Shown here one piece after another: positions 1 through 64,000 of a DNA stretch of 64,000 nucleotides (within the stretch, counting starts at the first letter, position 1; every line of letters begins with the position of its first letter). Position numbers and translations under genes: made by a program. Source of the DNA: an uncultured Winogradskyella sp. (GTDB lineage: Bacteria; Bacteroidota; Bacteroidia; Flavobacteriales; Flavobacteriaceae); NCBI RefSeq assembly GCF_947498005.1, contig NZ_CANMIW010000001.1:434001-498000 (forward strand), read 5' to 3'. The notes beneath the pieces were generated by a model, which was given only the letters and a program-made list of their open reading frames with translations, did no database searches and had not been told where the DNA came from.

Positions 1-63
1 TACAAAATCGGAGAAATAGTCATAAATAATGTTATTAATACATACTATTAAAAAAAAGCATAA

Positions 64-71
64 TATTTTTG
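64..71 (+). promoter_or_regulatory. Candidate -7 box of thiL
   Basis: TATTTTTG matches the Bacteroidota -7 consensus TAnnTTTG and lies just upstream of the thiL ATG. No TTG or TTTG is seen at the expected -33 distance, so this is a half-match only. If used, transcription would begin at or next to the start codon. Confidence 0.35.
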
Positions 72-75
72 CAAT

Positions 76-1128
76 ATGATTGAAGATAAAAACCCACAGC
101 GAACACCTTTGAGTGAATTAGGTGAATTTAAACTTATAGAGCATTTAACAGATCATTTTAAAATTACACAAAAATCTACTATTAAAGGAATTGGTGACGA
201 TGCTGCAGTTTTAAATTTTGGTAAGAGTCAAATTGTTGTATCAACCGATTTATTAGTGGAAGGTGTGCATTTCGATTTAAGCTACGCACCATTAAAGCAT
301 CTTGGTTATAAAGCCGTCGTCGTTAATCTATCTGATATTTATGCTATGAATGCCATGGCTACTCAAATTACGGTATCAATTGCGGTTTCTAATCGCTTTC
401 CTTTAGAAGCGTTAGAAGAATTATACGCAGGCATTACTACTGCTGCAAAAATATATAATGTTGATGTAATAGGTGGAGACACAACATCTTCAACCTCTGG
501 ATTAATAATTTCCGTAACAGCAATTGGTAAAGTTGAAAAAGGAAATGAGGTTTTAAGATCCGCAGCTAAACCTAACGATTTATTGGTGGTAACTGGTGAT
601 TTAGGAGGTGCTTTTATGGGATTACAAGTTTTAGAACGCGAAAAAGAAGTTTTTAAGGTTAACCCGAATAATCAGCCAGATTTATCAATGTATACGTACA
701 TTATTGAACGTCAATTAAAACCTGAAGCTCGAAAAGATATTGTGGAATTATTGAAAGAACTGAAGGTAAAGCCAACAAGTATGATTGATGTTAGTGACGG
801 AATATCTTCTGAAATTTTACATTTATGTAAACAAAGTAAAGTGGGAGCTGATGTTTATGAGAATAAAATCCCTTTAGATCCTCAAGTAATCTCTACATGC
901 GAGGAGTTCAATGTAGATAGCACTACGATTGCTTTAAATGGAGGAGAGGATTATGAGTTGTTAATGACAGTGTCTCAAGAAGATTTTCCTAAAATAAAAG
1001 GCAATCCTAATTTAACCGTTATTGGTTATATAACAGAAGAAGATAGAGGTATGCATCTCGTAACGAGAGCAGATGAAAAGATTCCTATAATAGCAAAAGG
1101 TTGGAATGCACTTAAAGATCAATCATAA
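76..1128 (+). CDS. thiL: Thiamine-monophosphate kinase
   Basis: ATP-dependent cytosolic kinase that turns thiamine monophosphate into thiamine diphosphate, the last step of thiamine cofactor synthesis. At 350 residues it has the usual length. It shows the family's N-terminal GIGDDAAVL motif (about residue 40), the STDLLVEGVHF segment and the Asp-rich GGDTT loop (about residue 136), all part of the Mg-ATP site of the PurM/ThiL fold, and a C-terminal MIDVSDG and GGEDYELL. The ATG at 76 is the only sensible start. A TAnnTTTG promoter-like box ends four bases before it, so the message may have almost no leader. No TPP-riboswitch-like leader is visible. The 3' end overlaps the convergent small gene by 17 bp. 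Confidence 0.96.
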   Translation: MIEDKNPQRTPLSELGEFKLIEHLTDHFKITQKSTIKGIGDDAAVLNFGKSQIVVSTDLLVEGVHFDLSYAPLKHLGYKAVVVNLSDIYAMNAMATQITVSIAVSNRFPLEALEELYAGITTAAKIYNVDVIGGDTTSSTSGLIISVTAIGKVEKGNEVLRSAAKPNDLLVVTGDLGGAFMGLQVLEREKEVFKVNPNNQPDLSMYTYIIERQLKPEARKDIVELLKELKVKPTSMIDVSDGISSEILHLCKQSKVGADVYENKIPLDPQVISTCEEFNVDSTTIALNGGEDYELLMTVSQEDFPKIKGNPNLTVIGYITEEDRGMHLVTRADEKIPIIAKGWNALKDQS

Positions 1129-1342
1129 AAAGTTTACGACCCTTTTCTAAACGTTTGTTATGCACCCTGTGCAAAACAGCATTGATTTCTTTGAATTTTG
1201 GTGTTAGTGGAATAAAATGCCCATCACCATCGATAGTCATTTCAGATTTGCAGTTTTTACACTTATACTCTTTTACATGATAAGTAACATTTTTGGAGAC
1301 TTTATAGTCGTGACCAAATAATGAGCAATAAACGTGTTTCAT
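1112..1342 (-). CDS. Small zinc-ribbon-like protein (copy 1)
   Basis: 76-residue protein of unknown function. It has Cys6 followed by FGHDY, then CKNC at residues 28-31; this Cys-x-x-x-x-His plus CxxC spacing suggests a single structural zinc site, somewhat like the small prophage-type DUF1660 proteins (weak comparison). The C-terminal half is basic and helical. It is about half identical to the next gene downstream of it on the map (1423-1665), with the same order of Cys, GH, HVKEY, CxxC, LT and EIN motifs, so the two are tandem paralogues. Its 3' end overlaps thiL. No partner or pathway can be inferred. Confidence 0.7.
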   Translation of the reverse strand: MKHVYCSLFGHDYKVSKNVTYHVKEYKCKNCKSEMTIDGDGHFIPLTPKFKEINAVLHRVHNKRLEKGRKLFMIDL

Positions 1343-1422
1343 TAATTCTTAATTATAGAGGGATTAATATAATTGAGGGTGTAGAAATATATGAATTTAA
1401 GTTGCTAATAAGTTATCAACAC

Positions 1423-1665
1423 TTAATAAATCGACGAACTGATTAGTTTTTGCTGTAAACGTACTGTTCTGTTATTATAAATACGTTCTAATGCTAGATT
1501 GATTTCTTGACGTTTTTCTGTTAACTCCGTAAGTTTCCCTGTACTACTTGTGGTTAATTGTTTTTTACAACAGCTACATGTGTACTCTTTTACATGATGA
1601 GTTACTTTTTTGGTTAATTTATAATTATGACCAAATAAATCGCAATATACTTTTGTAAGTTTCAT
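1423..1665 (-). CDS. Small zinc-ribbon-like protein (copy 2)
   Basis: 80-residue paralogue of the neighbouring 1112-1342 gene. It keeps YCDLFGHNY, THHVKEYTC and the CxxC (CSCC), so the putative Zn ligands are conserved while the C-terminus differs. It starts with ATG and lies 80 bp upstream of copy 1 on the same strand. The spacing allows co-transcription, but no terminator or promoter is clear between them. Function unknown. Confidence 0.7.
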   Translation of the reverse strand: MKLTKVYCDLFGHNYKLTKKVTHHVKEYTCSCCKKQLTTSSTGKLTELTEKRQEINLALERIYNNRTVRLQQKLISSSIY

Positions 1666-1742
1666 AATAAATTGTTTACAAATTATTTGTTAAGAGGAAT
1701 GTAAACTTATGGAAAAAAGCAAAAACAAAACGTTAAAAGGGT

Positions 1743-2519
1743 TTATTTTTCGATAAAACGCATCAATAAGTAAGATAATTCTGATTTATTTTCAATATGA
1801 CTCATATGCCCTTCAGAAAGTTCGTGGTAAATGATATCCGTATTTTCAATTTGAGATTTTATTCTTTCTCCATTTATCAAGGGATCTTTCTTCCCAATGA
1901 TTATTATTTTTTTCGATTTTAAACTTTTAAAGACCTCAAAATAGTCTGGTCTAAGTTTCATGCCTTCTGAAGCAGCAATGTAACCTTGAACAGGTGTTTT
2001 CAATGCTATTTTTAAGGCATTATTGTATTCAGTCTTGTATTTCATTTTGCTTTCAATTGAAAATAAATTCGCAAAAGACATACTTACCAAGTTATTAAAA
2101 TTTGTTTTTACCATTTGATTGGCTCTAGTTCTGAGTGCTTTTTTTTCAGCATCATCGGCTTCAAAGGTAGAATTCATTAAACACAAACCATCTAACAGAT
2201 TTGGTTTAAGTTTTGCTATTGCTAATGCCACATAGCCACCCATTGAGTGACCAATAACTTTTGCTTTATTCATGTTGTTGTGGTCTAAAATTGCAATTAC
2301 CACTTCGGCCATATCTTGCATTGTGTGCACATAACCTAAGCAATCACTTTTGCCGTGACCAAGTAAATCAATGCTTACTACTTGATTGGTACTTGATAAT
2401 TGAGGAATAAAATCATTCCACATTTCTAAGGTTTCTAAAAAACCGTGAAGTAGAACAATGGTTTTACCTATACCTGTAATGGTGTAATTAATATTACTAT
2501 TCTTGTAGCTAAGTGTCAT
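1743..2519 (-). CDS. Alpha/beta-fold hydrolase
   Basis: 258-residue cytosolic alpha/beta hydrolase. The oxyanion-hole motif LLHGF is near residue 24, the nucleophile elbow GHSMGG places Ser92 as the catalytic serine, the acid lies in GKKDPLI (about 211) and the C-terminal GHMSHIE supplies the histidine. No signal peptide is present. The fold covers esterases, lactonases and MenH-like enzymes, and nothing nearby fixes the substrate. A TATCTTTG box lies five bases upstream of the ATG. Confidence is high for the family and low for the reaction. Confidence 0.88.
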   Translation of the reverse strand: MTLSYKNSNINYTITGIGKTIVLLHGFLETLEMWNDFIPQLSSTNQVVSIDLLGHGKSDCLGYVHTMQDMAEVVIAILDHNNMNKAKVIGHSMGGYVALAIAKLKPNLLDGLCLMNSTFEADDAEKKALRTRANQMVKTNFNNLVSMSFANLFSIESKMKYKTEYNNALKIALKTPVQGYIAASEGMKLRPDYFEVFKSLKSKKIIIIGKKDPLINGERIKSQIENTDIIYHELSEGHMSHIENKSELSYLLMRFIEK

Positions 2520-2523
2520 ATGG

Positions 2524-2531
2524 CAAAGATA
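2524..2531 (-). promoter_or_regulatory. Candidate -7 box of the alpha/beta hydrolase gene
   Basis: On the minus strand this reads TATCTTTG, a full match to TAnnTTTG. It ends five bases before the ATG at 2519, so transcription would start at about the start codon. No convincing -33 TTG is seen. Confidence 0.35.
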
Positions 2532-2577
2532 ATTTTTGCAATTGTTTTCCCTTCTAAATTCCCTTATAACATTTTAG

Positions 2578-2585
2578 TATCTTTG
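2578..2585 (+). promoter_or_regulatory. Candidate -7 box of the serine hydrolase-brnQ unit
   Basis: TATCTTTG matches TAnnTTTG and lies 29 bp upstream of the ATG at 2615. The -33 element is not obvious at the usual spacing. Confidence 0.4.
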
Positions 2586-2614
2586 AAAATAATCAAACCT
2601 GAAAATTGAATTCG

Positions 2615-4168
2615 ATGATTTTAAAACATCTTTTTTTAACTATATTTTTTATTTCTGCATATCTATTAAACGCTCAAATTGAAGAAGCGCGCTTAGATAA
2701 ACTCGTTGAAGAAACCTTAACAACGTTTGACGTTCCAGGAATTTCTGTTGGTATTTATAAAGATGGAAAGGTTGTGTATTCTAAAGGTCATGGTGTGCGT
2801 TCATTAACCAATAAAAAGGATATGAATGATGAAACCTTAGTTGGTGTAGCTTCTAATAGTAAAGGTTTTACATGCTTTGCTTTAGCAATGTTAATTGATG
2901 AAGGAAAATTAAATTGGGATGATAAGGTTAGAAAACATATACCAGAATTTCAATTGTACGATGCTTGGGTTACAGAAAATTTTACGGTTAGAGATTTAGT
3001 AACTCACAGAAGTGGTATGGGATTAGGTGCTGGCGATTTAATGTTTTTTCCGGAAGGCAGTGATTTTGATGTTAATGATGTCATCAATAACGTTAAATAC
3101 TTAGAACCTAAAACTTCATTTAGAAGCAAATTTGCATACAATAACAATATGTTTATCATCGCGGGCGAGGTTTTAAAACGTGTCAGTGGTTTGTCTTGGG
3201 AAGAATTTATAGAGACTAAAATTATGAAACCTGTTGGAATGATTAATAGTAAAGCATCTTATAATAGAGTTACAGATAAATCTAATATTATTGATGCACA
3301 CACTATGGCAGAAGGAAAGGTTGTGCAAATTCCGCATGATTGGAGTGAAACTGCAAATCCTGCAGGAGGTATTGTAAGTAATGTTCCAGATATGTTAACT
3401 TGGGCAGCTTTTTTAATGAATGATGCAGTAACCAACACTGGAGAACGTTTGCTAAGCAAAGAACAATTTCATCAACTTTGGCAATTACAAACACCATTAA
3501 ATGTATATCCTAATGATTCTTATAATTCTAATTTTAAAGGTTATGGACTCGGTTGGTTTTTAACTGATGTAAAAGGCGGACACAAACAAGTATATCATAC
3601 GGGAGGTTTGTTAGGTACAGTAACTCAGTTTACTATGATCCCAGATTTAGATTTAGGGATTATAGTATTAACCAACCAAATGAATGGTTCTGCTTTTAAT
3701 ACCATTACCAATACTATTAAGGATGCTTATTTGGGTTATGAAAACCGAAATTGGTTAGAGAAATACGGAAACCGAAATGCAGATTATATAAAATATAACG
3801 ATAGTTTAAAAGCTGATGTTTATACTAAAATAGATAAAGCTCAAAAACTTAAAACCTTACCAAAACCAGAACATATAGTTGGTACGTATACAGATGATTG
3901 GTTTGGAGATATAATAATTTCGCACGAAGCAAAAAAAGGATATGCTATAAAGAGTAAACGTTCCTCAAGATTGTTTGGAGAATTATTACCATTAAATGCA
4001 ACCACTTTTGTTGCAAAATGGAATGATAGAAGTTATGATGCAGACGTGTATGTAAAGTTTACGTTCAATGAAAACGAAGAAGCTGTTTCTGCAACCATGA
4101 AATACATTGCGCCAATAACAGATTTTAGCTTCGATTTTGAAGATTTAAAACTCAAGAAGACAAAATAG
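2615..4168 (+). CDS. Exported serine beta-lactamase-fold hydrolase (S12-like) with DUF3471-type tail
   Basis: Serine hydrolase of the class C beta-lactamase/PBP4*/D-aminopeptidase family. I start it at the ATG at 2615 because the reading frame upstream only offers a TTG, and this ATG opens a clean signal peptide ending LLNAQ. Catalytic motifs are SxxK (SNSK, about residues 80-83), YxN (YNN, about 175) and HTGG late in the domain. The last 100 residues or so form a beta-rich DUF3471-like lipocalin domain. It is likely periplasmic or on the cell surface. The stop codon overlaps the GTG start of brnQ by one base, so the two are translated from one message. This fits, but does not prove, a role in releasing amino acids from peptides. 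Confidence 0.88.
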   Translation: MILKHLFLTIFFISAYLLNAQIEEARLDKLVEETLTTFDVPGISVGIYKDGKVVYSKGHGVRSLTNKKDMNDETLVGVASNSKGFTCFALAMLIDEGKLNWDDKVRKHIPEFQLYDAWVTENFTVRDLVTHRSGMGLGAGDLMFFPEGSDFDVNDVINNVKYLEPKTSFRSKFAYNNNMFIIAGEVLKRVSGLSWEEFIETKIMKPVGMINSKASYNRVTDKSNIIDAHTMAEGKVVQIPHDWSETANPAGGIVSNVPDMLTWAAFLMNDAVTNTGERLLSKEQFHQLWQLQTPLNVYPNDSYNSNFKGYGLGWFLTDVKGGHKQVYHTGGLLGTVTQFTMIPDLDLGIIVLTNQMNGSAFNTITNTIKDAYLGYENRNWLEKYGNRNADYIKYNDSLKADVYTKIDKAQKLKTLPKPEHIVGTYTDDWFGDIIISHEAKKGYAIKSKRSSRLFGELLPLNATTFVAKWNDRSYDADVYVKFTFNENEEAVSATMKYIAPITDFSFDFEDLKLKKTK

Positions 4169-5475
4169 TGGATATAAAACGCAAAGAATTATTAGTTACT
4201 AGTTTTGCATTGTTCTCCTTGTTTTTTGGAGCTGGTAATTTATTAATTCCACCTTTATTGGGTTACAAAGCTGGCGAAAATTGGTTTTGGGTTACTATTG
4301 GTTTTATGATAACAGCAGTAGTGATTCCAATTTTAGGAATTCTTGCTCACGCTAAACTTCAAGGAACATTATTTGATTTTGGTAAAAAAGTATCGCCTAC
4401 ATTTAGTTTAATCTATTGTATTCTAATTTATGTGATTGCTGTGGCCATTCCTTCGCCAAGAACAGCAGCTGCCACTCATGAGATTGCGGTTTTTCCAGCT
4501 TTTGGTACGAGTCCATTATTAACTAGTGCCATCTATTTTTCCTTAGTATTAGTATTTGTGCTTAATCGTTCAAAAATATTAAATCTCATCGGAAAATTTC
4601 TAACGCCATTTATCGTCATCATGTTATTGGCTGTTATTGGTATAGCTTTATTTTCTTCAGAATTTAATACAGGAACTTCACAATTTGAAACACCAATTGT
4701 TACCGGAATATTAGAAGGATACCAAACTTTTGATGCTATTGGAGCAGTCGTTGTTGGAGCAGTTATCATTGTGTCTTTAAATTTTGATAACATGGCTGTT
4801 GAAGCCTATGCATCTAAACGTACGTTAATTAGAAAATCTGGTATTATCGCAGGTTTAGGGCTGTTTGTTATATATGCAGGTTTAATAGCAATTGGAGCTT
4901 ATTATAGTTCAGATATTACGGTAAATGGAGCGTTGAGTAATGATATGCAACGCGCAAACTTATTACGAGCTATTAGTATTTCGTCTTTAGGTAAATTTGG
5001 GAATACTGTTTTAAGTATTCTTATCTCATTGGCATGTTTTACAACAGCTATTGGTATTGTTGCAGGTACAGCAGATTATTTTAAAGGTTTACTTAACGAC
5101 TCTAAGTTGGTGTATGTTATCACTGCGATATTAGCATGTGTTTTGGGTGTTGGTGTTGGTCAATTAGATTTTAACTCTATAATTGTTGTGGCTGTACCAG
5201 TTTTGTTATTAATCTATCCTATCACTATAGTCTTAATTTTATTGAACGTTTTGCCTCAGAAATTGGCGACACCTTTGGTCTTTAGAGTTGTAGTTATAAT
5301 GACGCTTCTATTTAGTATTCCAGATGTGATAGGTTTTATGAGTCCATCAGAAGAATTAAAATCAATAACCAGCTATATTCCTTTTGCAAACTATAGTTTA
5401 GGATGGGTTTTACCTGCTGTAATTTCATTTTTTGGAATCTCTTTCATTCCGAATAGTAAATATTTCAAAAGATAA
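4168..5475 (+). CDS. brnQ: Branched-chain amino-acid transport carrier protein
   Basis: Inner-membrane LIVCS-family symporter that imports leucine, isoleucine and valine with a cation. It has 435 residues, about 12 hydrophobic segments, and the characteristic N-terminus: FALFSLFFGAGNLLIPP near residue 13 followed by the GENWFW loop. The start is GTG in a TAGTG overlap with the upstream hydrolase stop, implying translational coupling. There is no terminator directly after the gene, and aspartate kinase starts 106 bp further on behind its own promoter-like box. Confidence 0.93.
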   Translation: MDIKRKELLVTSFALFSLFFGAGNLLIPPLLGYKAGENWFWVTIGFMITAVVIPILGILAHAKLQGTLFDFGKKVSPTFSLIYCILIYVIAVAIPSPRTAAATHEIAVFPAFGTSPLLTSAIYFSLVLVFVLNRSKILNLIGKFLTPFIVIMLLAVIGIALFSSEFNTGTSQFETPIVTGILEGYQTFDAIGAVVVGAVIIVSLNFDNMAVEAYASKRTLIRKSGIIAGLGLFVIYAGLIAIGAYYSSDITVNGALSNDMQRANLLRAISISSLGKFGNTVLSILISLACFTTAIGIVAGTADYFKGLLNDSKLVYVITAILACVLGVGVGQLDFNSIIVVAVPVLLLIYPITIVLILLNVLPQKLATPLVFRVVVIMTLLFSIPDVIGFMSPSEELKSITSYIPFANYSLGWVLPAVISFFGISFIPNSKYFKR

Positions 5476-5551
5476 TTTTGTTATATAATTAACAATTTGT
5501 GTAAAAAGCAACTATTTTTTTAATTTTTATGTTTATTACAAATGTCAACTC

Positions 5552-5559
5552 TACATTTG
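5552..5559 (+). promoter_or_regulatory. Candidate -7 box of aspartate kinase
   Basis: TACATTTG matches TAnnTTTG, 22 bp before the ATG at 5582. No good -33 TTG at the usual distance. Confidence 0.35.
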
Positions 5560-5581
5560 TTCTCTAAATATTTAAAAAGTT

Positions 5582-6910
5582 ATGTTAGTATATAAGTTTG
5601 GAGGTACTTCTGTTGGTTCTGTAGAAAACATGAACCATGTAAAAGAAATCATTGGTACTAATGGTAAAAAAATTGTGGTGCTGTCTGCAATGTCTGGTAC
5701 AACAAATGCTTTGGTAGAAATTTCTGATTTAATAAAAGAAGGGAATACTGAGTTAGCCCAAAAACAGATTATAGAATTAAACGAAACCTATAAAGAAACC
5801 GTTTCTAACTTAATACAAGATAACGGTTTGCAAAAAGATGTTATTGATTATGTCAATTCTATTTTTGTGTCATTATTAGATAATGTTTCTCAATCGCATT
5901 CAGAATTACTTCATAATTCAATCTTAGCTAATGGGGAATTGCTTTCAACTTATATGTTTAGTAAGTTATTGCAACAACATGGAGTCAGTGCTGCGCTTTT
6001 ACCTGCTTTAGAGTTTATGAGAATTGATAGAGCAAATGAACCTGATAATTTCTACATCAAACAGAATTTAGAACGTTTAATGCAAAATAAAAATGACGCT
6101 GATGTTTATATAACACAGGGTTTTATTTGTTTAGATGTTGATGGAAATATTGCAAATTTACAACGAGGAGGTAGTGATTACACAGCAACCATTATTGGTG
6201 CGGCCATTGAAGCTGAAGAAGTTCAAATTTGGACAGATATTGATGGTTTTCATAACAACGACCCTCGTTTTGTAAATGATACCAAAGCATTATCGCATTT
6301 GTCTTATGATGAAGCTGCTGAGTTGGCTTATTTTGGAGCCAAGATTTTACATCCACAAACCGTAATGCCTGTTCGTAATTTAGATATTCCTTTGCGATTA
6401 AAAAATACAATGGCACCAAATGCGCATGGAACATTAATAACAAATAAAATTCATGGCGAAGGCATAAAAGCTATTGCAGCAAAAGATGGAATTACAGCAA
6501 TAAAAATTAAGTCAGTACGTATGTTATTGGCACACGGATTTTTAAAGAAAGTATTTGAAATTTTTGAGAAGTACGAAACGTCTATCGACATGATTACAAC
6601 GTCTGAAATTGCGGTGTCATTGACCATTGATAACACAACGCATTTAGAAGCTATAACTGAAGAACTAGAGAAGTTTGCAACCGTTGAGGTTGATGATTAT
6701 ATGAGTATTGTTTGTTTGGTAGGTAATCATATTATATATCATCCTGATACGCCAGAACTTTTTCAAGTACTGCAAGACGTTAATGTACGTATGATTGCGT
6801 ATGGTGGAAGTAATAACAATATTTCATTGTTAGTAAACTCTAGTGATAAATTAGAAACCTTACAGAAACTACAACGTTATGTTTTTGAGTCTACTACAGT
6901 AGAGATATAA
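5582..6910 (+). CDS. lysC: Aspartate kinase
   Basis: Cytosolic enzyme phosphorylating L-aspartate, the entry step to lysine, threonine and methionine synthesis. The N-terminus YKFGGTSVGS is the kinase signature, and FICLDVDGNIANLQRGGSDYTA plus WTDIDG supply the catalytic core. Residues from about 310 form paired ACT domains for feedback control (ITAIKIKS, and VCLVGNH near 385). At 442 residues it is a monofunctional enzyme without the homoserine dehydrogenase fusion. A strong bidirectional terminator follows. Which end product inhibits it cannot be read from the sequence. Confidence 0.95.
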   Translation: MLVYKFGGTSVGSVENMNHVKEIIGTNGKKIVVLSAMSGTTNALVEISDLIKEGNTELAQKQIIELNETYKETVSNLIQDNGLQKDVIDYVNSIFVSLLDNVSQSHSELLHNSILANGELLSTYMFSKLLQQHGVSAALLPALEFMRIDRANEPDNFYIKQNLERLMQNKNDADVYITQGFICLDVDGNIANLQRGGSDYTATIIGAAIEAEEVQIWTDIDGFHNNDPRFVNDTKALSHLSYDEAAELAYFGAKILHPQTVMPVRNLDIPLRLKNTMAPNAHGTLITNKIHGEGIKAIAAKDGITAIKIKSVRMLLAHGFLKKVFEIFEKYETSIDMITTSEIAVSLTIDNTTHLEAITEELEKFATVEVDDYMSIVCLVGNHIIYHPDTPELFQVLQDVNVRMIAYGGSNNNISLLVNSSDKLETLQKLQRYVFESTTVEI

Positions 6911-6912
6911 AT

Positions 6913-6949
6913 AAAAAAAAGCGCTTTTTAAAAAGCGCTTTTTTTTTGT
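6913..6949. terminator. Bidirectional rho-independent terminator
   Basis: Stem AAAAAGCGC..GCGCTTTTT with A-tracts and T-tracts on both sides, placed between the convergent lysC and aminopeptidase genes, so it can serve both strands. Confidence 0.9.
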
Positions 6950-6961
6950 TATTAATTAGAA

Positions 6962-8254
6962 TTAAGCATTCATCAAATCCTCAATTTCTTCAGCTTCAAT
7001 AGGAATATTTCCCATTAAATTAAATGGTTCGCCTTGTTCTTGCACAACGACATCATCTTCTAAACGAATACCAAAACCTTCATCAGGAATATAAATTCCA
7101 GGTTCTACCGTAAATACCATATTGGCTTTAATAGGTTCGTGCAGTAAACCATAATCGTGAGTATCTAATCCGATATGATGACTTGTGCCGTGCATGAAAT
7201 ACTTTTTATACGCTGGCCATTTTGGATCCTCATTTTGCACATCAGCTTTGTCTAATAAGCCAAGGTTTAATAGTTGGTCTGTCATAATTTTACCAACTTC
7301 TACGTGGTATGCTTTCCAGAGCGTACCAGGCACTAATAATTTTGTAGCCTCTTTTTTAACATGATTTACAGCATTGTAAACCGCTTTTTGTCGGTCTGTA
7401 AATTTTCCTGACACTGGAATCGTTCGAGATAAATCACTTTTATAATTGGCATATTCTGCAGCAATATCAAATAAGATTAAATCGCCAGCTTTACATTCTT
7501 GATTGTTTTCAATATAATGTAAAACGTTAGCGTTGTTTCCACTTGCAATAATTGGTGTATATGCAAACCCTTTAGAGCGGTTTCTAACAAACTCATGTAG
7601 CAATTCAGCTTCAATTTCATATTCCCAAACACCAGGTTTTACAAATGGTAAAATTCTTCTGAATCCTTTTTCAGTGATATTACAGGCATGCTGCATTAAA
7701 TCTATTTCAATCTGGTCTTTTACAGAACGTAAACGTTGTAAAATAGGATTGCTTTTTGCAACGCTATGCGCAGGATATTTAGCTAATAGCCATTTTGTAA
7801 AACGGTCTTCTCTAGTTTCAGTTTCTACATTAGCTCTATAATGTTCGTTAGTATTAATGTAGAATGTGTCGCAATATGTAGAAAGTTCAGCGATTGTTTT
7901 CTCTAAATCTTGAAGCCATAAAACGGTCTTAATTCCACTAGTTTTAAATGCAGCTTCCTTAGTTAATTTTTCGCCTTCCCAAACTGCGATATGCGCATTA
8001 GTTTCTCTAACAAATAAAACTTCTTTAAAATCTTCATTTGGACAATCTGGAAATAACACCAAAACACTTTCTTCTTGGTCAACGCCACTTAAATAAAAAA
8101 TATCTCTGTGCTGCTCAAAAGGCATTGTGCTGTCTGCACTAATGGGATAAATATCGTTAGAATTAAAAACCGCTAAGCTATTAGGCTTCATTTGCGAAGC
8201 AAAATTTTTGCGATTTTTTATGAAGAGTTTTGAGTCTATTAAATCGTATTTCAT
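6962..8254 (-). CDS. pepP: Xaa-Pro aminopeptidase (M24B)
   Basis: Metallopeptidase removing N-terminal residues that precede proline. An N-terminal creatinase-like domain (residues 1 to about 165) is followed by the pita-bread M24 fold. The dinuclear metal ligands are visible: Asp in LILFDIAAEY, Asp in KSDLSRT, His in GTSHHIGLDTHD, Glu in TVEPGIY and Glu in IRLEDDVVV. No signal peptide, so cytosolic. 430 residues matches PepP. A good promoter lies about 90 bp upstream and the 3' end shares the terminator with lysC. Confidence 0.95.
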   Translation of the reverse strand: MKYDLIDSKLFIKNRKNFASQMKPNSLAVFNSNDIYPISADSTMPFEQHRDIFYLSGVDQEESVLVLFPDCPNEDFKEVLFVRETNAHIAVWEGEKLTKEAAFKTSGIKTVLWLQDLEKTIAELSTYCDTFYINTNEHYRANVETETREDRFTKWLLAKYPAHSVAKSNPILQRLRSVKDQIEIDLMQHACNITEKGFRRILPFVKPGVWEYEIEAELLHEFVRNRSKGFAYTPIIASGNNANVLHYIENNQECKAGDLILFDIAAEYANYKSDLSRTIPVSGKFTDRQKAVYNAVNHVKKEATKLLVPGTLWKAYHVEVGKIMTDQLLNLGLLDKADVQNEDPKWPAYKKYFMHGTSHHIGLDTHDYGLLHEPIKANMVFTVEPGIYIPDEGFGIRLEDDVVVQEQGEPFNLMGNIPIEAEEIEDLMNA

Positions 8255-8341
8255 GATTGTAAAATTTATAGGTAATCACAAGGTGTTCATTAAAAATGAA
8301 TTCTTTGTAAATGTGTATGGTTATTAATTTCAGTTCAATCT

Positions 8342-8372
8342 CAAAGGTAGTGAAACTAAAAATGCAAGCAAA
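8342..8372 (-). promoter_or_regulatory. Promoter of pepP
   Basis: Minus strand reads TTTG (8372-8369), 19 bases, TACCTTTG (8349-8342). Both Bacteroidota elements match with the same spacing as the rplU promoter in this window. It implies a 5' leader of about 80 bases. Confidence 0.65.
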
Positions 8373-8470
8373 AGTCCAAGACTAGAATCTGTTAAAATTT
8401 AAGAGTCTTTTATGACGGTTCGTTTTGAAATGCTTAATTTCATAGCATTAAAAATCCAACCACAAAAATT

Positions 8471-11308
8471 ATGTCCAAATTCCTCTCGTTTGCCTTACTT
8501 TTAAGTTCTTTTTTTACTTTTTCTCAGCAACCTGCTACTTCTGCAGAAGCCATTAAAGATGCTTTAATTGAAAAGCAAAAAATGCAAGAAACATCTTTAG
8601 TCAAAAATGTGCCTTTTAAAAATATAGGACCAACAGTAATGAGTGGTCGTGTGGTAGATGTGGATGTAAATCCAGAAATGCCATCAGAATTTTATGTTGG
8701 TTATGCATCAGGTGGTGTTTGGCATACTACAAATAATGGGACAACCTTTATGCCGATTTTAGACAGTTCAGACACTCAAAATGTTGGAGATATTGCAGTA
8801 GATTGGAAAAACAGAACCATTTGGGTTGGTACAGGCGAAAATAACAGCTCAAGGTCTAGTTATGCTGGTATTGGAATTTTAAAATCGTCAGATAATGGTG
8901 CAACATGGCAGAATGTTGGTTTACCAGATTCACATCATATTGGTCGTATTCTTATAAATCCTAAAAGCCCTAATGAAGTTGTCATTGGAGTGACTGGTCA
9001 TTTGTATTCGCCAAACGACGAGCGTGGCATTTATAAAACTACAGATGGCGGTAAAACTTGGACTAAAACATTATTTGTGGATAATATGAGCGGCATTATT
9101 GATGTACAACATGCGCCAGATAATTTTAACATAATGTTTGCTTCCTCTTGGACTAGAGATAGAAAAGCATGGAATTTTACAGGAAATGGAAATAACTCTG
9201 CAATTTATAAAAGTACAGATGCAGGAGCTACTTGGATAAAAGTATCAACTAAAAAAAGTGGATTCCCAACAGGAGAAGGTGTTGGTAGAATAGGAATTGC
9301 AGTTTATGATGAAAATACTATTTATACTATTCACGATAGTCAGTTTCATAGAAAAGCTCAATCTAAAAAGAGTAAATCTTCAGGATTAACAAAAGAAGAT
9401 TTTAAAACCATGAGTGTTGAGGGTTTTATGAAGCTTGAAGACAAAAAACTAAACGCCTATTTAAAAACCAATGGATTTCAAGAAAAATATAGAGCATCCA
9501 ACGTAAAACAACTGGTAAGTAGCGGAACCGTAAAGCCAATTGATTTAGCACATTATTTAGAAGATGCAAATGCTTTACTTTTTGATACACCAGTTATTGG
9601 AGCTGAGGTTTATAAAAGTACTGATGGCGGAAAATCTTGGAAAAAAACACACGATGATTATATAGATGGCTTGTATTACAGTTACGGTTATTATTTTGGA
9701 GAAATAAGAGTGGATCCGCAAGATGCTAATGGCATTTATATAATGGGAGTTCCTATTCTTAAATCTAAAGATGCTGGTAAATCGTTTACATCCATTAGCC
9801 GAGAAAATGTACATGCAGATCATCAGGCACTTTGGGTAAACCCTAAAATGCAAGGTCATCTTATTAATGGAAATGATGGAGGACTTAACATGAGTTATGA
9901 TGATGGTGAGAGTTGGGTGAAATTAAATTCGCCTAGTGTAGGTCAATTTTACGCTATTAATGTAGATAATGAACAACCATATAATGTTTATGGTGGTTTG
10001 CAAGATAATGGTGTTTGGGTTGGTGCACATAATGCAAGAGAAGATAAAAGCTGGCACCAAAGTGGTCAATATCCATGGGAATCAATAATGGGAGGCGACG
10101 GCATGCAAATTCAAGTAGATAGCAGAGACGCAAATATTGTTTACACAGGATTTCAATTTGGAAATTATTTTAGAATTAATCGTGAAACAGGTAAGCGTAA
10201 ATATATTCAGCCTAAACATACCTTAGGAGAAACGCCTTATCGCTTCAATTGGCAAACACCAATATTGTTATCACCACATAATCAAGACATTTTATATTTA
10301 GGAGGCAATAAATTGATGCGTTCTATGAATAAAGGCGATGATTTTGAAGCTATAAGTAAAGATTTAACCAATGGAGGAAAAAAAGGAAACGTAGCTTATG
10401 GTACTTTAACAACTATTAGTGAGAGTCCATTTCAGTTTGGCTTAGTTTATACAGGAAGTGATGATGGTGTTGTTAGTGTTACCAAAGATGCAGGAGGAAG
10501 CTGGACTACAATTTCAAATAACCTACCAAAAGATTTATGGGTTAGTAGAGTGGTTGCATCTCAACATAAAAAAGAACGTGTTTATGTCACTTTAAATGGA
10601 TATCGTTGGGATGACTTTAAAGTTTATGTTTATGTCAGTGACGATTATGGACAAACTTGGAAAGCAATAAACAGTAATATTCCGTCGTCTCCAGTCAACG
10701 TGATTAGAGAAGACCCTTCAAAAGAGAATCTATTATTTTTAGGAACCGATAATGGTGCGTATGTTTCATTTAACAAAGGAAAATTATGGGAAGCATTTTC
10801 AAATGGTATTCCAAATGTTGCTGTGCATGACATCGTTATTCAACCTGAAGCTAAAGATTTATTGATAGGAACACACGGAAGAAGCATTTATAAAACTAAT
10901 ATTGAAGCGCTTCAATCGATGAATATTGAAGATTCTGATAATAATATTTCATTTATGGAGATAGAGCCTATTAAATATTCTCGTCGATGGGGAAGTTCTT
11001 GGAGCCCTTGGTCTGAAGCTTATATACCAGAAACTACCATTAAGTTTTTTAGTCATACTGCTGGTCAAAAAACTTTAAAAATTGTCTCTGAAAAAGGTAC
11101 TATATTAAGTTCAAGATCAATAGCTATTGGCAAAGGTTTTAACTACTTAGATTATAATTTAGAGCTTACGGAAAAAGGAAAAAAAGCTTTAATGAAAGAA
11201 GACAAAAATATTGAATTTAAAGAAACAGGAAATAAGAAAATTTATCTACCAAAAGGTGTTTATGAGATAAGGATAGATAATGCCAAAACCAAATTAGAAA
11301 TTAAATAA
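8471..11308 (+). CDS. Secreted Asp-box (BNR/sortilin-like) beta-propeller protein
   Basis: 945-residue exported protein with an N-terminal signal peptide (ending SFFTFSQQ). Nine Asp-box-like hairpins of the type SxDxGxTW are scattered through it, for example SSDNGATW, TTDGGKTW, STDAGATW, STDGGKSW and SDDYGQTW, which mark tandem beta-propellers of the VPS10/sortilin and BNR type. The opening NIGPTVMSGRVVDVDVNP is typical of a Bacteroidota family often labelled glycosyl hydrolase. No catalytic residues can be assigned, so an enzymatic role is not supported by sequence alone. I do not see a convincing T9SS C-terminal domain. It stands alone between pepP and the sdh operon. Confidence 0.85.
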   Translation: MSKFLSFALLLSSFFTFSQQPATSAEAIKDALIEKQKMQETSLVKNVPFKNIGPTVMSGRVVDVDVNPEMPSEFYVGYASGGVWHTTNNGTTFMPILDSSDTQNVGDIAVDWKNRTIWVGTGENNSSRSSYAGIGILKSSDNGATWQNVGLPDSHHIGRILINPKSPNEVVIGVTGHLYSPNDERGIYKTTDGGKTWTKTLFVDNMSGIIDVQHAPDNFNIMFASSWTRDRKAWNFTGNGNNSAIYKSTDAGATWIKVSTKKSGFPTGEGVGRIGIAVYDENTIYTIHDSQFHRKAQSKKSKSSGLTKEDFKTMSVEGFMKLEDKKLNAYLKTNGFQEKYRASNVKQLVSSGTVKPIDLAHYLEDANALLFDTPVIGAEVYKSTDGGKSWKKTHDDYIDGLYYSYGYYFGEIRVDPQDANGIYIMGVPILKSKDAGKSFTSISRENVHADHQALWVNPKMQGHLINGNDGGLNMSYDDGESWVKLNSPSVGQFYAINVDNEQPYNVYGGLQDNGVWVGAHNAREDKSWHQSGQYPWESIMGGDGMQIQVDSRDANIVYTGFQFGNYFRINRETGKRKYIQPKHTLGETPYRFNWQTPILLSPHNQDILYLGGNKLMRSMNKGDDFEAISKDLTNGGKKGNVAYGTLTTISESPFQFGLVYTGSDDGVVSVTKDAGGSWTTISNNLPKDLWVSRVVASQHKKERVYVTLNGYRWDDFKVYVYVSDDYGQTWKAINSNIPSSPVNVIREDPSKENLLFLGTDNGAYVSFNKGKLWEAFSNGIPNVAVHDIVIQPEAKDLLIGTHGRSIYKTNIEALQSMNIEDSDNNISFMEIEPIKYSRRWGSSWSPWSEAYIPETTIKFFSHTAGQKTLKIVSEKGTILSSRSIAIGKGFNYLDYNLELTEKGKKALMKEDKNIEFKETGNKKIYLPKGVYEIRIDNAKTKLEIK

Positions 11309-11360
11309 TTTGGTTCTAGATTAAATTCATTCTAAATAAATTAATAATCACTCAGCGCAG

Positions 11361-11391
11361 TTGCCTAAAAGTCATTTGCGCTGTATCTTTG
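11361..11391 (+). promoter_or_regulatory. Promoter of sdhCAB
   Basis: TTG at 11361, 20 bases, then TATCTTTG at 11384-11391. Both Bacteroidota promoter elements are present, 26 bp upstream of the sdhC ATG. Confidence 0.65.
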
Positions 11392-11417
11392 TTAGACTAA
11401 AATAAATTAGAACTACA

Positions 11418-12089
11418 ATGAGCGGAATTCTAAATTCGTCGATTGGAAGAAAGTTTGCCATGGCACTTTCGGCACTCTTCCTCATGATTTTTGTACTACA
11501 ACATTTTGTGATTAACCTATTTTCTGTGATAAGTCCAGATACCTTTAACGAGATATCGCACTTTATGGGAACATTTTGGGTAATTCAGTATGTTATTCAA
11601 CCTATCTTAATTATTGGAGTGATTTTTCACTTTGTAATGGGTTTTGTATTAGAAATCAAAAACAAGAAAGCAAACGGTGTTAAGTACGCTAAAAATTATG
11701 GCGCTGCCAATTCTACGTGGATGAGCAGAAACATGATTTGGAGTGGCGGATTTATCCTAGCGTTTTTGATTATACACTTTATTGATTTCTGGATTCCAGA
11801 GATTAATACTAAGTATATCGTTGGTGATATGTCTGGAATGCACAATGGTGAGTTTAGATATTTTCACGAGTTACAGGAAAAGTTTGTTCCTATCTGGAGA
11901 GTTGCACTCTATATAGTAGGTTTTGTGTTTTTGGCACTGCACTTATTACATGGTTTTGAGTCTGCATTTCAATCTACTGGTGCAAACAACAAATACACAA
12001 AAGGATTACAGGGATTCGGAAAAGCTTATGCGATTTTAGTTCCATTAGGATTTATTTTCATCGCGTTATTCCATCACTTTACTCACTAA
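11418..12089 (+). CDS. sdhC: Succinate dehydrogenase cytochrome b membrane subunit
   Basis: Inner-membrane anchor of complex II. With 223 residues and five hydrophobic segments it is the single-subunit anchor type (as in Bacillus and Wolinella), which carries two hemes b and hands electrons to menaquinone. Candidate heme-ligand histidines sit within or at the edges of the helices (LQHFVINL, FHFVMGF, IIHFIDF, LHLLHGF). It is first in an sdhC-sdhA-sdhB operon with a 12-bp gap to sdhA, and no sdhD is present, as expected for this type. Confidence 0.94.
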   Translation: MSGILNSSIGRKFAMALSALFLMIFVLQHFVINLFSVISPDTFNEISHFMGTFWVIQYVIQPILIIGVIFHFVMGFVLEIKNKKANGVKYAKNYGAANSTWMSRNMIWSGGFILAFLIIHFIDFWIPEINTKYIVGDMSGMHNGEFRYFHELQEKFVPIWRVALYIVGFVFLALHLLHGFESAFQSTGANNKYTKGLQGFGKAYAILVPLGFIFIALFHHFTH

Positions 12090-12101
12090 AAAATATCTAA
12101 T

Positions 12102-14114
12102 ATGGCTTTAGATTCAAAAGTACCAAAGGGTCCAATTAAAAATAAGTGGACTGATTATAAAAATAAAATTGATTTAGTAAACCCAGCTAACAAACGTCAT
12201 ATTGATGTTATCGTTGTTGGTACTGGTCTTGCTGGTGGTTCTGCTGCTGCAACTTTAGCAGAATTAGGATATAATGTTAAGGCATTTGCTTATCAAGATT
12301 CGCCTCGTAGAGCACATTCAATTGCTGCTCAAGGAGGTATTAATGCAGCAAAAAATTACCAAGGTGATGGTGATTCCACTTACCGCTTATTTTACGATAC
12401 TGTAAAAGGTGGTGATTACCGTTCTCGTGAAGCAAATGTTTATCGTTTAGCTGAAGTTTCTTCTAATATTATTGACCAATGTGTGGCACAAGGTGTTCCT
12501 TTTGCACGTGATTATGGTGGATTATTAGACAACCGTTCTTTTGGTGGTGTTTTAGTATCTAGAACATTCTACGCTAAAGGTCAAACAGGACAACAATTAT
12601 TATTAGGAGCCTATTCTGCAATGAATAGACAAATTGCTCGTGGTAAAATTGAAATGTTTAACCGTCACGAAATGCTTGACGTTGTTATTGTAGACGGAAA
12701 AGCAAGAGGTATTATTGCTCGTAATTTAATTACTGGTGAAATAGAAAGACATTCAGCACATGCTGTTGTAGTAGGTTCTGGTGGATACGGAAATGTATAT
12801 TTCTTATCAACAAACGCTATGGGTTCTAACGCAACTGCAGCCTGGAAAATACATAAAAAAGGAGCGTATTTCGCAAATCCTTGCTACACACAGATTCACC
12901 CAACATGTATTCCACGTTCTGGTGATTACCAATCTAAACTGACATTAATGTCAGAATCGTTGCGTAATGATGGACGTATTTGGGTGCCAAAAAACATGGA
13001 AGATGTTTTGGCAATTAGAGAAGGTCGTAAAAAACCAACTGATTTGTCAGAAGATGAAAGAGATTATTACTTAGAAAGACGTTATCCTGCATTTGGTAAT
13101 TTAGTACCGCGAGATGTTGCATCTAGAGCAGCAAAAGAGCGTTGTGATGCTGGTTATGGAGTAAATGCTACAGGTGAAGCAGTTTATTTAGATTTTGCTT
13201 CTGCTTTTGAACGCTATGGTAAAGAGCAAGCTAAGATTCATAATATACAAAATCCAAGTCCTGCAAAAATTAAAGAACTTGGACAGGCTATTGTAGAAGC
13301 TAAATACGGGAATTTGTTTCAAATGTATGAGAAGATTATAGATCAAAATCCATACGAGACACCAATGATGATTTATCCAGCTGTACACTATACAATGGGT
13401 GGTGTTTGGGTTGACTATAACTTAATGACTACAATTCCTGGTTGTTACTGTATTGGTGAAGCTAATTTCTCTGATCATGGTGCCAACAGACTTGGAGCTT
13501 CAGCTTTAATGCAAGGTTTAGCAGATGGTTATTTTGTATTACCTTATACAATTGGTGATTATTTAGCTGATGATATTCGTACAGGGAAAATTTCAACGGA
13601 TACTGAAGAATTTGATATAGCTGAAAAAGAAGTAACAGAAAGAATCAACTTCTTTGTTAATAATGAAGGAACAAAATCTGTAGACTACTTCCATAAGAAA
13701 TTAGGAAAGGTCATGTGGGACAAGGCAGGAATGTCTAGAAACGCACAAGGCTTAACAGAAGCTATGGCAGAAATTAAAGCCATAAGAGAAGAATTCTGGA
13801 AAGAAGTTTCAGTTCCTGGTGGAGCAAATGAAATGAATCCTGAGCTTGAAAAAGCTGGCCGTGTTGCTGACTTCTTAGAATTAGGGGAATTGTTCGCAAA
13901 AGATGCTTTAGTAAGAGCTGAATCTTGTGGAGGACACTTCAGAGAAGAATCTGCGGAATTAGATGGTCCTCAGAAAGGGGAAGCTAAACGTAATGATGAA
14001 GATTTTGCATTTGTTTCTGCTTGGGAATATAAAGGTGAACCAGCTGATGCTGTTTTACATAAAGAAGAATTAGAGTTTAATGATATTGAACTAAAACAAC
14101 GTTCATACAAATAA
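12102..14114 (+). CDS. sdhA: Succinate dehydrogenase flavoprotein subunit
   Basis: Catalytic subunit oxidising succinate to fumarate on the cytoplasmic face of the membrane. The Rossmann motif [17 protein letters not shown] (about residue 40) binds FAD, and His72 in [11 protein letters not shown] is the residue that normally carries the covalent flavin. Substrate-site residues lie in QIHPTCI and the conserved C-terminal GGHFREE. At 670 residues it is the longer version common in Bacteroidota and Epsilonproteobacteria. It is followed after 7 bp by sdhB. Confidence 0.96.
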
Positions 14115-14121
14115 GAAAGTT

Positions 14122-14883
14122 ATGTCAGGAAAAGGAATGAATTTAACATTAAAAATTTGGAGACAAAAAGACGCTAGTTCAAAGGGTCAAATGGTAGATT
14201 ATAAAGTAACTGATATTTCAGAACATATGTCTTTCTTAGAAATGATGGATGTTTTAAATGAGCAGTTAGTAAATTCAGGGGAAGAACCTGTAGCTTTTGA
14301 CCATGATTGTCGTGAAGGAATTTGTGGAATGTGTTCTATGTATATCAATGGAGAAGCACATGGACCAGATAGAGGTATTACAACATGTCAGTTACACATG
14401 CGTATGTTTAATGATGGAGATACTATTACCATAGAGCCATTTAGAGCAGCTGCATTTCCTGTCATTAAAGATTTAGTGGTAGATAGAACATCGTTCGAAA
14501 GAATTCAGCAGGCTGGTGGTTATATTTCTGTAAATACATCAGGTAATACTCAAGATGCTAACTCTATTCCAATTTCTAAACATGCAGCAGATGAGGCTAT
14601 GGATGCGGCAACTTGTATTGGTTGTGGTGCATGCGTAGCAACGTGTAAAAACTCTTCAGCCATGTTATTTGTTGGTGCAAAAGTTTCACAGTATGCTCTA
14701 TTACCTCAAGGGCAAGTGGAAGCAGCTGACCGTGTACAAAACATGGTTGCACAGATGGATTTAGAAGGTTTTGGTAACTGTACTAATACAGGAGCATGTG
14801 AAGTGGAATGTCCTAAAGGTATTTCTTTAGAGAATATAGCACGTATGAATCGTGAGTATTTAGCCGCAACACTAAAAGGTTAA
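14122..14883 (+). CDS. sdhB: Succinate dehydrogenase iron-sulfur subunit
   Basis: Electron-transfer subunit linking the flavin to the membrane hemes. The [2Fe-2S] ligands are in CREGICGMC with the distal Cys in ITTC. The [4Fe-4S] and [3Fe-4S] ligands are in [11 protein letters not shown] and [15 protein letters not shown]. Length (253) is normal. It ends the sdhCAB operon, and a hairpin terminator follows within 45 bp. Confidence 0.96.
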
Positions 14884-14927
14884 CAACAATTTAGTCTTCA
14901 TTAATTAGAAGACGTTAAATGATATAT

Positions 14928-14958
14928 AAATCCCAAGCATAATTATGTTTGGGATTTT
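14928..14958 (+). terminator. Terminator of sdhCAB
   Basis: Arms AAATCCCAA and TTGGGATTT around a short loop, followed by a T-run. Confidence 0.8.
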
Positions 14959-14992
14959 TACTTTTACTATATTTCTCCTATAATTTAGCACT

Positions 14993-16765
14993 ATGCAAAA
15001 CCCAAATACATTTTATAAAGCGCAATTAGAAACCAATCAAACGGAATCTAAACGTATTTTTAAGCAACTCAGTTTGTATAGTATTTTACGACTTTCAATT
15101 TTTGTGCTTACGGCAACAGGTGTTTATTTTACGTTTCAAAATTGGCAACTAGCCTTGTGCATTGGTGTTTTTGGTATAGCAAGTTTTCTTTTTTTGCTTT
15201 CAAGATATACAGATTTAAAAGCAAAAAGAAATCTTCACAAACGACTTATCGCCATCAATGAAGATGAAATAAAGATTGCAAATGGCGATTTTTACGAAAG
15301 GTTAGATGGCGAAGAATTTCAAAATCCAAAACATTATTTTAGTCTAGATATTGATTTATTCGGTAAAGGGTCTTTCTTTCAATATATAAATAGAACAGCA
15401 ATAAAAGAGGGCACGCAAAAACTGACTAAAAATTTACTCGCTAATGATATAACAAATATTGAAGAGCGACAACAGGCTATCCAAGAATTAGCGGCTCTGC
15501 CGGAATGGAGACAAAATTATTCTGCTGTTGCACAAGGTGTAGAAATTGAGCATTCCGCAAAATCTATTATCACGTGGTTAAAAGATTACAAACCCTTTTT
15601 GGGAAAAGCTCAGTACTGGCTAACTATTGGTTTTACTATAGCTTCTTTGGTGCTTATTGGTCTTGGAATTGCTGAGATTATTCCGATTTCAATAGCTGGT
15701 TACTGGTTGCTCTTGGGCTTAGGGATTACAGGTGTGTATTTAAAGAAAATAAACATTTTGGCTCAGCATACAGGACGAGCAAAAGATACCTTTAGACAAT
15801 ATGCCTTGTTGCTAAATGCCATTGAAACTACTGAATTTAAGTCAGAATTATTACAAAAGAAGCAAAAACGTATTCAGTCAGAAGGATTAAAAGCTTCAGA
15901 AATATTTTCAAAATTCTCTAAAACACTTGATGCTTTAGATAATAGAAACAATTTAATCTCTGCGATTTTTGGAAACGGTTTTTCGCTAATAGACATAAGA
16001 AGTAGTTATAATGTAGAAAAATGGATTATACAATATGGCAATAAGGTAGAAGATTGGTTTGAAGTGGTTACTTTTTTTGATGCTTTTAATAGTTTTGGAA
16101 ATTATGCATTTAATCATCAAGATTTTACTTATCCTATTTTAACTGAAGAGCCTGTAACCATATTAGCAGAAGGTTTAGGACATCCTCTTTTAAATTCTGA
16201 AAAACGAGTCGATAGTGACTTAAAACTTGAAGAAGAGCAATTCTTTATTGTTACAGGTGCAAACATGGCAGGGAAAAGTACGTTTTTAAGAACTGTAGCG
16301 CTTCATATTGTAATGTCTAATGTTGGTTTGCCTATTTGTGCTAGACAAAGTAAATACAAGCCTATAAAACTAATTACAAGTATGCGAACAACAGATTCGT
16401 TAACAGATGATAGTTCGTACTTCTTTAGCGAGCTTACGCGCTTAAAATTTGTAGTAGATACCATTGAAAATGACAAGAGCTATTTTGTAATTTTAGATGA
16501 AATATTAAAAGGGACCAACAGTACAGATAAGGCCATTGGTTCTAGGAAGTTTGTTGAAAAGCTAGTAAAACAAAATGCTACAGGAATTATAGCCACACAT
16601 GATTTAAGTCTCACAGAAATTGAAACTGAACTTGAAGCCGTTAAAAATTATTACTTCGATGCAGAAATTATAAACGATGAACTCTTTTTTGATTACAAAC
16701 TAAAACAAGGTGTTTGCCAAAACATGAATGCTAGCTTTTTGTTGAAGAAGATGGAGATTGTTTGA
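14993..16765 (+). CDS. Membrane-anchored MutS-family ATPase
   Basis: 590-residue protein with the C-terminal ATPase domain of MutS: Walker A GANMAGKST at residues 422-430, Walker B FVILDEILKGT (about 500) and an ATHD switch. The N-terminal mismatch-recognition domains of MutS are absent. Instead there are two hydrophobic pairs (about residues 28-65 and 205-248) predicting four membrane helices, with a lever-like helical region between them and the ATPase. This architecture recurs in Bacteroidota genomes. Mismatch repair is unlikely given the missing DNA-reading domains, and the real role is unknown. It is monocistronic, behind the sdh terminator. Confidence 0.85.
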   Translation: MQNPNTFYKAQLETNQTESKRIFKQLSLYSILRLSIFVLTATGVYFTFQNWQLALCIGVFGIASFLFLLSRYTDLKAKRNLHKRLIAINEDEIKIANGDFYERLDGEEFQNPKHYFSLDIDLFGKGSFFQYINRTAIKEGTQKLTKNLLANDITNIEERQQAIQELAALPEWRQNYSAVAQGVEIEHSAKSIITWLKDYKPFLGKAQYWLTIGFTIASLVLIGLGIAEIIPISIAGYWLLLGLGITGVYLKKINILAQHTGRAKDTFRQYALLLNAIETTEFKSELLQKKQKRIQSEGLKASEIFSKFSKTLDALDNRNNLISAIFGNGFSLIDIRSSYNVEKWIIQYGNKVEDWFEVVTFFDAFNSFGNYAFNHQDFTYPILTEEPVTILAEGLGHPLLNSEKRVDSDLKLEEEQFFIVTGANMAGKSTFLRTVALHIVMSNVGLPICARQSKYKPIKLITSMRTTDSLTDDSSYFFSELTRLKFVVDTIENDKSYFVILDEILKGTNSTDKAIGSRKFVEKLVKQNATGIIATHDLSLTEIETELEAVKNYYFDAEIINDELFFDYKLKQGVCQNMNASFLLKKMEIV

Positions 16766-16803
16766 TTTAAAAATAGAGGCTTGAAGGTCTTAATGCGATA
16801 TAA

Positions 16804-17538
16804 TTATTCTATTATTCTTACTTGAATTATAGGAGTTTTACAAATCCTAATTGTACTAAAATTCGGGTTATTAACTTTTAGATTGATATCAAAAATTACG
16901 ATTTTATCATCTGGTTTCAATTTGTCAAGTTCATCATTAATTGTTTCAGGAATTGTGTTTCCATTAACTTGAATAGTTTCAATATTAGGTAATTTTAGTT
17001 TAAAACCTGTTACATCTAAATCAAGATTAAATACAAAATTATCGCCGTTTAATCCTATTTTACTATTCTTTAATTCTTCCTTAGTAAATAGTAGCTGACA
17101 TTTAGAATTACCACATTGGATACTATTTAATGTTCCTTCAATATTACCTATATCTCGAATTCTCAATGTTTTTATTTGAGTAAATTCCTTACCATTCTTG
17201 AGAGTAGCTTTAATTAAAATATCGACGGTTGTGCCGCTTCCTGGATACATTATATAATTCCCAATACTATCGTTCTTTTTTAATCCAGGAGCAGAAGCTT
17301 CAAATGATAAAGCGTGCGGTATGGTAATATAAATAGGATTTGTAACACCTCTATATACCACATTCATTTTTTTTAGTTCTATGGCAGCCTCAAAATTGAT
17401 ACTATCCTTGGTTTCGAGTTCCTGTATCCTTTTCTTTAAAGTATTGTTTTCTGAAAGGAGTTGCGTTTTACATATAGAAGATTTACAGCTTAAGAGGAAA
17501 CTAAAGCTTACTATTATAAAGACAGATAAATTTTTCAT
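16804..17538 (-). CDS. Lipoprotein resembling the GldM C-terminal domain
   Basis: 244-residue protein with a lipobox at Cys18 (SFLLSCKSS), then a short Leu-rich coiled segment (residues 25-50). The body begins with MNVVYRGVTNPIYI, which closely resembles the start of the C-terminal domain of the T9SS/gliding motor protein GldM (NxLYxGVxNPI). It continues with beta-rich segments such as KTLRIRDIGNIEGTL that fit the same domain. The GldM transmembrane helix and the rest of the periplasmic shaft are absent, and there are no gld genes alongside. It could be an accessory factor for secretion or an unrelated use of the same fold. Confidence 0.65.
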   Translation of the reverse strand: MKNLSVFIIVSFSFLLSCKSSICKTQLLSENNTLKKRIQELETKDSINFEAAIELKKMNVVYRGVTNPIYITIPHALSFEASAPGLKKNDSIGNYIMYPGSGTTVDILIKATLKNGKEFTQIKTLRIRDIGNIEGTLNSIQCGNSKCQLLFTKEELKNSKIGLNGDNFVFNLDLDVTGFKLKLPNIETIQVNGNTIPETINDELDKLKPDDKIVIFDINLKVNNPNFSTIRICKTPIIQVRIIE

Positions 17539-17590
17539 TCAATGATTGGTTAGTCATTATTAAACAAAAAGATAAAGAATTTATTGCAAT

Positions 17591-17623
17591 AAAAAACCCT
17601 CTCTATAAATAGAAAGGGTTTAA
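17591..17623 (-). terminator. Terminator of the phytase operon
   Basis: Minus strand: AAACCCT and AGGGTTT arms around a loop, then a T-rich run, 22 bp after the phytase stop. Confidence 0.75.
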
Positions 17624-17644
17624 TCCAATATATAATTAGCTCAA

Positions 17645-18664
17645 TTATAATTTCAATTTTAAAGAATCTACGGCGTGGAAGAAGAAGTCTTTTTCATCGT
17701 TCATAGATACAAATAAACCATTCGGGAATTTTTTTCCTAAACTCGTTGTGACAATATCACAACCATCAGTTTCAATAGTACCTAAGTTTAAGGTTTTAAC
17801 AAAGCTATTATCACTTCGTTTAAAAAAATTAAAAGTATGGTCTTGTTGATTAGATATAATAATATAACCTTTTTCATTTGGGTAGGCTGCAATGGCAATA
17901 CCTTCAATATCATCTTTAAAAAATTCGCCACCAAATAATGCTATTTCTTCATTTCCCATTTGAGGGTCAGCGTAATATTTTCTAACACCAACACCTTCAT
18001 CTGAATAATAGAGAAAACCTAATTCATCATCTACAGCAATCGCTTCTATTTCTTTTGTACCACTAAATTTACCAACTTTTCTTAAAAGTTTTGCATGTAC
18101 ACCTGTAGAATCTGAAACTAAACCATACTGATAAAGATAACCTTCTGTTGGTCCAGATTTTCTGCTTACAAAAGCCGAAATATTACCCGTTTTTGGGTTT
18201 TTAAACAATGAAATTCCCATTGGTCTTTTATATTCTACATTGGTTTCATCTGTAAATACTTTGAAACCATTGTTATCTAAAGGTTTCATATCTGGAATAG
18301 CATACAAACGTATTTGATTTTTTTCGCGCTCTGTAAACATTAAGATATCTGTTGTTGTAGAATCATTGAGTTTAAAGCCGTATTCTACATCAACATTATT
18401 TGGGTAACTGATGCCAGTTATGCTTTTATCCTTTATTATTTTTCCGTCTAAATCAAAGGCGTAAATTCCGCCATTAACGTCATCTTTATCTGTACCAAAA
18501 ACAATGCTTTCCTCTGGGTTTTTACTGTTAACCCAAATTGCAGGATCATCACTATCGTGTGGTAACTTTTCTGTTACCAACGTTGGTGCAATTACTGGTA
18601 GCTTGTTTCCGCAAGACACTAATGTTATGGTAAAAATGCCTAATAATAATACTTTCTTCATCAT
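17645..18664 (-). CDS. Beta-propeller phytase lipoprotein
   Basis: Hydrolase of the calcium-dependent beta-propeller phytase (BPP, PF02333) family, releasing phosphate from myo-inositol hexakisphosphate. Near the N-terminus it has a lipobox (TLVSCGNK), then the BPP landmark HDSDDPAIWVNSKNP followed by FGTDKDDVNGGIYAFDLDG, and later YYSDEGVGVRKY. Length is about 340 residues after choosing ATG 18664 (a second ATG follows at 18661); the frame extends upstream only into the preceding gene. The start sits one base after the TonB receptor stop codon, so the two are certainly one operon. The likely location is the periplasm or outer membrane. Confidence 0.88.
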   Translation of the reverse strand: MMKKVLLLGIFTITLVSCGNKLPVIAPTLVTEKLPHDSDDPAIWVNSKNPEESIVFGTDKDDVNGGIYAFDLDGKIIKDKSITGISYPNNVDVEYGFKLNDSTTTDILMFTEREKNQIRLYAIPDMKPLDNNGFKVFTDETNVEYKRPMGISLFKNPKTGNISAFVSRKSGPTEGYLYQYGLVSDSTGVHAKLLRKVGKFSGTKEIEAIAVDDELGFLYYSDEGVGVRKYYADPQMGNEEIALFGGEFFKDDIEGIAIAAYPNEKGYIIISNQQDHTFNFFKRSDNSFVKTLNLGTIETDGCDIVTTSLGKKFPNGLFVSMNDEKDFFFHAVDSLKLKL

Positions 18665-18665
18665 T

Positions 18666-21500
18666 TTACTTTTTAAACAAATCATATTTTAATCCAAAAG
18701 TTAAACGCTTCTCGTAATATTCCATTTGCATAGTTCTGCTTGCTACACCTTGGTAATAACGTAAGGGCTGATTAGTAATATTATTAATGTTTAGGTATAA
18801 ACTTAGGTTTTTGTTAAGTGCAACGTTAGCTGTTAAGTCTAAGAAAAATTGCTCATCGTAGTATCTATCTTCAAAAGCATTACCACCTATTTCATCGATA
18901 TAAGCATCAGAGTAGTTACCAGATAAACGTATGCTAAATTTCTTAGCTGCATAACCTAATGATGCATTAAACATGTTAGGAGCTGTTTGTGGTAAATCTA
19001 AATCTGTACGTTCTTCACCATCTTCGTTTCTTATACCATCAGTGCTCGATGTTAAGTATGTATAATTAAGGTAAACACTAAAGTTTTTTGCAAAACCAGG
19101 AAGAAAATCTAAACGACGTTGAAATGAAAATTCAGCACCAAAAACAGAAGCTTCATCACCATTTAAGGGTTGGTAAACCTCATAGCCATTTTCATCTTCG
19201 GTTTGAAACGTATAAACAAAATCTTGGAGGTCTTTATAAAATAAACCACCAGAAATAATACCAACAGATTTAAAATAATGCTCTGCCATAATATCAAAGT
19301 TCATTGATGTTGTTGGGTCTAATTCTGAGTTTCCTAAATAGATTTCTTCGTCTTCGTTATTTATTTCACGGTAAGGTACTAAATCTACATAATTAGGTCT
19401 TGCCAATGTGTTTGTCCAAGCAAATCTTAAGATAGTATTATTTGAAACATTGTACTTTAGATGTAAGCCAGGTAATATATTAGTATAAGAATTGCTTTCT
19501 TTAACAACATTAATTCCTGAGATATCACCATCTGTATCAAATTCTAGCTCATTTCCTTCACTATCAATAGACGTATGTTCTAATCTTACACCAGCTAAAA
19601 CACTAAATTTATCTGATAAATTTTGATTAAGCATTGCATAACTTGCGTATACATTTTCGTCAACATCAAAATTTGCTGTAATGTATTCTTCTGGTAAATC
19701 TTCACCATCAAAAAGGTCGGTATCATTTAGATTTAAACTTCCTAAAAATTCAGTATCAACAAAATTTCCAATTTGATATTGGCTGCCAGCAAGGAAATCT
19801 GAGTCGGAATAATCGCGAGTAGGAATTGAGCCTAAAATCTCTAAAGCTCCAGATTCATCACTATATTCTGTAAAATTATTATTTCTGTTTTTGTTTTTTA
19901 GTCTGGCTTTTGCTCCAATTTTTAAAATTCCATCTTCACCATTGATAATAGATAATGGTATTTGAGCATTAACCGAAATGTTATAGTCTTTTTCTTCTGT
20001 ATATTGATTTTCTTCGGATAATTCACCAAATTCAAAATCTTCAAAATTCCCTTCTCCACTTAATGGTGTATATAGTGGTTTGTCTTCGTTATTATTAAAC
20101 GCAACACTATATTCACTTTCATATTCAATATATCTTTCGTTTAAACGCTCTTCTGATGCTTTAGAGAACGATGCCATCCAATCGAATTGAACATTGCCTA
20201 ATAAATGGTCGCCTCCTAAACTATAATTTTGCATTCTCTGGTCTTCTAGACGCGTATTTTTATTTCGGTCATTATCAATACCGCCTTTTGTTTGGCGTTT
20301 AGCTTCAACAAGAAAGCTGGTAAGGTTTCCATTAGCATCTACTGTAAAATCAGCTGCTCCTATATCCTCACCATCTAAAATTTCATGTTCTAAACGTAAT
20401 CTGTTTTCTCTGTCGTCTCTCCAGTTATAAATAGATTTAAAATAGATACTATTATTGTCGTTTAATTTATAATCGAAATTTGCAGAAAAACTTCTTCTAA
20501 TACGTTGCACTTTGTATTCTCTAATTTCAAATACATTAGCATAAGGGTTTACATCTACTTCTACTAAATTATCTTCGTCACCAGCATTATATTCAAATTC
20601 GTCTGTCCATTCTGCTTCCGCATTATGGCTACCAAAATCATTATCGTTTACAGAAGCAGATATTACCCAACCAAATTTGTCGTTTTTAGATCGATCACCA
20701 ACCAAAAACGAACCGTTTAGTATTCTTTTGTCTGAGATAAAATTGATACCTGATCCAGCAGTTGCTGATAGACGAAAACCTTGAGGAGAAGTTTTAGTTA
20801 TTAAATTAACCGAACCACCAAGAGCATCGGCATCCATATCTGGTGTAACTGCTTTATTTACTTCTATGGTTTGGATCATATCTGAAGGGATTAAATCCAT
20901 CTGTACTTCTCTATTGTCGCCTTCTGCAGATGGAATTCTACTTCCATTAAGCGTTACAGAATTTAATTGAGGTGCTAACCCACGAATAACAATGGTACGA
21001 GCCTCTCCTTGATCTACTTGCATTGTAATACCAGGAATACGTTTTACAGCGTCACCAATATTTGCATCTGGAAATTTTCCTATTTGATCCGTTGAAACAA
21101 TATTAGTAATGTTCAGTTTATTCTTTTGTGTATTAAGCGCTTTCGCTTGTCCACTTAATCCAAATCCAGAAATTAATACTTCATCTAATTCTGTATCTTC
21201 TGAGTTAAGTGTGAAATTTAAAACAGTTGTTGTATTGGCTACCACTGTAACTTCGTTAGTTACATCTGCATATCCTAAATATTTTACGGTTATGGTTTGT
21301 ACACCTTCTGGTATATCTACAATTGTATACTTGCCGTTAAAATCTGATACGACACCTTTATTAGTAGAATCTACTACAAGAGTGGCCCCAGGAACGGTAA
21401 GTCCATTATGATCTGTAATAACACCTTGTACATTTCCAGTTTGGGAATAACTAAAAAAGGTTACTGTTATTAATAATAAAAGGGTAATGTAATGTTTCAT
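18666..21500 (-). CDS. TonB-dependent outer-membrane receptor, probably for phytate or inositol phosphates
   Basis: 944-residue active-transport receptor. A signal peptide (ending FFSYSQ) is followed by a carboxypeptidase-D-like regulatory domain (residues 23-105), a plug domain (about 120-240, with DAVKRIPGITMQ and TIVIRGLAPQLN) and a 22-strand-type beta-barrel ending in a terminal aromatic-rich strand. No SusD partner is adjacent. The gene directly precedes a phytase with effectively no spacer, and a membrane-tethered regulator gene lies upstream on the same strand. Together these suggest uptake of phytate or its breakdown products. Substrate is inference from context. Confidence 0.9.
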   Translation of the reverse strand: MKHYITLLLLITVTFFSYSQTGNVQGVITDHNGLTVPGATLVVDSTNKGVVSDFNGKYTIVDIPEGVQTITVKYLGYADVTNEVTVVANTTTVLNFTLNSEDTELDEVLISGFGLSGQAKALNTQKNKLNITNIVSTDQIGKFPDANIGDAVKRIPGITMQVDQGEARTIVIRGLAPQLNSVTLNGSRIPSAEGDNREVQMDLIPSDMIQTIEVNKAVTPDMDADALGGSVNLITKTSPQGFRLSATAGSGINFISDKRILNGSFLVGDRSKNDKFGWVISASVNDNDFGSHNAEAEWTDEFEYNAGDEDNLVEVDVNPYANVFEIREYKVQRIRRSFSANFDYKLNDNNSIYFKSIYNWRDDRENRLRLEHEILDGEDIGAADFTVDANGNLTSFLVEAKRQTKGGIDNDRNKNTRLEDQRMQNYSLGGDHLLGNVQFDWMASFSKASEERLNERYIEYESEYSVAFNNNEDKPLYTPLSGEGNFEDFEFGELSEENQYTEEKDYNISVNAQIPLSIINGEDGILKIGAKARLKNKNRNNNFTEYSDESGALEILGSIPTRDYSDSDFLAGSQYQIGNFVDTEFLGSLNLNDTDLFDGEDLPEEYITANFDVDENVYASYAMLNQNLSDKFSVLAGVRLEHTSIDSEGNELEFDTDGDISGINVVKESNSYTNILPGLHLKYNVSNNTILRFAWTNTLARPNYVDLVPYREINNEDEEIYLGNSELDPTTSMNFDIMAEHYFKSVGIISGGLFYKDLQDFVYTFQTEDENGYEVYQPLNGDEASVFGAEFSFQRRLDFLPGFAKNFSVYLNYTYLTSSTDGIRNEDGEERTDLDLPQTAPNMFNASLGYAAKKFSIRLSGNYSDAYIDEIGGNAFEDRYYDEQFFLDLTANVALNKNLSLYLNINNITNQPLRYYQGVASRTMQMEYYEKRLTFGLKYDLFKK

Positions 21501-21523
21501 TATTAGTTGGTTTTTGTTTTGTA

Positions 21524-21531
21524 CAAAGCTA
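21524..21531 (-). promoter_or_regulatory. Candidate -7 box of the TonB receptor-phytase operon
   Basis: Minus strand TAGCTTTG, a match to TAnnTTTG, 23 bp upstream of the receptor ATG and inside the 157-bp gap after the regulator. The -33 element is only a weak TTC. Confidence 0.4.
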
Positions 21532-21657
21532 TGTTTATACGACTTTTTGAACCTGAAGAATATGTTAACAAAAAGTAATAAAACCCTTTAAAATGGCTAT
21601 ATAAGAGAGCAACATTTACAATCTCATAACATGTAAAACATAAATAGGAAATATGTG

Positions 21658-23217
21658 TTATAAATTTTGAAGAAAGGACTGAAGATCGTCCTTAGAGTTA
21701 ATTGGTAATTTTTTTCTGAGTCGATATCTAGCTATTCTCACACTATCTGGCGTAATATGTAAAATGTTTGCAATTTCTTTTGAAGATAAATTTAACCGAA
21801 GTAGCATTGCTAATCGCATTTCTGAAGATGACAACTTTACTGACGTTATTTGCTTGATGTTCTCAAAGAATTCTGGATGAATTTGACCAAAATATCCCAT
21901 AAGTTCAGTCCATTCATTATGGTTTGCTAAATCAGTATCAATTTCTTTAATAAGCTCTTTTAATTTTGATTTAACAAGGTTAATATTCCTGTCTTTAAGT
22001 TTAAAAAGGGTTTTAGAAACATCAGATAATAATTTGTTTTTATGGGCAATAATTAAGCTGTAATTGGTTAGTGATGAAACTTTAGTTTCTATTTCTTTTT
22101 TTAAGGCAATTTCTTCAGCAGTCTTTTTATCTAAATCAACCTGAAGTAGTTGTTGTCTATATTCTAAAATTCGTTTTTCGTGTTTTCTTCTTTTTTTCCA
22201 ATACAGAAAGGCAAGCGTTAACGCTAAAATTATAAATAGTGTACAAACTAGGATGATGTATTGTCGTACCTTATTTATTTGATTTTGTTTATTTAATAAC
22301 TGTAATTGAGCCTCTTTTTTATTTACCTCATAAAGTACTTCCATTGTACTTACTACTTCAATATTTTTTCTTTTTAATTCTTGTTCGTTAACGACGCTTT
22401 GATTGTTGAGATATTCATAGGCACGCTTATAATCTCCTAACTCTGCATAAGTTCTAGATAAATCTTTGAGGGCACTTTCTAGTTGTGATTCATTTTTAGT
22501 GGTTTTAGAAAGTTTTAATGCTTGATTTGTATAACGAATTGCTTTATCAAAATTGCCTGTTTTTCTGTTGACGTCTCCTAAATTGTTAATTATATTAATA
22601 CGAATATCAGAATTACAATAATTGGAAAAACGTTTTGCTTTTTTAAAATAGGACTTCGCTTTTTCGTAATGTTCTAAATCTTCATAAATGCTGCCAATGT
22701 TTTCGTTAGAAATGGCAAGGCCTGTACTATCTTTTAACAGTTTAAAAATAGATAAACTTTTGTTTTGATGCGTTAAGGCTAATTTGTAATCCTTCTGTTT
22801 TTCGGCTATACTTCCTAATAGTGCATGCACATTTGCTTTACCTTTAATATAGTTCAGCTCATTTGAAATTTCTAGACTTGCTAAAGTATGTTTTTTAGCT
22901 TCTTTATATTTTTTTAAATCTAAATTAATATTTGCCAATGCATTTTGAACATTAACAAGGGACGTATCTTTTTTAGTATAAGTCTTCTGAAAAGATTGAT
23001 AGTTTTTAATGGCTTCGCTATATAAGCCTAATTGCTGAAAAAAATTACCAAGCTTAATATAAGTGATTGCAATCTTAGTGGAGTCTTTAGATTTTTTAGC
23101 TATTTCTAATTCACTCTTTAATTGATAAAGTTTATCATTTATAGGATGAGAATCTTGGGCATAACTCAGTGCTATAAAAGTGAAAAAAACAAATAGGAAG
23201 GATTTTATTCTTAACAA
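21658..23217 (-). CDS. Membrane-tethered TPR / LuxR-type HTH transcriptional regulator
   Basis: 519-residue sensor-regulator of a Bacteroidota type. It has a signal peptide (to about residue 20), a periplasmic run of five to six tetratricopeptide repeats (about 30-285), one membrane helix (about 318-338), a cytoplasmic coiled coil, and a C-terminal helix-turn-helix of the GerE/LuxR class (LSSKEIANILHITPDSVRIARYRLRKKL). Such proteins read periplasmic protein contacts or ligands and regulate the neighbouring TonB receptor genes. The only usable start is TTG at 23217; an in-frame stop lies nine bases upstream, inside a hairpin. It probably regulates the receptor-phytase genes. Confidence 0.85.
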   Translation of the reverse strand: MLRIKSFLFVFFTFIALSYAQDSHPINDKLYQLKSELEIAKKSKDSTKIAITYIKLGNFFQQLGLYSEAIKNYQSFQKTYTKKDTSLVNVQNALANINLDLKKYKEAKKHTLASLEISNELNYIKGKANVHALLGSIAEKQKDYKLALTHQNKSLSIFKLLKDSTGLAISNENIGSIYEDLEHYEKAKSYFKKAKRFSNYCNSDIRINIINNLGDVNRKTGNFDKAIRYTNQALKLSKTTKNESQLESALKDLSRTYAELGDYKRAYEYLNNQSVVNEQELKRKNIEVVSTMEVLYEVNKKEAQLQLLNKQNQINKVRQYIILVCTLFIILALTLAFLYWKKRRKHEKRILEYRQQLLQVDLDKKTAEEIALKKEIETKVSSLTNYSLIIAHKNKLLSDVSKTLFKLKDRNINLVKSKLKELIKEIDTDLANHNEWTELMGYFGQIHPEFFENIKQITSVKLSSSEMRLAMLLRLNLSSKEIANILHITPDSVRIARYRLRKKLPINSKDDLQSFLQNL

Positions 23218-23225
23218 GTTTGTCG

Positions 23226-23252
23226 CTTAATTTGGTTAAACAACAAATTAAG
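23226..23252 (-). repeat. Inverted repeat in the leader of the TPR/HTH regulator
   Basis: Perfect 9-bp arms CTTAATTTG / CAAATTAAG separated by 9 bases, ending eight bases before the TTG start. It could be an operator or an RNA hairpin affecting translation. Confidence 0.5.
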
Positions 23253-23306
23253 TGAGCGTATGTTAATCTAACATACTTTTTTTATAATCATATTGTTATT
23301 AAACAC

Positions 23307-23336
23307 AAAAAAGCACCTAAAAAATAGGTACTTTTA
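23307..23336 (-). terminator. Terminator of rplU-rpmA
   Basis: Minus strand: AAAAGTACCTA, loop, TAGGTGCTTTTTT, a stem with one mismatch followed by T-residues, 24 bp after the rpmA stop. Confidence 0.75.
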
Positions 23337-23359
23337 AATTTGTTAAGAAATTATATTTC

Positions 23360-23620
23360 TTAAGCCTCAAAAGGCTCTATAGAAACGTAAGACTTGTTGT
23401 CTTTTTTCTTAGTAAATTTTACTAGACCGTCAACTTTAGCATGTAAAGTGTGATCTTTTCCTTGGTAAACGTTTTCACCTGGATGGTGTGTGTTACCACG
23501 TTGTCTTATGATAATGTTTCCAGCAATAGCAGCTTGTCCACCAAATATCTTAACGCCTAAACGTTTCGATTCTGATTCTCTACCATTCTTCGAACTACCA
23601 ACTCCTTTTTTATGAGCCAT
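23360..23620 (-). CDS. rpmA: 50S ribosomal protein L27
   Basis: 86-residue large-subunit protein. The N-terminus [24 protein letters not shown] is the L27 signature, followed by [18 protein letters not shown]. It starts directly with the mature-type sequence, so no N-terminal cleavage peptide is evident. Lies 42 bp downstream of rplU in the usual rplU-rpmA order. Confidence 0.98.
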
Positions 23621-23662
23621 GATCTTAAGGTTTTATATTGTTATACTTAAGTGATTTAGCAA

Positions 23663-24316
23663 TTATGCTTTACCACCATCTAATTCGTCTTGCCATTTTT
23701 TAAGCTCATCCCACTTACCATCAGCAGCTAATTGAGCTTGTGCTGGCCATGTGTCTGTAACGTGATTTCCACGAACACCTGCAATGATTTCAGAAATTGC
23801 TTCTGGTGTAGCTTTAGCTAAATCAGAAAAAGTAGCGATACCTGCTTCTACTAACGTAGATGCGATTTTTGGTCCAATACCTTCAATTTTCTTTAAATCA
23901 TCAGCTTTACCTGTAGCTTTTTTAGCTTTAGGAGCAGCAGCTTTCGCTTCTACTTTAGGTTCAGCTTTTTTAGTTTCTTTCTTTGGAGCAGCTTTTTTAG
24001 CTCCAGAAGTAGTAATACCTTCAATTACGATTTCAGTTAAAGATTGTCTGTGTCCATTTTTTACACGGTAACCTTTACGTCTTTTCTTTTTAAAGACTAT
24101 TACTTTATCACCTTTAAGGTGACTTAAGACTTTAGCACTTACTTGTGCTCCGTCTATAGCTGGGGCGCCTACAGTTACATTGTTACCATCACCAATTAAA
24201 AGAACGTTATCGAAATCTACTTTCTTACCTTCTTCTGTTGCTAAACGGTTAACAAAAACTTTTTGGTCTTTTTCAACTTTGAATTGATGCCCTGCTATCT
24301 CTACAATTGCGTACAT
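23663..24316 (-). CDS. rplU: 50S ribosomal protein L21 with C-terminal helix-hairpin-helix extension
   Basis: Residues 1 to about 103 are a normal L21 ([20 protein letters not shown] at the start; [16 protein letters not shown] near 80). The protein runs on to 217 residues, twice the canonical length. An Ala/Lys/Pro-rich linker (about 105-138) leads into a domain with a helix-hairpin-helix-like [18 protein letters not shown] (about 145-162) and a closing [19 protein letters not shown]. Long L21 proteins are known in flavobacteria. Here the extension is closely matched by the end of the protein at 62165-62746. Its job on the ribosome is unknown. Confidence 0.95.
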
Positions 24317-24377
24317 AGCGTAACGTTTTTATTAATTTGTTTATAATCAAATCACTTTCTTTCTCAGAAAGCGGATG

Positions 24378-24408
24378 CAAATATACTCCTATATTCTTAA
24401 TATACAAA
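24378..24408 (-). promoter_or_regulatory. Promoter of rplU-rpmA
   Basis: Minus strand TTTG (24408-24405), 19 bases, TATATTTG (24385-24378): a textbook Bacteroidota promoter, giving a leader of about 55 bases before the rplU ATG. The leader contains a small CTTTCT/AGAAAG hairpin. Confidence 0.75.
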
Positions 24409-24533
24409 CGTTTTTAGGCTTTTCAAGCTGTTTTTGGGTTAAAAATCACAGATACAAAAAGGTTAAATAAAAAAACCACGTGTATAATGTAGGGTTTTTA
24501 CACATATTCTTAAAGAATGAGATAATCATTATG

Positions 24534-24541
24534 TATTTTTG
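24534..24541 (+). promoter_or_regulatory. Candidate -7 box of the M16 peptidase operon
   Basis: TATTTTTG matches TAnnTTTG, 73 bp upstream of the chosen ATG; the -33 element is unclear. Confidence 0.35.
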
Positions 24542-24546
24542 TTTGG

Positions 24547-24573
24547 TTGCATGTAACAAATTACATCATGCAA
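24547..24573 (+). repeat. Leader hairpin of the M16 peptidase operon
   Basis: Arms TTGCATG and CATGCAA with an inner TGTAA / TTACA pairing form a bulged stem within the presumed 5' untranslated region. Confidence 0.45.
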
Positions 24574-24614
24574 AGACTAATCACTTAAAACATTTTAATT
24601 TAAACAAAACTACA

Positions 24615-25934
24615 ATGAAAAACTATTTTATGGCTTTGGCTTCTTTGTTGTTTATTAGCCATCAGGCAATAGCGCAAAAGGTTGAATTTGAAGAATTTGA
24701 TTTAGACAATGGCTTGCACGTTATTATGCACAAAGATAATACAGCGCCTGTTGTAATAACATCTGTAATGTATGATGTTGGAGGAAAAGATGGCAGCAGA
24801 GAACGAACAGGATTTGCTCACTTTTTTGAACACCTTTTATTCGAAGGTTCTGAAAATATAGAGCGTGGAGAATTTATGAAAATTATTCCTGCAAATGGCG
24901 GAACTTTTAATGCCAATACCAATAATGATAGAACATATTATTACGAAATATTTCCATCTAATAAGTTAGAATTAGGCTTATGGTTAGAGTCAGAGCGTAT
25001 GCTTCACCCAGTAATTGACCAAGTTGGTGTAGATACTCAGAATGAAGTTGTAAAAGAGGAAAAGAGACAAAGTATGGACAATAGACCATATGGTGGTTTA
25101 TTGAAAGCAATTGGGGAAAACCTTTTTAGTGAACATCCTTATAAAGATACTGTAATTGGTGAAATGGATCATTTAGATGCTGCAACTTTAGAAGAGTTTA
25201 ATGCTTATTTTGATAAGTATTATGGACCAAACAATGCTGTATTAGTTGTTGCTGGTGATATAGATTACGCGAAGACCAAAGCAATGGTAATAGATTACTT
25301 TAGCGCTGTAAAGAAAAAACCAGAAGTAGTTCGTGATTTTAAAATGGAAGCGCCTATTACGGAAACTAAAAAGGCGGTGGCTTACGATAAAAATATTCAG
25401 ATTCCTGCAATTATTGCAGCTTATAGATTACCTGGTCAGTCTACAAGAGAAGCCTATATTTTAGATATGATATCTAGTTATTTAAGTGGCGGAAAAAGTT
25501 CAGTGTTATACAAAAAATTAATTGATGAAAAGAAAGAAGCTTTAACTGTACAGGCGGTAAACTTAGGTCAAGTAGATTATAACATTTTTGCATTATTTGC
25601 ATTACCATCAGGAGACGTTAGTTTAGAAACTTTATTAGCTGATATGGATGAAGAAATTGTAAAAATTCAGAATGAACTTATTAGCGAACGTGATTATAAT
25701 AAGCTCTTAAATCAATTTGAAAATGATTTTGTTAATTCTAACTCTAGTGTAGCTGGTATAGCAGGTTCTTTAGCGAGTTATTATTTATTATATGGTGATG
25801 TAAATATCATTAATAATCAATTAGAGATTTACAGATCAATTACTAGAGAAGAAATACAGTCAGTGGCTAAAAAATATTTAAGCCCAAATCAGAGAGTAGA
25901 AGTACAATACCTTCCAAAAAAAGAAGATCAATAA
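24615..25934 (+). CDS. M16 zinc peptidase, catalytic partner
   Basis: Exported insulinase-family (M16B) peptidase. The frame extends upstream, but the ATG at 24615 opens a signal peptide ending SHQAIAQ and is the best start, giving 439 residues. The inverted zinc motif HFFEH places His69, Glu72 and His73, with the distal Glu in the NEVVKEEKRQS helix. It is followed after one base by a second M16 gene that lacks the zinc motif. In this family, active and inactive halves normally pair into one chamber. Likely a periplasmic enzyme that degrades short peptides. Confidence 0.93.
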   Translation: MKNYFMALASLLFISHQAIAQKVEFEEFDLDNGLHVIMHKDNTAPVVITSVMYDVGGKDGSRERTGFAHFFEHLLFEGSENIERGEFMKIIPANGGTFNANTNNDRTYYYEIFPSNKLELGLWLESERMLHPVIDQVGVDTQNEVVKEEKRQSMDNRPYGGLLKAIGENLFSEHPYKDTVIGEMDHLDAATLEEFNAYFDKYYGPNNAVLVVAGDIDYAKTKAMVIDYFSAVKKKPEVVRDFKMEAPITETKKAVAYDKNIQIPAIIAAYRLPGQSTREAYILDMISSYLSGGKSSVLYKKLIDEKKEALTVQAVNLGQVDYNIFALFALPSGDVSLETLLADMDEEIVKIQNELISERDYNKLLNQFENDFVNSNSSVAGIAGSLASYYLLYGDVNIINNQLEIYRSITREEIQSVAKKYLSPNQRVEVQYLPKKEDQ

Positions 25935-25935
25935 T

Positions 25936-28011
25936 ATGAAAACAACATTAAGTATGAAAACTAAAATAGTAGCGTTTTTCGCATTATTTATTATAACTAT
26001 TAGTGCAAGTGCACAGATAGATAGATCTCAGCCACCTGTTGCTGGTCCTGAACCAGAAATTACAATTGAAGAGCCTAAGGAATTTGAATTGAAGAATGGT
26101 TTAAAGGTATTGGTTGTAGAAAATCATAAGTTGCCTAAAGTAACATATTCTCTTAGAATAGATAATAAACCAATTGCCACAGGAGATAAAGCTGGTGTTG
26201 AGAGTTTATTAGGTAGTATGTTAGGTAACGGAACTACATCTATATCAAAAGATGAATTTAATGAAGAAGTAGACTTTTTAGGTGCAAATTTAAACTTTGG
26301 TTTTACTGGTGGTTATGCGAGTTCTTTAACAAAGTATTCAGATAGAATATTAGAATTGTTATCTGACGCAGCTATTAATCCATTATTAACTGAAGAAGAA
26401 TTTGAAAAAGAAAAAGTTAAATTACTAGAAGGATTAAAAAGTGAGGAAAAAAGCTCAGATGCCATAGCTGGTAGAGTAGGATCGGCTTTATCTTATGGTA
26501 AAAAACATCCATATGGTGAGTTTGTAACAGAAGAAACTATTAATAATGTATCTTTTGGTGATGTTGTAGCTTTTTATGAAAAATATTTCAATCCAAATAG
26601 TGCTTATTTAGTGGTTATTGGTGATGTTGAATATAAAGATGTAAAGAAGCAAGTAAAAAAATACTTTAAGGATTGGACGAAGTCTGTTGATGTAAATTCT
26701 GTAGTACCAAATCCTAGTCCTAATGTTCAGTACACACAAATTAATTTTGTTGATGTACCAGATGCAACACAATCTAACCTTTCTATTACTAACAATGTAA
26801 AATTAAAAATGAGTGATGACGATTATCACGCGGCTTTAATTACAAATAATATCTTAGGTGGTGGTGGAGAAGGCTACTTATTTAAGAACCTAAGAGAAGA
26901 TAAGGGTTATACTTATGGTGCTTATTCTAGATTAGGAAATAGTAGATATGGTGCATCTCGTTTTAATGCTACAGCAAAAGTAAGAAATGAAGTTACTGAT
27001 AGTGCTGTGGTTGAAGCCTTAAAAGAAATAAAAAGGATTAGAACAGAGCCTGTAGACGCACAACTTTTAAAAGATGCTAAACAAAAGTATATTGGAAATT
27101 TTGTAATGGCATTAGAGCGTCCACAAACTATAGCTGATTATGCTTTAAACATTAAATTAAATAACTTACCGCAGGATTTTTATTCTACATATCTTCAAAA
27201 AATTAAAGATGTATCTGTAGAAGACATCATGCGTGTCGCTAATAAATACTTTCAAGCAGATAACTTAAGAATTATTGTTGTTGGTAATGGGTCTGAAGTA
27301 TTAGAAAATTTAGAGAAGACAGAAATACCTATTAAATATTTCGATAAATATGCTAATGCTACAAAAAAGCCAAAATTCGAAGTTAAATTACCAGAAGGTG
27401 TAAACGTAAGTTCTGTATTAAATAAATATTTTGATGCTATCGGTGGAAAAGATAAGATTGAAGCTTTAAATTCAATTTTACTGAAGTACGAAGCAAGTGT
27501 ACAAGGTTCTGCCGTAATAAGTGAAGAAAAGAGAATGAGTGGTAAACTTTCGCAGACGTTATATATGAATGGAAACCCTATGATGGCCATCTTAGCGACA
27601 CAAGATGCTGTTACAATTAATAAAAATCCACTTCCTCCAGGAATGGCAAATGATATGAAACAATTAGGTGGTTTGATAACTGAATTAAATCTATTAAATT
27701 CTGAAACAGCTAAAATAACAGGTGTGGAGAAAGTTGATGGTAAGGAAGCTTACAAAGTGCAGTTTCCAGGTGAAGCAGTTTCATTAACATTTTTCTACGA
27801 TGTAGAATCGGGATTAAAAGTGAAAGAGATTCAAACAACGTCTATGCAAGGACAATCTCAATCTCAAGAAACGTTTTTAAAAGACTACCAAGAATTTGAA
27901 GGGATTAAATTTCCAGGTACAAGAGAAGGTTCTCAAATGGGACAATTGGTTGTTTTTAAGCTCTTAGAAGCTAAGTTAAACGAAGGTGTTACTGATGCAG
28001 ATTTTAATTAA
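25936..28011 (+). CDS. M16 peptidase-like protein, non-catalytic partner with C-terminal lipid-binding-like domain
   Basis: 691 residues with a signal peptide (ending ISASAQ). Residues about 45-480 are two M16 half-domains. At the place of HxxEH the sequence reads SLLGSMLGNGT, so zinc ligands are missing. It keeps the C-half RxxxxY-type segment (LREDKGYTYGAYSRLG). Residues about 485-691 are an added domain (YFDAIGGKDKIEALNSI onward) resembling the LolA-like outer-membrane-lipoprotein-sorting fold found behind M16 domains in Bacteroidota. The start could also be the internal ATG at 25954. Co-translated with the catalytic partner; it most likely shapes the substrate chamber. Confidence 0.9.
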   Translation: MKTTLSMKTKIVAFFALFIITISASAQIDRSQPPVAGPEPEITIEEPKEFELKNGLKVLVVENHKLPKVTYSLRIDNKPIATGDKAGVESLLGSMLGNGTTSISKDEFNEEVDFLGANLNFGFTGGYASSLTKYSDRILELLSDAAINPLLTEEEFEKEKVKLLEGLKSEEKSSDAIAGRVGSALSYGKKHPYGEFVTEETINNVSFGDVVAFYEKYFNPNSAYLVVIGDVEYKDVKKQVKKYFKDWTKSVDVNSVVPNPSPNVQYTQINFVDVPDATQSNLSITNNVKLKMSDDDYHAALITNNILGGGGEGYLFKNLREDKGYTYGAYSRLGNSRYGASRFNATAKVRNEVTDSAVVEALKEIKRIRTEPVDAQLLKDAKQKYIGNFVMALERPQTIADYALNIKLNNLPQDFYSTYLQKIKDVSVEDIMRVANKYFQADNLRIIVVGNGSEVLENLEKTEIPIKYFDKYANATKKPKFEVKLPEGVNVSSVLNKYFDAIGGKDKIEALNSILLKYEASVQGSAVISEEKRMSGKLSQTLYMNGNPMMAILATQDAVTINKNPLPPGMANDMKQLGGLITELNLLNSETAKITGVEKVDGKEAYKVQFPGEAVSLTFFYDVESGLKVKEIQTTSMQGQSQSQETFLKDYQEFEGIKFPGTREGSQMGQLVVFKLLEAKLNEGVTDADFN

Positions 28012-28033
28012 GAATACCAATTGTTAAATATCT

Positions 28034-28063
28034 AAAAACCGAAGTGAAAGCTTCGGTTTTTTT
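28034..28063. terminator. Bidirectional terminator between M16 operon and DMT transporter
   Basis: AAAACCGAAG / CTTCGGTTTT arms with a T-run on each strand, between convergent genes; its edge touches the transporter stop codon. Confidence 0.85.
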
Positions 28064-28940
28064 ATGCTTTTTTTCTATTTGCTAAATAGACTCCAAAAAG
28101 AATAAGTAGTGATGCCAATAACTGAATACTATTGAAAGATTCTCCGTCTAATACACCCCAAACTAAAGCTACAATGGGCATTATATAAGTTACGGAAGAT
28201 GCAAATACAGGTGTTGACATTTGTACTAACCTAAAGAATAATATTTTAGCTAATGCAGTGCCAAATACTGATAAAATAGTAATGTACATCAATGCTTCAG
28301 GTAAAGCAGGATTTTTAAAGTTCTCAATAGTAAAAAAATCACTAAATATTAGAACAATAAGCGCCGGAATTACAATAAATACATAATTGCCTGTAGCTAT
28401 TGCTAGAGGTTTTACATCTTGAAGATAGCGTTTAATAATGTTTACATTGGCTGCATACATTAGTGTAGACGCTATTATATAGCCAGCATATAGATAATTT
28501 TGATCAGGATTAAGTTCAGAGCCTTTTAATATTAAAATAGCAGTACCAATAAAACCTATTATGACACCTAATACTTGTCGTTTGTTAGATGCTATTTTAA
28601 ACACAGCAAAACCCAATAATATGGTGTTAAGTGGCACAAGTGAGTTTAATATAGAAGTTACTGCACTGTCAATTTCTGTCTCTGCTATGGCAAAGAAAAA
28701 GGCAGGAATAAATGAGCCTAATAATCCTGATAGTAAAAGCCATTTCCATTTAGATTTGTGTATGGTTTTTAGCTTTTTGTATCCAAAAGCGAGTAAAAGA
28801 ATCCCTGTAAATAACGTTCTAAGGGCACCAATTTGGTACGGAGTTAATCCAATTAACGATTTTTTTATTAAGATGAATGAGCTTCCCCAAATAATAGAAA
28901 GCACTAATAAATATATCCACTTAACGTTTAAATTTTTCAT
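28062..28940 (-). CDS. EamA/DMT-family membrane transporter
   Basis: 292-residue inner-membrane protein with ten predicted helices in two EamA repeats. The first repeat carries the typical IIWGSSFILIKKSL and ALRTLFTGILLL; the second begins near LYAGYIIASTLMYAANVNIIKRYL and includes VTYIMPIVALVWGVLDGE. Members export amino acids, nucleosides or other small metabolites, and substrate cannot be read from sequence. No co-transcribed partner. Confidence 0.9.
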   Translation of the reverse strand: MKNLNVKWIYLLVLSIIWGSSFILIKKSLIGLTPYQIGALRTLFTGILLLAFGYKKLKTIHKSKWKWLLLSGLLGSFIPAFFFAIAETEIDSAVTSILNSLVPLNTILLGFAVFKIASNKRQVLGVIIGFIGTAILILKGSELNPDQNYLYAGYIIASTLMYAANVNIIKRYLQDVKPLAIATGNYVFIVIPALIVLIFSDFFTIENFKNPALPEALMYITILSVFGTALAKILFFRLVQMSTPVFASSVTYIMPIVALVWGVLDGESFNSIQLLASLLILFGVYLANRKKA

Positions 28941-29037
28941 AGTAAGGGTTACTCAATTAATCACAAAATTCGTTAATTATCTCACAAGATTCGTCATTAT
29001 TTATTAGTTTTAACCAAAATAATAATAGTTTAATTCT

Positions 29038-29574
29038 ATGAATACATTTAAGACAATAAGTTTGGTTGCTATAATAGCATTGGTTTTTACATCATGTAAA
29101 AATGAATCTGAACCAGAAGTTATCACTGCAGGTATTGAAGTTTCTGAAAAGGATGTCGCTCAATCATTAGATCCTAATGCAACTTACGCAAAAGTAGAGT
29201 TTGGTATTGAAGGTATGACTTGTGCGATGGGTTGTGCTAAAACCATTGAAAAGAAAATGGCTAAAATGGAAGGTGTAAAATCTGCTAAAGTAGATTTTGA
29301 TAAGCGTTTAGCTATGGTAGAGTATGATGATGCTAAGGTTACTCCTAAATCTTTAGAAGAAACTGTAGGTAAGGTTTCAAAGACATATATAGTAAAAGAC
29401 ATGCAGAAAGTAGAGTCTTTTGGTAGTGAGAAAAAATCATGTTGTGCAGATAAGACTGAAGCTGAAAAGAAGGCTTGTAAAGAAAAATGCGCTAATAAAA
29501 CAGAAGTAGAAAAGAAAGCTTGTAAGGAAGATTGCAAAGAGAAGTGCTGCAGTGAAGTAAAGAAAGCTAAATAA
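29038..29574 (+). CDS. HMA-domain lipoprotein with Cys-rich tail
   Basis: 178 residues. A lipobox at Cys20 (FTSCKNE) indicates an envelope lipoprotein. Residues about 52-125 form a heavy-metal-associated ferredoxin-like fold (VEFGIEGMTCAMGCAKTIE, then GVKSAKVDFD and AMVEYDD). The metal loop has three residues between its cysteines (Cys62, Cys66), unlike the usual CxxC. The final 45 residues hold eight cysteines in two imperfect copies of a KTExEKKACKExC unit, suggesting a metal-chelating tail. Probably binds copper or a similar soft metal outside the cytoplasm. No exporter ATPase is adjacent. Confidence 0.85.
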   Translation: MNTFKTISLVAIIALVFTSCKNESEPEVITAGIEVSEKDVAQSLDPNATYAKVEFGIEGMTCAMGCAKTIEKKMAKMEGVKSAKVDFDKRLAMVEYDDAKVTPKSLEETVGKVSKTYIVKDMQKVESFGSEKKSCCADKTEAEKKACKEKCANKTEVEKKACKEDCKEKCCSEVKKAK

Positions 29575-29593
29575 AATTAGTGTAAAATATCCA

Positions 29594-29628
29594 TAAAAAA
29601 AAGGCTGCCAATTTGGTAGCTTTTTTTT
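29594..29628 (+). terminator. Terminator of the HMA lipoprotein gene
   Basis: GCTGCC / GGTAGC stem (one G-T pair) within flanking A- and T-runs; also usable by the convergent gene. Confidence 0.75.
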
Positions 29629-29648
29629 ATTAAAGTGTTGTTAGAATT

Positions 29649-30008
29649 TTACACTTGCAAAAGAATAAAGGTAATTAAATAACATGCTATTGGAACTAAC
29701 CATAAGACGAGTATAGATGTTTTTACCCGCTTAGATTTTGCATTTAAAATGGTTCTTTTCTTTCCATTATAACGCATCCAATTTTTAAATACAATAAATA
29801 GAGCTACAATAGTTAGTATTGCCCAAAACTTAGTATTAGACATTATTTGCATTTTCATTTGTTTCGCAAATGCCATAAAAAATGCAGACAACGCTAGAAT
29901 GATAGATATCTCAAGGAGATTAATGTAAATTAAGGCAATCTTTAAGCTGTTTTTACCAAGCGTTTTCTTGTAGTAATTAAAGATTGTAATGTATAAGGTA
30001 TCTAACAT
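29649..30008 (-). CDS. Small three-helix membrane protein, unknown
   Basis: 119 residues with three hydrophobic stretches (about 24-48, 58-75, 95-118) separated by basic loops (KNWMRYNGKKR). I recognise no family. It starts with ATG and sits between two terminators, so it is transcribed alone. It might be a small inner-membrane protein of the flavobacterial core, but no function is suggested by neighbours. Confidence 0.65.
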   Translation of the reverse strand: MLDTLYITIFNYYKKTLGKNSLKIALIYINLLEISIILALSAFFMAFAKQMKMQIMSNTKFWAILTIVALFIVFKNWMRYNGKKRTILNAKSKRVKTSILVLWLVPIACYLITFILLQV

Positions 30009-30027
30009 GTAAGAATAAATTGTGAAA

Positions 30028-30062
30028 TAAAAAACCTGCCAATTTATGTTAGCAGGTTTTTT
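30028..30062 (-). terminator. Terminator of the DUF5689 gene
   Basis: Minus strand AAAAACCTGC, loop, GCAGGTTTTTT, placed 25 bp after the stop codon. Confidence 0.8.
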
Positions 30063-30086
30063 GATTAAAAATATTAATTTTAAATA

Positions 30087-31439
30087 TTATTGTGCTATCA
30101 CTTTTACATTGTCTATTTCGTAAGTTGCAGAACCAGACGTTGTAGAGGTATATTTAAAAGCGATATATAAATTTTCTCCTGCTGCTGCAGATACGTCTAT
30201 CTCTCCAGAATCTGTCCAGTTCCAACTACCAGAAGATAAAGTTGCAGAAAGTGGTGTCCAAGATCCACTATCATTAGGGTTTCCACCAGCATAATCAGTA
30301 GACATATATACTTCTAATACAGGGCCAGTATAATTCATTGCAGTTTGAAACGTTAATACAGCACCACCAACTGAAGATAAATCAATTGCAGGTGTAATTA
30401 ACCAGTCTTCATTGTTTTGGTTAGAACCAGCATATCCAGACATTGCTGCACACTTTCCTGGGTTACCGTAAGTGTTTGGAGACCAAACTTGAGCACCAGT
30501 TACGCTATAATTAGTCCATGTTAAAAAATCAGTTTCAAATGCTTCAACAAATAAAGGATCACAACGAACACCATCCATAACAACATCGTCAGTAGTGTTA
30601 AGTTGTAATACTAAATCGTATCCATCATAAGTTTTGTTGATAATTCCAGCAATAGAACCTTTTCCATCCGTTGGTAATGTAATGTCTTTAAAGTTAGCAA
30701 ATGTGCTAGATTCCATTACAAACGTTGCAGATTCTCCACAGCTTTCAATAGGTCTAGAAGAATCGTAATCATCAGTTGGATCTACATAAGGTAAACCAGC
30801 TAATCCTACAGGAAACTGAACGTCAATTAACTTAACGTACATTCCTAAGTGAGATTCTGTAATTTCAGAAAGATTTAACTCTACAGGTGTAAGTGTTTCA
30901 GTTACGCTTGATCTAAAAAGGTGCGAAGGAATTTGATTTGCTGTCATTGCAAGAACGTCATTATCAAAATCATCAATTTTTCCTCCAATAGTAATTACAT
31001 CATCACCAGTGTTAGTTTCACCAATTACTAAATCCTTCAAATAGATATAAACCTCTCTACCTTGGTTAAATTGGTTATATGTATCTGCCTGGTTTAATAC
31101 AACTTTAAGTGTAGAAGTAGGATCTGAAGGACTATCTTGAATAAAGAATTCCTTATAAAAGTTTCCTGTTTCATCACTAGAAGATACATATCCTTTTACC
31201 ATAATATCAGATGCTATTTCAATAGCTTCATACTGTACAGCTAAAGCCCTAACTTCTGTGATTGTTTTCATTTGAATTTCATCATCTTGTCCATTATCTA
31301 CACGAGCTAAGAGTTCATTCAATGCTTCATTTTCTTCATTTCCTAAGCTAGTAGGAACATCATAATCGTCATCTTGTACACAAGATGTAATGGCAATTGA
31401 TGCCATTAAAACTAACAGTAATTTAATCGTTTTATTCAT
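30087..31439 (-). CDS. DUF5689 lipoprotein with C-terminal jelly-roll domain
   Basis: About 450 residues. I start at ATG 31439 because it opens the lipoprotein signal (IAITSCVQDDD); the frame extends upstream without one. Residues about 40-300 correspond to DUF5689, an OB-fold-like domain seen in surface nucleases (MVKGYVSSSDETGNFYKEFFIQD). The C-terminal 150 residues, with DWLITPAIDLSSVGGAVLTFQTAMNY at the start, are a choice-of-anchor/cleaved-adhesin jelly-roll. It lies 81 bp behind a TonB receptor on the same strand, next to a divergent secreted nuclease-fold enzyme, suggesting substrate binding at the cell surface. Confidence 0.82.
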   Translation of the reverse strand: MNKTIKLLLVLMASIAITSCVQDDDYDVPTSLGNEENEALNELLARVDNGQDDEIQMKTITEVRALAVQYEAIEIASDIMVKGYVSSSDETGNFYKEFFIQDSPSDPTSTLKVVLNQADTYNQFNQGREVYIYLKDLVIGETNTGDDVITIGGKIDDFDNDVLAMTANQIPSHLFRSSVTETLTPVELNLSEITESHLGMYVKLIDVQFPVGLAGLPYVDPTDDYDSSRPIESCGESATFVMESSTFANFKDITLPTDGKGSIAGIINKTYDGYDLVLQLNTTDDVVMDGVRCDPLFVEAFETDFLTWTNYSVTGAQVWSPNTYGNPGKCAAMSGYAGSNQNNEDWLITPAIDLSSVGGAVLTFQTAMNYTGPVLEVYMSTDYAGGNPNDSGSWTPLSATLSSGSWNWTDSGEIDVSAAAGENLYIAFKYTSTTSGSATYEIDNVKVIAQ

Positions 31440-31520
31440 AGCGTTTTTGTTTGTAATTTTTAAATTCATGAATGTTACACATTTCATAATTGTAATATTG
31501 TTTATTAATTTTTCTTTTTT

Positions 31521-34346
31521 TTAGAATCTAAGATACACATTTAAAAAATAGTTTGCGCCTCTACCATACCAATATTTAGAACCAAAGACTCTTGTGTCAT
31601 TGCTAACGTCATCTCTAAGAGCTCTATAATCAGCTCTTCTTCCTTGCTCAAATCCTCCTGTTTTGTATTCTTTGTCTAATAAATTACCTACACTAGCAAA
31701 GAATCCAATATACTTGTCTTTTATTTTCCAAGATTTACCACCTACTAAATTTATGACCATATAGCTAGCAAATTTTTCTTGTTTTAATAACTCGTCCGCT
31801 ACTTCTGGATCATAGTCATTATAAGGTAAACCATCAACATCTGTGTAAAACTCAGTAGATCTAGATAAAGGACTAATGTCAATATAAGCATTATCAAAGA
31901 AGTTAGCTGTTGCTCCAAACCACCAGTAATCAGGATCTCTATATTCAAAACCTACAGAATAAGCTGTTTGTGGTCCACCAGCTACTTTATAGTTTTCTAA
32001 ATTTGAAGTACTAACTACTCCAGATGTATTTACAGTGTCAGTTAAATTACCATTTTCATCTGTCTCACTAGTTGTAAAATCATCTGAGGTTGAAGTAACG
32101 TATAAATTTGGGTTGTTACTGTAAGTATATTGACCAACTGAAGCGGCACCTTTTAATTTAATTGTTGGTGTAACCTGTGCTTCAATCCCTAATTCTCCAC
32201 CAAAATGTTCTTTGTTTACACCAGATAAAACCTCTTGAATAAAACCTGTTGTACTACCTTGAGTGAAAAAGAATGAAATCTCATTTGCATCTTCTAACGT
32301 CGTATAATAACCTGTTAATTTTGCTTTGACAATTGGAGATCTAAAGATATAACTCGCATCTACAGATGTAATTTTTTCTTCAGTGATATTAATGTTCGGA
32401 TTGTCAACACCATTTATAGTACCTACATAATCATGACTCTCTCTAGAGTTTGTATACGTATTTCTAATTGAAGGTGCTTTAGTAATATAGCCTCCATTAA
32501 AGTTTAATAAGTGTTTACCAGTGATTTTGTAGGTGAAGCCGGCTTTAGCGCCTATACCTGTAAACTCTAATTTATCTCCTTTACCAAATGAATTATCGTA
32601 TTCTACACCATCAATATATGAAATCTGGTTTTCATTCTTATATAGACCTTCACGTTGGTAATCCGTTTTTGTAATACTACCTGCTACAAAAAAGTCAATT
32701 TTATTGTATTTAAACTGAGCTTGAGCAAAACCTTTTAGTTCGTTTGCATAGATGTTATAGTTGTATCTAAATTTATCGCCTTCAAATGCAACTTGGTTTG
32801 GATTGTTTAAATCAAATTGATTTTGGCTAAATGAATCTACATTCAATGCTCCTGTTGTGCTTCCTAATAAATCAATGATTTGAGCAAAATTTTCAGAATC
32901 TAACCTCTTGTAATTAATACCTCCATTTAAAAGTATATTATCATTTAACTCTGTGTTGAAAATGGTGTTTAACGTTAATTGTTTATCGTCATTTCTGTCT
33001 TCATATAATACATATGCAGCGCTTGCTCCAGAAATATTGTTAGTTAAATTAGCATCAATAATTCTTTCCCAATCTATTTGACCGTCATTAATAAACTCTT
33101 GTTGAGCTTCATATGCACCTGCTAAATCATCATCTTCTAAAAAGTAACTTGGTAGGTTTTGGTAATATGCCGGACTTGGATTTACGCCACCAGCATAATC
33201 TAATCGGCTATTTCCTATTTTTCCAAATTGGTAACCAACATTAGTATTTAAAGTTGTTTTACTATTAATATCCCAATAATGATTTAACATTAAAATTGGT
33301 TCTTCAACTTCTTTAATACGTGAGTTTCGTTGTTCACCATCTAAATTACCCCAAAATTCGTTGTATTTAATTCCTTTAAGGTCGTAAACTTCTTGCGTGT
33401 TTGCAGAAGATTTACCTCTTCTATTTGGTGTGTATATAGATGTGAAGTTAATGCTATGCTTGTCGTTAATTTTCTTTTCAACTGACCCAAAAAACGAGTT
33501 AGAGTCATATAAGGTAGCATCTTGGTAACCTTCTTCTCCCCAACGTCTACCTACCATAAAAGCATAAGACCAGCCGCCTTCCATTAAGCCAGAAGCATAA
33601 CTAACCATAGCTCTGTTTGTGTAGCTTCGGTTTGAAGAAGAATAGGTAATACGACTTCCTTTTCTGTAACTAGATGCTCTTGTAATGATATTAGACGTTC
33701 CTAAAATACCTCCAAAGTTATATTCTGAAGCCGATAAGCCAGTAGCTAATACTTGGTTACGCATCATATCATTTAATCCGCCCCAATTACTCCATTGAGG
33801 TCTACCATTATACATCTTGTTCATTTCAATTCCGTTCATTAAAACAGAACTATTATCTGAATCTAAACCTCTAATTCTAAAAAATGAAGAGCTAAATTCA
33901 AAAGCCGCAGTTCTTTGAAAAACATCTAATGAAGAAGACAATAAACCAGAAATGTTATCTGCTCCACTTGTATCATCGTTTAATTCATCGTCTGATAAAG
34001 TGATAGTAAATAAATCTTGCGCTCCAGTAATATCTATCTCTAAAGTCATGTCGGTAATATTTACAACACCACCTTCATTAACAATAATAGGATAACGCTT
34101 TGTTTCGTAACCTGTTTTAGAGATTTTAAGAACTTGTTCTCCCAATGGTACATTGCTTGAAAAAATAAATTCACCCAATCCATCTGTTAAAGTGGATTGT
34201 TGAGTTTCTTCAATTGTAATTGTTACATCCGGAATTGGTTCAAAAGACACAGCGTCTTTAACACTACCTTTTATAATGGTATTCTGAGCCATCATTGTGA
34301 AGGAAGAGAAAATTCCAAATAATAAAATAATTAAACTTCTTTTCAT
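31521..34346 (-). CDS. TonB-dependent receptor linked to DUF5689 lipoprotein
   Basis: 941-residue outer-membrane receptor: signal peptide (to about residue 20, TMMAQ), carboxypeptidase-regulatory-like domain (25-105), plug (about 140-235, with FFRIRGLDSDNSSVLMNGIEM) and a beta-barrel ending YFLNVYLRF with the terminal aromatic. No SusD homologue is present. The DUF5689 lipoprotein downstream may take its place as the surface partner. Divergent from the endonuclease/phosphatase gene through a 137-bp region with TAnnTTTG boxes on both strands. Confidence 0.92.
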   Translation of the reverse strand: MKRSLIILLFGIFSSFTMMAQNTIIKGSVKDAVSFEPIPDVTITIEETQQSTLTDGLGEFIFSSNVPLGEQVLKISKTGYETKRYPIIVNEGGVVNITDMTLEIDITGAQDLFTITLSDDELNDDTSGADNISGLLSSSLDVFQRTAAFEFSSSFFRIRGLDSDNSSVLMNGIEMNKMYNGRPQWSNWGGLNDMMRNQVLATGLSASEYNFGGILGTSNIITRASSYRKGSRITYSSSNRSYTNRAMVSYASGLMEGGWSYAFMVGRRWGEEGYQDATLYDSNSFFGSVEKKINDKHSINFTSIYTPNRRGKSSANTQEVYDLKGIKYNEFWGNLDGEQRNSRIKEVEEPILMLNHYWDINSKTTLNTNVGYQFGKIGNSRLDYAGGVNPSPAYYQNLPSYFLEDDDLAGAYEAQQEFINDGQIDWERIIDANLTNNISGASAAYVLYEDRNDDKQLTLNTIFNTELNDNILLNGGINYKRLDSENFAQIIDLLGSTTGALNVDSFSQNQFDLNNPNQVAFEGDKFRYNYNIYANELKGFAQAQFKYNKIDFFVAGSITKTDYQREGLYKNENQISYIDGVEYDNSFGKGDKLEFTGIGAKAGFTYKITGKHLLNFNGGYITKAPSIRNTYTNSRESHDYVGTINGVDNPNINITEEKITSVDASYIFRSPIVKAKLTGYYTTLEDANEISFFFTQGSTTGFIQEVLSGVNKEHFGGELGIEAQVTPTIKLKGAASVGQYTYSNNPNLYVTSTSDDFTTSETDENGNLTDTVNTSGVVSTSNLENYKVAGGPQTAYSVGFEYRDPDYWWFGATANFFDNAYIDISPLSRSTEFYTDVDGLPYNDYDPEVADELLKQEKFASYMVINLVGGKSWKIKDKYIGFFASVGNLLDKEYKTGGFEQGRRADYRALRDDVSNDTRVFGSKYWYGRGANYFLNVYLRF

Positions 34347-34402
34347 ACTTAATTTTAAAGTTAATAGTCTTTGTAGATTAAAAAATAGTTATTTAAGGCG
34401 TG

Positions 34403-34410
34403 CAAATTTA
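34403..34410 (-). promoter_or_regulatory. Candidate -7 box of the TonB receptor-DUF5689 unit
   Basis: Minus strand TAAATTTG, 57 bp before the receptor ATG; no clear -33 element. Confidence 0.35.
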
Positions 34411-34430
34411 CATTATTTATAATAAATATA

Positions 34431-34438
34431 TACTTTTG
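34431..34438 (+). promoter_or_regulatory. Candidate -7 box of the endonuclease/phosphatase gene
   Basis: TACTTTTG matches TAnnTTTG, 45 bp upstream of the ATG at 34484; -33 element unclear. Confidence 0.35.
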
Positions 34439-34483
34439 GCTTAAGATTTGTAACGTTATTAATGTTAACATAACATACGCTAA

Positions 34484-35584
34484 ATGAAAAAATTAAAACT
34501 AGGATTACTTGTGCTATCTGTTATAGCATTTGTTAATTTAAATGCTCAAGAAAAAAAGAAGTTTAAAATTCACACGGTAGCTTTCTATAATTTAGAGAAC
34601 CTTTTTGATACTATTAATGACCCTACAAAATATGATGAAGCAAGTCCTATAATGGAAATGAATGAATCATTGCGTGGAGAGGTTTACAAGAATAAAGTTA
34701 AAAACATGGCGAGAGTGGTTGCTGATATTGGCTCTGACGCTACAGGAAATACACCTGCAATAATTGGGGTTTCTGAAGTTGAAAATAGACAAGTTCTTAT
34801 GGATTTGGTTAATGACCCTCAGTTATTAGATAAAGATTATGGAATTATTCATTATGAATCGCCAGATAAACGAGGTATTGATGTCGCATTACTTTATCAA
34901 AAAGCGCTTTTTACACCTATAGAGACGAGTTCTCATGAACTTCTTATATATGATGACTTAACACGAAAACGTGTTTTTACTAGAGATCAGTTACTGGTTT
35001 CAGGTAAGTTAGAAGGTGACTTAATGCATATTATAGTAAATCACTGGCCATCTAGAAGTGGTGGAGAGGCACGTAGTAGATCTAAAAGGGTTGGTGCTGC
35101 AAAGCTAAATAAAAGAATTATGGATTCATTACAATCTATAGATCCTTACGCTAAGATAATTACAATGGGTGATTATAATGATGACCCAACAAATGCAAGT
35201 TTCAAAAAAGCGCTTAAAACCACAGCAGATAAGAAAAAAGTTCCACTTAAAGGGATCTATAATCCGTTTGAGAACCAATATAAGAAACAAGGATTAGGAA
35301 CAACAGGATATAGAGATGCTTGGAGTTTATTTGATCAGGTATTAGTAACAAAACCTTTTTTAGATAAAGATTATTCTTCATTTCGTTATTACAAGTCAGG
35401 AATATTTAATAAACACTATTTAAGCAACAAACATGGCAGATACAAAGGATATCCATTAAGAAGTTTTGCAGATGGTGGATTTACCGATGGCTTTAGTGAT
35501 CATTTTCCAGTTTATATTTATTTAGTAAAAGAAGCTGAGGAAACTAAACCTGTAGAGAAAATGGAAACTGAGACAAAAAATTAA
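34484..35584 (+). CDS. Exported endonuclease/exonuclease/phosphatase-family protein
   Basis: 366 residues with a signal peptide (ending FVNLNAQ), so it works outside the cytoplasm. It carries the DNase I-like fold motifs: YNLENLFD near residue 36, the metal-binding Glu in GVSEVENR, the NHWPSR loop with its His, MGDYNDDP with the catalytic Asp/Asn, and the C-terminal SDHFPV. Substrate may be nucleic acid or a phosphodiester. Its placement opposite a TonB receptor with a DUF5689 lipoprotein favours nucleic-acid or organophosphate scavenging (inference). Confidence 0.9.
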   Translation: MKKLKLGLLVLSVIAFVNLNAQEKKKFKIHTVAFYNLENLFDTINDPTKYDEASPIMEMNESLRGEVYKNKVKNMARVVADIGSDATGNTPAIIGVSEVENRQVLMDLVNDPQLLDKDYGIIHYESPDKRGIDVALLYQKALFTPIETSSHELLIYDDLTRKRVFTRDQLLVSGKLEGDLMHIIVNHWPSRSGGEARSRSKRVGAAKLNKRIMDSLQSIDPYAKIITMGDYNDDPTNASFKKALKTTADKKKVPLKGIYNPFENQYKKQGLGTTGYRDAWSLFDQVLVTKPFLDKDYSSFRYYKSGIFNKHYLSNKHGRYKGYPLRSFADGGFTDGFSDHFPVYIYLVKEAEETKPVEKMETETKN

Positions 35585-35598
35585 TAGTCTCACGTAAT

Positions 35599-35635
35599 AA
35601 AAAAGCGTCTAGAATTTAATTCTAGACGCTTTTTT
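35599..35635. terminator. Strong bidirectional terminator
   Basis: Near-perfect 14-bp stem AAAAGCGTCTAGAA / TTCTAGACGCTTTT with A- and T-runs outside, between convergent genes. Confidence 0.9.
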
Positions 35636-35653
35636 ATGCGGTTTCGTTAAATT

Positions 35654-36091
35654 CTAAAACCAAATACTCCAAGGGATTTTTGCTAAAACTAATACTAAAG
35701 CTATAGTATAAAAAATAGCTAACATTTTAAATTTTGGTTTAGAAGTCAGTTTCTTTTTGTGTTTAGAATAGCCTATAGTTACTAATGTCACAGCAATTAT
35801 CATTGTTAATGGATGCTCAATAATTAAGTTTCTTAATGCTGAGTTTTTCATTACTTCACCCATACCACCTACTTGTTCTATAGTAGAGAAATAGCCTTTT
35901 GTGAAATATAAAATAATACCTAAAAGTAGTTGAATATGCATTGTTATAAGTGCAAACAAAGAAATTCTAAAATCTTTGGCATCAAACTCTTTGTCTCCAA
36001 AAAACTTAATGAGTGCATTGATTGTGGCAAGTACTAAAACGATTAGAACTAAATAAGCCCATTTTGAATGTAAAAATTGAAGTGTTTCCAT
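35654..36091 (-). CDS. Conserved four-helix membrane protein
   Basis: 145 residues when started at ATG 36091 (METLQFLHSKWAYLVL); the frame extends 17 codons further but that part is poor. Four hydrophobic segments are predicted. The opening HSKWAYLVLIVLVLATINAL and the pattern ISLFALITMHIQLLLGIILYF recur in a flavobacterial family commonly labelled cytochrome b-like, but heme ligands are not secure. It lies 53 bp downstream of pbpC on the same strand, so the two may share a transcript. Confidence 0.75.
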   Translation of the reverse strand: METLQFLHSKWAYLVLIVLVLATINALIKFFGDKEFDAKDFRISLFALITMHIQLLLGIILYFTKGYFSTIEQVGGMGEVMKNSALRNLIIEHPLTMIIAVTLVTIGYSKHKKKLTSKPKFKMLAIFYTIALVLVLAKIPWSIWF

Positions 36092-36144
36092 AAAGAATAA
36101 GTTGATTGATTTCTGCAAAAGTAGTAATTTGAAAGCTAACACGT

Positions 36145-38496
36145 TTATTTGGAAATTGTAATTTTATGTTTCAAACTATTTCCTAATTCGTCCATTACTG
36201 TAATTACGTGCTCTCCTGAGGTTGGTAAAACAGCCATATCATGAATGTCTTTAGTGCTGCCAATATACTCACTGTCAATGTACCAGTAAATTTCTAATTC
36301 TGGTTTTGAGTGGGCTACTTTAAGTATTAAATCGTTCACTTTTCCGTTAAAATCTTTAGGCAAATAAATAGTACTTTGCTGATTTGGGTATATAAATTCC
36401 ATGGAAACATCTACAGACGTTGCACAATCTGCTCTAAATGGTGGCAAAGGTTTATAGAATGGATTCTTATTTTTGAAATAATGGGCTTGTAAAGGTGGTA
36501 ATACAAACCATGATTTGGTATTAATTTGTGAAACAGGTTCACAAGAGGAATTTAGCTGAAATTGCTCAGTAGCATCTACATGTATAATTTTATGATAAGG
36601 GCAAGGTTCTGTTTTTTTTCCACTAGTTTGTATAAATCGTAATTCAGTATCATCACAAATTGAAGAGGCTCTATAGCCACTTTTTTTACAAATGTCTACT
36701 TCTAACATTTCGTCATATGGTTGTGCAAACCAATTGGTTTTTGGTAGCAAATCAAAAACATCAAACAGAACTGGTGCTGCGGTTTGTACACCAACTAAAC
36801 CAGGACGTCCCTCACCATCAGCATTCCCAACCCAAACACCAACGACGTAATCTTTTGTTGTGCCAATTGCCCATGCATCTCTAAAACCAAAGCTGGTGCC
36901 TGTTTTCCATGCAATTTCTTGAGAAGAATCATAATATTCCCAGCTTTCATCACTTTCTGGTCGATTAACCTGTTTCATGCTTTCAAAAGTGAGATATATA
37001 GATGCAGCATCAAAAACATCTTTTTGAGTGGTTTGTTTTCCTAAGTCAATAGTATTATTTGAATTGTAAATCGGTTGGCAAAATTCATTTGTAAAATACT
37101 GACTAGAATTGTCATTAAAGTGATTCAAAGTCGAAGCCATTGCAGCATAACTTTTACATAAATCCCAAAGATTACTTTCTGCGCCACCAAGAACTAGAGA
37201 TAAACCATAATGATTAGCGTTGTATTTTAAATCTTTTAGTTTTAATGCTTTTAGATAATGATAAAACCGATCTAGACCAAATTCTTGTAGCATCCTCACT
37301 ATAGGGACATTAAGTGAACGGGATAAAGCTTCGTTTGCAAAAACGGCACCATCATAAGATTGATTATAATTCTCGGGTTGATAGCTACCAAACTGTGTTG
37401 GCACATCCGCAACTAAAGTATTTGGTAATAAATCGCCAGCATCTAGCATTGCTGCGTATAAAAATGGTTTTAAAATACTACCAGTACTTCGAGGTTTGTC
37501 TATAATATCTACACTTTTTTGATGCGCATTATCTGTAGGAGAATTACCTATATACGTCAATACTTTTCTAGTTTTTACATCTAATACTAAAACAGACATG
37601 TTATAAATTTCATTTTGCTTTAGTAGATTATAATGTTGCTTTACTATGGTATTAGCTTGTTCTTGTAACGCTATATTTATAGTTGTCTTAATACGTTTTC
37701 CTCTACTGTCTTTTGCTACTTTTTGCAATAGGTGTGGTGCAATTTGTGGTAATGGATATGGTTTTTGTGGTAAACCTTCTGCAATGGAAAGCTCATAAGT
37801 AAGCTCGTCAATTGTGCCATTATTGTATATTTTTTTTAACAATCGATTGCGTTTGTCTAACAAGTGTTTTTGGTTTTTTCCAGGATAAATTAAACTCGGT
37901 GCATTAGGTAAAACAGCTAAAGTGGCACTTTCTGCCCAAGATAAGTTTGAGGCATTTCTATTAAAGTAACGCCAAGATGCCGCGTCTATCCCAACGACGT
38001 TTCCTCCAAATGGAGCATGACTTGCGTATAAGTTTAAAATTTCTTCTTTTGATAATTTAAACTCTAATCGCGTGGCTAAAATAATTTCCTTTACCTTTTC
38101 TAAGTATGTACGCGATTGTCCTTTTCTCGAAAGTCTAATAACTTGTTGCGTTAATGTGCTGCCACCTCTTTTTACAGAACCAGAACTGATATTACCTTTT
38201 ATAGCCTTAAATATTGAAACTGGATTAAAACCAGGATGTTTGTAGAAATATTCATCTTCAAATTGAAGAATACAAGTTTTAAATTTTTCTGGTATACTGT
38301 CATTTGCAGGAAAACGCCATTGACCATCATCTGCAATCAATGCACCTAATAATTCATTTGACTCGCTAGTTATTACAGTTGCCGTTGGATCTTTAAATAA
38401 TTGTTGAGGTAAACAGAAATAATAGGATACAATGAAGACTAAAACCACTACAGATTTAATCTTATTTTGTTTAAAGTATCTTATTAACCTATACAT
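36145..38496 (-). CDS. pbpC: Penicillin-binding protein 1C (bifunctional glycosyltransferase/transpeptidase)
   Basis: 783-residue inner-membrane peptidoglycan synthase. A TM helix (about 15-30) is followed by a GT51 glycosyltransferase: Glu80 in FEDEYFYKHPGFNP and GGSTLTQQVIRLSR. The transpeptidase has SILK (Ser about 338) and KTGTS (about 528). The end is the BiPBP_C domain of PBP1C. In many bacteria pbpC is cotranscribed with an alpha-2-macroglobulin gene; here that gene lies at 42361-47934, same strand, but three genes intervene. Divergent from the T9SS protein at 38576. Confidence 0.94.
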   Translation of the reverse strand: MYRLIRYFKQNKIKSVVVLVFIVSYYFCLPQQLFKDPTATVITSESNELLGALIADDGQWRFPANDSIPEKFKTCILQFEDEYFYKHPGFNPVSIFKAIKGNISSGSVKRGGSTLTQQVIRLSRKGQSRTYLEKVKEIILATRLEFKLSKEEILNLYASHAPFGGNVVGIDAASWRYFNRNASNLSWAESATLAVLPNAPSLIYPGKNQKHLLDKRNRLLKKIYNNGTIDELTYELSIAEGLPQKPYPLPQIAPHLLQKVAKDSRGKRIKTTINIALQEQANTIVKQHYNLLKQNEIYNMSVLVLDVKTRKVLTYIGNSPTDNAHQKSVDIIDKPRSTGSILKPFLYAAMLDAGDLLPNTLVADVPTQFGSYQPENYNQSYDGAVFANEALSRSLNVPIVRMLQEFGLDRFYHYLKALKLKDLKYNANHYGLSLVLGGAESNLWDLCKSYAAMASTLNHFNDNSSQYFTNEFCQPIYNSNNTIDLGKQTTQKDVFDAASIYLTFESMKQVNRPESDESWEYYDSSQEIAWKTGTSFGFRDAWAIGTTKDYVVGVWVGNADGEGRPGLVGVQTAAPVLFDVFDLLPKTNWFAQPYDEMLEVDICKKSGYRASSICDDTELRFIQTSGKKTEPCPYHKIIHVDATEQFQLNSSCEPVSQINTKSWFVLPPLQAHYFKNKNPFYKPLPPFRADCATSVDVSMEFIYPNQQSTIYLPKDFNGKVNDLILKVAHSKPELEIYWYIDSEYIGSTKDIHDMAVLPTSGEHVITVMDELGNSLKHKITISK

Positions 38497-38575
38497 AACC
38501 TATACAATTGTAGTTTTTACTTTTATTTAGAAGAAAAATGAATTTTGTTAGACAAAGTTATCTATATATTTATAC

Positions 38576-40873
38576 GTGAGAAAATCATTTATAAGTCTTA
38601 AGGTAGTCATAATTTTTTGCATAATTTTTGCATTTAAAACTGCGAATGCACAATTAGGTTTTTGTCAAGGGAATTCAGGTGATCCAATTTTTACAGAAAC
38701 ATTTGGTACAGGAGCACAAAACATAGCTTTACCTGCAGGTACTACAACGTATTCATACGCTGGTAATCAAAATCCAAATGATGGATTTTATACAGTGTCT
38801 AGCACATCTAATTATTTCGATTGGTTTACTGTTACTGATCATACTGAAAATGATACGAACGGAAGAATGCTCATTGTTAATTCTAGTTTCTCAGCAGGAG
38901 AGTTTTACAAAACTACCATAAATGGACTTTGTGAAAATACGACATATGAATTTTCTTCGTGGCTCGTAAATTTAACACCTCCAAATGGTTTTTGTGGTGC
39001 AGGAGCTATTCCTATCAATGTAAGTTTTGAAATTTGGGATACTACAGAAACCACTCTTTTAGCTTCAGGTACTACTGGAAATATATTTGGAACAACTGCA
39101 ACGGACTGGAATCAATATGCATTAGTTTTTCAATCTACAATAGGGCAAACATCAGTAGTGCTAAAAATGATTAATAATGCACCAGGAGGCTGCGGTAATG
39201 ATTTGGCTATTGATGACATAGTATTTAAGAGTTGTGGCGATTCTATTGATGTTAACGATGGTACAAGCAGTAATTCTGTTACACTGTGTAGTACACAAAC
39301 GCCTTATTCAGAAATTATTACCGCTGCACCAGACAATGTTGTATTTAATGACCATTTTTATCAGTGGCAGTTCAGTACGGATAATCTTAATTGGGTTGAC
39401 ATTCCTAGTGAAACGAGTGCTTCAATTTCAGTTATTGACATTATAACAACAACGTATTATAGAGCTAAAGTAGCTGAATATCCTTCTAACTTAAATAATA
39501 ATGATTGTATAACATTTTCCGATGTTTATGAAATCATTATTAATCAAGCACCACCTGAACCTGCAACAGAATGCTGGGAAACCGCAACCTTCAGTGATCT
39601 TACTTGTAGTTGGACGATAACAGGATCTCAACCTTTAGCACCAACAAATTTGGAGTGTTGGCAATCCGTTACCTTTAATAATTCTACTTGTGCTTGGGAT
39701 GTAACTGGTGTGCAACCAGTAGAACCAACAACAGAATGCTGGGAATTAGCAACCTTTAATACAGTAAGTTGTGCTTGGGAAGTTTCAGGTACGCAACCAA
39801 TACAACCAACAATAGAATGTTGGCAAACAACTACATTTAACAATATAACGTGTGTTTGGGATATAACAGGTGCTCAGCCTACTGAACCTATAAATTTAGA
39901 GTGTTGGCAGACGGCAGCTTTTGATGAAACCATTTGCGATTGGGAAATTACGGGAGAACAACCAGAAGAGCCAATTGTTGAATGTTGGCAAACAACTACA
40001 TTTAACAATATAACGTGTGTTTGGGATATAACAGGTACTCAGCTTACTGAACCTACAAATTTAGAGTGTTGGCAATCTACAACCTTTAATGATTTAGTTT
40101 GCGAATGGGAAATTATAGGAGAGCAACCCAATGCACCTGTAGATTTATTTTGCTGGCAAACGACGGCTTTTAATTCATCTATATGTGAATGGGAAATACT
40201 AGGAGAACAACCATTAGTATACAGCGAAGAGTTTTTGTTTTTATGTGAAGATGAAACGATAGAAATAGAAGCTATTTCAACTATTGACAATCCGAGTTAC
40301 TTATGGAGTTCTGGAGAAATAACGTCTTCTATTATAATTGATTCAGAGGGCATTTATACTGTTGAAGTAACAGATGGTTGCCTTACCGAAATTATAAATT
40401 TTAACGTTACATTAATTGAAATTCCACAAATTGAAAGTGTTAGTTCAGATGGAAGTTCTATTATTGTAAATCTTGTTAATGATGGAAATTATGAGTACTC
40501 TATTGATGGTGTAAATTATCAATACACTAATAGTTTTGGAAACGTACAAAGTGAATTATATACTATATACATAAAATCTAATAGTTGCGATTTTGTGGTC
40601 ACTCAAGAGCATTTTCACTTTTATACTCAAAAATTTATAACGCCAAATGGCGATGGTATTAATGATCTTTTTATATTTAATGTAGCTCAGTATTTTGCTA
40701 CTTCAGAGGTTTCAATTTTTGATCGTTATGGTAAGTTGTTGTACTCCGTAAAAAACAGTAATGGGTTTTGGGATGGAACTTTTAATAATGCTAAATTACC
40801 AACATCAGATTATTGGTATCGCATCGTTTTAGATGACAAAAAATATGTTGGTCATTTTACTTTAAAACGCTGA
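38576..40873 (+). CDS. T9SS type-B sorted surface protein with eight Cys-Trp repeats
   Basis: 765 residues, GTG start opening a signal peptide (ending KTANAQ). The N-terminal third is a jelly-roll-like domain (with TTYEFSSWLVNLTPP), followed by an Ig-like segment. Residues 332-549 hold eight repeats of 27-28 residues with consensus ECWQTTTFNxxxCxWxITGxQPxxP; each has one Cys pair, likely a disulfide. The last 85 residues (FITPNGDGINDLFIFN, VSIFDRYGKLLY, YWYRIVL) form the gliding-motility-associated type-B sorting domain, so it is secreted by T9SS and attached or released at the surface. Probably an adhesin; ligand unknown. Confidence 0.88.
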   Translation: MRKSFISLKVVIIFCIIFAFKTANAQLGFCQGNSGDPIFTETFGTGAQNIALPAGTTTYSYAGNQNPNDGFYTVSSTSNYFDWFTVTDHTENDTNGRMLIVNSSFSAGEFYKTTINGLCENTTYEFSSWLVNLTPPNGFCGAGAIPINVSFEIWDTTETTLLASGTTGNIFGTTATDWNQYALVFQSTIGQTSVVLKMINNAPGGCGNDLAIDDIVFKSCGDSIDVNDGTSSNSVTLCSTQTPYSEIITAAPDNVVFNDHFYQWQFSTDNLNWVDIPSETSASISVIDIITTTYYRAKVAEYPSNLNNNDCITFSDVYEIIINQAPPEPATECWETATFSDLTCSWTITGSQPLAPTNLECWQSVTFNNSTCAWDVTGVQPVEPTTECWELATFNTVSCAWEVSGTQPIQPTIECWQTTTFNNITCVWDITGAQPTEPINLECWQTAAFDETICDWEITGEQPEEPIVECWQTTTFNNITCVWDITGTQLTEPTNLECWQSTTFNDLVCEWEIIGEQPNAPVDLFCWQTTAFNSSICEWEILGEQPLVYSEEFLFLCEDETIEIEAISTIDNPSYLWSSGEITSSIIIDSEGIYTVEVTDGCLTEIINFNVTLIEIPQIESVSSDGSSIIVNLVNDGNYEYSIDGVNYQYTNSFGNVQSELYTIYIKSNSCDFVVTQEHFHFYTQKFITPNGDGINDLFIFNVAQYFATSEVSIFDRYGKLLYSVKNSNGFWDGTFNNAKLPTSDYWYRIVLDDKKYVGHFTLKR
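39569..40221 (+). repeat. Eight tandem coding repeats (84/81 bp)
   Basis: Unit starts at 39569, 39653, 39734, 39815, 39899, 39980, 40064 and 40148, with spacing 28, 27, 27, 28, 27, 28, 28 codons. A stretch of 57 bases is identical between 39815-39871 and 39980-40036, exactly two units apart (165 bp), which indicates a recent two-unit duplication. Confidence 0.9.
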
Positions 40874-40886
40874 TTTATTAAAAGTT

Positions 40887-40921
40887 TTTTTAGATCCTGA
40901 CCACGTTCTAGAATCTAAAAA
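40887..40921. terminator. Terminator between convergent genes
   Basis: TTTTTAGAT / ATCTAAAAA perfect arms with T-run and A-run, loop of 17 bases. Confidence 0.6.
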
Positions 40922-40942
40922 TAAATACACTTAATACGGTTT

Positions 40943-41254
40943 TTAGGATTTTAAAAACTCATATTCACGTTCTACTTTACAAATCTTCACATTGTACCAA
41001 TTGTACCATTCATTGCGTCCTTTTTGCTGTGCGAACAGATGCGCAGTATTAGCTTTCCAGTTTTTAATTGCTTCTAAATCTTTCCAATAACTTACTGTAA
41101 TGCCAACTTCATTTCTCGCAGAATCTATGCCTAAAAACCCATTTTGCTTTTTAGCTAAACTTTCCATTTCATCAGCCATTTCTGTATAGCCTTCTGTGTT
41201 TTCAGTTTGTGTTGAGGTAAAAATTACGGCGTAGTATGGTTTGTCGTTCGTCAT
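40943..41254 (-). CDS. Antibiotic-biosynthesis-monooxygenase-fold (ABM) protein
   Basis: 103 residues with the dimeric alpha/beta-barrel ABM pattern: YYAVIFTSTQ strand, EGYTEMADEMESLAKKQNGFLGIDSAR, then GITVSYWKDLEAIKNWKANTAHLFAQ. This arrangement is typical of small cytosolic enzymes that act on quinones or heme, or have unknown substrates. No partner is obvious. It starts with ATG, is preceded by a terminator-like palindrome and is probably monocistronic. Confidence 0.85.
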   Translation of the reverse strand: MTNDKPYYAVIFTSTQTENTEGYTEMADEMESLAKKQNGFLGIDSARNEVGITVSYWKDLEAIKNWKANTAHLFAQQKGRNEWYNWYNVKICKVEREYEFLKS

Positions 41255-41299
41255 GTTATAATGTTTTTATCCTCCAATAATTTATTATTAAAAATAAAA

Positions 41300-41333
41300 A
41301 GACCTACAGGGTTTCTAAAACCTTGCAGGTCTC
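41300..41333 (-). repeat. Palindromic element acting as terminator after the SH3 gene
   Basis: Hairpin with AGACCT / AGGTCT outer arms and an inner GGTTT / AAACC pair, T-rich after it on the minus strand. Its consensus (GACCT..CAGGTTTT.AAAACCTG..AGGTC) resembles the element at 42333-42357. Confidence 0.7.
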
Positions 41334-41348
41334 TAAATAATTTTTCTA

Positions 41349-42200
41349 TTAATAACCTTTTGGTATATCAAATTCAATTATTTTTTCTGTGATATTATCT
41401 TCAAAATCAGTGATAATAAATTTAAGAAAAATTCGGTTTGTGGATACAGCAACAGGATAATTTTTCACGTTTTTTATATTCTCAACGTACGCTAACCATT
41501 TGTCGCCACATTGGTCAATAACTTCTGTTTTTAAGTCTTCAATTGATGTTTTTATAAATTTTTTCCAATCGTCTTCAGTGTATGTTAGAGTTTCGAATGT
41601 ATTAGATCTTAACTGTTTTATAGGTTTCCATTCAGAGTCAAAATGTTTCCATTCGTTTGTGTCACATTTTTTATCTGCACTCATAAAGGATATGCTATTT
41701 TCATAACGTTGAAAAATACTCACATGTTTATAGTCATTCTCGACCAAAACAACTTGCTTTTGTTCTGGTGTGGCACCTTTATCTACATTTATTCTTAATG
41801 AATCTTGTTGTTTTAGCTTGTGAATTCTTTTGTTGTCACTTGTGGCTAGATTTTTTATTTCAACATTGAGTTTTTCTAATCCTATTCTAATCGTTTTAGA
41901 AATTTTTGTTGCCGATAAGTAACCGTTAAAAACATAACCAATATGGTTTCTAGTTTCAACTTTTACCCATTGACCACTTATTTTTTCTCCAGCCTCTACG
42001 ACTACTAAATCTTTATCTGTTTTTTCGATAACACCAATGGCTTCGCCGTAGGATAATTTACTCAAAAGTTTTGCGCTAATATCTGGTTGGTCTCTAAGAG
42101 ATAATCCACTTTCAGCAGCAACATATGCTGTTTGTTGTGCTGTTACAAATGCAACACTTACAAGCATTGCGATCGCTAAAATCTGTTTTAAATTGTTCAT
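41349..42200 (-). CDS. Exported bacterial SH3-domain protein
   Basis: 283 residues with a signal peptide (ending VAFVTAQ). Residues about 24-95 are a bacterial SH3 domain (AESGLSLRDQPDISAKLLSKLSYGEAIGVIE, then GQWVKVETRNHIGYVFNGYLS). The rest has no recognisable domain but contains two Cys (CDTNEW, DQCGDKW) that could pair. Such proteins usually sit in the periplasm, near the wall. It lies between pbpC and the alpha-2-macroglobulin gene, which fits an envelope role without specifying one. Confidence 0.8.
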   Translation of the reverse strand: MNNLKQILAIAMLVSVAFVTAQQTAYVAAESGLSLRDQPDISAKLLSKLSYGEAIGVIEKTDKDLVVVEAGEKISGQWVKVETRNHIGYVFNGYLSATKISKTIRIGLEKLNVEIKNLATSDNKRIHKLKQQDSLRINVDKGATPEQKQVVLVENDYKHVSIFQRYENSISFMSADKKCDTNEWKHFDSEWKPIKQLRSNTFETLTYTEDDWKKFIKTSIEDLKTEVIDQCGDKWLAYVENIKNVKNYPVAVSTNRIFLKFIITDFEDNITEKIIEFDIPKGY

Positions 42201-42252
42201 AATTTTTTGTTTTTGGGTTAAACATTTTTTTAGCGGTTTTCATTTTAGGATT

Positions 42253-42272
42253 CTTGTCTGTCGACCGACAAG
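42253..42272. repeat. 20-bp near-perfect palindrome
   Basis: CTTGTCTGTCGACCGACAAG pairs with itself apart from one mismatched position pair; it sits in the SH3/alpha-2-macroglobulin intergenic region. Likely part of a dispersed intergenic repeat. Confidence 0.55.
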
Positions 42273-42290
42273 TGTTTAGTTTATTTAATT

Positions 42291-42320
42291 TGTCATGCTA
42301 AACTTGTTTCAGTATCTCGA
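42291..42320. repeat. Dispersed flavobacterial intergenic repeat (TCATGCTgAACTTGTTTCAG type)
   Basis: The sequence matches, with two changes, a palindromic motif I recognise as frequent between genes in flavobacterial genomes. Recognition is from memory, not from a search. Confidence 0.5.
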
Positions 42321-42332
42321 TATTAGACTCGC

Positions 42333-42357
42333 CAGGTTTTAAAAACCTGTGAGGTCT
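42333..42357 (-). repeat. Palindromic repeat at the alpha-2-macroglobulin 3' end
   Basis: CAGGTTTTAAAAACCTG (42333-42349) followed by TGAGGTC; three bases from the stop codon. It could terminate the 5.6-kb gene and is related to the element at 41300-41333. Confidence 0.6.
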
Positions 42358-42360
42358 TGG

Positions 42361-45300
42361 TTACTTCTCAACCGTGATCCATTCGCCTTTATTACGAACC
42401 AAATAATCATTATCATACATGGCTTCTGCTTGTGTGCCTGGTAAATAATAGGTGCCTAAATAAGACGCATTTAGTAAAACAGTAAATGTTTTAGTACCGT
42501 ATTTTCCTTTCTTATTTATATCAAAATAGAAATTGACACGATCATCTCTAATATCTGTATATCGCGCTTGGCTTACAGTAGTGTCTCCAAAAGCTGTGAA
42601 TCTTGTATTAACAATATCCCAACCAGATGGGAAAATTTGTGTCAATGCAACATCTCGTACGTAGTCGTTTGTTAAGTTTGAAATACTAACTGTTGCGACA
42701 AAATCTTGCCCTTGCTGTAATTTACTTACATCAATTTTATTGCCTTGCAGATCCTTATAGATTGTAGAAATAGTAAAACCTCTTTGCTCTGCTAATTCCT
42801 TACCTAATTTTAGCTTACCAGAACTTACGACTCTAACATAGACCAAATTATCTTTGGCATTATTAATTGAAATTTGGTTAGTACCATCTTTAATAGGAAT
42901 ACTACGTTGAGCAATAGCATTTTTAGTATCTATAGTCTCCGATTTTCCATTAATACTGTACGATAGTTTTAAATCTTTACCACCATTTTTTATGACCATT
43001 TTTCCCATTGCTAACAAACTATATGCTGTGGTTTGTGTACTCATCCAATTATCGCTAGATAAATCCTTAGCAATTGTTTTAGCTAAATCTCTAGCCTTTG
43101 GATTGCCAGTAATAATCATCGTTTCTAAAGCCATGGCTCTATTTCTGTCCACCGAACCATAAGTATAATAATTAGATCTAGGTGGCTGAAAATTGATATT
43201 TGCTGTCTTAGAAATAGCATCACTAGCCTCTTTTTGTCCTGCTAAAGCGTAAGCCGCTGCTAGTCGCCATTTGGCCTCGTTTGAAATTTCTTCAAACTCA
43301 CGTAATCTATTCATGCTTGCTAAATCAGGACTTCCTGCTAAAGCCAACGTGTATAAACGATACGCTTGTGCTAAATCTGAATGATAAATTTTATAGCTTG
43401 GTCGCCAATTTCTAGCTGCTTGTTTTTGGTAAGCCAACCAATTACTTTTAAAAGTTAATGGCAGAACAAATCCTTTTTTCTCTGCTTCAATCATAAAATG
43501 ACCTGCATAACTAGTACTCCAATCATTGGCTGTGTTTTCTCCCATCCAATAACTCATGCCACCATTTGGTTGCTGAAAATTACCTAATCGTTTAATACCA
43601 TTTTCAATATTACTTTGAAGTTCTTTTTTCTTTTTTGCTGACAAATCAAAAATATCTGCTAAAAATAATTGAGGGAAAACACTAGATGTCGTTTGCTCTA
43701 AACAACCATGTGGATAGCGAATTAAATATTGTAGTCTGCGTGTAAAATCCATTGGTGGTAAAGTTGAAAATTCTACCGTTGCTGAGTTAGTTCCTGATAC
43801 ACCAAATGTGGTTACATTTATTGTTTGTTTTGCGTTAGCTTCTAACTCATGGTCAATGACTTTAGACGTAAATGGATTAGGGTTTTCTACATCAATTTCA
43901 ACTTTATAGGTTGATTTTTCGCCATTTCCTGTTGCGATGACTTCAATGGTATTGATACCTTTAGCTTTAGTGACATCCAATTCAAAATATACCATTTTTT
44001 CGTCTGGTTTACTAAATTTTAAGGATTGAGACGATTCGCCTTTTACGGTTATGCCATCACTAAGTTTTAAAGACAGATTAACGTTTTTCACTTTATCTTC
44101 CATAGCAAAAACCGTAACAGGTAATGTTACTTTTTCACCTGGACTTAACTTTCTAGGTAAGGTTGCCAATACCATTAACGGCTGTTTAACTTGTACAGAT
44201 TTGTCTGCACTTCCGTAAGCTTCAGATGTGTTATTACCAGCAATAACCATTGCTCTAACTGCACCAATATAATTTGGCATTTTAAGTTGATGTGTTTTGG
44301 TTTTGCCTTCGCCTAAAAGGAATGGACCTAAATACGTTACTACAGGTTTAAAACGATTGGCTTTTTTGTTTTTTCCACCTGCTGCACTGCCATCGCCTCC
44401 AATAGCAAAAACTTGATCAATACTACCAGAGTAAGCACCAACAACATCGTCAAAAATATCCCAAGTTTTTACACGTAAAGCTTCGCGAGCATAGAAGCTA
44501 TCCCAAGCATTTGGTGTTTTAAAACGGGTTAAATCTAACAAGCCTTCCTCAACAACTGCGATAGTGTAAGTCATAGCTTTGTTGTTTTTCTCAGACACTT
44601 TTATCTCGTAAGATTGTTCTGGTCTTATAACATCTGGCATCTCAATTTTAGGTTCTAATTTTGTAGATGGATCTTCAACCATCATCGGAATAACACCATA
44701 TAATCGAATTGGTAAATCATTAGATGTAATAGCATGTGGTTGCAATAATGAAATATTAATAAATACATTTGGTGCCATTTCTGATGTCACAGGAATGTCA
44801 ACTGTTGTTTCGCCTTTTTTAGTTTTTACCCATTGGTGCTGTAATACTTCGGTCCCATTTTCTATACTAACTAATGCTCTTCCTTCAGTGCCAGAAGGGA
44901 AGGTTAACTTCGCCGTATCGCCAACATTATAGTTTTCCTTATCTGTAGAGAATACCAACATTTTAGCTGCCTCTTTATCGTTAGATGGGTTTGTGGACCA
45001 CCAATTTTTATAAAAATATGCAGTTCTTCCTGTGGCATGTCCACTTACAGGATCTACTATTCTAATTAAATAACGACCACGTTCGTTTTCAGGAATTTTA
45101 AGTTTGAAATTTGCTTTGCCATTCGCATCTGTGTTTACAGAAAATGTTTGAACTGGTCTATGGTAATTACTCGATACGTAACTCGATAAGTTGTCGTAAG
45201 AAGAATTCCACCACCAACGCCATTCAACCTTATAAACTTTAACTTCGAGATTTTTACGTTGTACAGGTTTGCCTTCTGCAGTTACAGTAGCGACATTAAA

Positions 45301-47934
45301 GGTGTGATTTTCGTCTGTGAAGAATGAGCCATAATTATTTCCCTTTGGCGATTTTAAGCCAACAAAACTCTCGTAAGGTGCGTAAGGCATTGAGAAAGCA
45401 TCTAGAGAAAAATCGCCTCCATTCTCAAAAGCTCTTACTAAAAATTGCGCTCTTAACATGCCTGGTGCATTTTTACCAATATTTAATTTTGAATTAATTT
45501 TTGCGTTTCCATCTTCATCTAAATTACCTTCAAAAACATTAGTTTCTTCTGAATTAAATGTTCTTGTAGGATCGTTAAAAACGTAATCCTTAAAACCTTC
45601 AAAACTGGTATACGATGATGTGAATTTTGCTTTTACTTCGGCTTTTAAATTTTTTGCAGGTGCACCATGTAACCAAGTGACATTTAAGTCGCCTTGAAGT
45701 GGTTTATTGTTGGTTAGAATTTCGTTTTCAAAATCTATTTTAATTTTAAGTCTATTTGGTTTTACAGTTTCAATTTTTAAACCTTTAGAGAATGTTGCGC
45801 CTCCAACAGATACTTTAGCATTATAATTTCCTGTTTTATAATCTGTTGAGGTTGGTACTATAAAATCGTAGAAATTATTAAGATTATCTACAGAGACTTT
45901 TCTGTAAACTAATTTACCTACAGGATCAGTGATTTCTAATTTTACAGGATGACGTTTAGGTAATTTGTTAGCATTATCATTAAGCATAAATGTTAAAAAC
46001 AAGCTGTCTCCTGGTCTCCAAACACCACGTTCTGCATAGATATAACCTTTTAATCCGCGTTGTAATCTGCTTCCTGACACATCAAATTTACTAAGAGATA
46101 AAGACATGCCATCATGTAATTTTACATAACTAACACTTTTTCCTTTAGATATAATTGCAAAAGCAGCTCTGTTTTTTGCATCAATTTTTATAATACCCTC
46201 TTGGTTGGTAATACCTTCTGCAAGTTCTTGCTGTTGATAATTGTATAAGGTTACTTTAGCGCCATTTTCTGGATCTGTATTTAAAATATTAGTAACCGCA
46301 AACATGTAGTTATTGTCGTTTCCTTGTTTTGCAATTACACCAAGATTTGAGCTTATTAAGTTCTGAGATACAACACGGTTTCCGTAGTTAAAATAAGAAT
46401 CTGTGCAAGGGTTATCTCTATCTCTCCAGCGGTAATTATTGTTTCTGTAGCTATAATTTAGGTTGTCCCAATATAGTTCTTCCCTATAATTTTCTTCTTC
46501 TTCAGTTAGCTCTTCTGAGGTATAATAATCTTCCCCATAATAATCGTCGTAGTAATCATCTTCATCAACATTTGTGGTTTCAGCTTTTGAAGAACAATCG
46601 TATAACGAGTACGACTTTTTATAGCTCAATTCTACACGATAAATAGCACCAGGATCTGCTGATAAGTATTTAGATAAATCTATGCTGTAGGCTTTCCATT
46701 TACCGGTGTTTTGGTTGTCTTCTTGAATTAAAGTTATGGTTTCCTTAGCTATGCGTCTTCCTACTTTTTTAATAGCATATTGATCATTGCTACCAATGTT
46801 ATAATCTTGTAAAAACTGAAGCACATTGTCTTCGTATATTTTAATAATCCTCACATCGACTTTACTCAAGTTAACAGCTTCAAAATTGAATTTTAAGTTA
46901 TTTGAATTTGGAAGAATACTTCCATTACTGATGAGTCTTACTTCGGGTTTAATTTCTTCAAAAGTGATCGTTTCTGAAAATGGTTTTTTTAATTTGAAGC
47001 CATCTGTATTTTTGATACCCTTAAAAACATCAACCTGAATTGTGCCAACTAATTTAGTGTTTGGATAGACTTTTAACACATTGCCATCTACAATATATTT
47101 TGGATTTTTTACACCTTGAATTGAAATTAAACCAGCAAAGTTTTGTTGCTTTACTAAAGGGTCTGAAAAATTTAGGGATAAATATTGCTCAGGACTTTGA
47201 ACAACCTCTGTATTTACAATGACAAAGTTGTTTTTTCCTGGAATGGTTAAAAAATTCTCGCCTTTGTTTTCTGCTTTTATCGCAGAACCATCCCAAGCGA
47301 TATCAATTTTACTGTCTTCAACTAAACGATTGATACTGTCTATTTTAAACTCGAAGTATTTTGAATATTCTAATTCCTCATTCCAAACTAATTTTAAATT
47401 TTTTGAGTTTTGAGATGCCGAAACTAACTTTTTAGCATCAGCAAGCGATATGACATCTGCAGATCTTAAATCCGCAAAAAGGTATTGCCATTCTTTACTG
47501 TAAGATTGCAAGTTTTGCGTTGTAATATTAAAGCTTGGTGTAATGGTTTTGAACTGAAATGTATAATCTTCAAACTCCTTTGGAATATCATCGTAAACCT
47601 CAGATAACTTTACTTTTACCGTGTATTCTGTAGCTGGTTCTAAATTTTCGTCTGGTGTAAAAAGCACAGTGTGATTGTTCATGGCTTTTAATTCGCCTTG
47701 AACGTGCGGTGTAATTTTTATAAGATCTGTTGGTAATACTTTATCAATTTCCCATCCAGCAACCGTATCAGAAAGACTAATTTTTATGGGTTCTGCAATA
47801 GAAACTAATCCAGAAGTGGTATAACTTATATAATTTCTGTACTTAAATACATTATCGGTTTCAATAGTTTTATCCTTACAAGAGAATGCAGAAATGACAA
47901 TTAGGAGTAGGACGAGGTGCTTTTTAATGTTCAT
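42361..47934 (-). CDS. Alpha-2-macroglobulin family lipoprotein (YfhM-like) with intact thioester
   Basis: 1857 residues. The lipobox at Cys19 (AFSCKDK) anchors it in the envelope. N-terminal macroglobulin-like domains follow, including the MG2-type RGVWRPGDSLFLTFMLND (about 640). A bait-region domain and the alpha-2-macroglobulin core (EGLLDLTRFKTPNAWDSFY, about 1130) lead to the thioester motif CLEQ at Cys1411-Gln1414 in a helical TED domain, so it can trap attacking peptidases covalently. A Tyr/Asp/Glu-rich insert sits at about 450-480. Bacterial versions guard the periplasm alongside PBP1C, whose gene is 4 kb downstream here. Confidence 0.94.
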   Translation of the reverse strand: MNIKKHLVLLLIVISAFSCKDKTIETDNVFKYRNYISYTTSGLVSIAEPIKISLSDTVAGWEIDKVLPTDLIKITPHVQGELKAMNNHTVLFTPDENLEPATEYTVKVKLSEVYDDIPKEFEDYTFQFKTITPSFNITTQNLQSYSKEWQYLFADLRSADVISLADAKKLVSASQNSKNLKLVWNEELEYSKYFEFKIDSINRLVEDSKIDIAWDGSAIKAENKGENFLTIPGKNNFVIVNTEVVQSPEQYLSLNFSDPLVKQQNFAGLISIQGVKNPKYIVDGNVLKVYPNTKLVGTIQVDVFKGIKNTDGFKLKKPFSETITFEEIKPEVRLISNGSILPNSNNLKFNFEAVNLSKVDVRIIKIYEDNVLQFLQDYNIGSNDQYAIKKVGRRIAKETITLIQEDNQNTGKWKAYSIDLSKYLSADPGAIYRVELSYKKSYSLYDCSSKAETTNVDEDDYYDDYYGEDYYTSEELTEEEENYREELYWDNLNYSYRNNNYRWRDRDNPCTDSYFNYGNRVVSQNLISSNLGVIAKQGNDNNYMFAVTNILNTDPENGAKVTLYNYQQQELAEGITNQEGIIKIDAKNRAAFAIISKGKSVSYVKLHDGMSLSLSKFDVSGSRLQRGLKGYIYAERGVWRPGDSLFLTFMLNDNANKLPKRHPVKLEITDPVGKLVYRKVSVDNLNNFYDFIVPTSTDYKTGNYNAKVSVGGATFSKGLKIETVKPNRLKIKIDFENEILTNNKPLQGDLNVTWLHGAPAKNLKAEVKAKFTSSYTSFEGFKDYVFNDPTRTFNSEETNVFEGNLDEDGNAKINSKLNIGKNAPGMLRAQFLVRAFENGGDFSLDAFSMPYAPYESFVGLKSPKGNNYGSFFTDENHTFNVATVTAEGKPVQRKNLEVKVYKVEWRWWWNSSYDNLSSYVSSNYHRPVQTFSVNTDANGKANFKLKIPENERGRYLIRIVDPVSGHATGRTAYFYKNWWSTNPSNDKEAAKMLVFSTDKENYNVGDTAKLTFPSGTEGRALVSIENGTEVLQHQWVKTKKGETTVDIPVTSEMAPNVFINISLLQPHAITSNDLPIRLYGVIPMMVEDPSTKLEPKIEMPDVIRPEQSYEIKVSEKNNKAMTYTIAVVEEGLLDLTRFKTPNAWDSFYAREALRVKTWDIFDDVVGAYSGSIDQVFAIGGDGSAAGGKNKKANRFKPVVTYLGPFLLGEGKTKTHQLKMPNYIGAVRAMVIAGNNTSEAYGSADKSVQVKQPLMVLATLPRKLSPGEKVTLPVTVFAMEDKVKNVNLSLKLSDGITVKGESSQSLKFSKPDEKMVYFELDVTKAKGINTIEVIATGNGEKSTYKVEIDVENPNPFTSKVIDHELEANAKQTINVTTFGVSGTNSATVEFSTLPPMDFTRRLQYLIRYPHGCLEQTTSSVFPQLFLADIFDLSAKKKKELQSNIENGIKRLGNFQQPNGGMSYWMGENTANDWSTSYAGHFMIEAEKKGFVLPLTFKSNWLAYQKQAARNWRPSYKIYHSDLAQAYRLYTLALAGSPDLASMNRLREFEEISNEAKWRLAAAYALAGQKEASDAISKTANINFQPPRSNYYTYGSVDRNRAMALETMIITGNPKARDLAKTIAKDLSSDNWMSTQTTAYSLLAMGKMVIKNGGKDLKLSYSINGKSETIDTKNAIAQRSIPIKDGTNQISINNAKDNLVYVRVVSSGKLKLGKELAEQRGFTISTIYKDLQGNKIDVSKLQQGQDFVATVSISNLTNDYVRDVALTQIFPSGWDIVNTRFTAFGDTTVSQARYTDIRDDRVNFYFDINKKGKYGTKTFTVLLNASYLGTYYLPGTQAEAMYDNDYLVRNKGEWITVEK

Positions 47935-48436
47935 GATGTTGATGGGTTAAAGAGTAAAACTACGATTTAAAAAAGAAGGGTAGGTGCATTCTTGTTAAAT
48001 AAGTACTGTGATTTTTATGGGTTTAGACTTTGGCTGGTTGTTAAATTGTTCTTAAAGTTAAGAATTGTTATGAAATGAAGGGAGTAAATTAGGATTGTTT
48101 TAGTATTGATATTTGTAAATAATATGTAATTATTTACAAATATCTTTTAGAGGACTTAATAGCAGTATTAATCTCAATTTTGCTCTATTAAGTCTAAAAT
48201 CTCAAGGATACGTTGTGTTAAGCTCACAGCCTTACTATTTATAAGTTTTGTATAGGTTGCGCATTATATAATGGCACTTTCTAATTGAGCATCATTTGAA
48301 AAGTGTAAACTGATAGTTTCTAGTTTGGTACCCCTAAATTAATTTTTTTGTGCCTTTAACTAAATCAAAATCGGCTAGTATTTGGCTTTAAATATTTTAT
48401 TCGCTTATTGTTTCAATTTTCATGAAGTAAACGCTA
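47935..48436. other. 502-bp intergenic region with two inverted repeats
   Basis: No gene-like open frame. At 48108-48144 there are perfect 15-bp arms (GATATTTGTAAATAA / TTATTTACAAATATC) around a 7-base loop, then TTTT. At 48153-48194 there are perfect 10-bp arms (GACTTAATAG / CTATTAAGTC) around 22 bases. The rest is AT-rich with nothing I recognise. Both flanking genes run on the minus strand, so the region should include the alpha-2-macroglobulin promoter and the end of nothing on the plus strand. Confidence 0.7.
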
Positions 48437-50938
48437 TCACTTAACCATCACTTTAATATTGGTTGTTTTAAGGTTTGAATTTATATTTAAAAAATAAACG
48501 CCACTTTTTAAATGAGATAAGTCGAGTTCAGTATTCAATGTGTGATTGTTAAATTGAATTTCTTTTAGATTTCTACCATTTATATCAATTACTGAAATTG
48601 TAAGTAATGCTGTTTTACTAGATATATTTATTAAACCAGAAGTTGGGTTCGGAAAAATTGAGAAATTATTTATATCATAATCTGCATTAAAGAGTTGCTC
48701 AACAAATTCTGTAGATACGGTGTTTGTTGTTATTGCAGGATTAAAATCGAAATAAATGTCTGCTGTATTATTAACAATATCAGCGATCTGAACCGAATTT
48801 ATTGGTTTTATTTTGTAAGCAATATAACCATGGGAATTAGGTTCATCGTTAGTACTATCTGGTAGATTGATATCGTTAAATATAAAATTAACTTGCGTGT
48901 TGTTCGTTATTTCCACCCGACCATCATGACTTAAGGATTCTAGCTGCATGGTTGTCCAATCTAGTTTGTCATCTAATGTGTTTTCTACATTAACGTTTAT
49001 TGCTTCTGCAGTACCTGTATTTTGAAAACGAATGATATAATGTAAATATTCATCTGAATCATCAATATGAACAGTTTCACCTTCTAAAACTCTAATATCG
49101 TTAGGGTCATAAGCACCAATTACAAGATCTTTGAAGAGAAAAACATTGTCATCTGGTGTTTCATCTCCTGTTATTGGATTTACGGTTGCTGTAAATTCTA
49201 TAACATCGTCAATATTAGTTGTTGGTATCTGAAAAACATTAAATCTTAAATCAATGGTTCTAATTTCAAAAGGGCTGAGGTCTGTAAAACTTAAACTCAA
49301 TGAGGTATCTGAATCTTGAACAACATTTTCATTCGCAGTGATATATTGTATTTTTTCATCATCAAAGTCTAATGTTACACTACCAGTTAATTGTGTGTTA
49401 CCGTTATTACGATAGACGAGTTTGTAAATAATATCAAATCCTGGTCTAGGGTCAGATAATGGATATAGCGATATACTTAAATCATCTACAACACCAGAAC
49501 GTTGCAAGCAAAAATTGGCTGTATCAGTACTGCTATAACCTGTAAAAGAGGAGTCGTACGAGCTTGGGTATACATTAAAATAACTTGGTAATTGAGAGGC
49601 AATAGTTGTCGTATAATCGCCTTCACCTGGAAATAATTGATACAAACTATTATTTAAGGTCATTGATGTCAAAGTTTCTGTGCCATTTGTGGTTGTTATA
49701 AATATATTAGGTATGTCAATATTAGGATTTGTACAACCAGTGAGGTTAGTGTCTAGTTTTACATATCCTGAAATTTCATTACTTGAAATACCAAGGTTTT
49801 TATACCAACCCATATCAAAAGAACTGACAAAAGCTATATCTAGAATACCATCTTCATCTATATCTTTTACAGAAATAGTATGAGCACCATGACCAGGACC
49901 ACTAATACTTTGTATACTTCCAAAAGTACCAAGTCCGTCTAGGTTTTCAATCCAAACTATTTCAGCAGTTTCAACAGTTCCGCCATAGCTACCATAGGAT
50001 GCAATAATATCCAGATCGCCATCATTATCTAAATCGGCACTTTCAATTTCTTTCGGAAAGCTTAATTCGGTACTAATAATTTGTTGTGCACCAAAAGAAC
50101 CAAGACCATCTGTGTTTTCGTACCAGGCAATTTTACTATCACTAGAAGATGCCGAGAGTACATCTAAATCGCCATCACCATCTACATCAGCAAACGTAGC
50201 TTTATAAACATAACTTACAAATGTGGTAATAACTTCGCCTAATACAAAAGTGCCTTGCCCATCGGTATTTTTAAACCATCTTATTACGTTGTCGTAGTTT
50301 GAGGCTACAAGTAGATCCATATCTCCATCGCCATCAACATCTGCACTCTCAATATAATTTGCACCATCTGCATTATTAAAGATAACTTGTTTAGCTCCAA
50401 AGTTACCTAAGCCATCTGTGTTTTCATACCATGCCACAGTATCATCATAAGCAGAAGTTACAAGGACATCTAAATCACCATCCCCATCTATATCTTCTGC
50501 AAATACAGAAGAAGGTGCATTTTGAGTTTCTGTTATTATCTCCTCAGCATCAGTATCAAAATATACAAAACCATTGTACTCATTTCTATGCCAAGAGACC
50601 TTATCTTCTAATGAGTTTGCTGTAATAATATCTAAATCATTGTCACCATCTAAATCTGCAGCATATATAGAGGTTGCAAAGTTTAAACTAGAGATATAAG
50701 ATGGATAGGAAAAACTACCTTCGCCATTTACATTAGTAACAAATTTTACGCTGTCACCACTACCTGCATAAGTTGTAGAGTAAATAATGTCTAAATGTCC
50801 ATTATTTGTTATGTCCTCTACACAAAGTGATTCGTTGTAGGAGGCTTCACCATATACGTAATGTGCTTCAAAACCTAATTGGGCAAAGGTTAAGTTAAAA
50901 GCAAATAGCAAGAAAAGTGTAGGTAAAAATGACTTCAT
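48437..50938 (-). CDS. FG-GAP/VCBS-repeat surface protein with DUF7619-like domain and T9SS type-A signal
   Basis: 833 residues: signal peptide (ending NLTFAQ), then six or seven FG-GAP/VCBS blades (about 25-390) with calcium loops such as DIDGDGDLDV, DVDGDGDMDLL and DLDNDGDLDII, forming an integrin-like propeller. A surface domain (about 395-640) leads to a DUF7619-type segment (YLHYIIRFQNTGTAEAINV). The last 75 residues (NFSIFPNPTSGLINI ... LKSGVYFLNI) are the T9SS type-A sorting domain. It is secreted and cell-surface bound. Role is likely adhesive; no enzyme motif is seen. Confidence 0.9.
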   Translation of the reverse strand: MKSFLPTLFLLFAFNLTFAQLGFEAHYVYGEASYNESLCVEDITNNGHLDIIYSTTYAGSGDSVKFVTNVNGEGSFSYPSYISSLNFATSIYAADLDGDNDLDIITANSLEDKVSWHRNEYNGFVYFDTDAEEIITETQNAPSSVFAEDIDGDGDLDVLVTSAYDDTVAWYENTDGLGNFGAKQVIFNNADGANYIESADVDGDGDMDLLVASNYDNVIRWFKNTDGQGTFVLGEVITTFVSYVYKATFADVDGDGDLDVLSASSSDSKIAWYENTDGLGSFGAQQIISTELSFPKEIESADLDNDGDLDIIASYGSYGGTVETAEIVWIENLDGLGTFGSIQSISGPGHGAHTISVKDIDEDGILDIAFVSSFDMGWYKNLGISSNEISGYVKLDTNLTGCTNPNIDIPNIFITTTNGTETLTSMTLNNSLYQLFPGEGDYTTTIASQLPSYFNVYPSSYDSSFTGYSSTDTANFCLQRSGVVDDLSISLYPLSDPRPGFDIIYKLVYRNNGNTQLTGSVTLDFDDEKIQYITANENVVQDSDTSLSLSFTDLSPFEIRTIDLRFNVFQIPTTNIDDVIEFTATVNPITGDETPDDNVFLFKDLVIGAYDPNDIRVLEGETVHIDDSDEYLHYIIRFQNTGTAEAINVNVENTLDDKLDWTTMQLESLSHDGRVEITNNTQVNFIFNDINLPDSTNDEPNSHGYIAYKIKPINSVQIADIVNNTADIYFDFNPAITTNTVSTEFVEQLFNADYDINNFSIFPNPTSGLINISSKTALLTISVIDINGRNLKEIQFNNHTLNTELDLSHLKSGVYFLNINSNLKTTNIKVMVK

Positions 50939-51032
50939 ATAAATTTTGGGTTTTGAGTTAAAAATACAGATTCTTATCTGTGGTTATTCTATGTGTCAAT
51001 TAGATTTCTACGAGATATCATAAATTTTATCC

Positions 51033-51050
51033 TTTAAACACGTGTTTAAA
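51033..51050. promoter_or_regulatory. 18-bp perfect palindrome in a divergent intergenic region
   Basis: TTTAAACACGTGTTTAAA, between the divergent VCBS protein (start 50938) and the small exported protein (start 51210). Symmetry and position suit a dimeric regulator site; no known consensus is assigned. Confidence 0.5.
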
Positions 51051-51209
51051 GATAACATAGGTGTTTGTATGTTTATGGCTACATCGTATAAGATGTAATT
51101 TAGCAAATAACTGCTTAATATAAAATTTTTGTAGATTTTTGTTTTATAGATAGAAGTAAATGAGGAGTTATAGATTTAAATTGATATACCTTTAAGTAAA
51201 AATTGAGCA

Positions 51210-51734
51210 ATGATTAAAAGTGTTACTTTCTTTTTTTTGATTTTAAGCTCATTTCTCTGCTATTCTCAAGAAGAGAAAAGCCTAACTGAATCTAAAACTG
51301 ATTTTGCTTTTTCACCAGGTCTTATTTTACAAGGAAATTTATTTGCCGATGTAAATGTTTTAATAGGAAAAGTAACTGTAGATTTTAAATCTAAAGTCCC
51401 TATTGTTGGAATTAGTGGATTTAGGTTAGGATTTGAATCAAATTTTCTGACTAACGAAAACTTTACTATAGCACCAAAAATTGGATATGAAATATCACCC
51501 ATGTTTTTTACAATGAGACTTTCGGCTGTTAATTATTTTCAAAATGGCAATTCAGAGTTTCGAGTTCTACCTGAATTAGGATTTAGCCTTGGTGGATGGG
51601 TTAATTTGACATATGGATATGGAATTGCATTAAAAGATGAAAATTTAAAGAATGTAAGTAACCACAGAGTTGCTTTGACATTTAATTTGAATAAAAAGTT
51701 GAGGAAAGCAACATTCAAATTACTACAAAAATAA
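51210..51734 (+). CDS. Small exported protein, probable beta-barrel
   Basis: 174 residues with a signal peptide (SSFLCYSQ). The remainder is made of alternating amphipathic strands (NFTIAPKIGYEIS, EFRVLPELGFSLGGWVNLTYGYGIAL, NHRVALTFNLNKKL), as in small outer-membrane barrels. I do not recognise the family. It converges on the DUF6090 operon and shares an upstream region, including an 18-bp palindrome, with the VCBS gene. Confidence 0.7.
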   Translation: MIKSVTFFFLILSSFLCYSQEEKSLTESKTDFAFSPGLILQGNLFADVNVLIGKVTVDFKSKVPIVGISGFRLGFESNFLTNENFTIAPKIGYEISPMFFTMRLSAVNYFQNGNSEFRVLPELGFSLGGWVNLTYGYGIALKDENLKNVSNHRVALTFNLNKKLRKATFKLLQK

Positions 51735-51830
51735 AAACGTGCTACGATACAATGAATAATTAATTATTTTATGGAATTAGCCAAAACACTCAATGATTTA
51801 TAGCAGTTAATACACTTTATTTATTCCTCT

Positions 51831-52970
51831 TCAATTTTCTACTTTCAATTCCTTAAGTACTTTTATTGCATTCTCATTTTCTGGATTTAATTCTAGTGAT
51901 TTCTTATAGTTTTTAATGCCATTTTCTAAATCTCCCATACGTACTAAGCACTCGCCATAACTATCATAAGGGTTCCAAGAGTCTGGGTATAACTCTATAT
52001 TGAGTTTAAAAATTTTTATAGCATCTTCTGGCTTTTTGAATGTATTTAAGTAATAATAACCTAAAGAATTTATATAGCGTTCTGAAATGTTATAATCCGG
52101 ATTGTCTCTATCTTGGGCTTCTATAACTGCAATAATTTCGTCTGCTGTTTTACCTGTATTTACAAGTTTATCTAAAGTTTTAAATTCCGTTACAACCCTT
52201 TCAAGATCCTTGTACGGATTGCCTAATTCCTCATTGATTAATAAAAATAGATTATTAGCATCTTCTTGTATAGATTTTAAATTTCTAAAGGTATCAAGTT
52301 CTCCTATGTTTTTGGCAAAATAGGATGACACTATAATTAGAGCAATTTCTGAATAATTATCTTCTATTTCTAAATCTTTATAAAGTTGCTCATTTAATGT
52401 GTTCTTTCCATTAAATGAAATAAGATTAGGATTATAGCCTAAAACTGTAGCTCTACTTATTTCATTTAAAAAATTATCATAATTATTATTACTCGCTTTA
52501 TAAGATCTGTCTTGGTCATTTTTTAGTTCAATGAGTTTATTTCTAATTTCTGTTGGTATTAATTTTATATCACCTGTGGCTTGTAAAGTCTCTATAGTAT
52601 TGGTGTTAAAATTAGTGTAAGCAGTTGTAGTGTATTCAAGTTCTAGGGAACTTAATATAATGGCTTCTGGACTGTTTTGAGATGGTAATTTTTTTACAAA
52701 TTCGTTGTATGATGATAAGTAATTTGATTCCAAAGTGTTGATATCATAATGCATGCGATTGTAGTCTTTTGCTAAGTCTGTTATAATTTGATGGTAGTAA
52801 TTTTCTAAAACAGTATTAGTTTTCCTTTTTTCGTTCCAATTATTTATTTGAAGCGCAATGAGAATTCCAATAACTACAAGAATGATTTCGCCAATGGCAT
52901 ATTTAAAGTACTTGCCAGTTTTGTTTTCTGAGAGTAAGTTTTGGCGGATTTTTCGGAAGAATTTTATCAT
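51831..52970 (-). CDS. DUF6090 family protein with C-terminal TPR (array member 1, promoter-distal)
   Basis: 379 residues. The first 45 (MIKFFRKIRQNLLSENK, then KYFKYAIGEIILVVIGILIA) are the array's invariant module: a basic segment, one membrane helix at about 24-43, then QINNWNEKRK. The basic side suggests the N-terminus is cytoplasmic and the remainder periplasmic. The second shared motif is at about 125-148 (TIETLQATGDIKLIPTEIRNKL). Uniquely it ends with tetratricopeptide repeats (about 300-375: NSLGYYYLNTFKKPEDAIKIF, then NPYDSYGECLVRMGDLENGI). It is the last gene of the operon. Its 5' flank shares GTTAGTGTTTGG with member 2. Function unknown. Confidence 0.82.
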   Translation of the reverse strand: MIKFFRKIRQNLLSENKTGKYFKYAIGEIILVVIGILIALQINNWNEKRKTNTVLENYYHQIITDLAKDYNRMHYDINTLESNYLSSYNEFVKKLPSQNSPEAIILSSLELEYTTTAYTNFNTNTIETLQATGDIKLIPTEIRNKLIELKNDQDRSYKASNNNYDNFLNEISRATVLGYNPNLISFNGKNTLNEQLYKDLEIEDNYSEIALIIVSSYFAKNIGELDTFRNLKSIQEDANNLFLLINEELGNPYKDLERVVTEFKTLDKLVNTGKTADEIIAVIEAQDRDNPDYNISERYINSLGYYYLNTFKKPEDAIKIFKLNIELYPDSWNPYDSYGECLVRMGDLENGIKNYKKSLELNPENENAIKVLKELKVEN

Positions 52971-53030
52971 TGGTTAGTGTTTGGTCTCAATGCTTTGAGT
53001 ATTAGTATAATGTAGATAGTTGCGCTTTTA

Positions 53031-53777
53031 TTATTTGTTCAATTCTTTATTAATGAGATTTGTAATTTCATCCATGTCAGATAAAATTTTCTTGAATCTT
53101 ATAAGACTTCCTTTTTCCGATTCAACCTTCATAAATTGGCTGTTTTCTAATAAAAAAAGAAGCTCTATTAAGTTTTTTTCTTCAAATAGATATTCCGATA
53201 GTTTGGGCTGATTTTGTATGTTTTTAAAGGCAAATTCTTCACTTCCAAATTTATTAGCTGCCGCAGATGTCCCTTCACCAGATTTATCATTGTTGTATTT
53301 AGAAACTTTTTCTGTTTGTTCTTTATATTTTTCTAAACGGATAATTTGTTCTCTAATAATAGGTGGTATGAATTTGATGTCGCCCGTATTCTGTAATGTA
53401 TGTGTCGTGTTAGATTTGAATTGAACATTATAAAGTGGCCAAGCTAAATTTCTAACCTCAGATATTATTTGGAATATTGGTAAGTTTGGTTGATTATAAA
53501 TTTCTTTATAGGCTCTAAATTTTACCATATTAGAATCTATTCTTGAAGAATACTCTTTTATATATGCTTTGTCGTTCTCAAAATCTTGTAGTAGTTGTTT
53601 ATAATAAACTTGTCTTAAATTTTCAGTTTTCCGTTCATCATTGAGGTTATTTAGTTGTAAGGCAATTAAAATTCCCAGCACTACAAGGATAATTTCACCA
53701 ATAGCGTATTTAAGGTACTTTCCTATTTTGTTTTTTTCCATAAGGTCGTATCGTATTTTTCTAAAAAACTTAATCAT
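53031..53777 (-). CDS. DUF6090 family protein (array member 2)
   Basis: 248 residues. N-terminal module MIKFFRKIRYDLMEKNK then YLKYAIGEIILVVLGILIALQ with one membrane helix (about 24-43), followed by a helical region. The second motif reads TTHTLQNTGDIKFIPPIIREQI (about 108-130), which is closest to that of member 1. It ends in a helical segment with no further domain. It lies 60 bp upstream of member 1 and 56 bp behind member 3. Confidence 0.8.
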   Translation of the reverse strand: MIKFFRKIRYDLMEKNKIGKYLKYAIGEIILVVLGILIALQLNNLNDERKTENLRQVYYKQLLQDFENDKAYIKEYSSRIDSNMVKFRAYKEIYNQPNLPIFQIISEVRNLAWPLYNVQFKSNTTHTLQNTGDIKFIPPIIREQIIRLEKYKEQTEKVSKYNNDKSGEGTSAAANKFGSEEFAFKNIQNQPKLSEYLFEEKNLIELLFLLENSQFMKVESEKGSLIRFKKILSDMDEITNLINKELNK

Positions 53778-53833
53778 TTGTTAGTGTTTGGATCCAAGCC
53801 TTTAGGCATGAATAAGATTTATATTGTCGTACT

Positions 53834-54541
53834 CTAATTATCATCTTTTAATTCTGCAAAAACGGCCTTTAGTTTATTAAAGGATTTTATTGAACGCTCA
53901 TAGGCTTCTTTATTTAGATTTAAAGAGGTTCGTCGGGCTAAAATATAATTCTGAAAATGGATTTCTTTTGCATAATTTTTTGCGGTTAACTGCATTTCAA
54001 AAAAGCTCACATTTTTAATTAAAAAATTAAAATAATAATCTTCAAATCCGCTAAAATCTAAATCTTCAACATATTTAACGTCATTAATTGTTTCATAAGC
54101 TTCAGATATTGAGTTACGCAAGTTTAAATCATCAAACAGTTTTAAGTCACCAGAAAATTTCAAATTTTCATAGGTTACCGTTGATGGGTTGAAGTATTCA
54201 GTATCCATTAGCTTAAAGGCTTTAGGTGGCAATTTTGGGTTATCGTAGCCTTTGTTATATAATATGTAACTTAAAGTATCAACTTCTTTAAGCATTTCTA
54301 TTGTAAAATCTTTAAGTTCTTTTAATCGTTCAATGTTGCGGTTGGCTTCATCTTCTAGCTGAATGATATATAAATCGCGTAATTCTAAGTTATTTTTTTC
54401 TTTTGCATTTTCGTTAATGGCTAATGCAATAAGAATACCTATTATCACCAAGACTATTTCGCCAATGGCATAAATTAGATATTTACTGAATTTGTTTTCA
54501 GAGAGAAGTTTTTTTCTAATGTGTCTAAAAAACTTAATCAT
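53834..54541 (-). CDS. DUF6090 family protein (array member 3)
   Basis: 235 residues from the ATG at 54541 (MIKFFRHIRKKLLSENK); the frame opens 14 codons earlier, but those codons do not match the family. The membrane helix (YAIGEIVLVIIGILIALAIN) is followed by a helical domain with the second motif TYENLKFSGDLKLFDDLNLRNS. The NNWNE stretch after the helix is replaced by NENAKEK, so it is more diverged there. Function unknown. Confidence 0.8.
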   Translation of the reverse strand: MIKFFRHIRKKLLSENKFSKYLIYAIGEIVLVIIGILIALAINENAKEKNNLELRDLYIIQLEDEANRNIERLKELKDFTIEMLKEVDTLSYILYNKGYDNPKLPPKAFKLMDTEYFNPSTVTYENLKFSGDLKLFDDLNLRNSISEAYETINDVKYVEDLDFSGFEDYYFNFLIKNVSFFEMQLTAKNYAKEIHFQNYILARRTSLNLNKEAYERSIKSFNKLKAVFAELKDDN

Positions 54542-54607
54542 ATTAAAGGTTTTTAAAGTTCCGCAAGCGATTATCTCAACCAATGGTTGACGAGATATTA
54601 GATTTAA

Positions 54608-55390
54608 TTATTTATTCTTTTCTAAATAATCATTTATGAGTTTAATTGTTGCTTTACCTTTTACGTAAAGGGTATTTCTAACATTGTTACTGTACACAAT
54701 GTTTGCTTTTAGTATTGTTAAATCTTTGAGTCCTTCTTTTTTTTGAACGTCATTAAAATTATCATAAAAGTTAATGATGTCTTCATAAGTTACCGCGTTA
54801 GTATTTGAATTCCATCTAGGTGCCAATGAAGCTTCATATATAAAGGCATTGTCTATATAATTACCCATGCTGTAATAGGTGTCTGTTTGTATGGCAACGT
54901 AGGTGTTTTCTTGTTTTATAACTTCTTCTACTTGCTTATAATAGCTTTGTATACTTTCTTTTAATTCCTCCGAAGCGATTAGTGCTAGCTTACCAGAAAA
55001 TTTCATTTCACTGAATACCACATCATTTCCTTCGAACCAGTGGGTTTTCTGAGTGTTACTTAAAGCTCCTAAGAAAGCTTGTTGGTTTAACTTAATTGAA
55101 TTGGTCCTTAGCGTACGCATTATCTGAGTAAATGCATCTAGTTTTAGTGTGTCTGTATTAAAATGCATCTCAAGTTCTTTTTGGTCTTTGTTTAAATCAG
55201 ATAGAATTCTTTGCAGATAGTTTTGTTCGTATTGGGTATTTTTTCTGTTTTCGTTCCAATTATTAATTTGCAGGGCAATTAAAATTCCTATTACTACAAG
55301 CACAATTTCTCCGATGGCGTATCTAAAGTACTTACTTGTTCTGCCTGTTTCCATTAGGTTGTATCTTATTTTTCTAAAAAATTTTATCAT
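54608..55390 (-). CDS. DUF6090 family protein (array member 4)
   Basis: 260 residues. N-terminal module MIKFFRKIRYNLMETGR with membrane helix YAIGEIVLVVIGILIALQIN and NNWNENRK. The second motif is VFSEMKFSGKLALIASEELKES, followed by QSYYKQVE. The ATG overlaps the stop of member 5 by four bases, so translation is coupled. No extra domain at the C-terminus. Confidence 0.8.
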   Translation of the reverse strand: MIKFFRKIRYNLMETGRTSKYFRYAIGEIVLVVIGILIALQINNWNENRKNTQYEQNYLQRILSDLNKDQKELEMHFNTDTLKLDAFTQIMRTLRTNSIKLNQQAFLGALSNTQKTHWFEGNDVVFSEMKFSGKLALIASEELKESIQSYYKQVEEVIKQENTYVAIQTDTYYSMGNYIDNAFIYEASLAPRWNSNTNAVTYEDIINFYDNFNDVQKKEGLKDLTILKANIVYSNNVRNTLYVKGKATIKLINDYLEKNK

Positions 55391-56142
55391 GGTTTCAAGT
55401 TTAGCTCTGAATTTAATAAGTTGGTTAGGCGCTCTCTCATGGCTTTAAATTCTTGCAAAGCGTACTTTTGATAAACAAGCATCTCTAACTTAAGTGTTAT
55501 AATATTCCATGCTTCTAAATTATTAAATAGCTTTTCAAAATCAGTTTCAGGTCCTCCAGGTACGAGGCTTTCTTTATACATGTCTAGAGCAATTTGTGAG
55601 TAATTAAGATGGTTGTTAATAAAAGGTTCTATAGTTAAAGAATATTGATCAACAATGCCTGTATCGAGACTATTAAAACGGTTCAGTTGAATACTAAATG
55701 CTTGCAACTCATCTTTAATTTTGGTGTTATTTACTTTAGCTAAATAGCCTTCATTCATAAATTCTTCAACAATTGGATAATTAAAATTAGTGACCCAAGC
55801 TGTGCATAATGCACCTAAGGTTTTTTGTAGCGTTGGTATAGAATCTTTGTTGTTAGAACTTAATATTTCAAGTGTTTTTCTATTTAGCATTACTAAACTA
55901 TCAATTCCAATGATAAAATTGTCTAGTTCATCACGACTACTTTCTAACTCTTCATGCATGCGTTTGTAGTAGTTACTTAATGTGAGTTTTTGAAGCCGTT
56001 TTTCATTCCAGTTATTAATCTGAAGTGCAATGAGGATACCAATAACCACGAGGAATATTTCGCCAATGGCGTATTTAAAATATTTGCCAGTTTTATCTTC
56101 TGCGAGTAGATTTTGTCTAATTTTTCTAAAGAATTTTATCAT
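55387..56142 (-). CDS. DUF6090 family protein (array member 5)
   Basis: 251 residues from the ATG at 56142 (MIKFFRKIRQNLLAEDK), chosen because the 16 preceding codons of the open frame overlap member 6 and lack homology. Membrane helix YAIGEIFLVVIGILIALQIN, then NNWNEKRL. The second motif is weaker (IVEEFMNEGYLAKVNNTKIKDE). The start module is close to member 1 at both protein and DNA level, while the C-terminal halves share little. Confidence 0.8.
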   Translation of the reverse strand: MIKFFRKIRQNLLAEDKTGKYFKYAIGEIFLVVIGILIALQINNWNEKRLQKLTLSNYYKRMHEELESSRDELDNFIIGIDSLVMLNRKTLEILSSNNKDSIPTLQKTLGALCTAWVTNFNYPIVEEFMNEGYLAKVNNTKIKDELQAFSIQLNRFNSLDTGIVDQYSLTIEPFINNHLNYSQIALDMYKESLVPGGPETDFEKLFNNLEAWNIITLKLEMLVYQKYALQEFKAMRERLTNLLNSELNLKP

Positions 56143-56152
56143 GGATTGATTG

Positions 56153-56890
56153 CTAGTTTGGTAATGTTTTAATTGCAATTTCTTTCTCAATCATCTCAAT
56201 AAGTTCAGACTGTAATTGTTGTAGATATTGATACAAGCCAATAAATCCTTCCTGCGCCTTTATGAATAAAATAACTGTTTCTTTAAATTGATTATCAAAG
56301 ACGAGTGTATTTAGATCTAATGGTTTAGCTTTCCATTTAGAAACGCTCTTAACTTTTGATGTTAATTGTGGTAATAGTAAAGAATATTTCATTGCTTCCA
56401 TATGTTCGGATTCCATACGCTCTACAAAAGGATATTGTTGTGCATACAACTCATGTATTTTACCACGAAGACTATCATTTTTGATGAGATCAAAGCCTAT
56501 GGATTTGAGATTTTCATAACTCGATTTAACAATAGCGATCTTACTTGTGTAGGTGTTTAAATGGCTGTAATGTGTAGCCATAGAATCGTTCCAGGCTATG
56601 TTGTTTTCAAGTTGATATTGAATTGCTTCTGCAGAATGAAGCACTCTTGTGTTGCGCACTATATTGCCCGCCATATCTATTGAATCGGTTTTGAGATTAC
56701 CGTGCATTTCATTTAGTAACTTGTATTCCTTGATGTCATTATTGCGTCGATCATTCCAGTTATTAATTGAAAGGGCAATCAAAATCCCAATAACCACGAG
56801 GATGATTTCTCCAAGGGCGTATTTCAAGTACTTGGAAGTTTTGTTTTCCATGAGTAACGATTTACGAATATGTTTAAAGAATTTTATCAT
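56153..56890 (-). CDS. DUF6090 family protein (array member 6)
   Basis: 245 residues. N-terminal module MIKFFKHIRKSLLMENK with membrane helix YALGEIILVVIGILIALSIN and NNWNDRRN. The second motif is SYENLKSIGFDLIKNDSLRGKI, then HELYAQQYPFV. It lies 10 bp upstream of member 5 and 29 bp behind member 7. Helical throughout; no extra domain. Confidence 0.8.
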   Translation of the reverse strand: MIKFFKHIRKSLLMENKTSKYLKYALGEIILVVIGILIALSINNWNDRRNNDIKEYKLLNEMHGNLKTDSIDMAGNIVRNTRVLHSAEAIQYQLENNIAWNDSMATHYSHLNTYTSKIAIVKSSYENLKSIGFDLIKNDSLRGKIHELYAQQYPFVERMESEHMEAMKYSLLLPQLTSKVKSVSKWKAKPLDLNTLVFDNQFKETVILFIKAQEGFIGLYQYLQQLQSELIEMIEKEIAIKTLPN

Positions 56891-56919
56891 ATCTATTTCC
56901 CTTGTATTAGGGAATCCTT

Positions 56920-57960
56920 TTAGTTAGAAGTTTCTTTGTTGTTTTTTATAAATCTATCATTCCCTCCAAAGCCACTAAATTCAATAATAGCCTGGTTTTG
57001 CTTGTTTTTATACAATTTAACAATAACACTAGCTTCTTTAATAAAATAATAATCGCCCTCATGCCAGTATAGCTTTACGTCTGGCATAATTGGTGATTTC
57101 AATACTAATCGTTCATTTTCCATACTAACAGAGACTGTTACACCAAGTGCTGCTGAAGCACCTTTGTAATCGCCTAAAAAATCTTTTATGCTTTCTTTTT
57201 TAGGGCATAGCATAAACGGTTCATTATATTCAGTAGATGTTTTATCCAATAAGGAATCTATTTTTTTATAGAGTATGATACTCTCAACTCTATATTCATT
57301 AGCGGCATTAGAGATGTTTCCTAAATCGTTCATGTATATTGACGATTTGTTTTTAAGAAATGGGTCGTTAAAATAATAGGCCATCGCCTCATCAAGATAT
57401 CTTCCCATACTGTAGTCGGCAATTTTTGGGTTTGCCATTAGGTCTTTACGACCATCTATCATCACTGTATTTTTAATAAAGGTGTTGTAATCGTCGATTT
57501 CGTTTTGAATTTCAACGTATAAATTATTCAAATAAGGAATAAGGTAATTATATTTTTCGGGTAAATTTTCCAGGTTATTTAATAATCGATTATAACCGCC
57601 TTTTTTATTACTGAAAGAGACATAATTTCCAGTAATTGGCAATGGATATGGATTCTTTTTATACACCTCAAAAGTGATGGAATCATTCATTATTTTTTGA
57701 AATAGTGAATCTTTTCCGATATAAACGTTATAAATACGTTTGGCATCTATAATGTCTGTTTTTAAATCTTGCTGTACTTGAGTAAGGATAGCTTTTATTT
57801 TTTTTTCATTTTGGGATGCATTATAAATACTGTTTATGCCTACCGCAATGAGAATGCCTATAACCACAAGGAAAATTTCGCCAATGGCGTATTTAAAGTA
57901 CTTGCTAGATTTGCGTTTTTCTAAAAGGTTGAATCTTATTTTTCTAAAAAATTTAATCAT
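56920..57960 (-). CDS. DUF6090 family protein with C-terminal beta domain (array member 7)
   Basis: 346 residues. The N-terminal module MIKFFRKIRFNLLEKRK with YAIGEIFLVVIGILIAVGIN is intact, but the following NNWNE is lost (SIYNASQ). The middle is the most diverged of the set (GYNRLLNNLENLPEKYNYLI at the position of motif two). The last 95 residues are beta-rich (FLGDYKGASAALGVTVSVSM, then YWHEGDYYFIKEASVIVKLY), resembling a DUF3471-like lipocalin module, an addition no other member has. Its ATG overlaps the stop of the TerB-like gene by one base. Confidence 0.78.
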   Translation of the reverse strand: MIKFFRKIRFNLLEKRKSSKYFKYAIGEIFLVVIGILIAVGINSIYNASQNEKKIKAILTQVQQDLKTDIIDAKRIYNVYIGKDSLFQKIMNDSITFEVYKKNPYPLPITGNYVSFSNKKGGYNRLLNNLENLPEKYNYLIPYLNNLYVEIQNEIDDYNTFIKNTVMIDGRKDLMANPKIADYSMGRYLDEAMAYYFNDPFLKNKSSIYMNDLGNISNAANEYRVESIILYKKIDSLLDKTSTEYNEPFMLCPKKESIKDFLGDYKGASAALGVTVSVSMENERLVLKSPIMPDVKLYWHEGDYYFIKEASVIVKLYKNKQNQAIIEFSGFGGNDRFIKNNKETSN

Positions 57961-58295
57961 TAGTAAAGTATATTATCTAAGGTCATGTCTAAACGTTCTT
58001 CCATCATACTAAAACTGCAATCCGAAAAAAATATCTTATACATTTCTCGTCTAAAAGCAGCTAATTCCATTTGGCTATAATTGTGATTGTCAATGCAAGA
58101 TTCAATTTTATCTAGTCGCTTTTTGGAAGCGTGTTTATGAAACTTTTTATGCATTTTTAGAAATGTTTTTTTGCTAGTCTTCTTTTGTATCATATCTAAT
58201 TCTTCTTCAGTTTCGGTTTTATCTGCATTAGCACAGAGTAGCATAATGTAAACTTGTAATTCACTTTTAGTCCAGTTTGGTTTTTTAGTTTTCAT
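57960..58295 (-). CDS. Small TerB-like helical protein inside the DUF6090 array
   Basis: 111 residues, no signal or membrane helix, hence cytosolic. ELQVYIMLLCANADKTETEEELDMIQ resembles the first helices of TerB/DjlA-type domains, where an acidic D-x-E pair binds divalent metal; the rest is basic and helical with HKKFHKHASKKRLD. It is the only non-DUF6090 gene in the operon, 15 bp downstream of member 8 and overlapping member 7 by one base, so its product probably works with theirs. The family call is tentative. Confidence 0.6.
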   Translation of the reverse strand: MKTKKPNWTKSELQVYIMLLCANADKTETEEELDMIQKKTSKKTFLKMHKKFHKHASKKRLDKIESCIDNHNYSQMELAAFRREMYKIFFSDCSFSMMEERLDMTLDNILY

Positions 58296-58310
58296 GATGT
58301 TTATATTTAA

Positions 58311-59090
58311 TTAATAGCTTTCAGTGTTTTCTAATTCGTGTTCAACTTCTTTTAATATGTTTTCTATTTGCGATTTAATGCCGCTAAATAATCGAGGACC
58401 ATTTGTAGCCTTAGCTAATAAATAATAATCCACTAAATAGTTTTCAAATTCAATAGAAGTGAAGATGTCCTTATTATTTGTTTTTGCAGATATGGATTGC
58501 AACTCTGAATCAATCATTTTTAAATCCATAACAATAGTTTTAGCACTTCCGTTTTTAAAAAAAAGACTGGTTAATTTTCGTTGTGTAAAATCGGCATCGT
58601 TTAATTGGGTGCTTAAATAGTTTATAGTGCTTTCAAAAGAAGCTAGATCTTTTCTTAAGTTTTTATTTAAAATTAGATTGAGTTTACCAGAACTAATAAT
58701 ATCATTTAACACTCCTGTAGCTGGTACATATTGAATATCACTACCTAAAATAGGTCCAAGTAATTGAGAGATTGTCTGTGGTCTAATAGTATCGAGTACA
58801 TTGTCATTGAATAAGGTTAAAACCTTTTCTAAGGTTTGTACACGTTGTTCATTGACATTTATTGAAGTGTTTATTTTTTGTAGATTAATTTCAAATTCTG
58901 ATTGAAGAGACGTTAGATATTCGCGTTCTATCTTTCTTTGCGCATTGAAGTTGTTGTTGTTATTAATACCTAGTGCAATGAGAATCCCAATGACCACGAG
59001 GATAATTTCTCCAATAGCATAGATGAGATATCTCGAAAATTTGTTTTCGGTTAGAAGCCGTTGTCTAAAACGACGAAATAATGTTATCAT
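58311..59090 (-). CDS. DUF6090 family protein (array member 8, first in operon)
   Basis: 259 residues. Its N-terminus is the most divergent of the array (MITLFRRFRQRLLTENK) but keeps the membrane helix YAIGEIILVVIGILIALGIN. The Asn run NNNNNF replaces NNWNE. The second motif is VLNDIISSGKLNLILNKNLRKD. It is the promoter-proximal gene, divergent from the aldehyde dehydrogenase through 277 bp in which I see only weak promoter matches. Confidence 0.8.
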   Translation of the reverse strand: MITLFRRFRQRLLTENKFSRYLIYAIGEIILVVIGILIALGINNNNNFNAQRKIEREYLTSLQSEFEINLQKINTSINVNEQRVQTLEKVLTLFNDNVLDTIRPQTISQLLGPILGSDIQYVPATGVLNDIISSGKLNLILNKNLRKDLASFESTINYLSTQLNDADFTQRKLTSLFFKNGSAKTIVMDLKMIDSELQSISAKTNNKDIFTSIEFENYLVDYYLLAKATNGPRLFSGIKSQIENILKEVEHELENTESY

Positions 59091-59367
59091 TTACTTTCTT
59101 TTAGGTTGAAAGTAAATTAGGTTGATGGTTGTAGTTGAGGTTGGTTAACTATTTGTATTTAAAGATATTAAATTGTTACATATAAAGTGGTTACATTTTT
59201 TAATAATCTTAAAAAGAGCATTTTTATCTGAGATAAAAGCTGTAAAAAAAACCATAATCTCAACCTTGTATAAATTAATGCTATTTGCAACAATTGCTAC
59301 GGTTAAAATTGAGTTTTTATTAGTAACTTCGTGTCAAAATTTAATAATTCATAAAATTTAATCATAT

Positions 59368-60921
59368 ATGGAAGCAATTGCTACCGATTTCGGAATAAAA
59401 GACGCTTTAAATCAGTTAGGTGTTAAGGATCTAAATGAAGGTACTTCAACAGGCTCTGATAATTTTTCTAATGGAGAGATTATTGAAAGTTATTCTCCTG
59501 TAGATGGCCAATTAATTGGCAAAGTAAAATCTACGACAAGAGCAGATTATAATAAGGTAATGGATGCTGCAACCAGTGCATTTTTATCTTGGAGAGACAA
59601 GCCAGCACCACAACGTGGCGAAATAGTACGTCAGTTTGGGAATAAGCTAAGAGACTTAAAAGAACCCTTAGGGAAATTGGTGTCTTACGAAATGGGTAAA
59701 TCTTTACAAGAAGGTTATGGTGAAGTACAAGAAATGATTGATATCTGTGATTTTGCAGTAGGTTTATCACGTCAACTAAATGGACAAACGATTCCTTCAG
59801 AGCGTCCTGGTCACGTCATGAGAGAGCAATGGCATCCCATAGGTGTAGTTGGTATTATCTCAGCTTTTAATTTTCCGGTTGCAGTCTGGGCTTGGAATAC
59901 GGCTTTAGCATGGATTTGTGGTGATGTTTGTGTTTGGAAAGCATCAGAAAAAGCGCCTTTGTGTTCTATCGCTTGCCAGAATATTATAGCAGGTATCTTA
60001 AAAGAAAATAACCTACCAGAAGGAATATCTTGTATCATTAATGGCGACTATAAAGTTGGAGAAATGATGACAACAGACTCTAGAATTCCTCTAGTGTCTG
60101 CTACAGGTTCTACAAGAATGGGACGAATTGTTGGTGCAACAGTTGCTGAACGTTTCGGAAAATCATTATTAGAATTAGGAGGAAACAATGCGATAATAAT
60201 CACACCAACTGCAGATTTAAAAGTGGTTGTTCCTGGTGCTGTTTTTGGTGCTGTTGGAACTTGTGGGCAACGTTGTACATCAACGAGACGATTAATTATA
60301 CACGAATCCGTTTACGATAAAGTAAGAGATGCCATTGTTGGTGCTTATGGACAATTGACCATAGGGAATCCTTTAGATGAAAAAAATCATATTGGACCTT
60401 TGATTGACAAAGAATCAGTAAACACATATTTAGCTGCGATTGAAAAAGCAAAAGCAGAAGGTGGAAATGTTTTAGTAGGAGGCGGTGTTTTAGAAGGCCA
60501 AGGTTACGAATCTGGTTGCTACGTTAAACCAGCAATTATCGAAGCAGAAAATCATTTTGAAATTGTACAGCACGAAACTTTTGCACCAATATTATATTTA
60601 ATGAAATATTCTGGTGAGGTAGAAAATGCCATCTCTAAACAAAATGGTGTTGCTCAAGGCTTATCATCAGCCATTATGACTAATGAAATGAAAGAAGCAG
60701 AGAAATTCTTGTCTTATGCTGGTTCAGACTGTGGTATTGCAAATGTAAATATTGGAACATCTGGTGCTGAAATTGGAGGTGCTTTTGGTGGTGAAAAAGA
60801 AACTGGAGGAGGACGCGAGTCTGGTTCTGATGCTTGGAAAGTTTACATGAGAAGACAAACTAATACAATCAATTATTCTGATGAGTTGCCTTTAGCGCAA
60901 GGCATTAAATTTGATCTTTAA
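59368..60921 (+). CDS. ALDH7-type aldehyde dehydrogenase (aminoadipate-semialdehyde dehydrogenase-like)
   Basis: 517-residue NAD-dependent cytosolic dehydrogenase. The catalytic nucleophile is Cys303 in GTCGQRCTSTRRL, where the GQRCT-x-x-RR context is typical of family 7 (antiquitin), and the general-base Glu lies in LLELGGNNAII (about 269). The long lead-in MEAIATDFGIKDALNQLGV and the end GGGRESGSDAWKVYMRRQT also fit family 7. The expected reaction is oxidation of alpha-aminoadipate semialdehyde in lysine breakdown, but related aldehydes are possible. A second Cys at 299 is unusual but not disabling. Terminator follows. Confidence 0.9.
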   Translation: MEAIATDFGIKDALNQLGVKDLNEGTSTGSDNFSNGEIIESYSPVDGQLIGKVKSTTRADYNKVMDAATSAFLSWRDKPAPQRGEIVRQFGNKLRDLKEPLGKLVSYEMGKSLQEGYGEVQEMIDICDFAVGLSRQLNGQTIPSERPGHVMREQWHPIGVVGIISAFNFPVAVWAWNTALAWICGDVCVWKASEKAPLCSIACQNIIAGILKENNLPEGISCIINGDYKVGEMMTTDSRIPLVSATGSTRMGRIVGATVAERFGKSLLELGGNNAIIITPTADLKVVVPGAVFGAVGTCGQRCTSTRRLIIHESVYDKVRDAIVGAYGQLTIGNPLDEKNHIGPLIDKESVNTYLAAIEKAKAEGGNVLVGGGVLEGQGYESGCYVKPAIIEAENHFEIVQHETFAPILYLMKYSGEVENAISKQNGVAQGLSSAIMTNEMKEAEKFLSYAGSDCGIANVNIGTSGAEIGGAFGGEKETGGGRESGSDAWKVYMRRQTNTINYSDELPLAQGIKFDL

Positions 60922-60943
60922 ACAGACTAAAACTGTAGATATT

Positions 60944-60976
60944 TAAAAAGCCGTTTCATTTGAAACGGCTTTTTTT
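60944..60976 (+). terminator. Terminator of the aldehyde dehydrogenase gene
   Basis: AAAAGCCGTTTCA / TGAAACGGCTTTT arms followed by a T-run. Confidence 0.88.
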
Positions 60977-61143
60977 ATTTACAAATTCATTCATTATTAT
61001 TGATACCCTTATAGGTTTATAATAGCTCTAATTCAAAAACGGATGAATTACGATAATTATAGCGTGAAAACTAATTTGGAAGATGTTTTTTTGAGATCTA
61101 AAAATTACATTAATGTGACTTATTTAAGGTTTGTGTTTCATAT

Positions 61144-61188
61144 AATTGACTAAAGATGTTAAATTTTTTAATATCTTGACAGTCAATT
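61144..61188 (+). promoter_or_regulatory. 45-bp imperfect palindrome upstream of the OmpA-family gene
   Basis: Outer arms AATTGACT / AGTCAATT are perfect; inner arms AAGATGTTAA / TTAATATCTT differ by one base. A TATCTTGA -7-like box lies within. The element ends 18 bp before the ATG, suiting an operator over the promoter or a leader hairpin. Confidence 0.5.
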
Positions 61189-61206
61189 AACTAAAAACAC
61201 TAACCA

Positions 61207-62142
61207 ATGAGTAAAAAAACAGCTTACCTTTTAGGTATTTTGATTACTATTATTATTGGAACCTTATTGTATTGTTATTTATGTGATAGTTGTTATTGTT
61301 GCCCTCCAGACAATGTTACAGAAACGAGTACAGAAACCAATATTGTAGTGCCAGAACCCGAAATGGAGTCAGTAACCAAAAATGGCTTTAGTCTATCTGA
61401 TGCCAATGGAGACTTCAACATTAAAATTAACGATAACTTTAATTTTAAAACCTCTAATTTTTCAATCTTAGATCCACTTTCAGAAAATGTATCTTCAGAA
61501 GTGATGAGATTAAAAGATTATCTAGCAGCTAATCCTTTAAAAACAATCGATATTACCGGTTATTATAAAAGTGATGAAACCAATGATTCTGCATTTCCTA
61601 ATTTAGGAATAGCAAGAGCAAATGCTGTGAAAAATTATTTTGTATCTCAAGGAATATCAGCGAAGCAGATAAATACTTTAGGGAAATTAAATGATAGTAT
61701 CATTCCTGATGATACTAATACATTATTTGGTCCTTTAGAATTCGGTATGTTAACAGCAGAAAGTGATGCTACAGACGAAGCATTAGAGGCAGCTTGTGAA
61801 GCGATTAGAAAAAATCCTATTGTATTATACTTTAATACAGGTCAAGCTCAGATAAATTTAACAGTAGAACAGCGTAAAAAGATTGCGGTTATTTCTCATT
61901 GTGTAGATAAGCTTGGTTTAAAAATACAGGCTATAGGTCATACAGATAATACAGGTAGTGCTGCAACAAATATGCGATTAGGACAAGAACGTGCAGACTT
62001 TGCTAAAGATTATTTAGTAAGAAATGGCATTCTAGAAACTAATATAGAAACGTCTTCAGAAGGACCAAATAGTCCTATTGCAGATAACAGTACTAAAGAT
62101 GGTCAAGCTAAAAACAGACGGACCGTAATAACAATAAACTAA
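61207..62142 (+). CDS. Membrane-anchored protein with two OmpA-like domains
   Basis: 311 residues. One N-terminal helix (about 5-22) is followed by a cluster of five Cys (CYLCDSCYCC). A degenerate OmpA-like fold lies at about 65-175 (LKTIDITGYYKSDE) and a canonical peptidoglycan-binding OmpA domain at about 195-311 (IVLYFNTGQAQINLT, IQAIGHTDNTGSAATNMRLGQERA, KNRRTVITIN), whose Asp and Arg grip diaminopimelate. It joins the membrane to the cell wall. It forms a two-gene unit with the coiled-coil protein 22 bp downstream. Confidence 0.88.
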   Translation: MSKKTAYLLGILITIIIGTLLYCYLCDSCYCCPPDNVTETSTETNIVVPEPEMESVTKNGFSLSDANGDFNIKINDNFNFKTSNFSILDPLSENVSSEVMRLKDYLAANPLKTIDITGYYKSDETNDSAFPNLGIARANAVKNYFVSQGISAKQINTLGKLNDSIIPDDTNTLFGPLEFGMLTAESDATDEALEAACEAIRKNPIVLYFNTGQAQINLTVEQRKKIAVISHCVDKLGLKIQAIGHTDNTGSAATNMRLGQERADFAKDYLVRNGILETNIETSSEGPNSPIADNSTKDGQAKNRRTVITIN

Positions 62143-62164
62143 CTAACTTAAAATATTATAAATT

Positions 62165-62746
62165 ATGAATTGGTGTATATTAATCCCATTACTTGTAGGT
62201 GCTATTTGTGCGCTACTAGGCTATTTACTTGGAAAACTTCTAGGAGGAGGAAACTGTGATGACTGTGAAGAAAGAGTTGCTAAGCTAGAAGCAGATTTAG
62301 CCGCATGTAGAAAAGCAAGAACAGCATTAGAGGCAGACTTAAGTGCGTCTAAAAATAGGGCTTCTCTTTTGCAGGCAGATTTAACCTCAGCGAAAACAGA
62401 AAATGCTAATCTAGCAGCTTCTTTTGCAGCTCCAGCAGTTGCTTTAGTTCCGTTTGATGCTGACGCGGCAAAAGCTGTATTTGGTAAAAAAATAAAGCAA
62501 GATGATTTAACCGTTGTTGAAGGAATTGGACCTAAAATCCAAGAATTATTTCATAACCATGATGTAAAAACGTGGAAAGCATTATCTGAGTGTAGTGTAG
62601 AGAAATGTCAATCTGTGTTAGATAGTGGTGGTGATCGTTTTAAAGTACATAAGCCGGGAACATGGCCTGCACAAGCAAAGTTTGCTTACGAAGGCAAATG
62701 GGCAGAGCTATTAAAGTGGCAAGATGAACTTGATGGTGGTAAATGA
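62165..62746 (+). CDS. Membrane-anchored coiled-coil protein with L21-type helix-hairpin-helix tail
   Basis: 193 residues. An N-terminal glycine-zipper helix (VGAICALLGYLLGKLLGGG, about 11-29) is followed by CDDC, an Ala/Leu coiled coil (about 35-85: KLEADLAACRKARTALEADL), and a C-terminal domain (from about 112) with DLTVVEGIGPKIQELFHNHD and TWPAQAKFAYEGKWAELLKW. This last domain corresponds closely to the extension of ribosomal protein L21 in this window. It follows an OmpA-family gene in one operon. The tail may bind nucleic acid or protein; which is not shown. Confidence 0.85.
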   Translation: MNWCILIPLLVGAICALLGYLLGKLLGGGNCDDCEERVAKLEADLAACRKARTALEADLSASKNRASLLQADLTSAKTENANLAASFAAPAVALVPFDADAAKAVFGKKIKQDDLTVVEGIGPKIQELFHNHDVKTWKALSECSVEKCQSVLDSGGDRFKVHKPGTWPAQAKFAYEGKWAELLKWQDELDGGK

Positions 62747-62768
62747 TCACGTCAAAATATTTAAGTCT

Positions 62769-62801
62769 AAAAACCGTTTCTTTTATAGAAGCGGTTTTTT
62801 T
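62769..62801 (+). terminator. Terminator of the OmpA/coiled-coil operon
   Basis: AAAACCGTTTCT / AGAAGCGGTTTT arms (one G-T pair), then a T-run. Confidence 0.8.
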
Positions 62802-62839
62802 GAGTTAAACCTTTTGGTAATTAATTAGTCTTATAAGAT

Positions 62840-64000
62840 ATGACAGCAGCAGAATTTCAGCATTTGTATTGGCGTATAGGTTTTGGTAGCAATCCAAACA
62901 CTATCAATTTGTTGCCTAAAAATAGAATTCACGTTGTAGAACAAATATTTGTAGATTCTCAATCAATAACGCCATTAGAGATTGATCTTTCTTTCATGAG
63001 TGGTGTTACTCAAAAAGAATTAAAAGACAATCCTAAATTAGCTCAAAAAATTAGAAGGGAGAGTCGTGAAAAGCTTAAAAATCTTAACGTTGCATGGATT
63101 GATCGATTAGGGCAATCTAAGGAGCTGCTAAGGGAAAAAATGACGCTTTTTTGGGCCAATCATTTTGTGTGTAAAGAGAATCATGTCATTTTTGCCCAAA
63201 TGTTTAATAATACTTTACGAACACATGCTTTAGGTAATTTTAAAACCTTTGTAAAAGCTATATCAAAAGAAGCAGCAATGCTTAAGTATTTAAACGGAAA
63301 ACATAATAGAAAAAATCAACCTAACGAGAATTTTGCACGTGAACTAATGGAGCTGTTCACGTTAGGTGAAGGTCATTACTCCGAGAAGGATATAAAAGAA
63401 AGCGCTAGAGCCTTTACAGGTTATAATCATGATTTTGATGGTAACTTTAGAATGCGACCTAAGCATCACGATGAGGATTTAAAAACATTTTTCGGTAAAA
63501 CAGGAAATTTTTCAGGAGATGATATAGTAGACATTATACTTGAAGATAAACAATGTGCTATTTTCATATCTACTAAAATCTATCGCTATTTTGTTAACCC
63601 AAAACCTAATAAAAAGCATATTGAGGAAATGGCAAATGTGTTTTTTAAGGATTACAATATTGAAAATTTAATGCGTTTTGTGTTCCTTTCAGATTGGTTT
63701 TATGATGAGGTTAATATTGGTGTAAAAATAAAATCTCCAATAGAGTATTTGGTTGGTATGTCACATATAATTCCAATTAAATACGAAAGAGAAAAGGATT
63801 TACTAAAAATACAGAAATTGTTAGGTCAAACCTTGTTGTCACCACCTAATGTCGCTGGTTGGAAAGGAGATAAAGCTTGGATAGATGCAAACACAATTAT
63901 GGTACGTTTAAAATTACCTTCCGTAATGTTGAATAATGCAATGATTTCACTAAAAGAAGGAGATACAGATATATCAGATGATTTAAAACGAAATTATTTA
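62840..64000 (+). CDS. DUF1800 family protein (5' part; continues past the window)
   Basis: Open frame of 387 codons from ATG 62840 (MTAAEFQHLYWRIGFGSNP) to the window edge without a stop. The start matches the DUF1800 family, and the conserved block ENFARELMELFTLGEGHYSE (about residues 163-182), followed by AFTGYNHDFDGNFRM, confirms it. Members are about 450-600 residues, exported or envelope-associated, and are commonly next to a DUF1501 gene; that neighbour would lie beyond this window. No clear signal peptide is present at the start. Biochemical role unknown. Confidence 0.88.
   Translation, partial: MTAAEFQHLYWRIGFGSNPNTINLLPKNRIHVVEQIFVDSQSITPLEIDLSFMSGVTQKELKDNPKLAQKIRRESREKLKNLNVAWIDRLGQSKELLREKMTLFWANHFVCKENHVIFAQMFNNTLRTHALGNFKTFVKAISKEAAMLKYLNGKHNRKNQPNENFARELMELFTLGEGHYSEKDIKESARAFTGYNHDFDGNFRMRPKHHDEDLKTFFGKTGNFSGDDIVDIILEDKQCAIFISTKIYRYFVNPKPNKKHIEEMANVFFKDYNIENLMRFVFLSDWFYDEVNIGVKIKSPIEYLVGMSHIIPIKYEREKDLLKIQKLLGQTLLSPPNVAGWKGDKAWIDANTIMVRLKLPSVMLNNAMISLKEGDTDISDDLKRNYL

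Follow-up and report, generated by a model that had tools for sequence, protein, structure and literature searches.

Tandem DUF6090 genes in Winogradskyella: probable recombination and exchange through a shared 5' module, and a possible immunity-like role

The tandem DUF6090 genes in the window (the whole stretch of DNA analysed, 64,000 nucleotides from an uncultured Winogradskyella sp.) very probably form a recombining array whose parts are exchanged. From sequence comparison, it is well supported that such arrays gain and lose genes and trade parts through recombination within a common 5' stretch, and what is new here is this mode of array evolution, that is, recombination and exchange through the 5' module. 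Through it, a single conserved gene start would give unrelated-looking ends a concrete way of being swapped and shared across species. The whole explanation put forward, an exchangeable repertoire anchored in the inner membrane with an immunity-like role, is possible but somewhat short of probable. DUF6090 (PF19578) is a Pfam family without assigned function. Copies of its N-terminal module (N-module) range from 0 to 53 per genome, with at least one in 55 of 60 genomes of the genus (E <= 0.001); with one genome taken per genus, the module occurs in 72 of 120 genera of the family (E <= 1e-8), at a maximum of 46 copies. By this spread the expansion ranks, to our knowledge, among the larger ones still unexplained in these bacteria. 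No paper was found for DUF6090 by name, nor any title on this array in related literature searches, the coverage of which left subscription papers and preprint servers mostly outside.

The array occupies positions 51831-59090 on the minus strand and consists of nine co-directional ORFs, eight of the DUF6090 type and one small gene. In transcription order, it begins with a 259 aa DUF6090 protein (58311..59090, 33.0 bits against Pfam), which has same-place orthologs in L021 and L023 and whose N-module takes up 46 codons (58953..59090), modules of the same kind being found at the starts of the other seven. The small gene (57960..58295) comes second and encodes a 111 aa helical protein with no Pfam or NCBIfam match over cut-off. 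It is followed by a DUF6090 gene whose product has an additional tail of beta strands (56920..57960, 346 aa, 25.2 bits) and by four more of 245 aa (56153..56890, 41.0 bits), 251 aa (55387..56142, 23.1 bits), 260 aa (54608..55390, 37.8 bits) and 235 aa (53834..54541, 16.9 bits). The last two, again on the minus strand, are the 248 aa member for which a structure was predicted (53031..53777, 26.3 bits) and a 379 aa member with a TPR tail (51831..52970, 36.6 bits), the tail scoring 24.8 bits for TPR_8 and 26.3 bits for TPR_1, both slightly below their cut-offs. From low to high coordinate, the intergenic gaps are 60, 56, 66, -4, 10, 29, -1 and 15 bp, where the 56-bp gap presupposes the ATG at 54541 as the start of the third gene. 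The coordinates thus bear out the nine co-directional genes, spaced at -4 to 66 bp and including overlaps of 4 and 1 bp, described in the first-pass annotation. That annotation also assigned all eight to DUF6090, which holds by the curated cut-off of 23.5 bits for six of them, while the 251 and 235 aa proteins fall under it and are joined to the set by alignment of the N-module only. The label "TerB-like" that it gave the small gene is weak, as no TerB match was obtained up to E 0.1; a same-genome relative, 32% identical, reaches TerB (PF05099) at E 0.02, with 15.6 bits versus a cut-off of 24.4.

Co-directionality is more than chance and extends well beyond this array. All 323 adjacent DUF6090 pairs lying less than 1.5 kb apart are co-directional and none are opposite, in a set of 112 loci and 469 genes mostly picked for holding DUF6090 genes. 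A consensus promoter scan of the array gave 37 promoter-like sites versus a shuffle mean of 42.6, hence no excess, and the flavobacterial promoter pattern TAnnTTTG was not seen upstream of the array. Elsewhere in the window are large ORFs at 42361-47934 (1857 aa) and 48437-50938 (833 aa); the C-terminal end of the latter presumably resembles a type IX secretion sorting domain.

DUF6090 proteins follow one plan, in which a nearly constant stretch of about 46 residues (a cytosolic helix and one transmembrane helix) precedes a divergent domain. The common module claimed for the eight genes is plainly present, with 19 of 55 alignment columns invariant across all of them; among the 13 pairs listed, identity within the array is 61-93% for the first 46 residues and 20-38% in local alignments of the remainders. 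Mean entropy is 0.25 bits at residues 31-40 and 2.5-3.6 across most of the 3' part. When the 3' part alone was used for searching, 414 of the 425 ORFs found bore the N-module and most of the remaining 11 resembled fragments. At the nucleotide level, shared residues in codons 21-43 use the same codon at a rate of 0.49-0.53 versus 0.425 expected, so that the protein sequence accounts for most of the DNA conservation in the module.

The model of the 53031-53777 protein (112 sequences, mean pLDDT 93.8, pTM 0.84) comprises a helix at residues 2-14, a second at 18-94 that contains the transmembrane segment, and a bundle ending at 246. The divergent 3' part is therefore predicted to be a periplasmic four-helix bundle with the positive N-terminus inside, while the model of 56920-57960 has helices and six strands at 277-329, at lower confidence (mean pLDDT 72.4). 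The remainders in the array are not unrelated domains, as they can be aligned as a single family with one predicted helical-bundle fold. The proposal of a membrane anchor with diverged, outward-facing remainders in tandem is in this way backed by sequence anatomy and the predicted bundle.

The gene starts are themselves stereotyped: ATGATTAA is found in 218 and ATGATAAA in 170 of the 469 DUF6090 genes. Overlaps of 8 bp occur in 80 of the 323 adjacent pairs, nearly all with ATGATTAA, the TAA of which terminates the preceding gene. In a scan of one locus (L052), too few to exclude integron-like cassette repeats, only the DUF6090 starts stood out. In ten DUF6090 genes, the N-module contains a short, palindrome-like insert that is rich in GC and keeps the reading frame, at about the same place before the transmembrane helix (L060:12280, 13983 and 16312; L079:8352, 10886 and 12496; L092:10787; L095:10001, 10791 and 11566). 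Several genes within a genome have nearly the same insert, while their 3' parts are about 22-29% alike where they match; either it was copied along with the module or it was repeatedly inserted at one site.

The locus was followed through relatives by means of its fixed flank, an aldehyde dehydrogenase (ALDH) gene on the plus strand (59368..60921) that is found in 57 of the 60 genus genomes (E <= 1e-150). The comparison covers 57 loci, namely those of 56 of the 57 ALDH-bearing genomes (G058 being omitted as its contig ends at the ALDH gene) and that of W. eximia (L063). Between 0 and 14 DUF6090 genes stand beside ALDH, with at least one in 24 of the 57 loci; these counts include truncated ORFs and depend on the stretch available, up to about 17 kb and in some cases broken off by contig ends (e.g., L131 and L153). 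All DUF6090 genes listed at these loci are oriented away from ALDH. Orthologs of the small gene are present at 12 of the 57 loci, the source locus included, and at one of these (L022, genome G010) the small gene, 82% identical, has no DUF6090 gene alongside. In the source genome, eight of the ten N-module matches lie within the array. The suggestion of checking copy number and synteny in relatives has therefore revealed wide change in copy number, and the related species do not have merely scattered singletons, as arrays of up to 14 genes stand at the same locus, though 33 of the 57 loci are empty.

The evidence for recombination comes from the disagreement between the two parts of otherwise orthologous genes. 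By their 3' parts (60% identity), 127 full-length genes from the 57 loci fall into 71 groups, the larger ones with 13, 9 and 7 members. These groups yield 187 between-genome pairs, which share genomes and are not independent; in 84 of them the 3' nucleotide identity is at least 0.88, and for 39 of these 84 identity over the first 19 codons is less than 0.80. Among 115 pairs with 3' identity of at least 0.85, identity over codons 6-20 is two-peaked, with 48 pairs at 0.9 or above, 5 at 0.8-0.9 and 62 below, the low group being close to what unrelated pairs give. The 62 discordant pairs show background identity over codons 6-15, after which the value climbs across the transmembrane codons and reaches about 0.9. 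The 5' module also appears linked to its own upstream sequence (33 disjoint pairs; table 10, 2, 9, 12; p = 0.033).

Hybrid genes point the same way. In 19 comparisons involving 11 distinct genes, a gene begins like one gene of a second genome, upstream sequence included, and has the 3' part of a different one; all 19 are in deletion/insertion order, the second parent lying downstream of the first in that genome. At informative sites, 13 of the 19 comparisons, covering all 11 genes, gave fits from 53/75 up to 65/65 and 84/84, the latter two with a single switch; permutation tests gave p <= 0.0005 in 11 of the 13 and p = 0.0095 and 0.0070 in the others. The switch points are located in the stretch from the start codon to codon 43. 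Two genomes lack parts of the present array: G047 is without 56153-56890 and a hybrid gene spans the gap, and G002 is without the first array gene and the small gene, with a hybrid in their place at a noisier fit (76/95). A donor could not be assigned to every swapped module, since a non-orthologous match of at least 0.9 was obtained for only 18 of 43 genes. Strong homogenisation of modules within genomes was rejected as well, nucleotide identity being 0.729 within versus 0.704 between genomes, a slight difference.

The 3' parts, for their part, move between species, as their sequences show. Mean dS over the 187 pairs, which were picked at 3'-part identity of at least 60% and so favour low divergence, is 0.415 for the 3' part versus 0.731 for ALDH; in 92 of the 187 the former is less than half the latter, e.g., 0.037 versus 0.864. 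For the small array gene, 66 pairs give a median dS of 1.46. Near copies in other genera extend to Arcticiflavibacter luteus (91% nucleotide identity over 582 bases), Flavobacteriaceae bacterium S0862 (87%) and Croceitalea dokdonensis (85-86%), these being raw identities only. The picture of a fixed anchor with a variable remainder must be amended: the module is near-constant in sequence, but it swaps between genes. Likewise, the remainders are diverged, but some of the supposedly variable parts are nearly identical between species. A simple fixed anchor with a diversifying remainder is accordingly rejected.

Such turnover might reflect little selection on content. In a near-neutral expansion of an accessory envelope scaffold, module recombination alone would change array size and the bundles would do similar work. 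The empty loci (33 of 57), the five of 60 genomes without DUF6090, the truncated copies within arrays (66, 54, 140, 145, 152, 98 and 135 aa) and the accessory, metabolic neighbours would all suit this reading, but purifying selection acts on the 3' parts, long arrays survive with their genes open and individual 3' parts are found again in several species, so that it is held to be unlikely. Median dN/dS is 0.26 for the 3' part (122 pairs, dS < 0.5) versus 0.042 for ALDH and 0.062 for the small gene; judged from these sequences, dN/dS of the 3' parts is raised yet still purifying, which also counts against the immunity-like role proposed below.

Diversified, exported and membrane-anchored proteins that are exchanged between species could also serve to block phage entry, in the manner of superinfection exclusion, with periplasmic bundles that bind phage proteins or block DNA entry. 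This is considered distinctly unlikely, as there was no match in 50,697 phage records to a 60-aa N-terminal piece, none of 118 pattern stretches in viral contigs was confirmed, and PADLOC returned nothing for the array proteins below E 0.09. Plasmid records likewise contained no match to the N-terminal piece, and PHROGs gave weak matches only (best E 0.00098); carriage as phage or plasmid cargo is unsupported, since no confirmed relatives were found on phage, plasmid or viral records. Other named N-module matches come from Algoriphagus, Portibacter and one contig filed under a Gammaproteobacteria MAG. This last (L087:1-12635) has three N-module genes, as well as one ORF with a DUF6090 3' part behind a different transmembrane helix, and is either misbinned or a sign of a wider family.

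An immunity-like role for a periplasm-facing repertoire is suggested by the anatomy of the proteins and by the precedent of immunity arrays that recombine alike (PMC9484751, so far as the part cited describes them); the case is one of analogy, and its chance is put somewhat below even. Sequence comparison shows that the 5' modules, each a short basic amphipathic helix with the nearly invariant transmembrane helix, recombine so that genes are deleted, added and re-joined. In the proposed mechanism, the transmembrane helix would dock either to a single membrane partner that all share or to other copies. Every bundle would have a different outside agent to bind, the most likely agents being antibacterial proteins or peptides entering the periplasm. 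The set would then act as a bank of immunity proteins, with its content renewed by recombination and uptake.

The surroundings of the arrays count against this role, as no toxin partner was recognised and the neighbours are metabolic. Among 105 of 185 neighbour genes, the best 25 of 96 Pfam families include PF00144 hydrolases (6), aldehyde dehydrogenase (5) and RidA-type proteins (4), with no toxin family and no recurrent toxin or defence partner beside the arrays. PADLOC matched PD-T4-2_B three times in the 105 neighbours (best E 3e-16), and others once each (best 25 of 49). The T6SS marker model VipA was found in none of 60 genomes, but it may miss the Bacteroidota type. Accessory genes interrupt arrays of other genera (L090, L052 and L039), encoding a ParE-like toxin (L090:9539-9838, inside one array), a DUF1697 protein and a beta-lactamase-family hydrolase; this hydrolase lies embedded in L039 and bears a TPR tail resembling the one of 51831-52970. 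Among 29 long members, the tails are DUF3471 in 5, TPR in 2, ankyrin repeats in 1 and DUF6197 in 1. The DUF3471 and TPR tails together with the PF00144 neighbours point to envelope enzymes over antagonism.

The bundle could instead bind a small molecule and signal through the invariant transmembrane helix to a shared membrane partner, the proteins being ligand-binding sensor subunits; this reading is regarded as somewhat unlikely. A fold search against solved structures matched generic bundles, sensor domains among them, and Foldseek gave no match at E <= 0.001 and no specific fold relative, which counts against the immunity-like role. Returning to the immunity-like repertoire, a broader form of it is conceivable but doubtful: the chromosomes of marine Bacteroidota may house homology-driven repertoires, each made up of dozens of periplasmic recognition proteins with a membrane anchor, and the arrays may be renewable specificity banks shared across genera. 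The near-universal 5' module would then be both docking helix and crossover site, and foreign 3' parts acquired from other species would be spliced in frame behind a resident start. Should an immunity-like or recognition role prove true, one could begin to test how marine flavobacteria withstand one another's weapons, with the arrays as a ready-made catalogue of the specificities at play.

Among known systems, comparison can be made with three, each as described in the portion of the source drawn on. The lpl lipoproteins, a tandem cluster in S. aureus, are reported to vary in number and to recombine by way of a conserved intragenic block (PMC9484751), and the DUF6090 array is similar in its anchored tandem paralogues and in having such a block. 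The lpl unit, the end of one gene with the start of the next (PMC9484751), is generally not kept in DUF6090 arrays: where the next 3' part is different, the next 5' start has a mean identity of 0.685 versus a background of 0.637 (92 pairs), and this unit was rejected as a general rule. The rAID arrays of gut Bacteroidales are recombinase-associated arrays of orphan immunity genes without toxins, whose tested members have SUKH domains (PMC12247911). They differ from the present array in having these domains where DUF6090 is matched here, and that portion of PMC12247911 mentions no common anchor module; the likeness, should the role proposed here hold, is that both would be Bacteroidota arrays in which immunity-type genes stand apart from their toxins. 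The third comparison is with the esaG and tipC immunity families of type VII secretion in Staphylococcus and Streptococcus, which recombine through shared blocks and vary in number, TipC being membrane-bound and outward-facing (PMC9484751). Unlike these, the DUF6090 array belongs to Bacteroidota, has another family and fold, is exchanged between species, relies on a single 5' block that includes the transmembrane helix, and has no toxin gene at the locus that was recognised by the family models searched. Shared by both, as far as the cited portion of PMC9484751 goes, are strings of non-identical paralogues, a variable copy number and recombination via conserved blocks.
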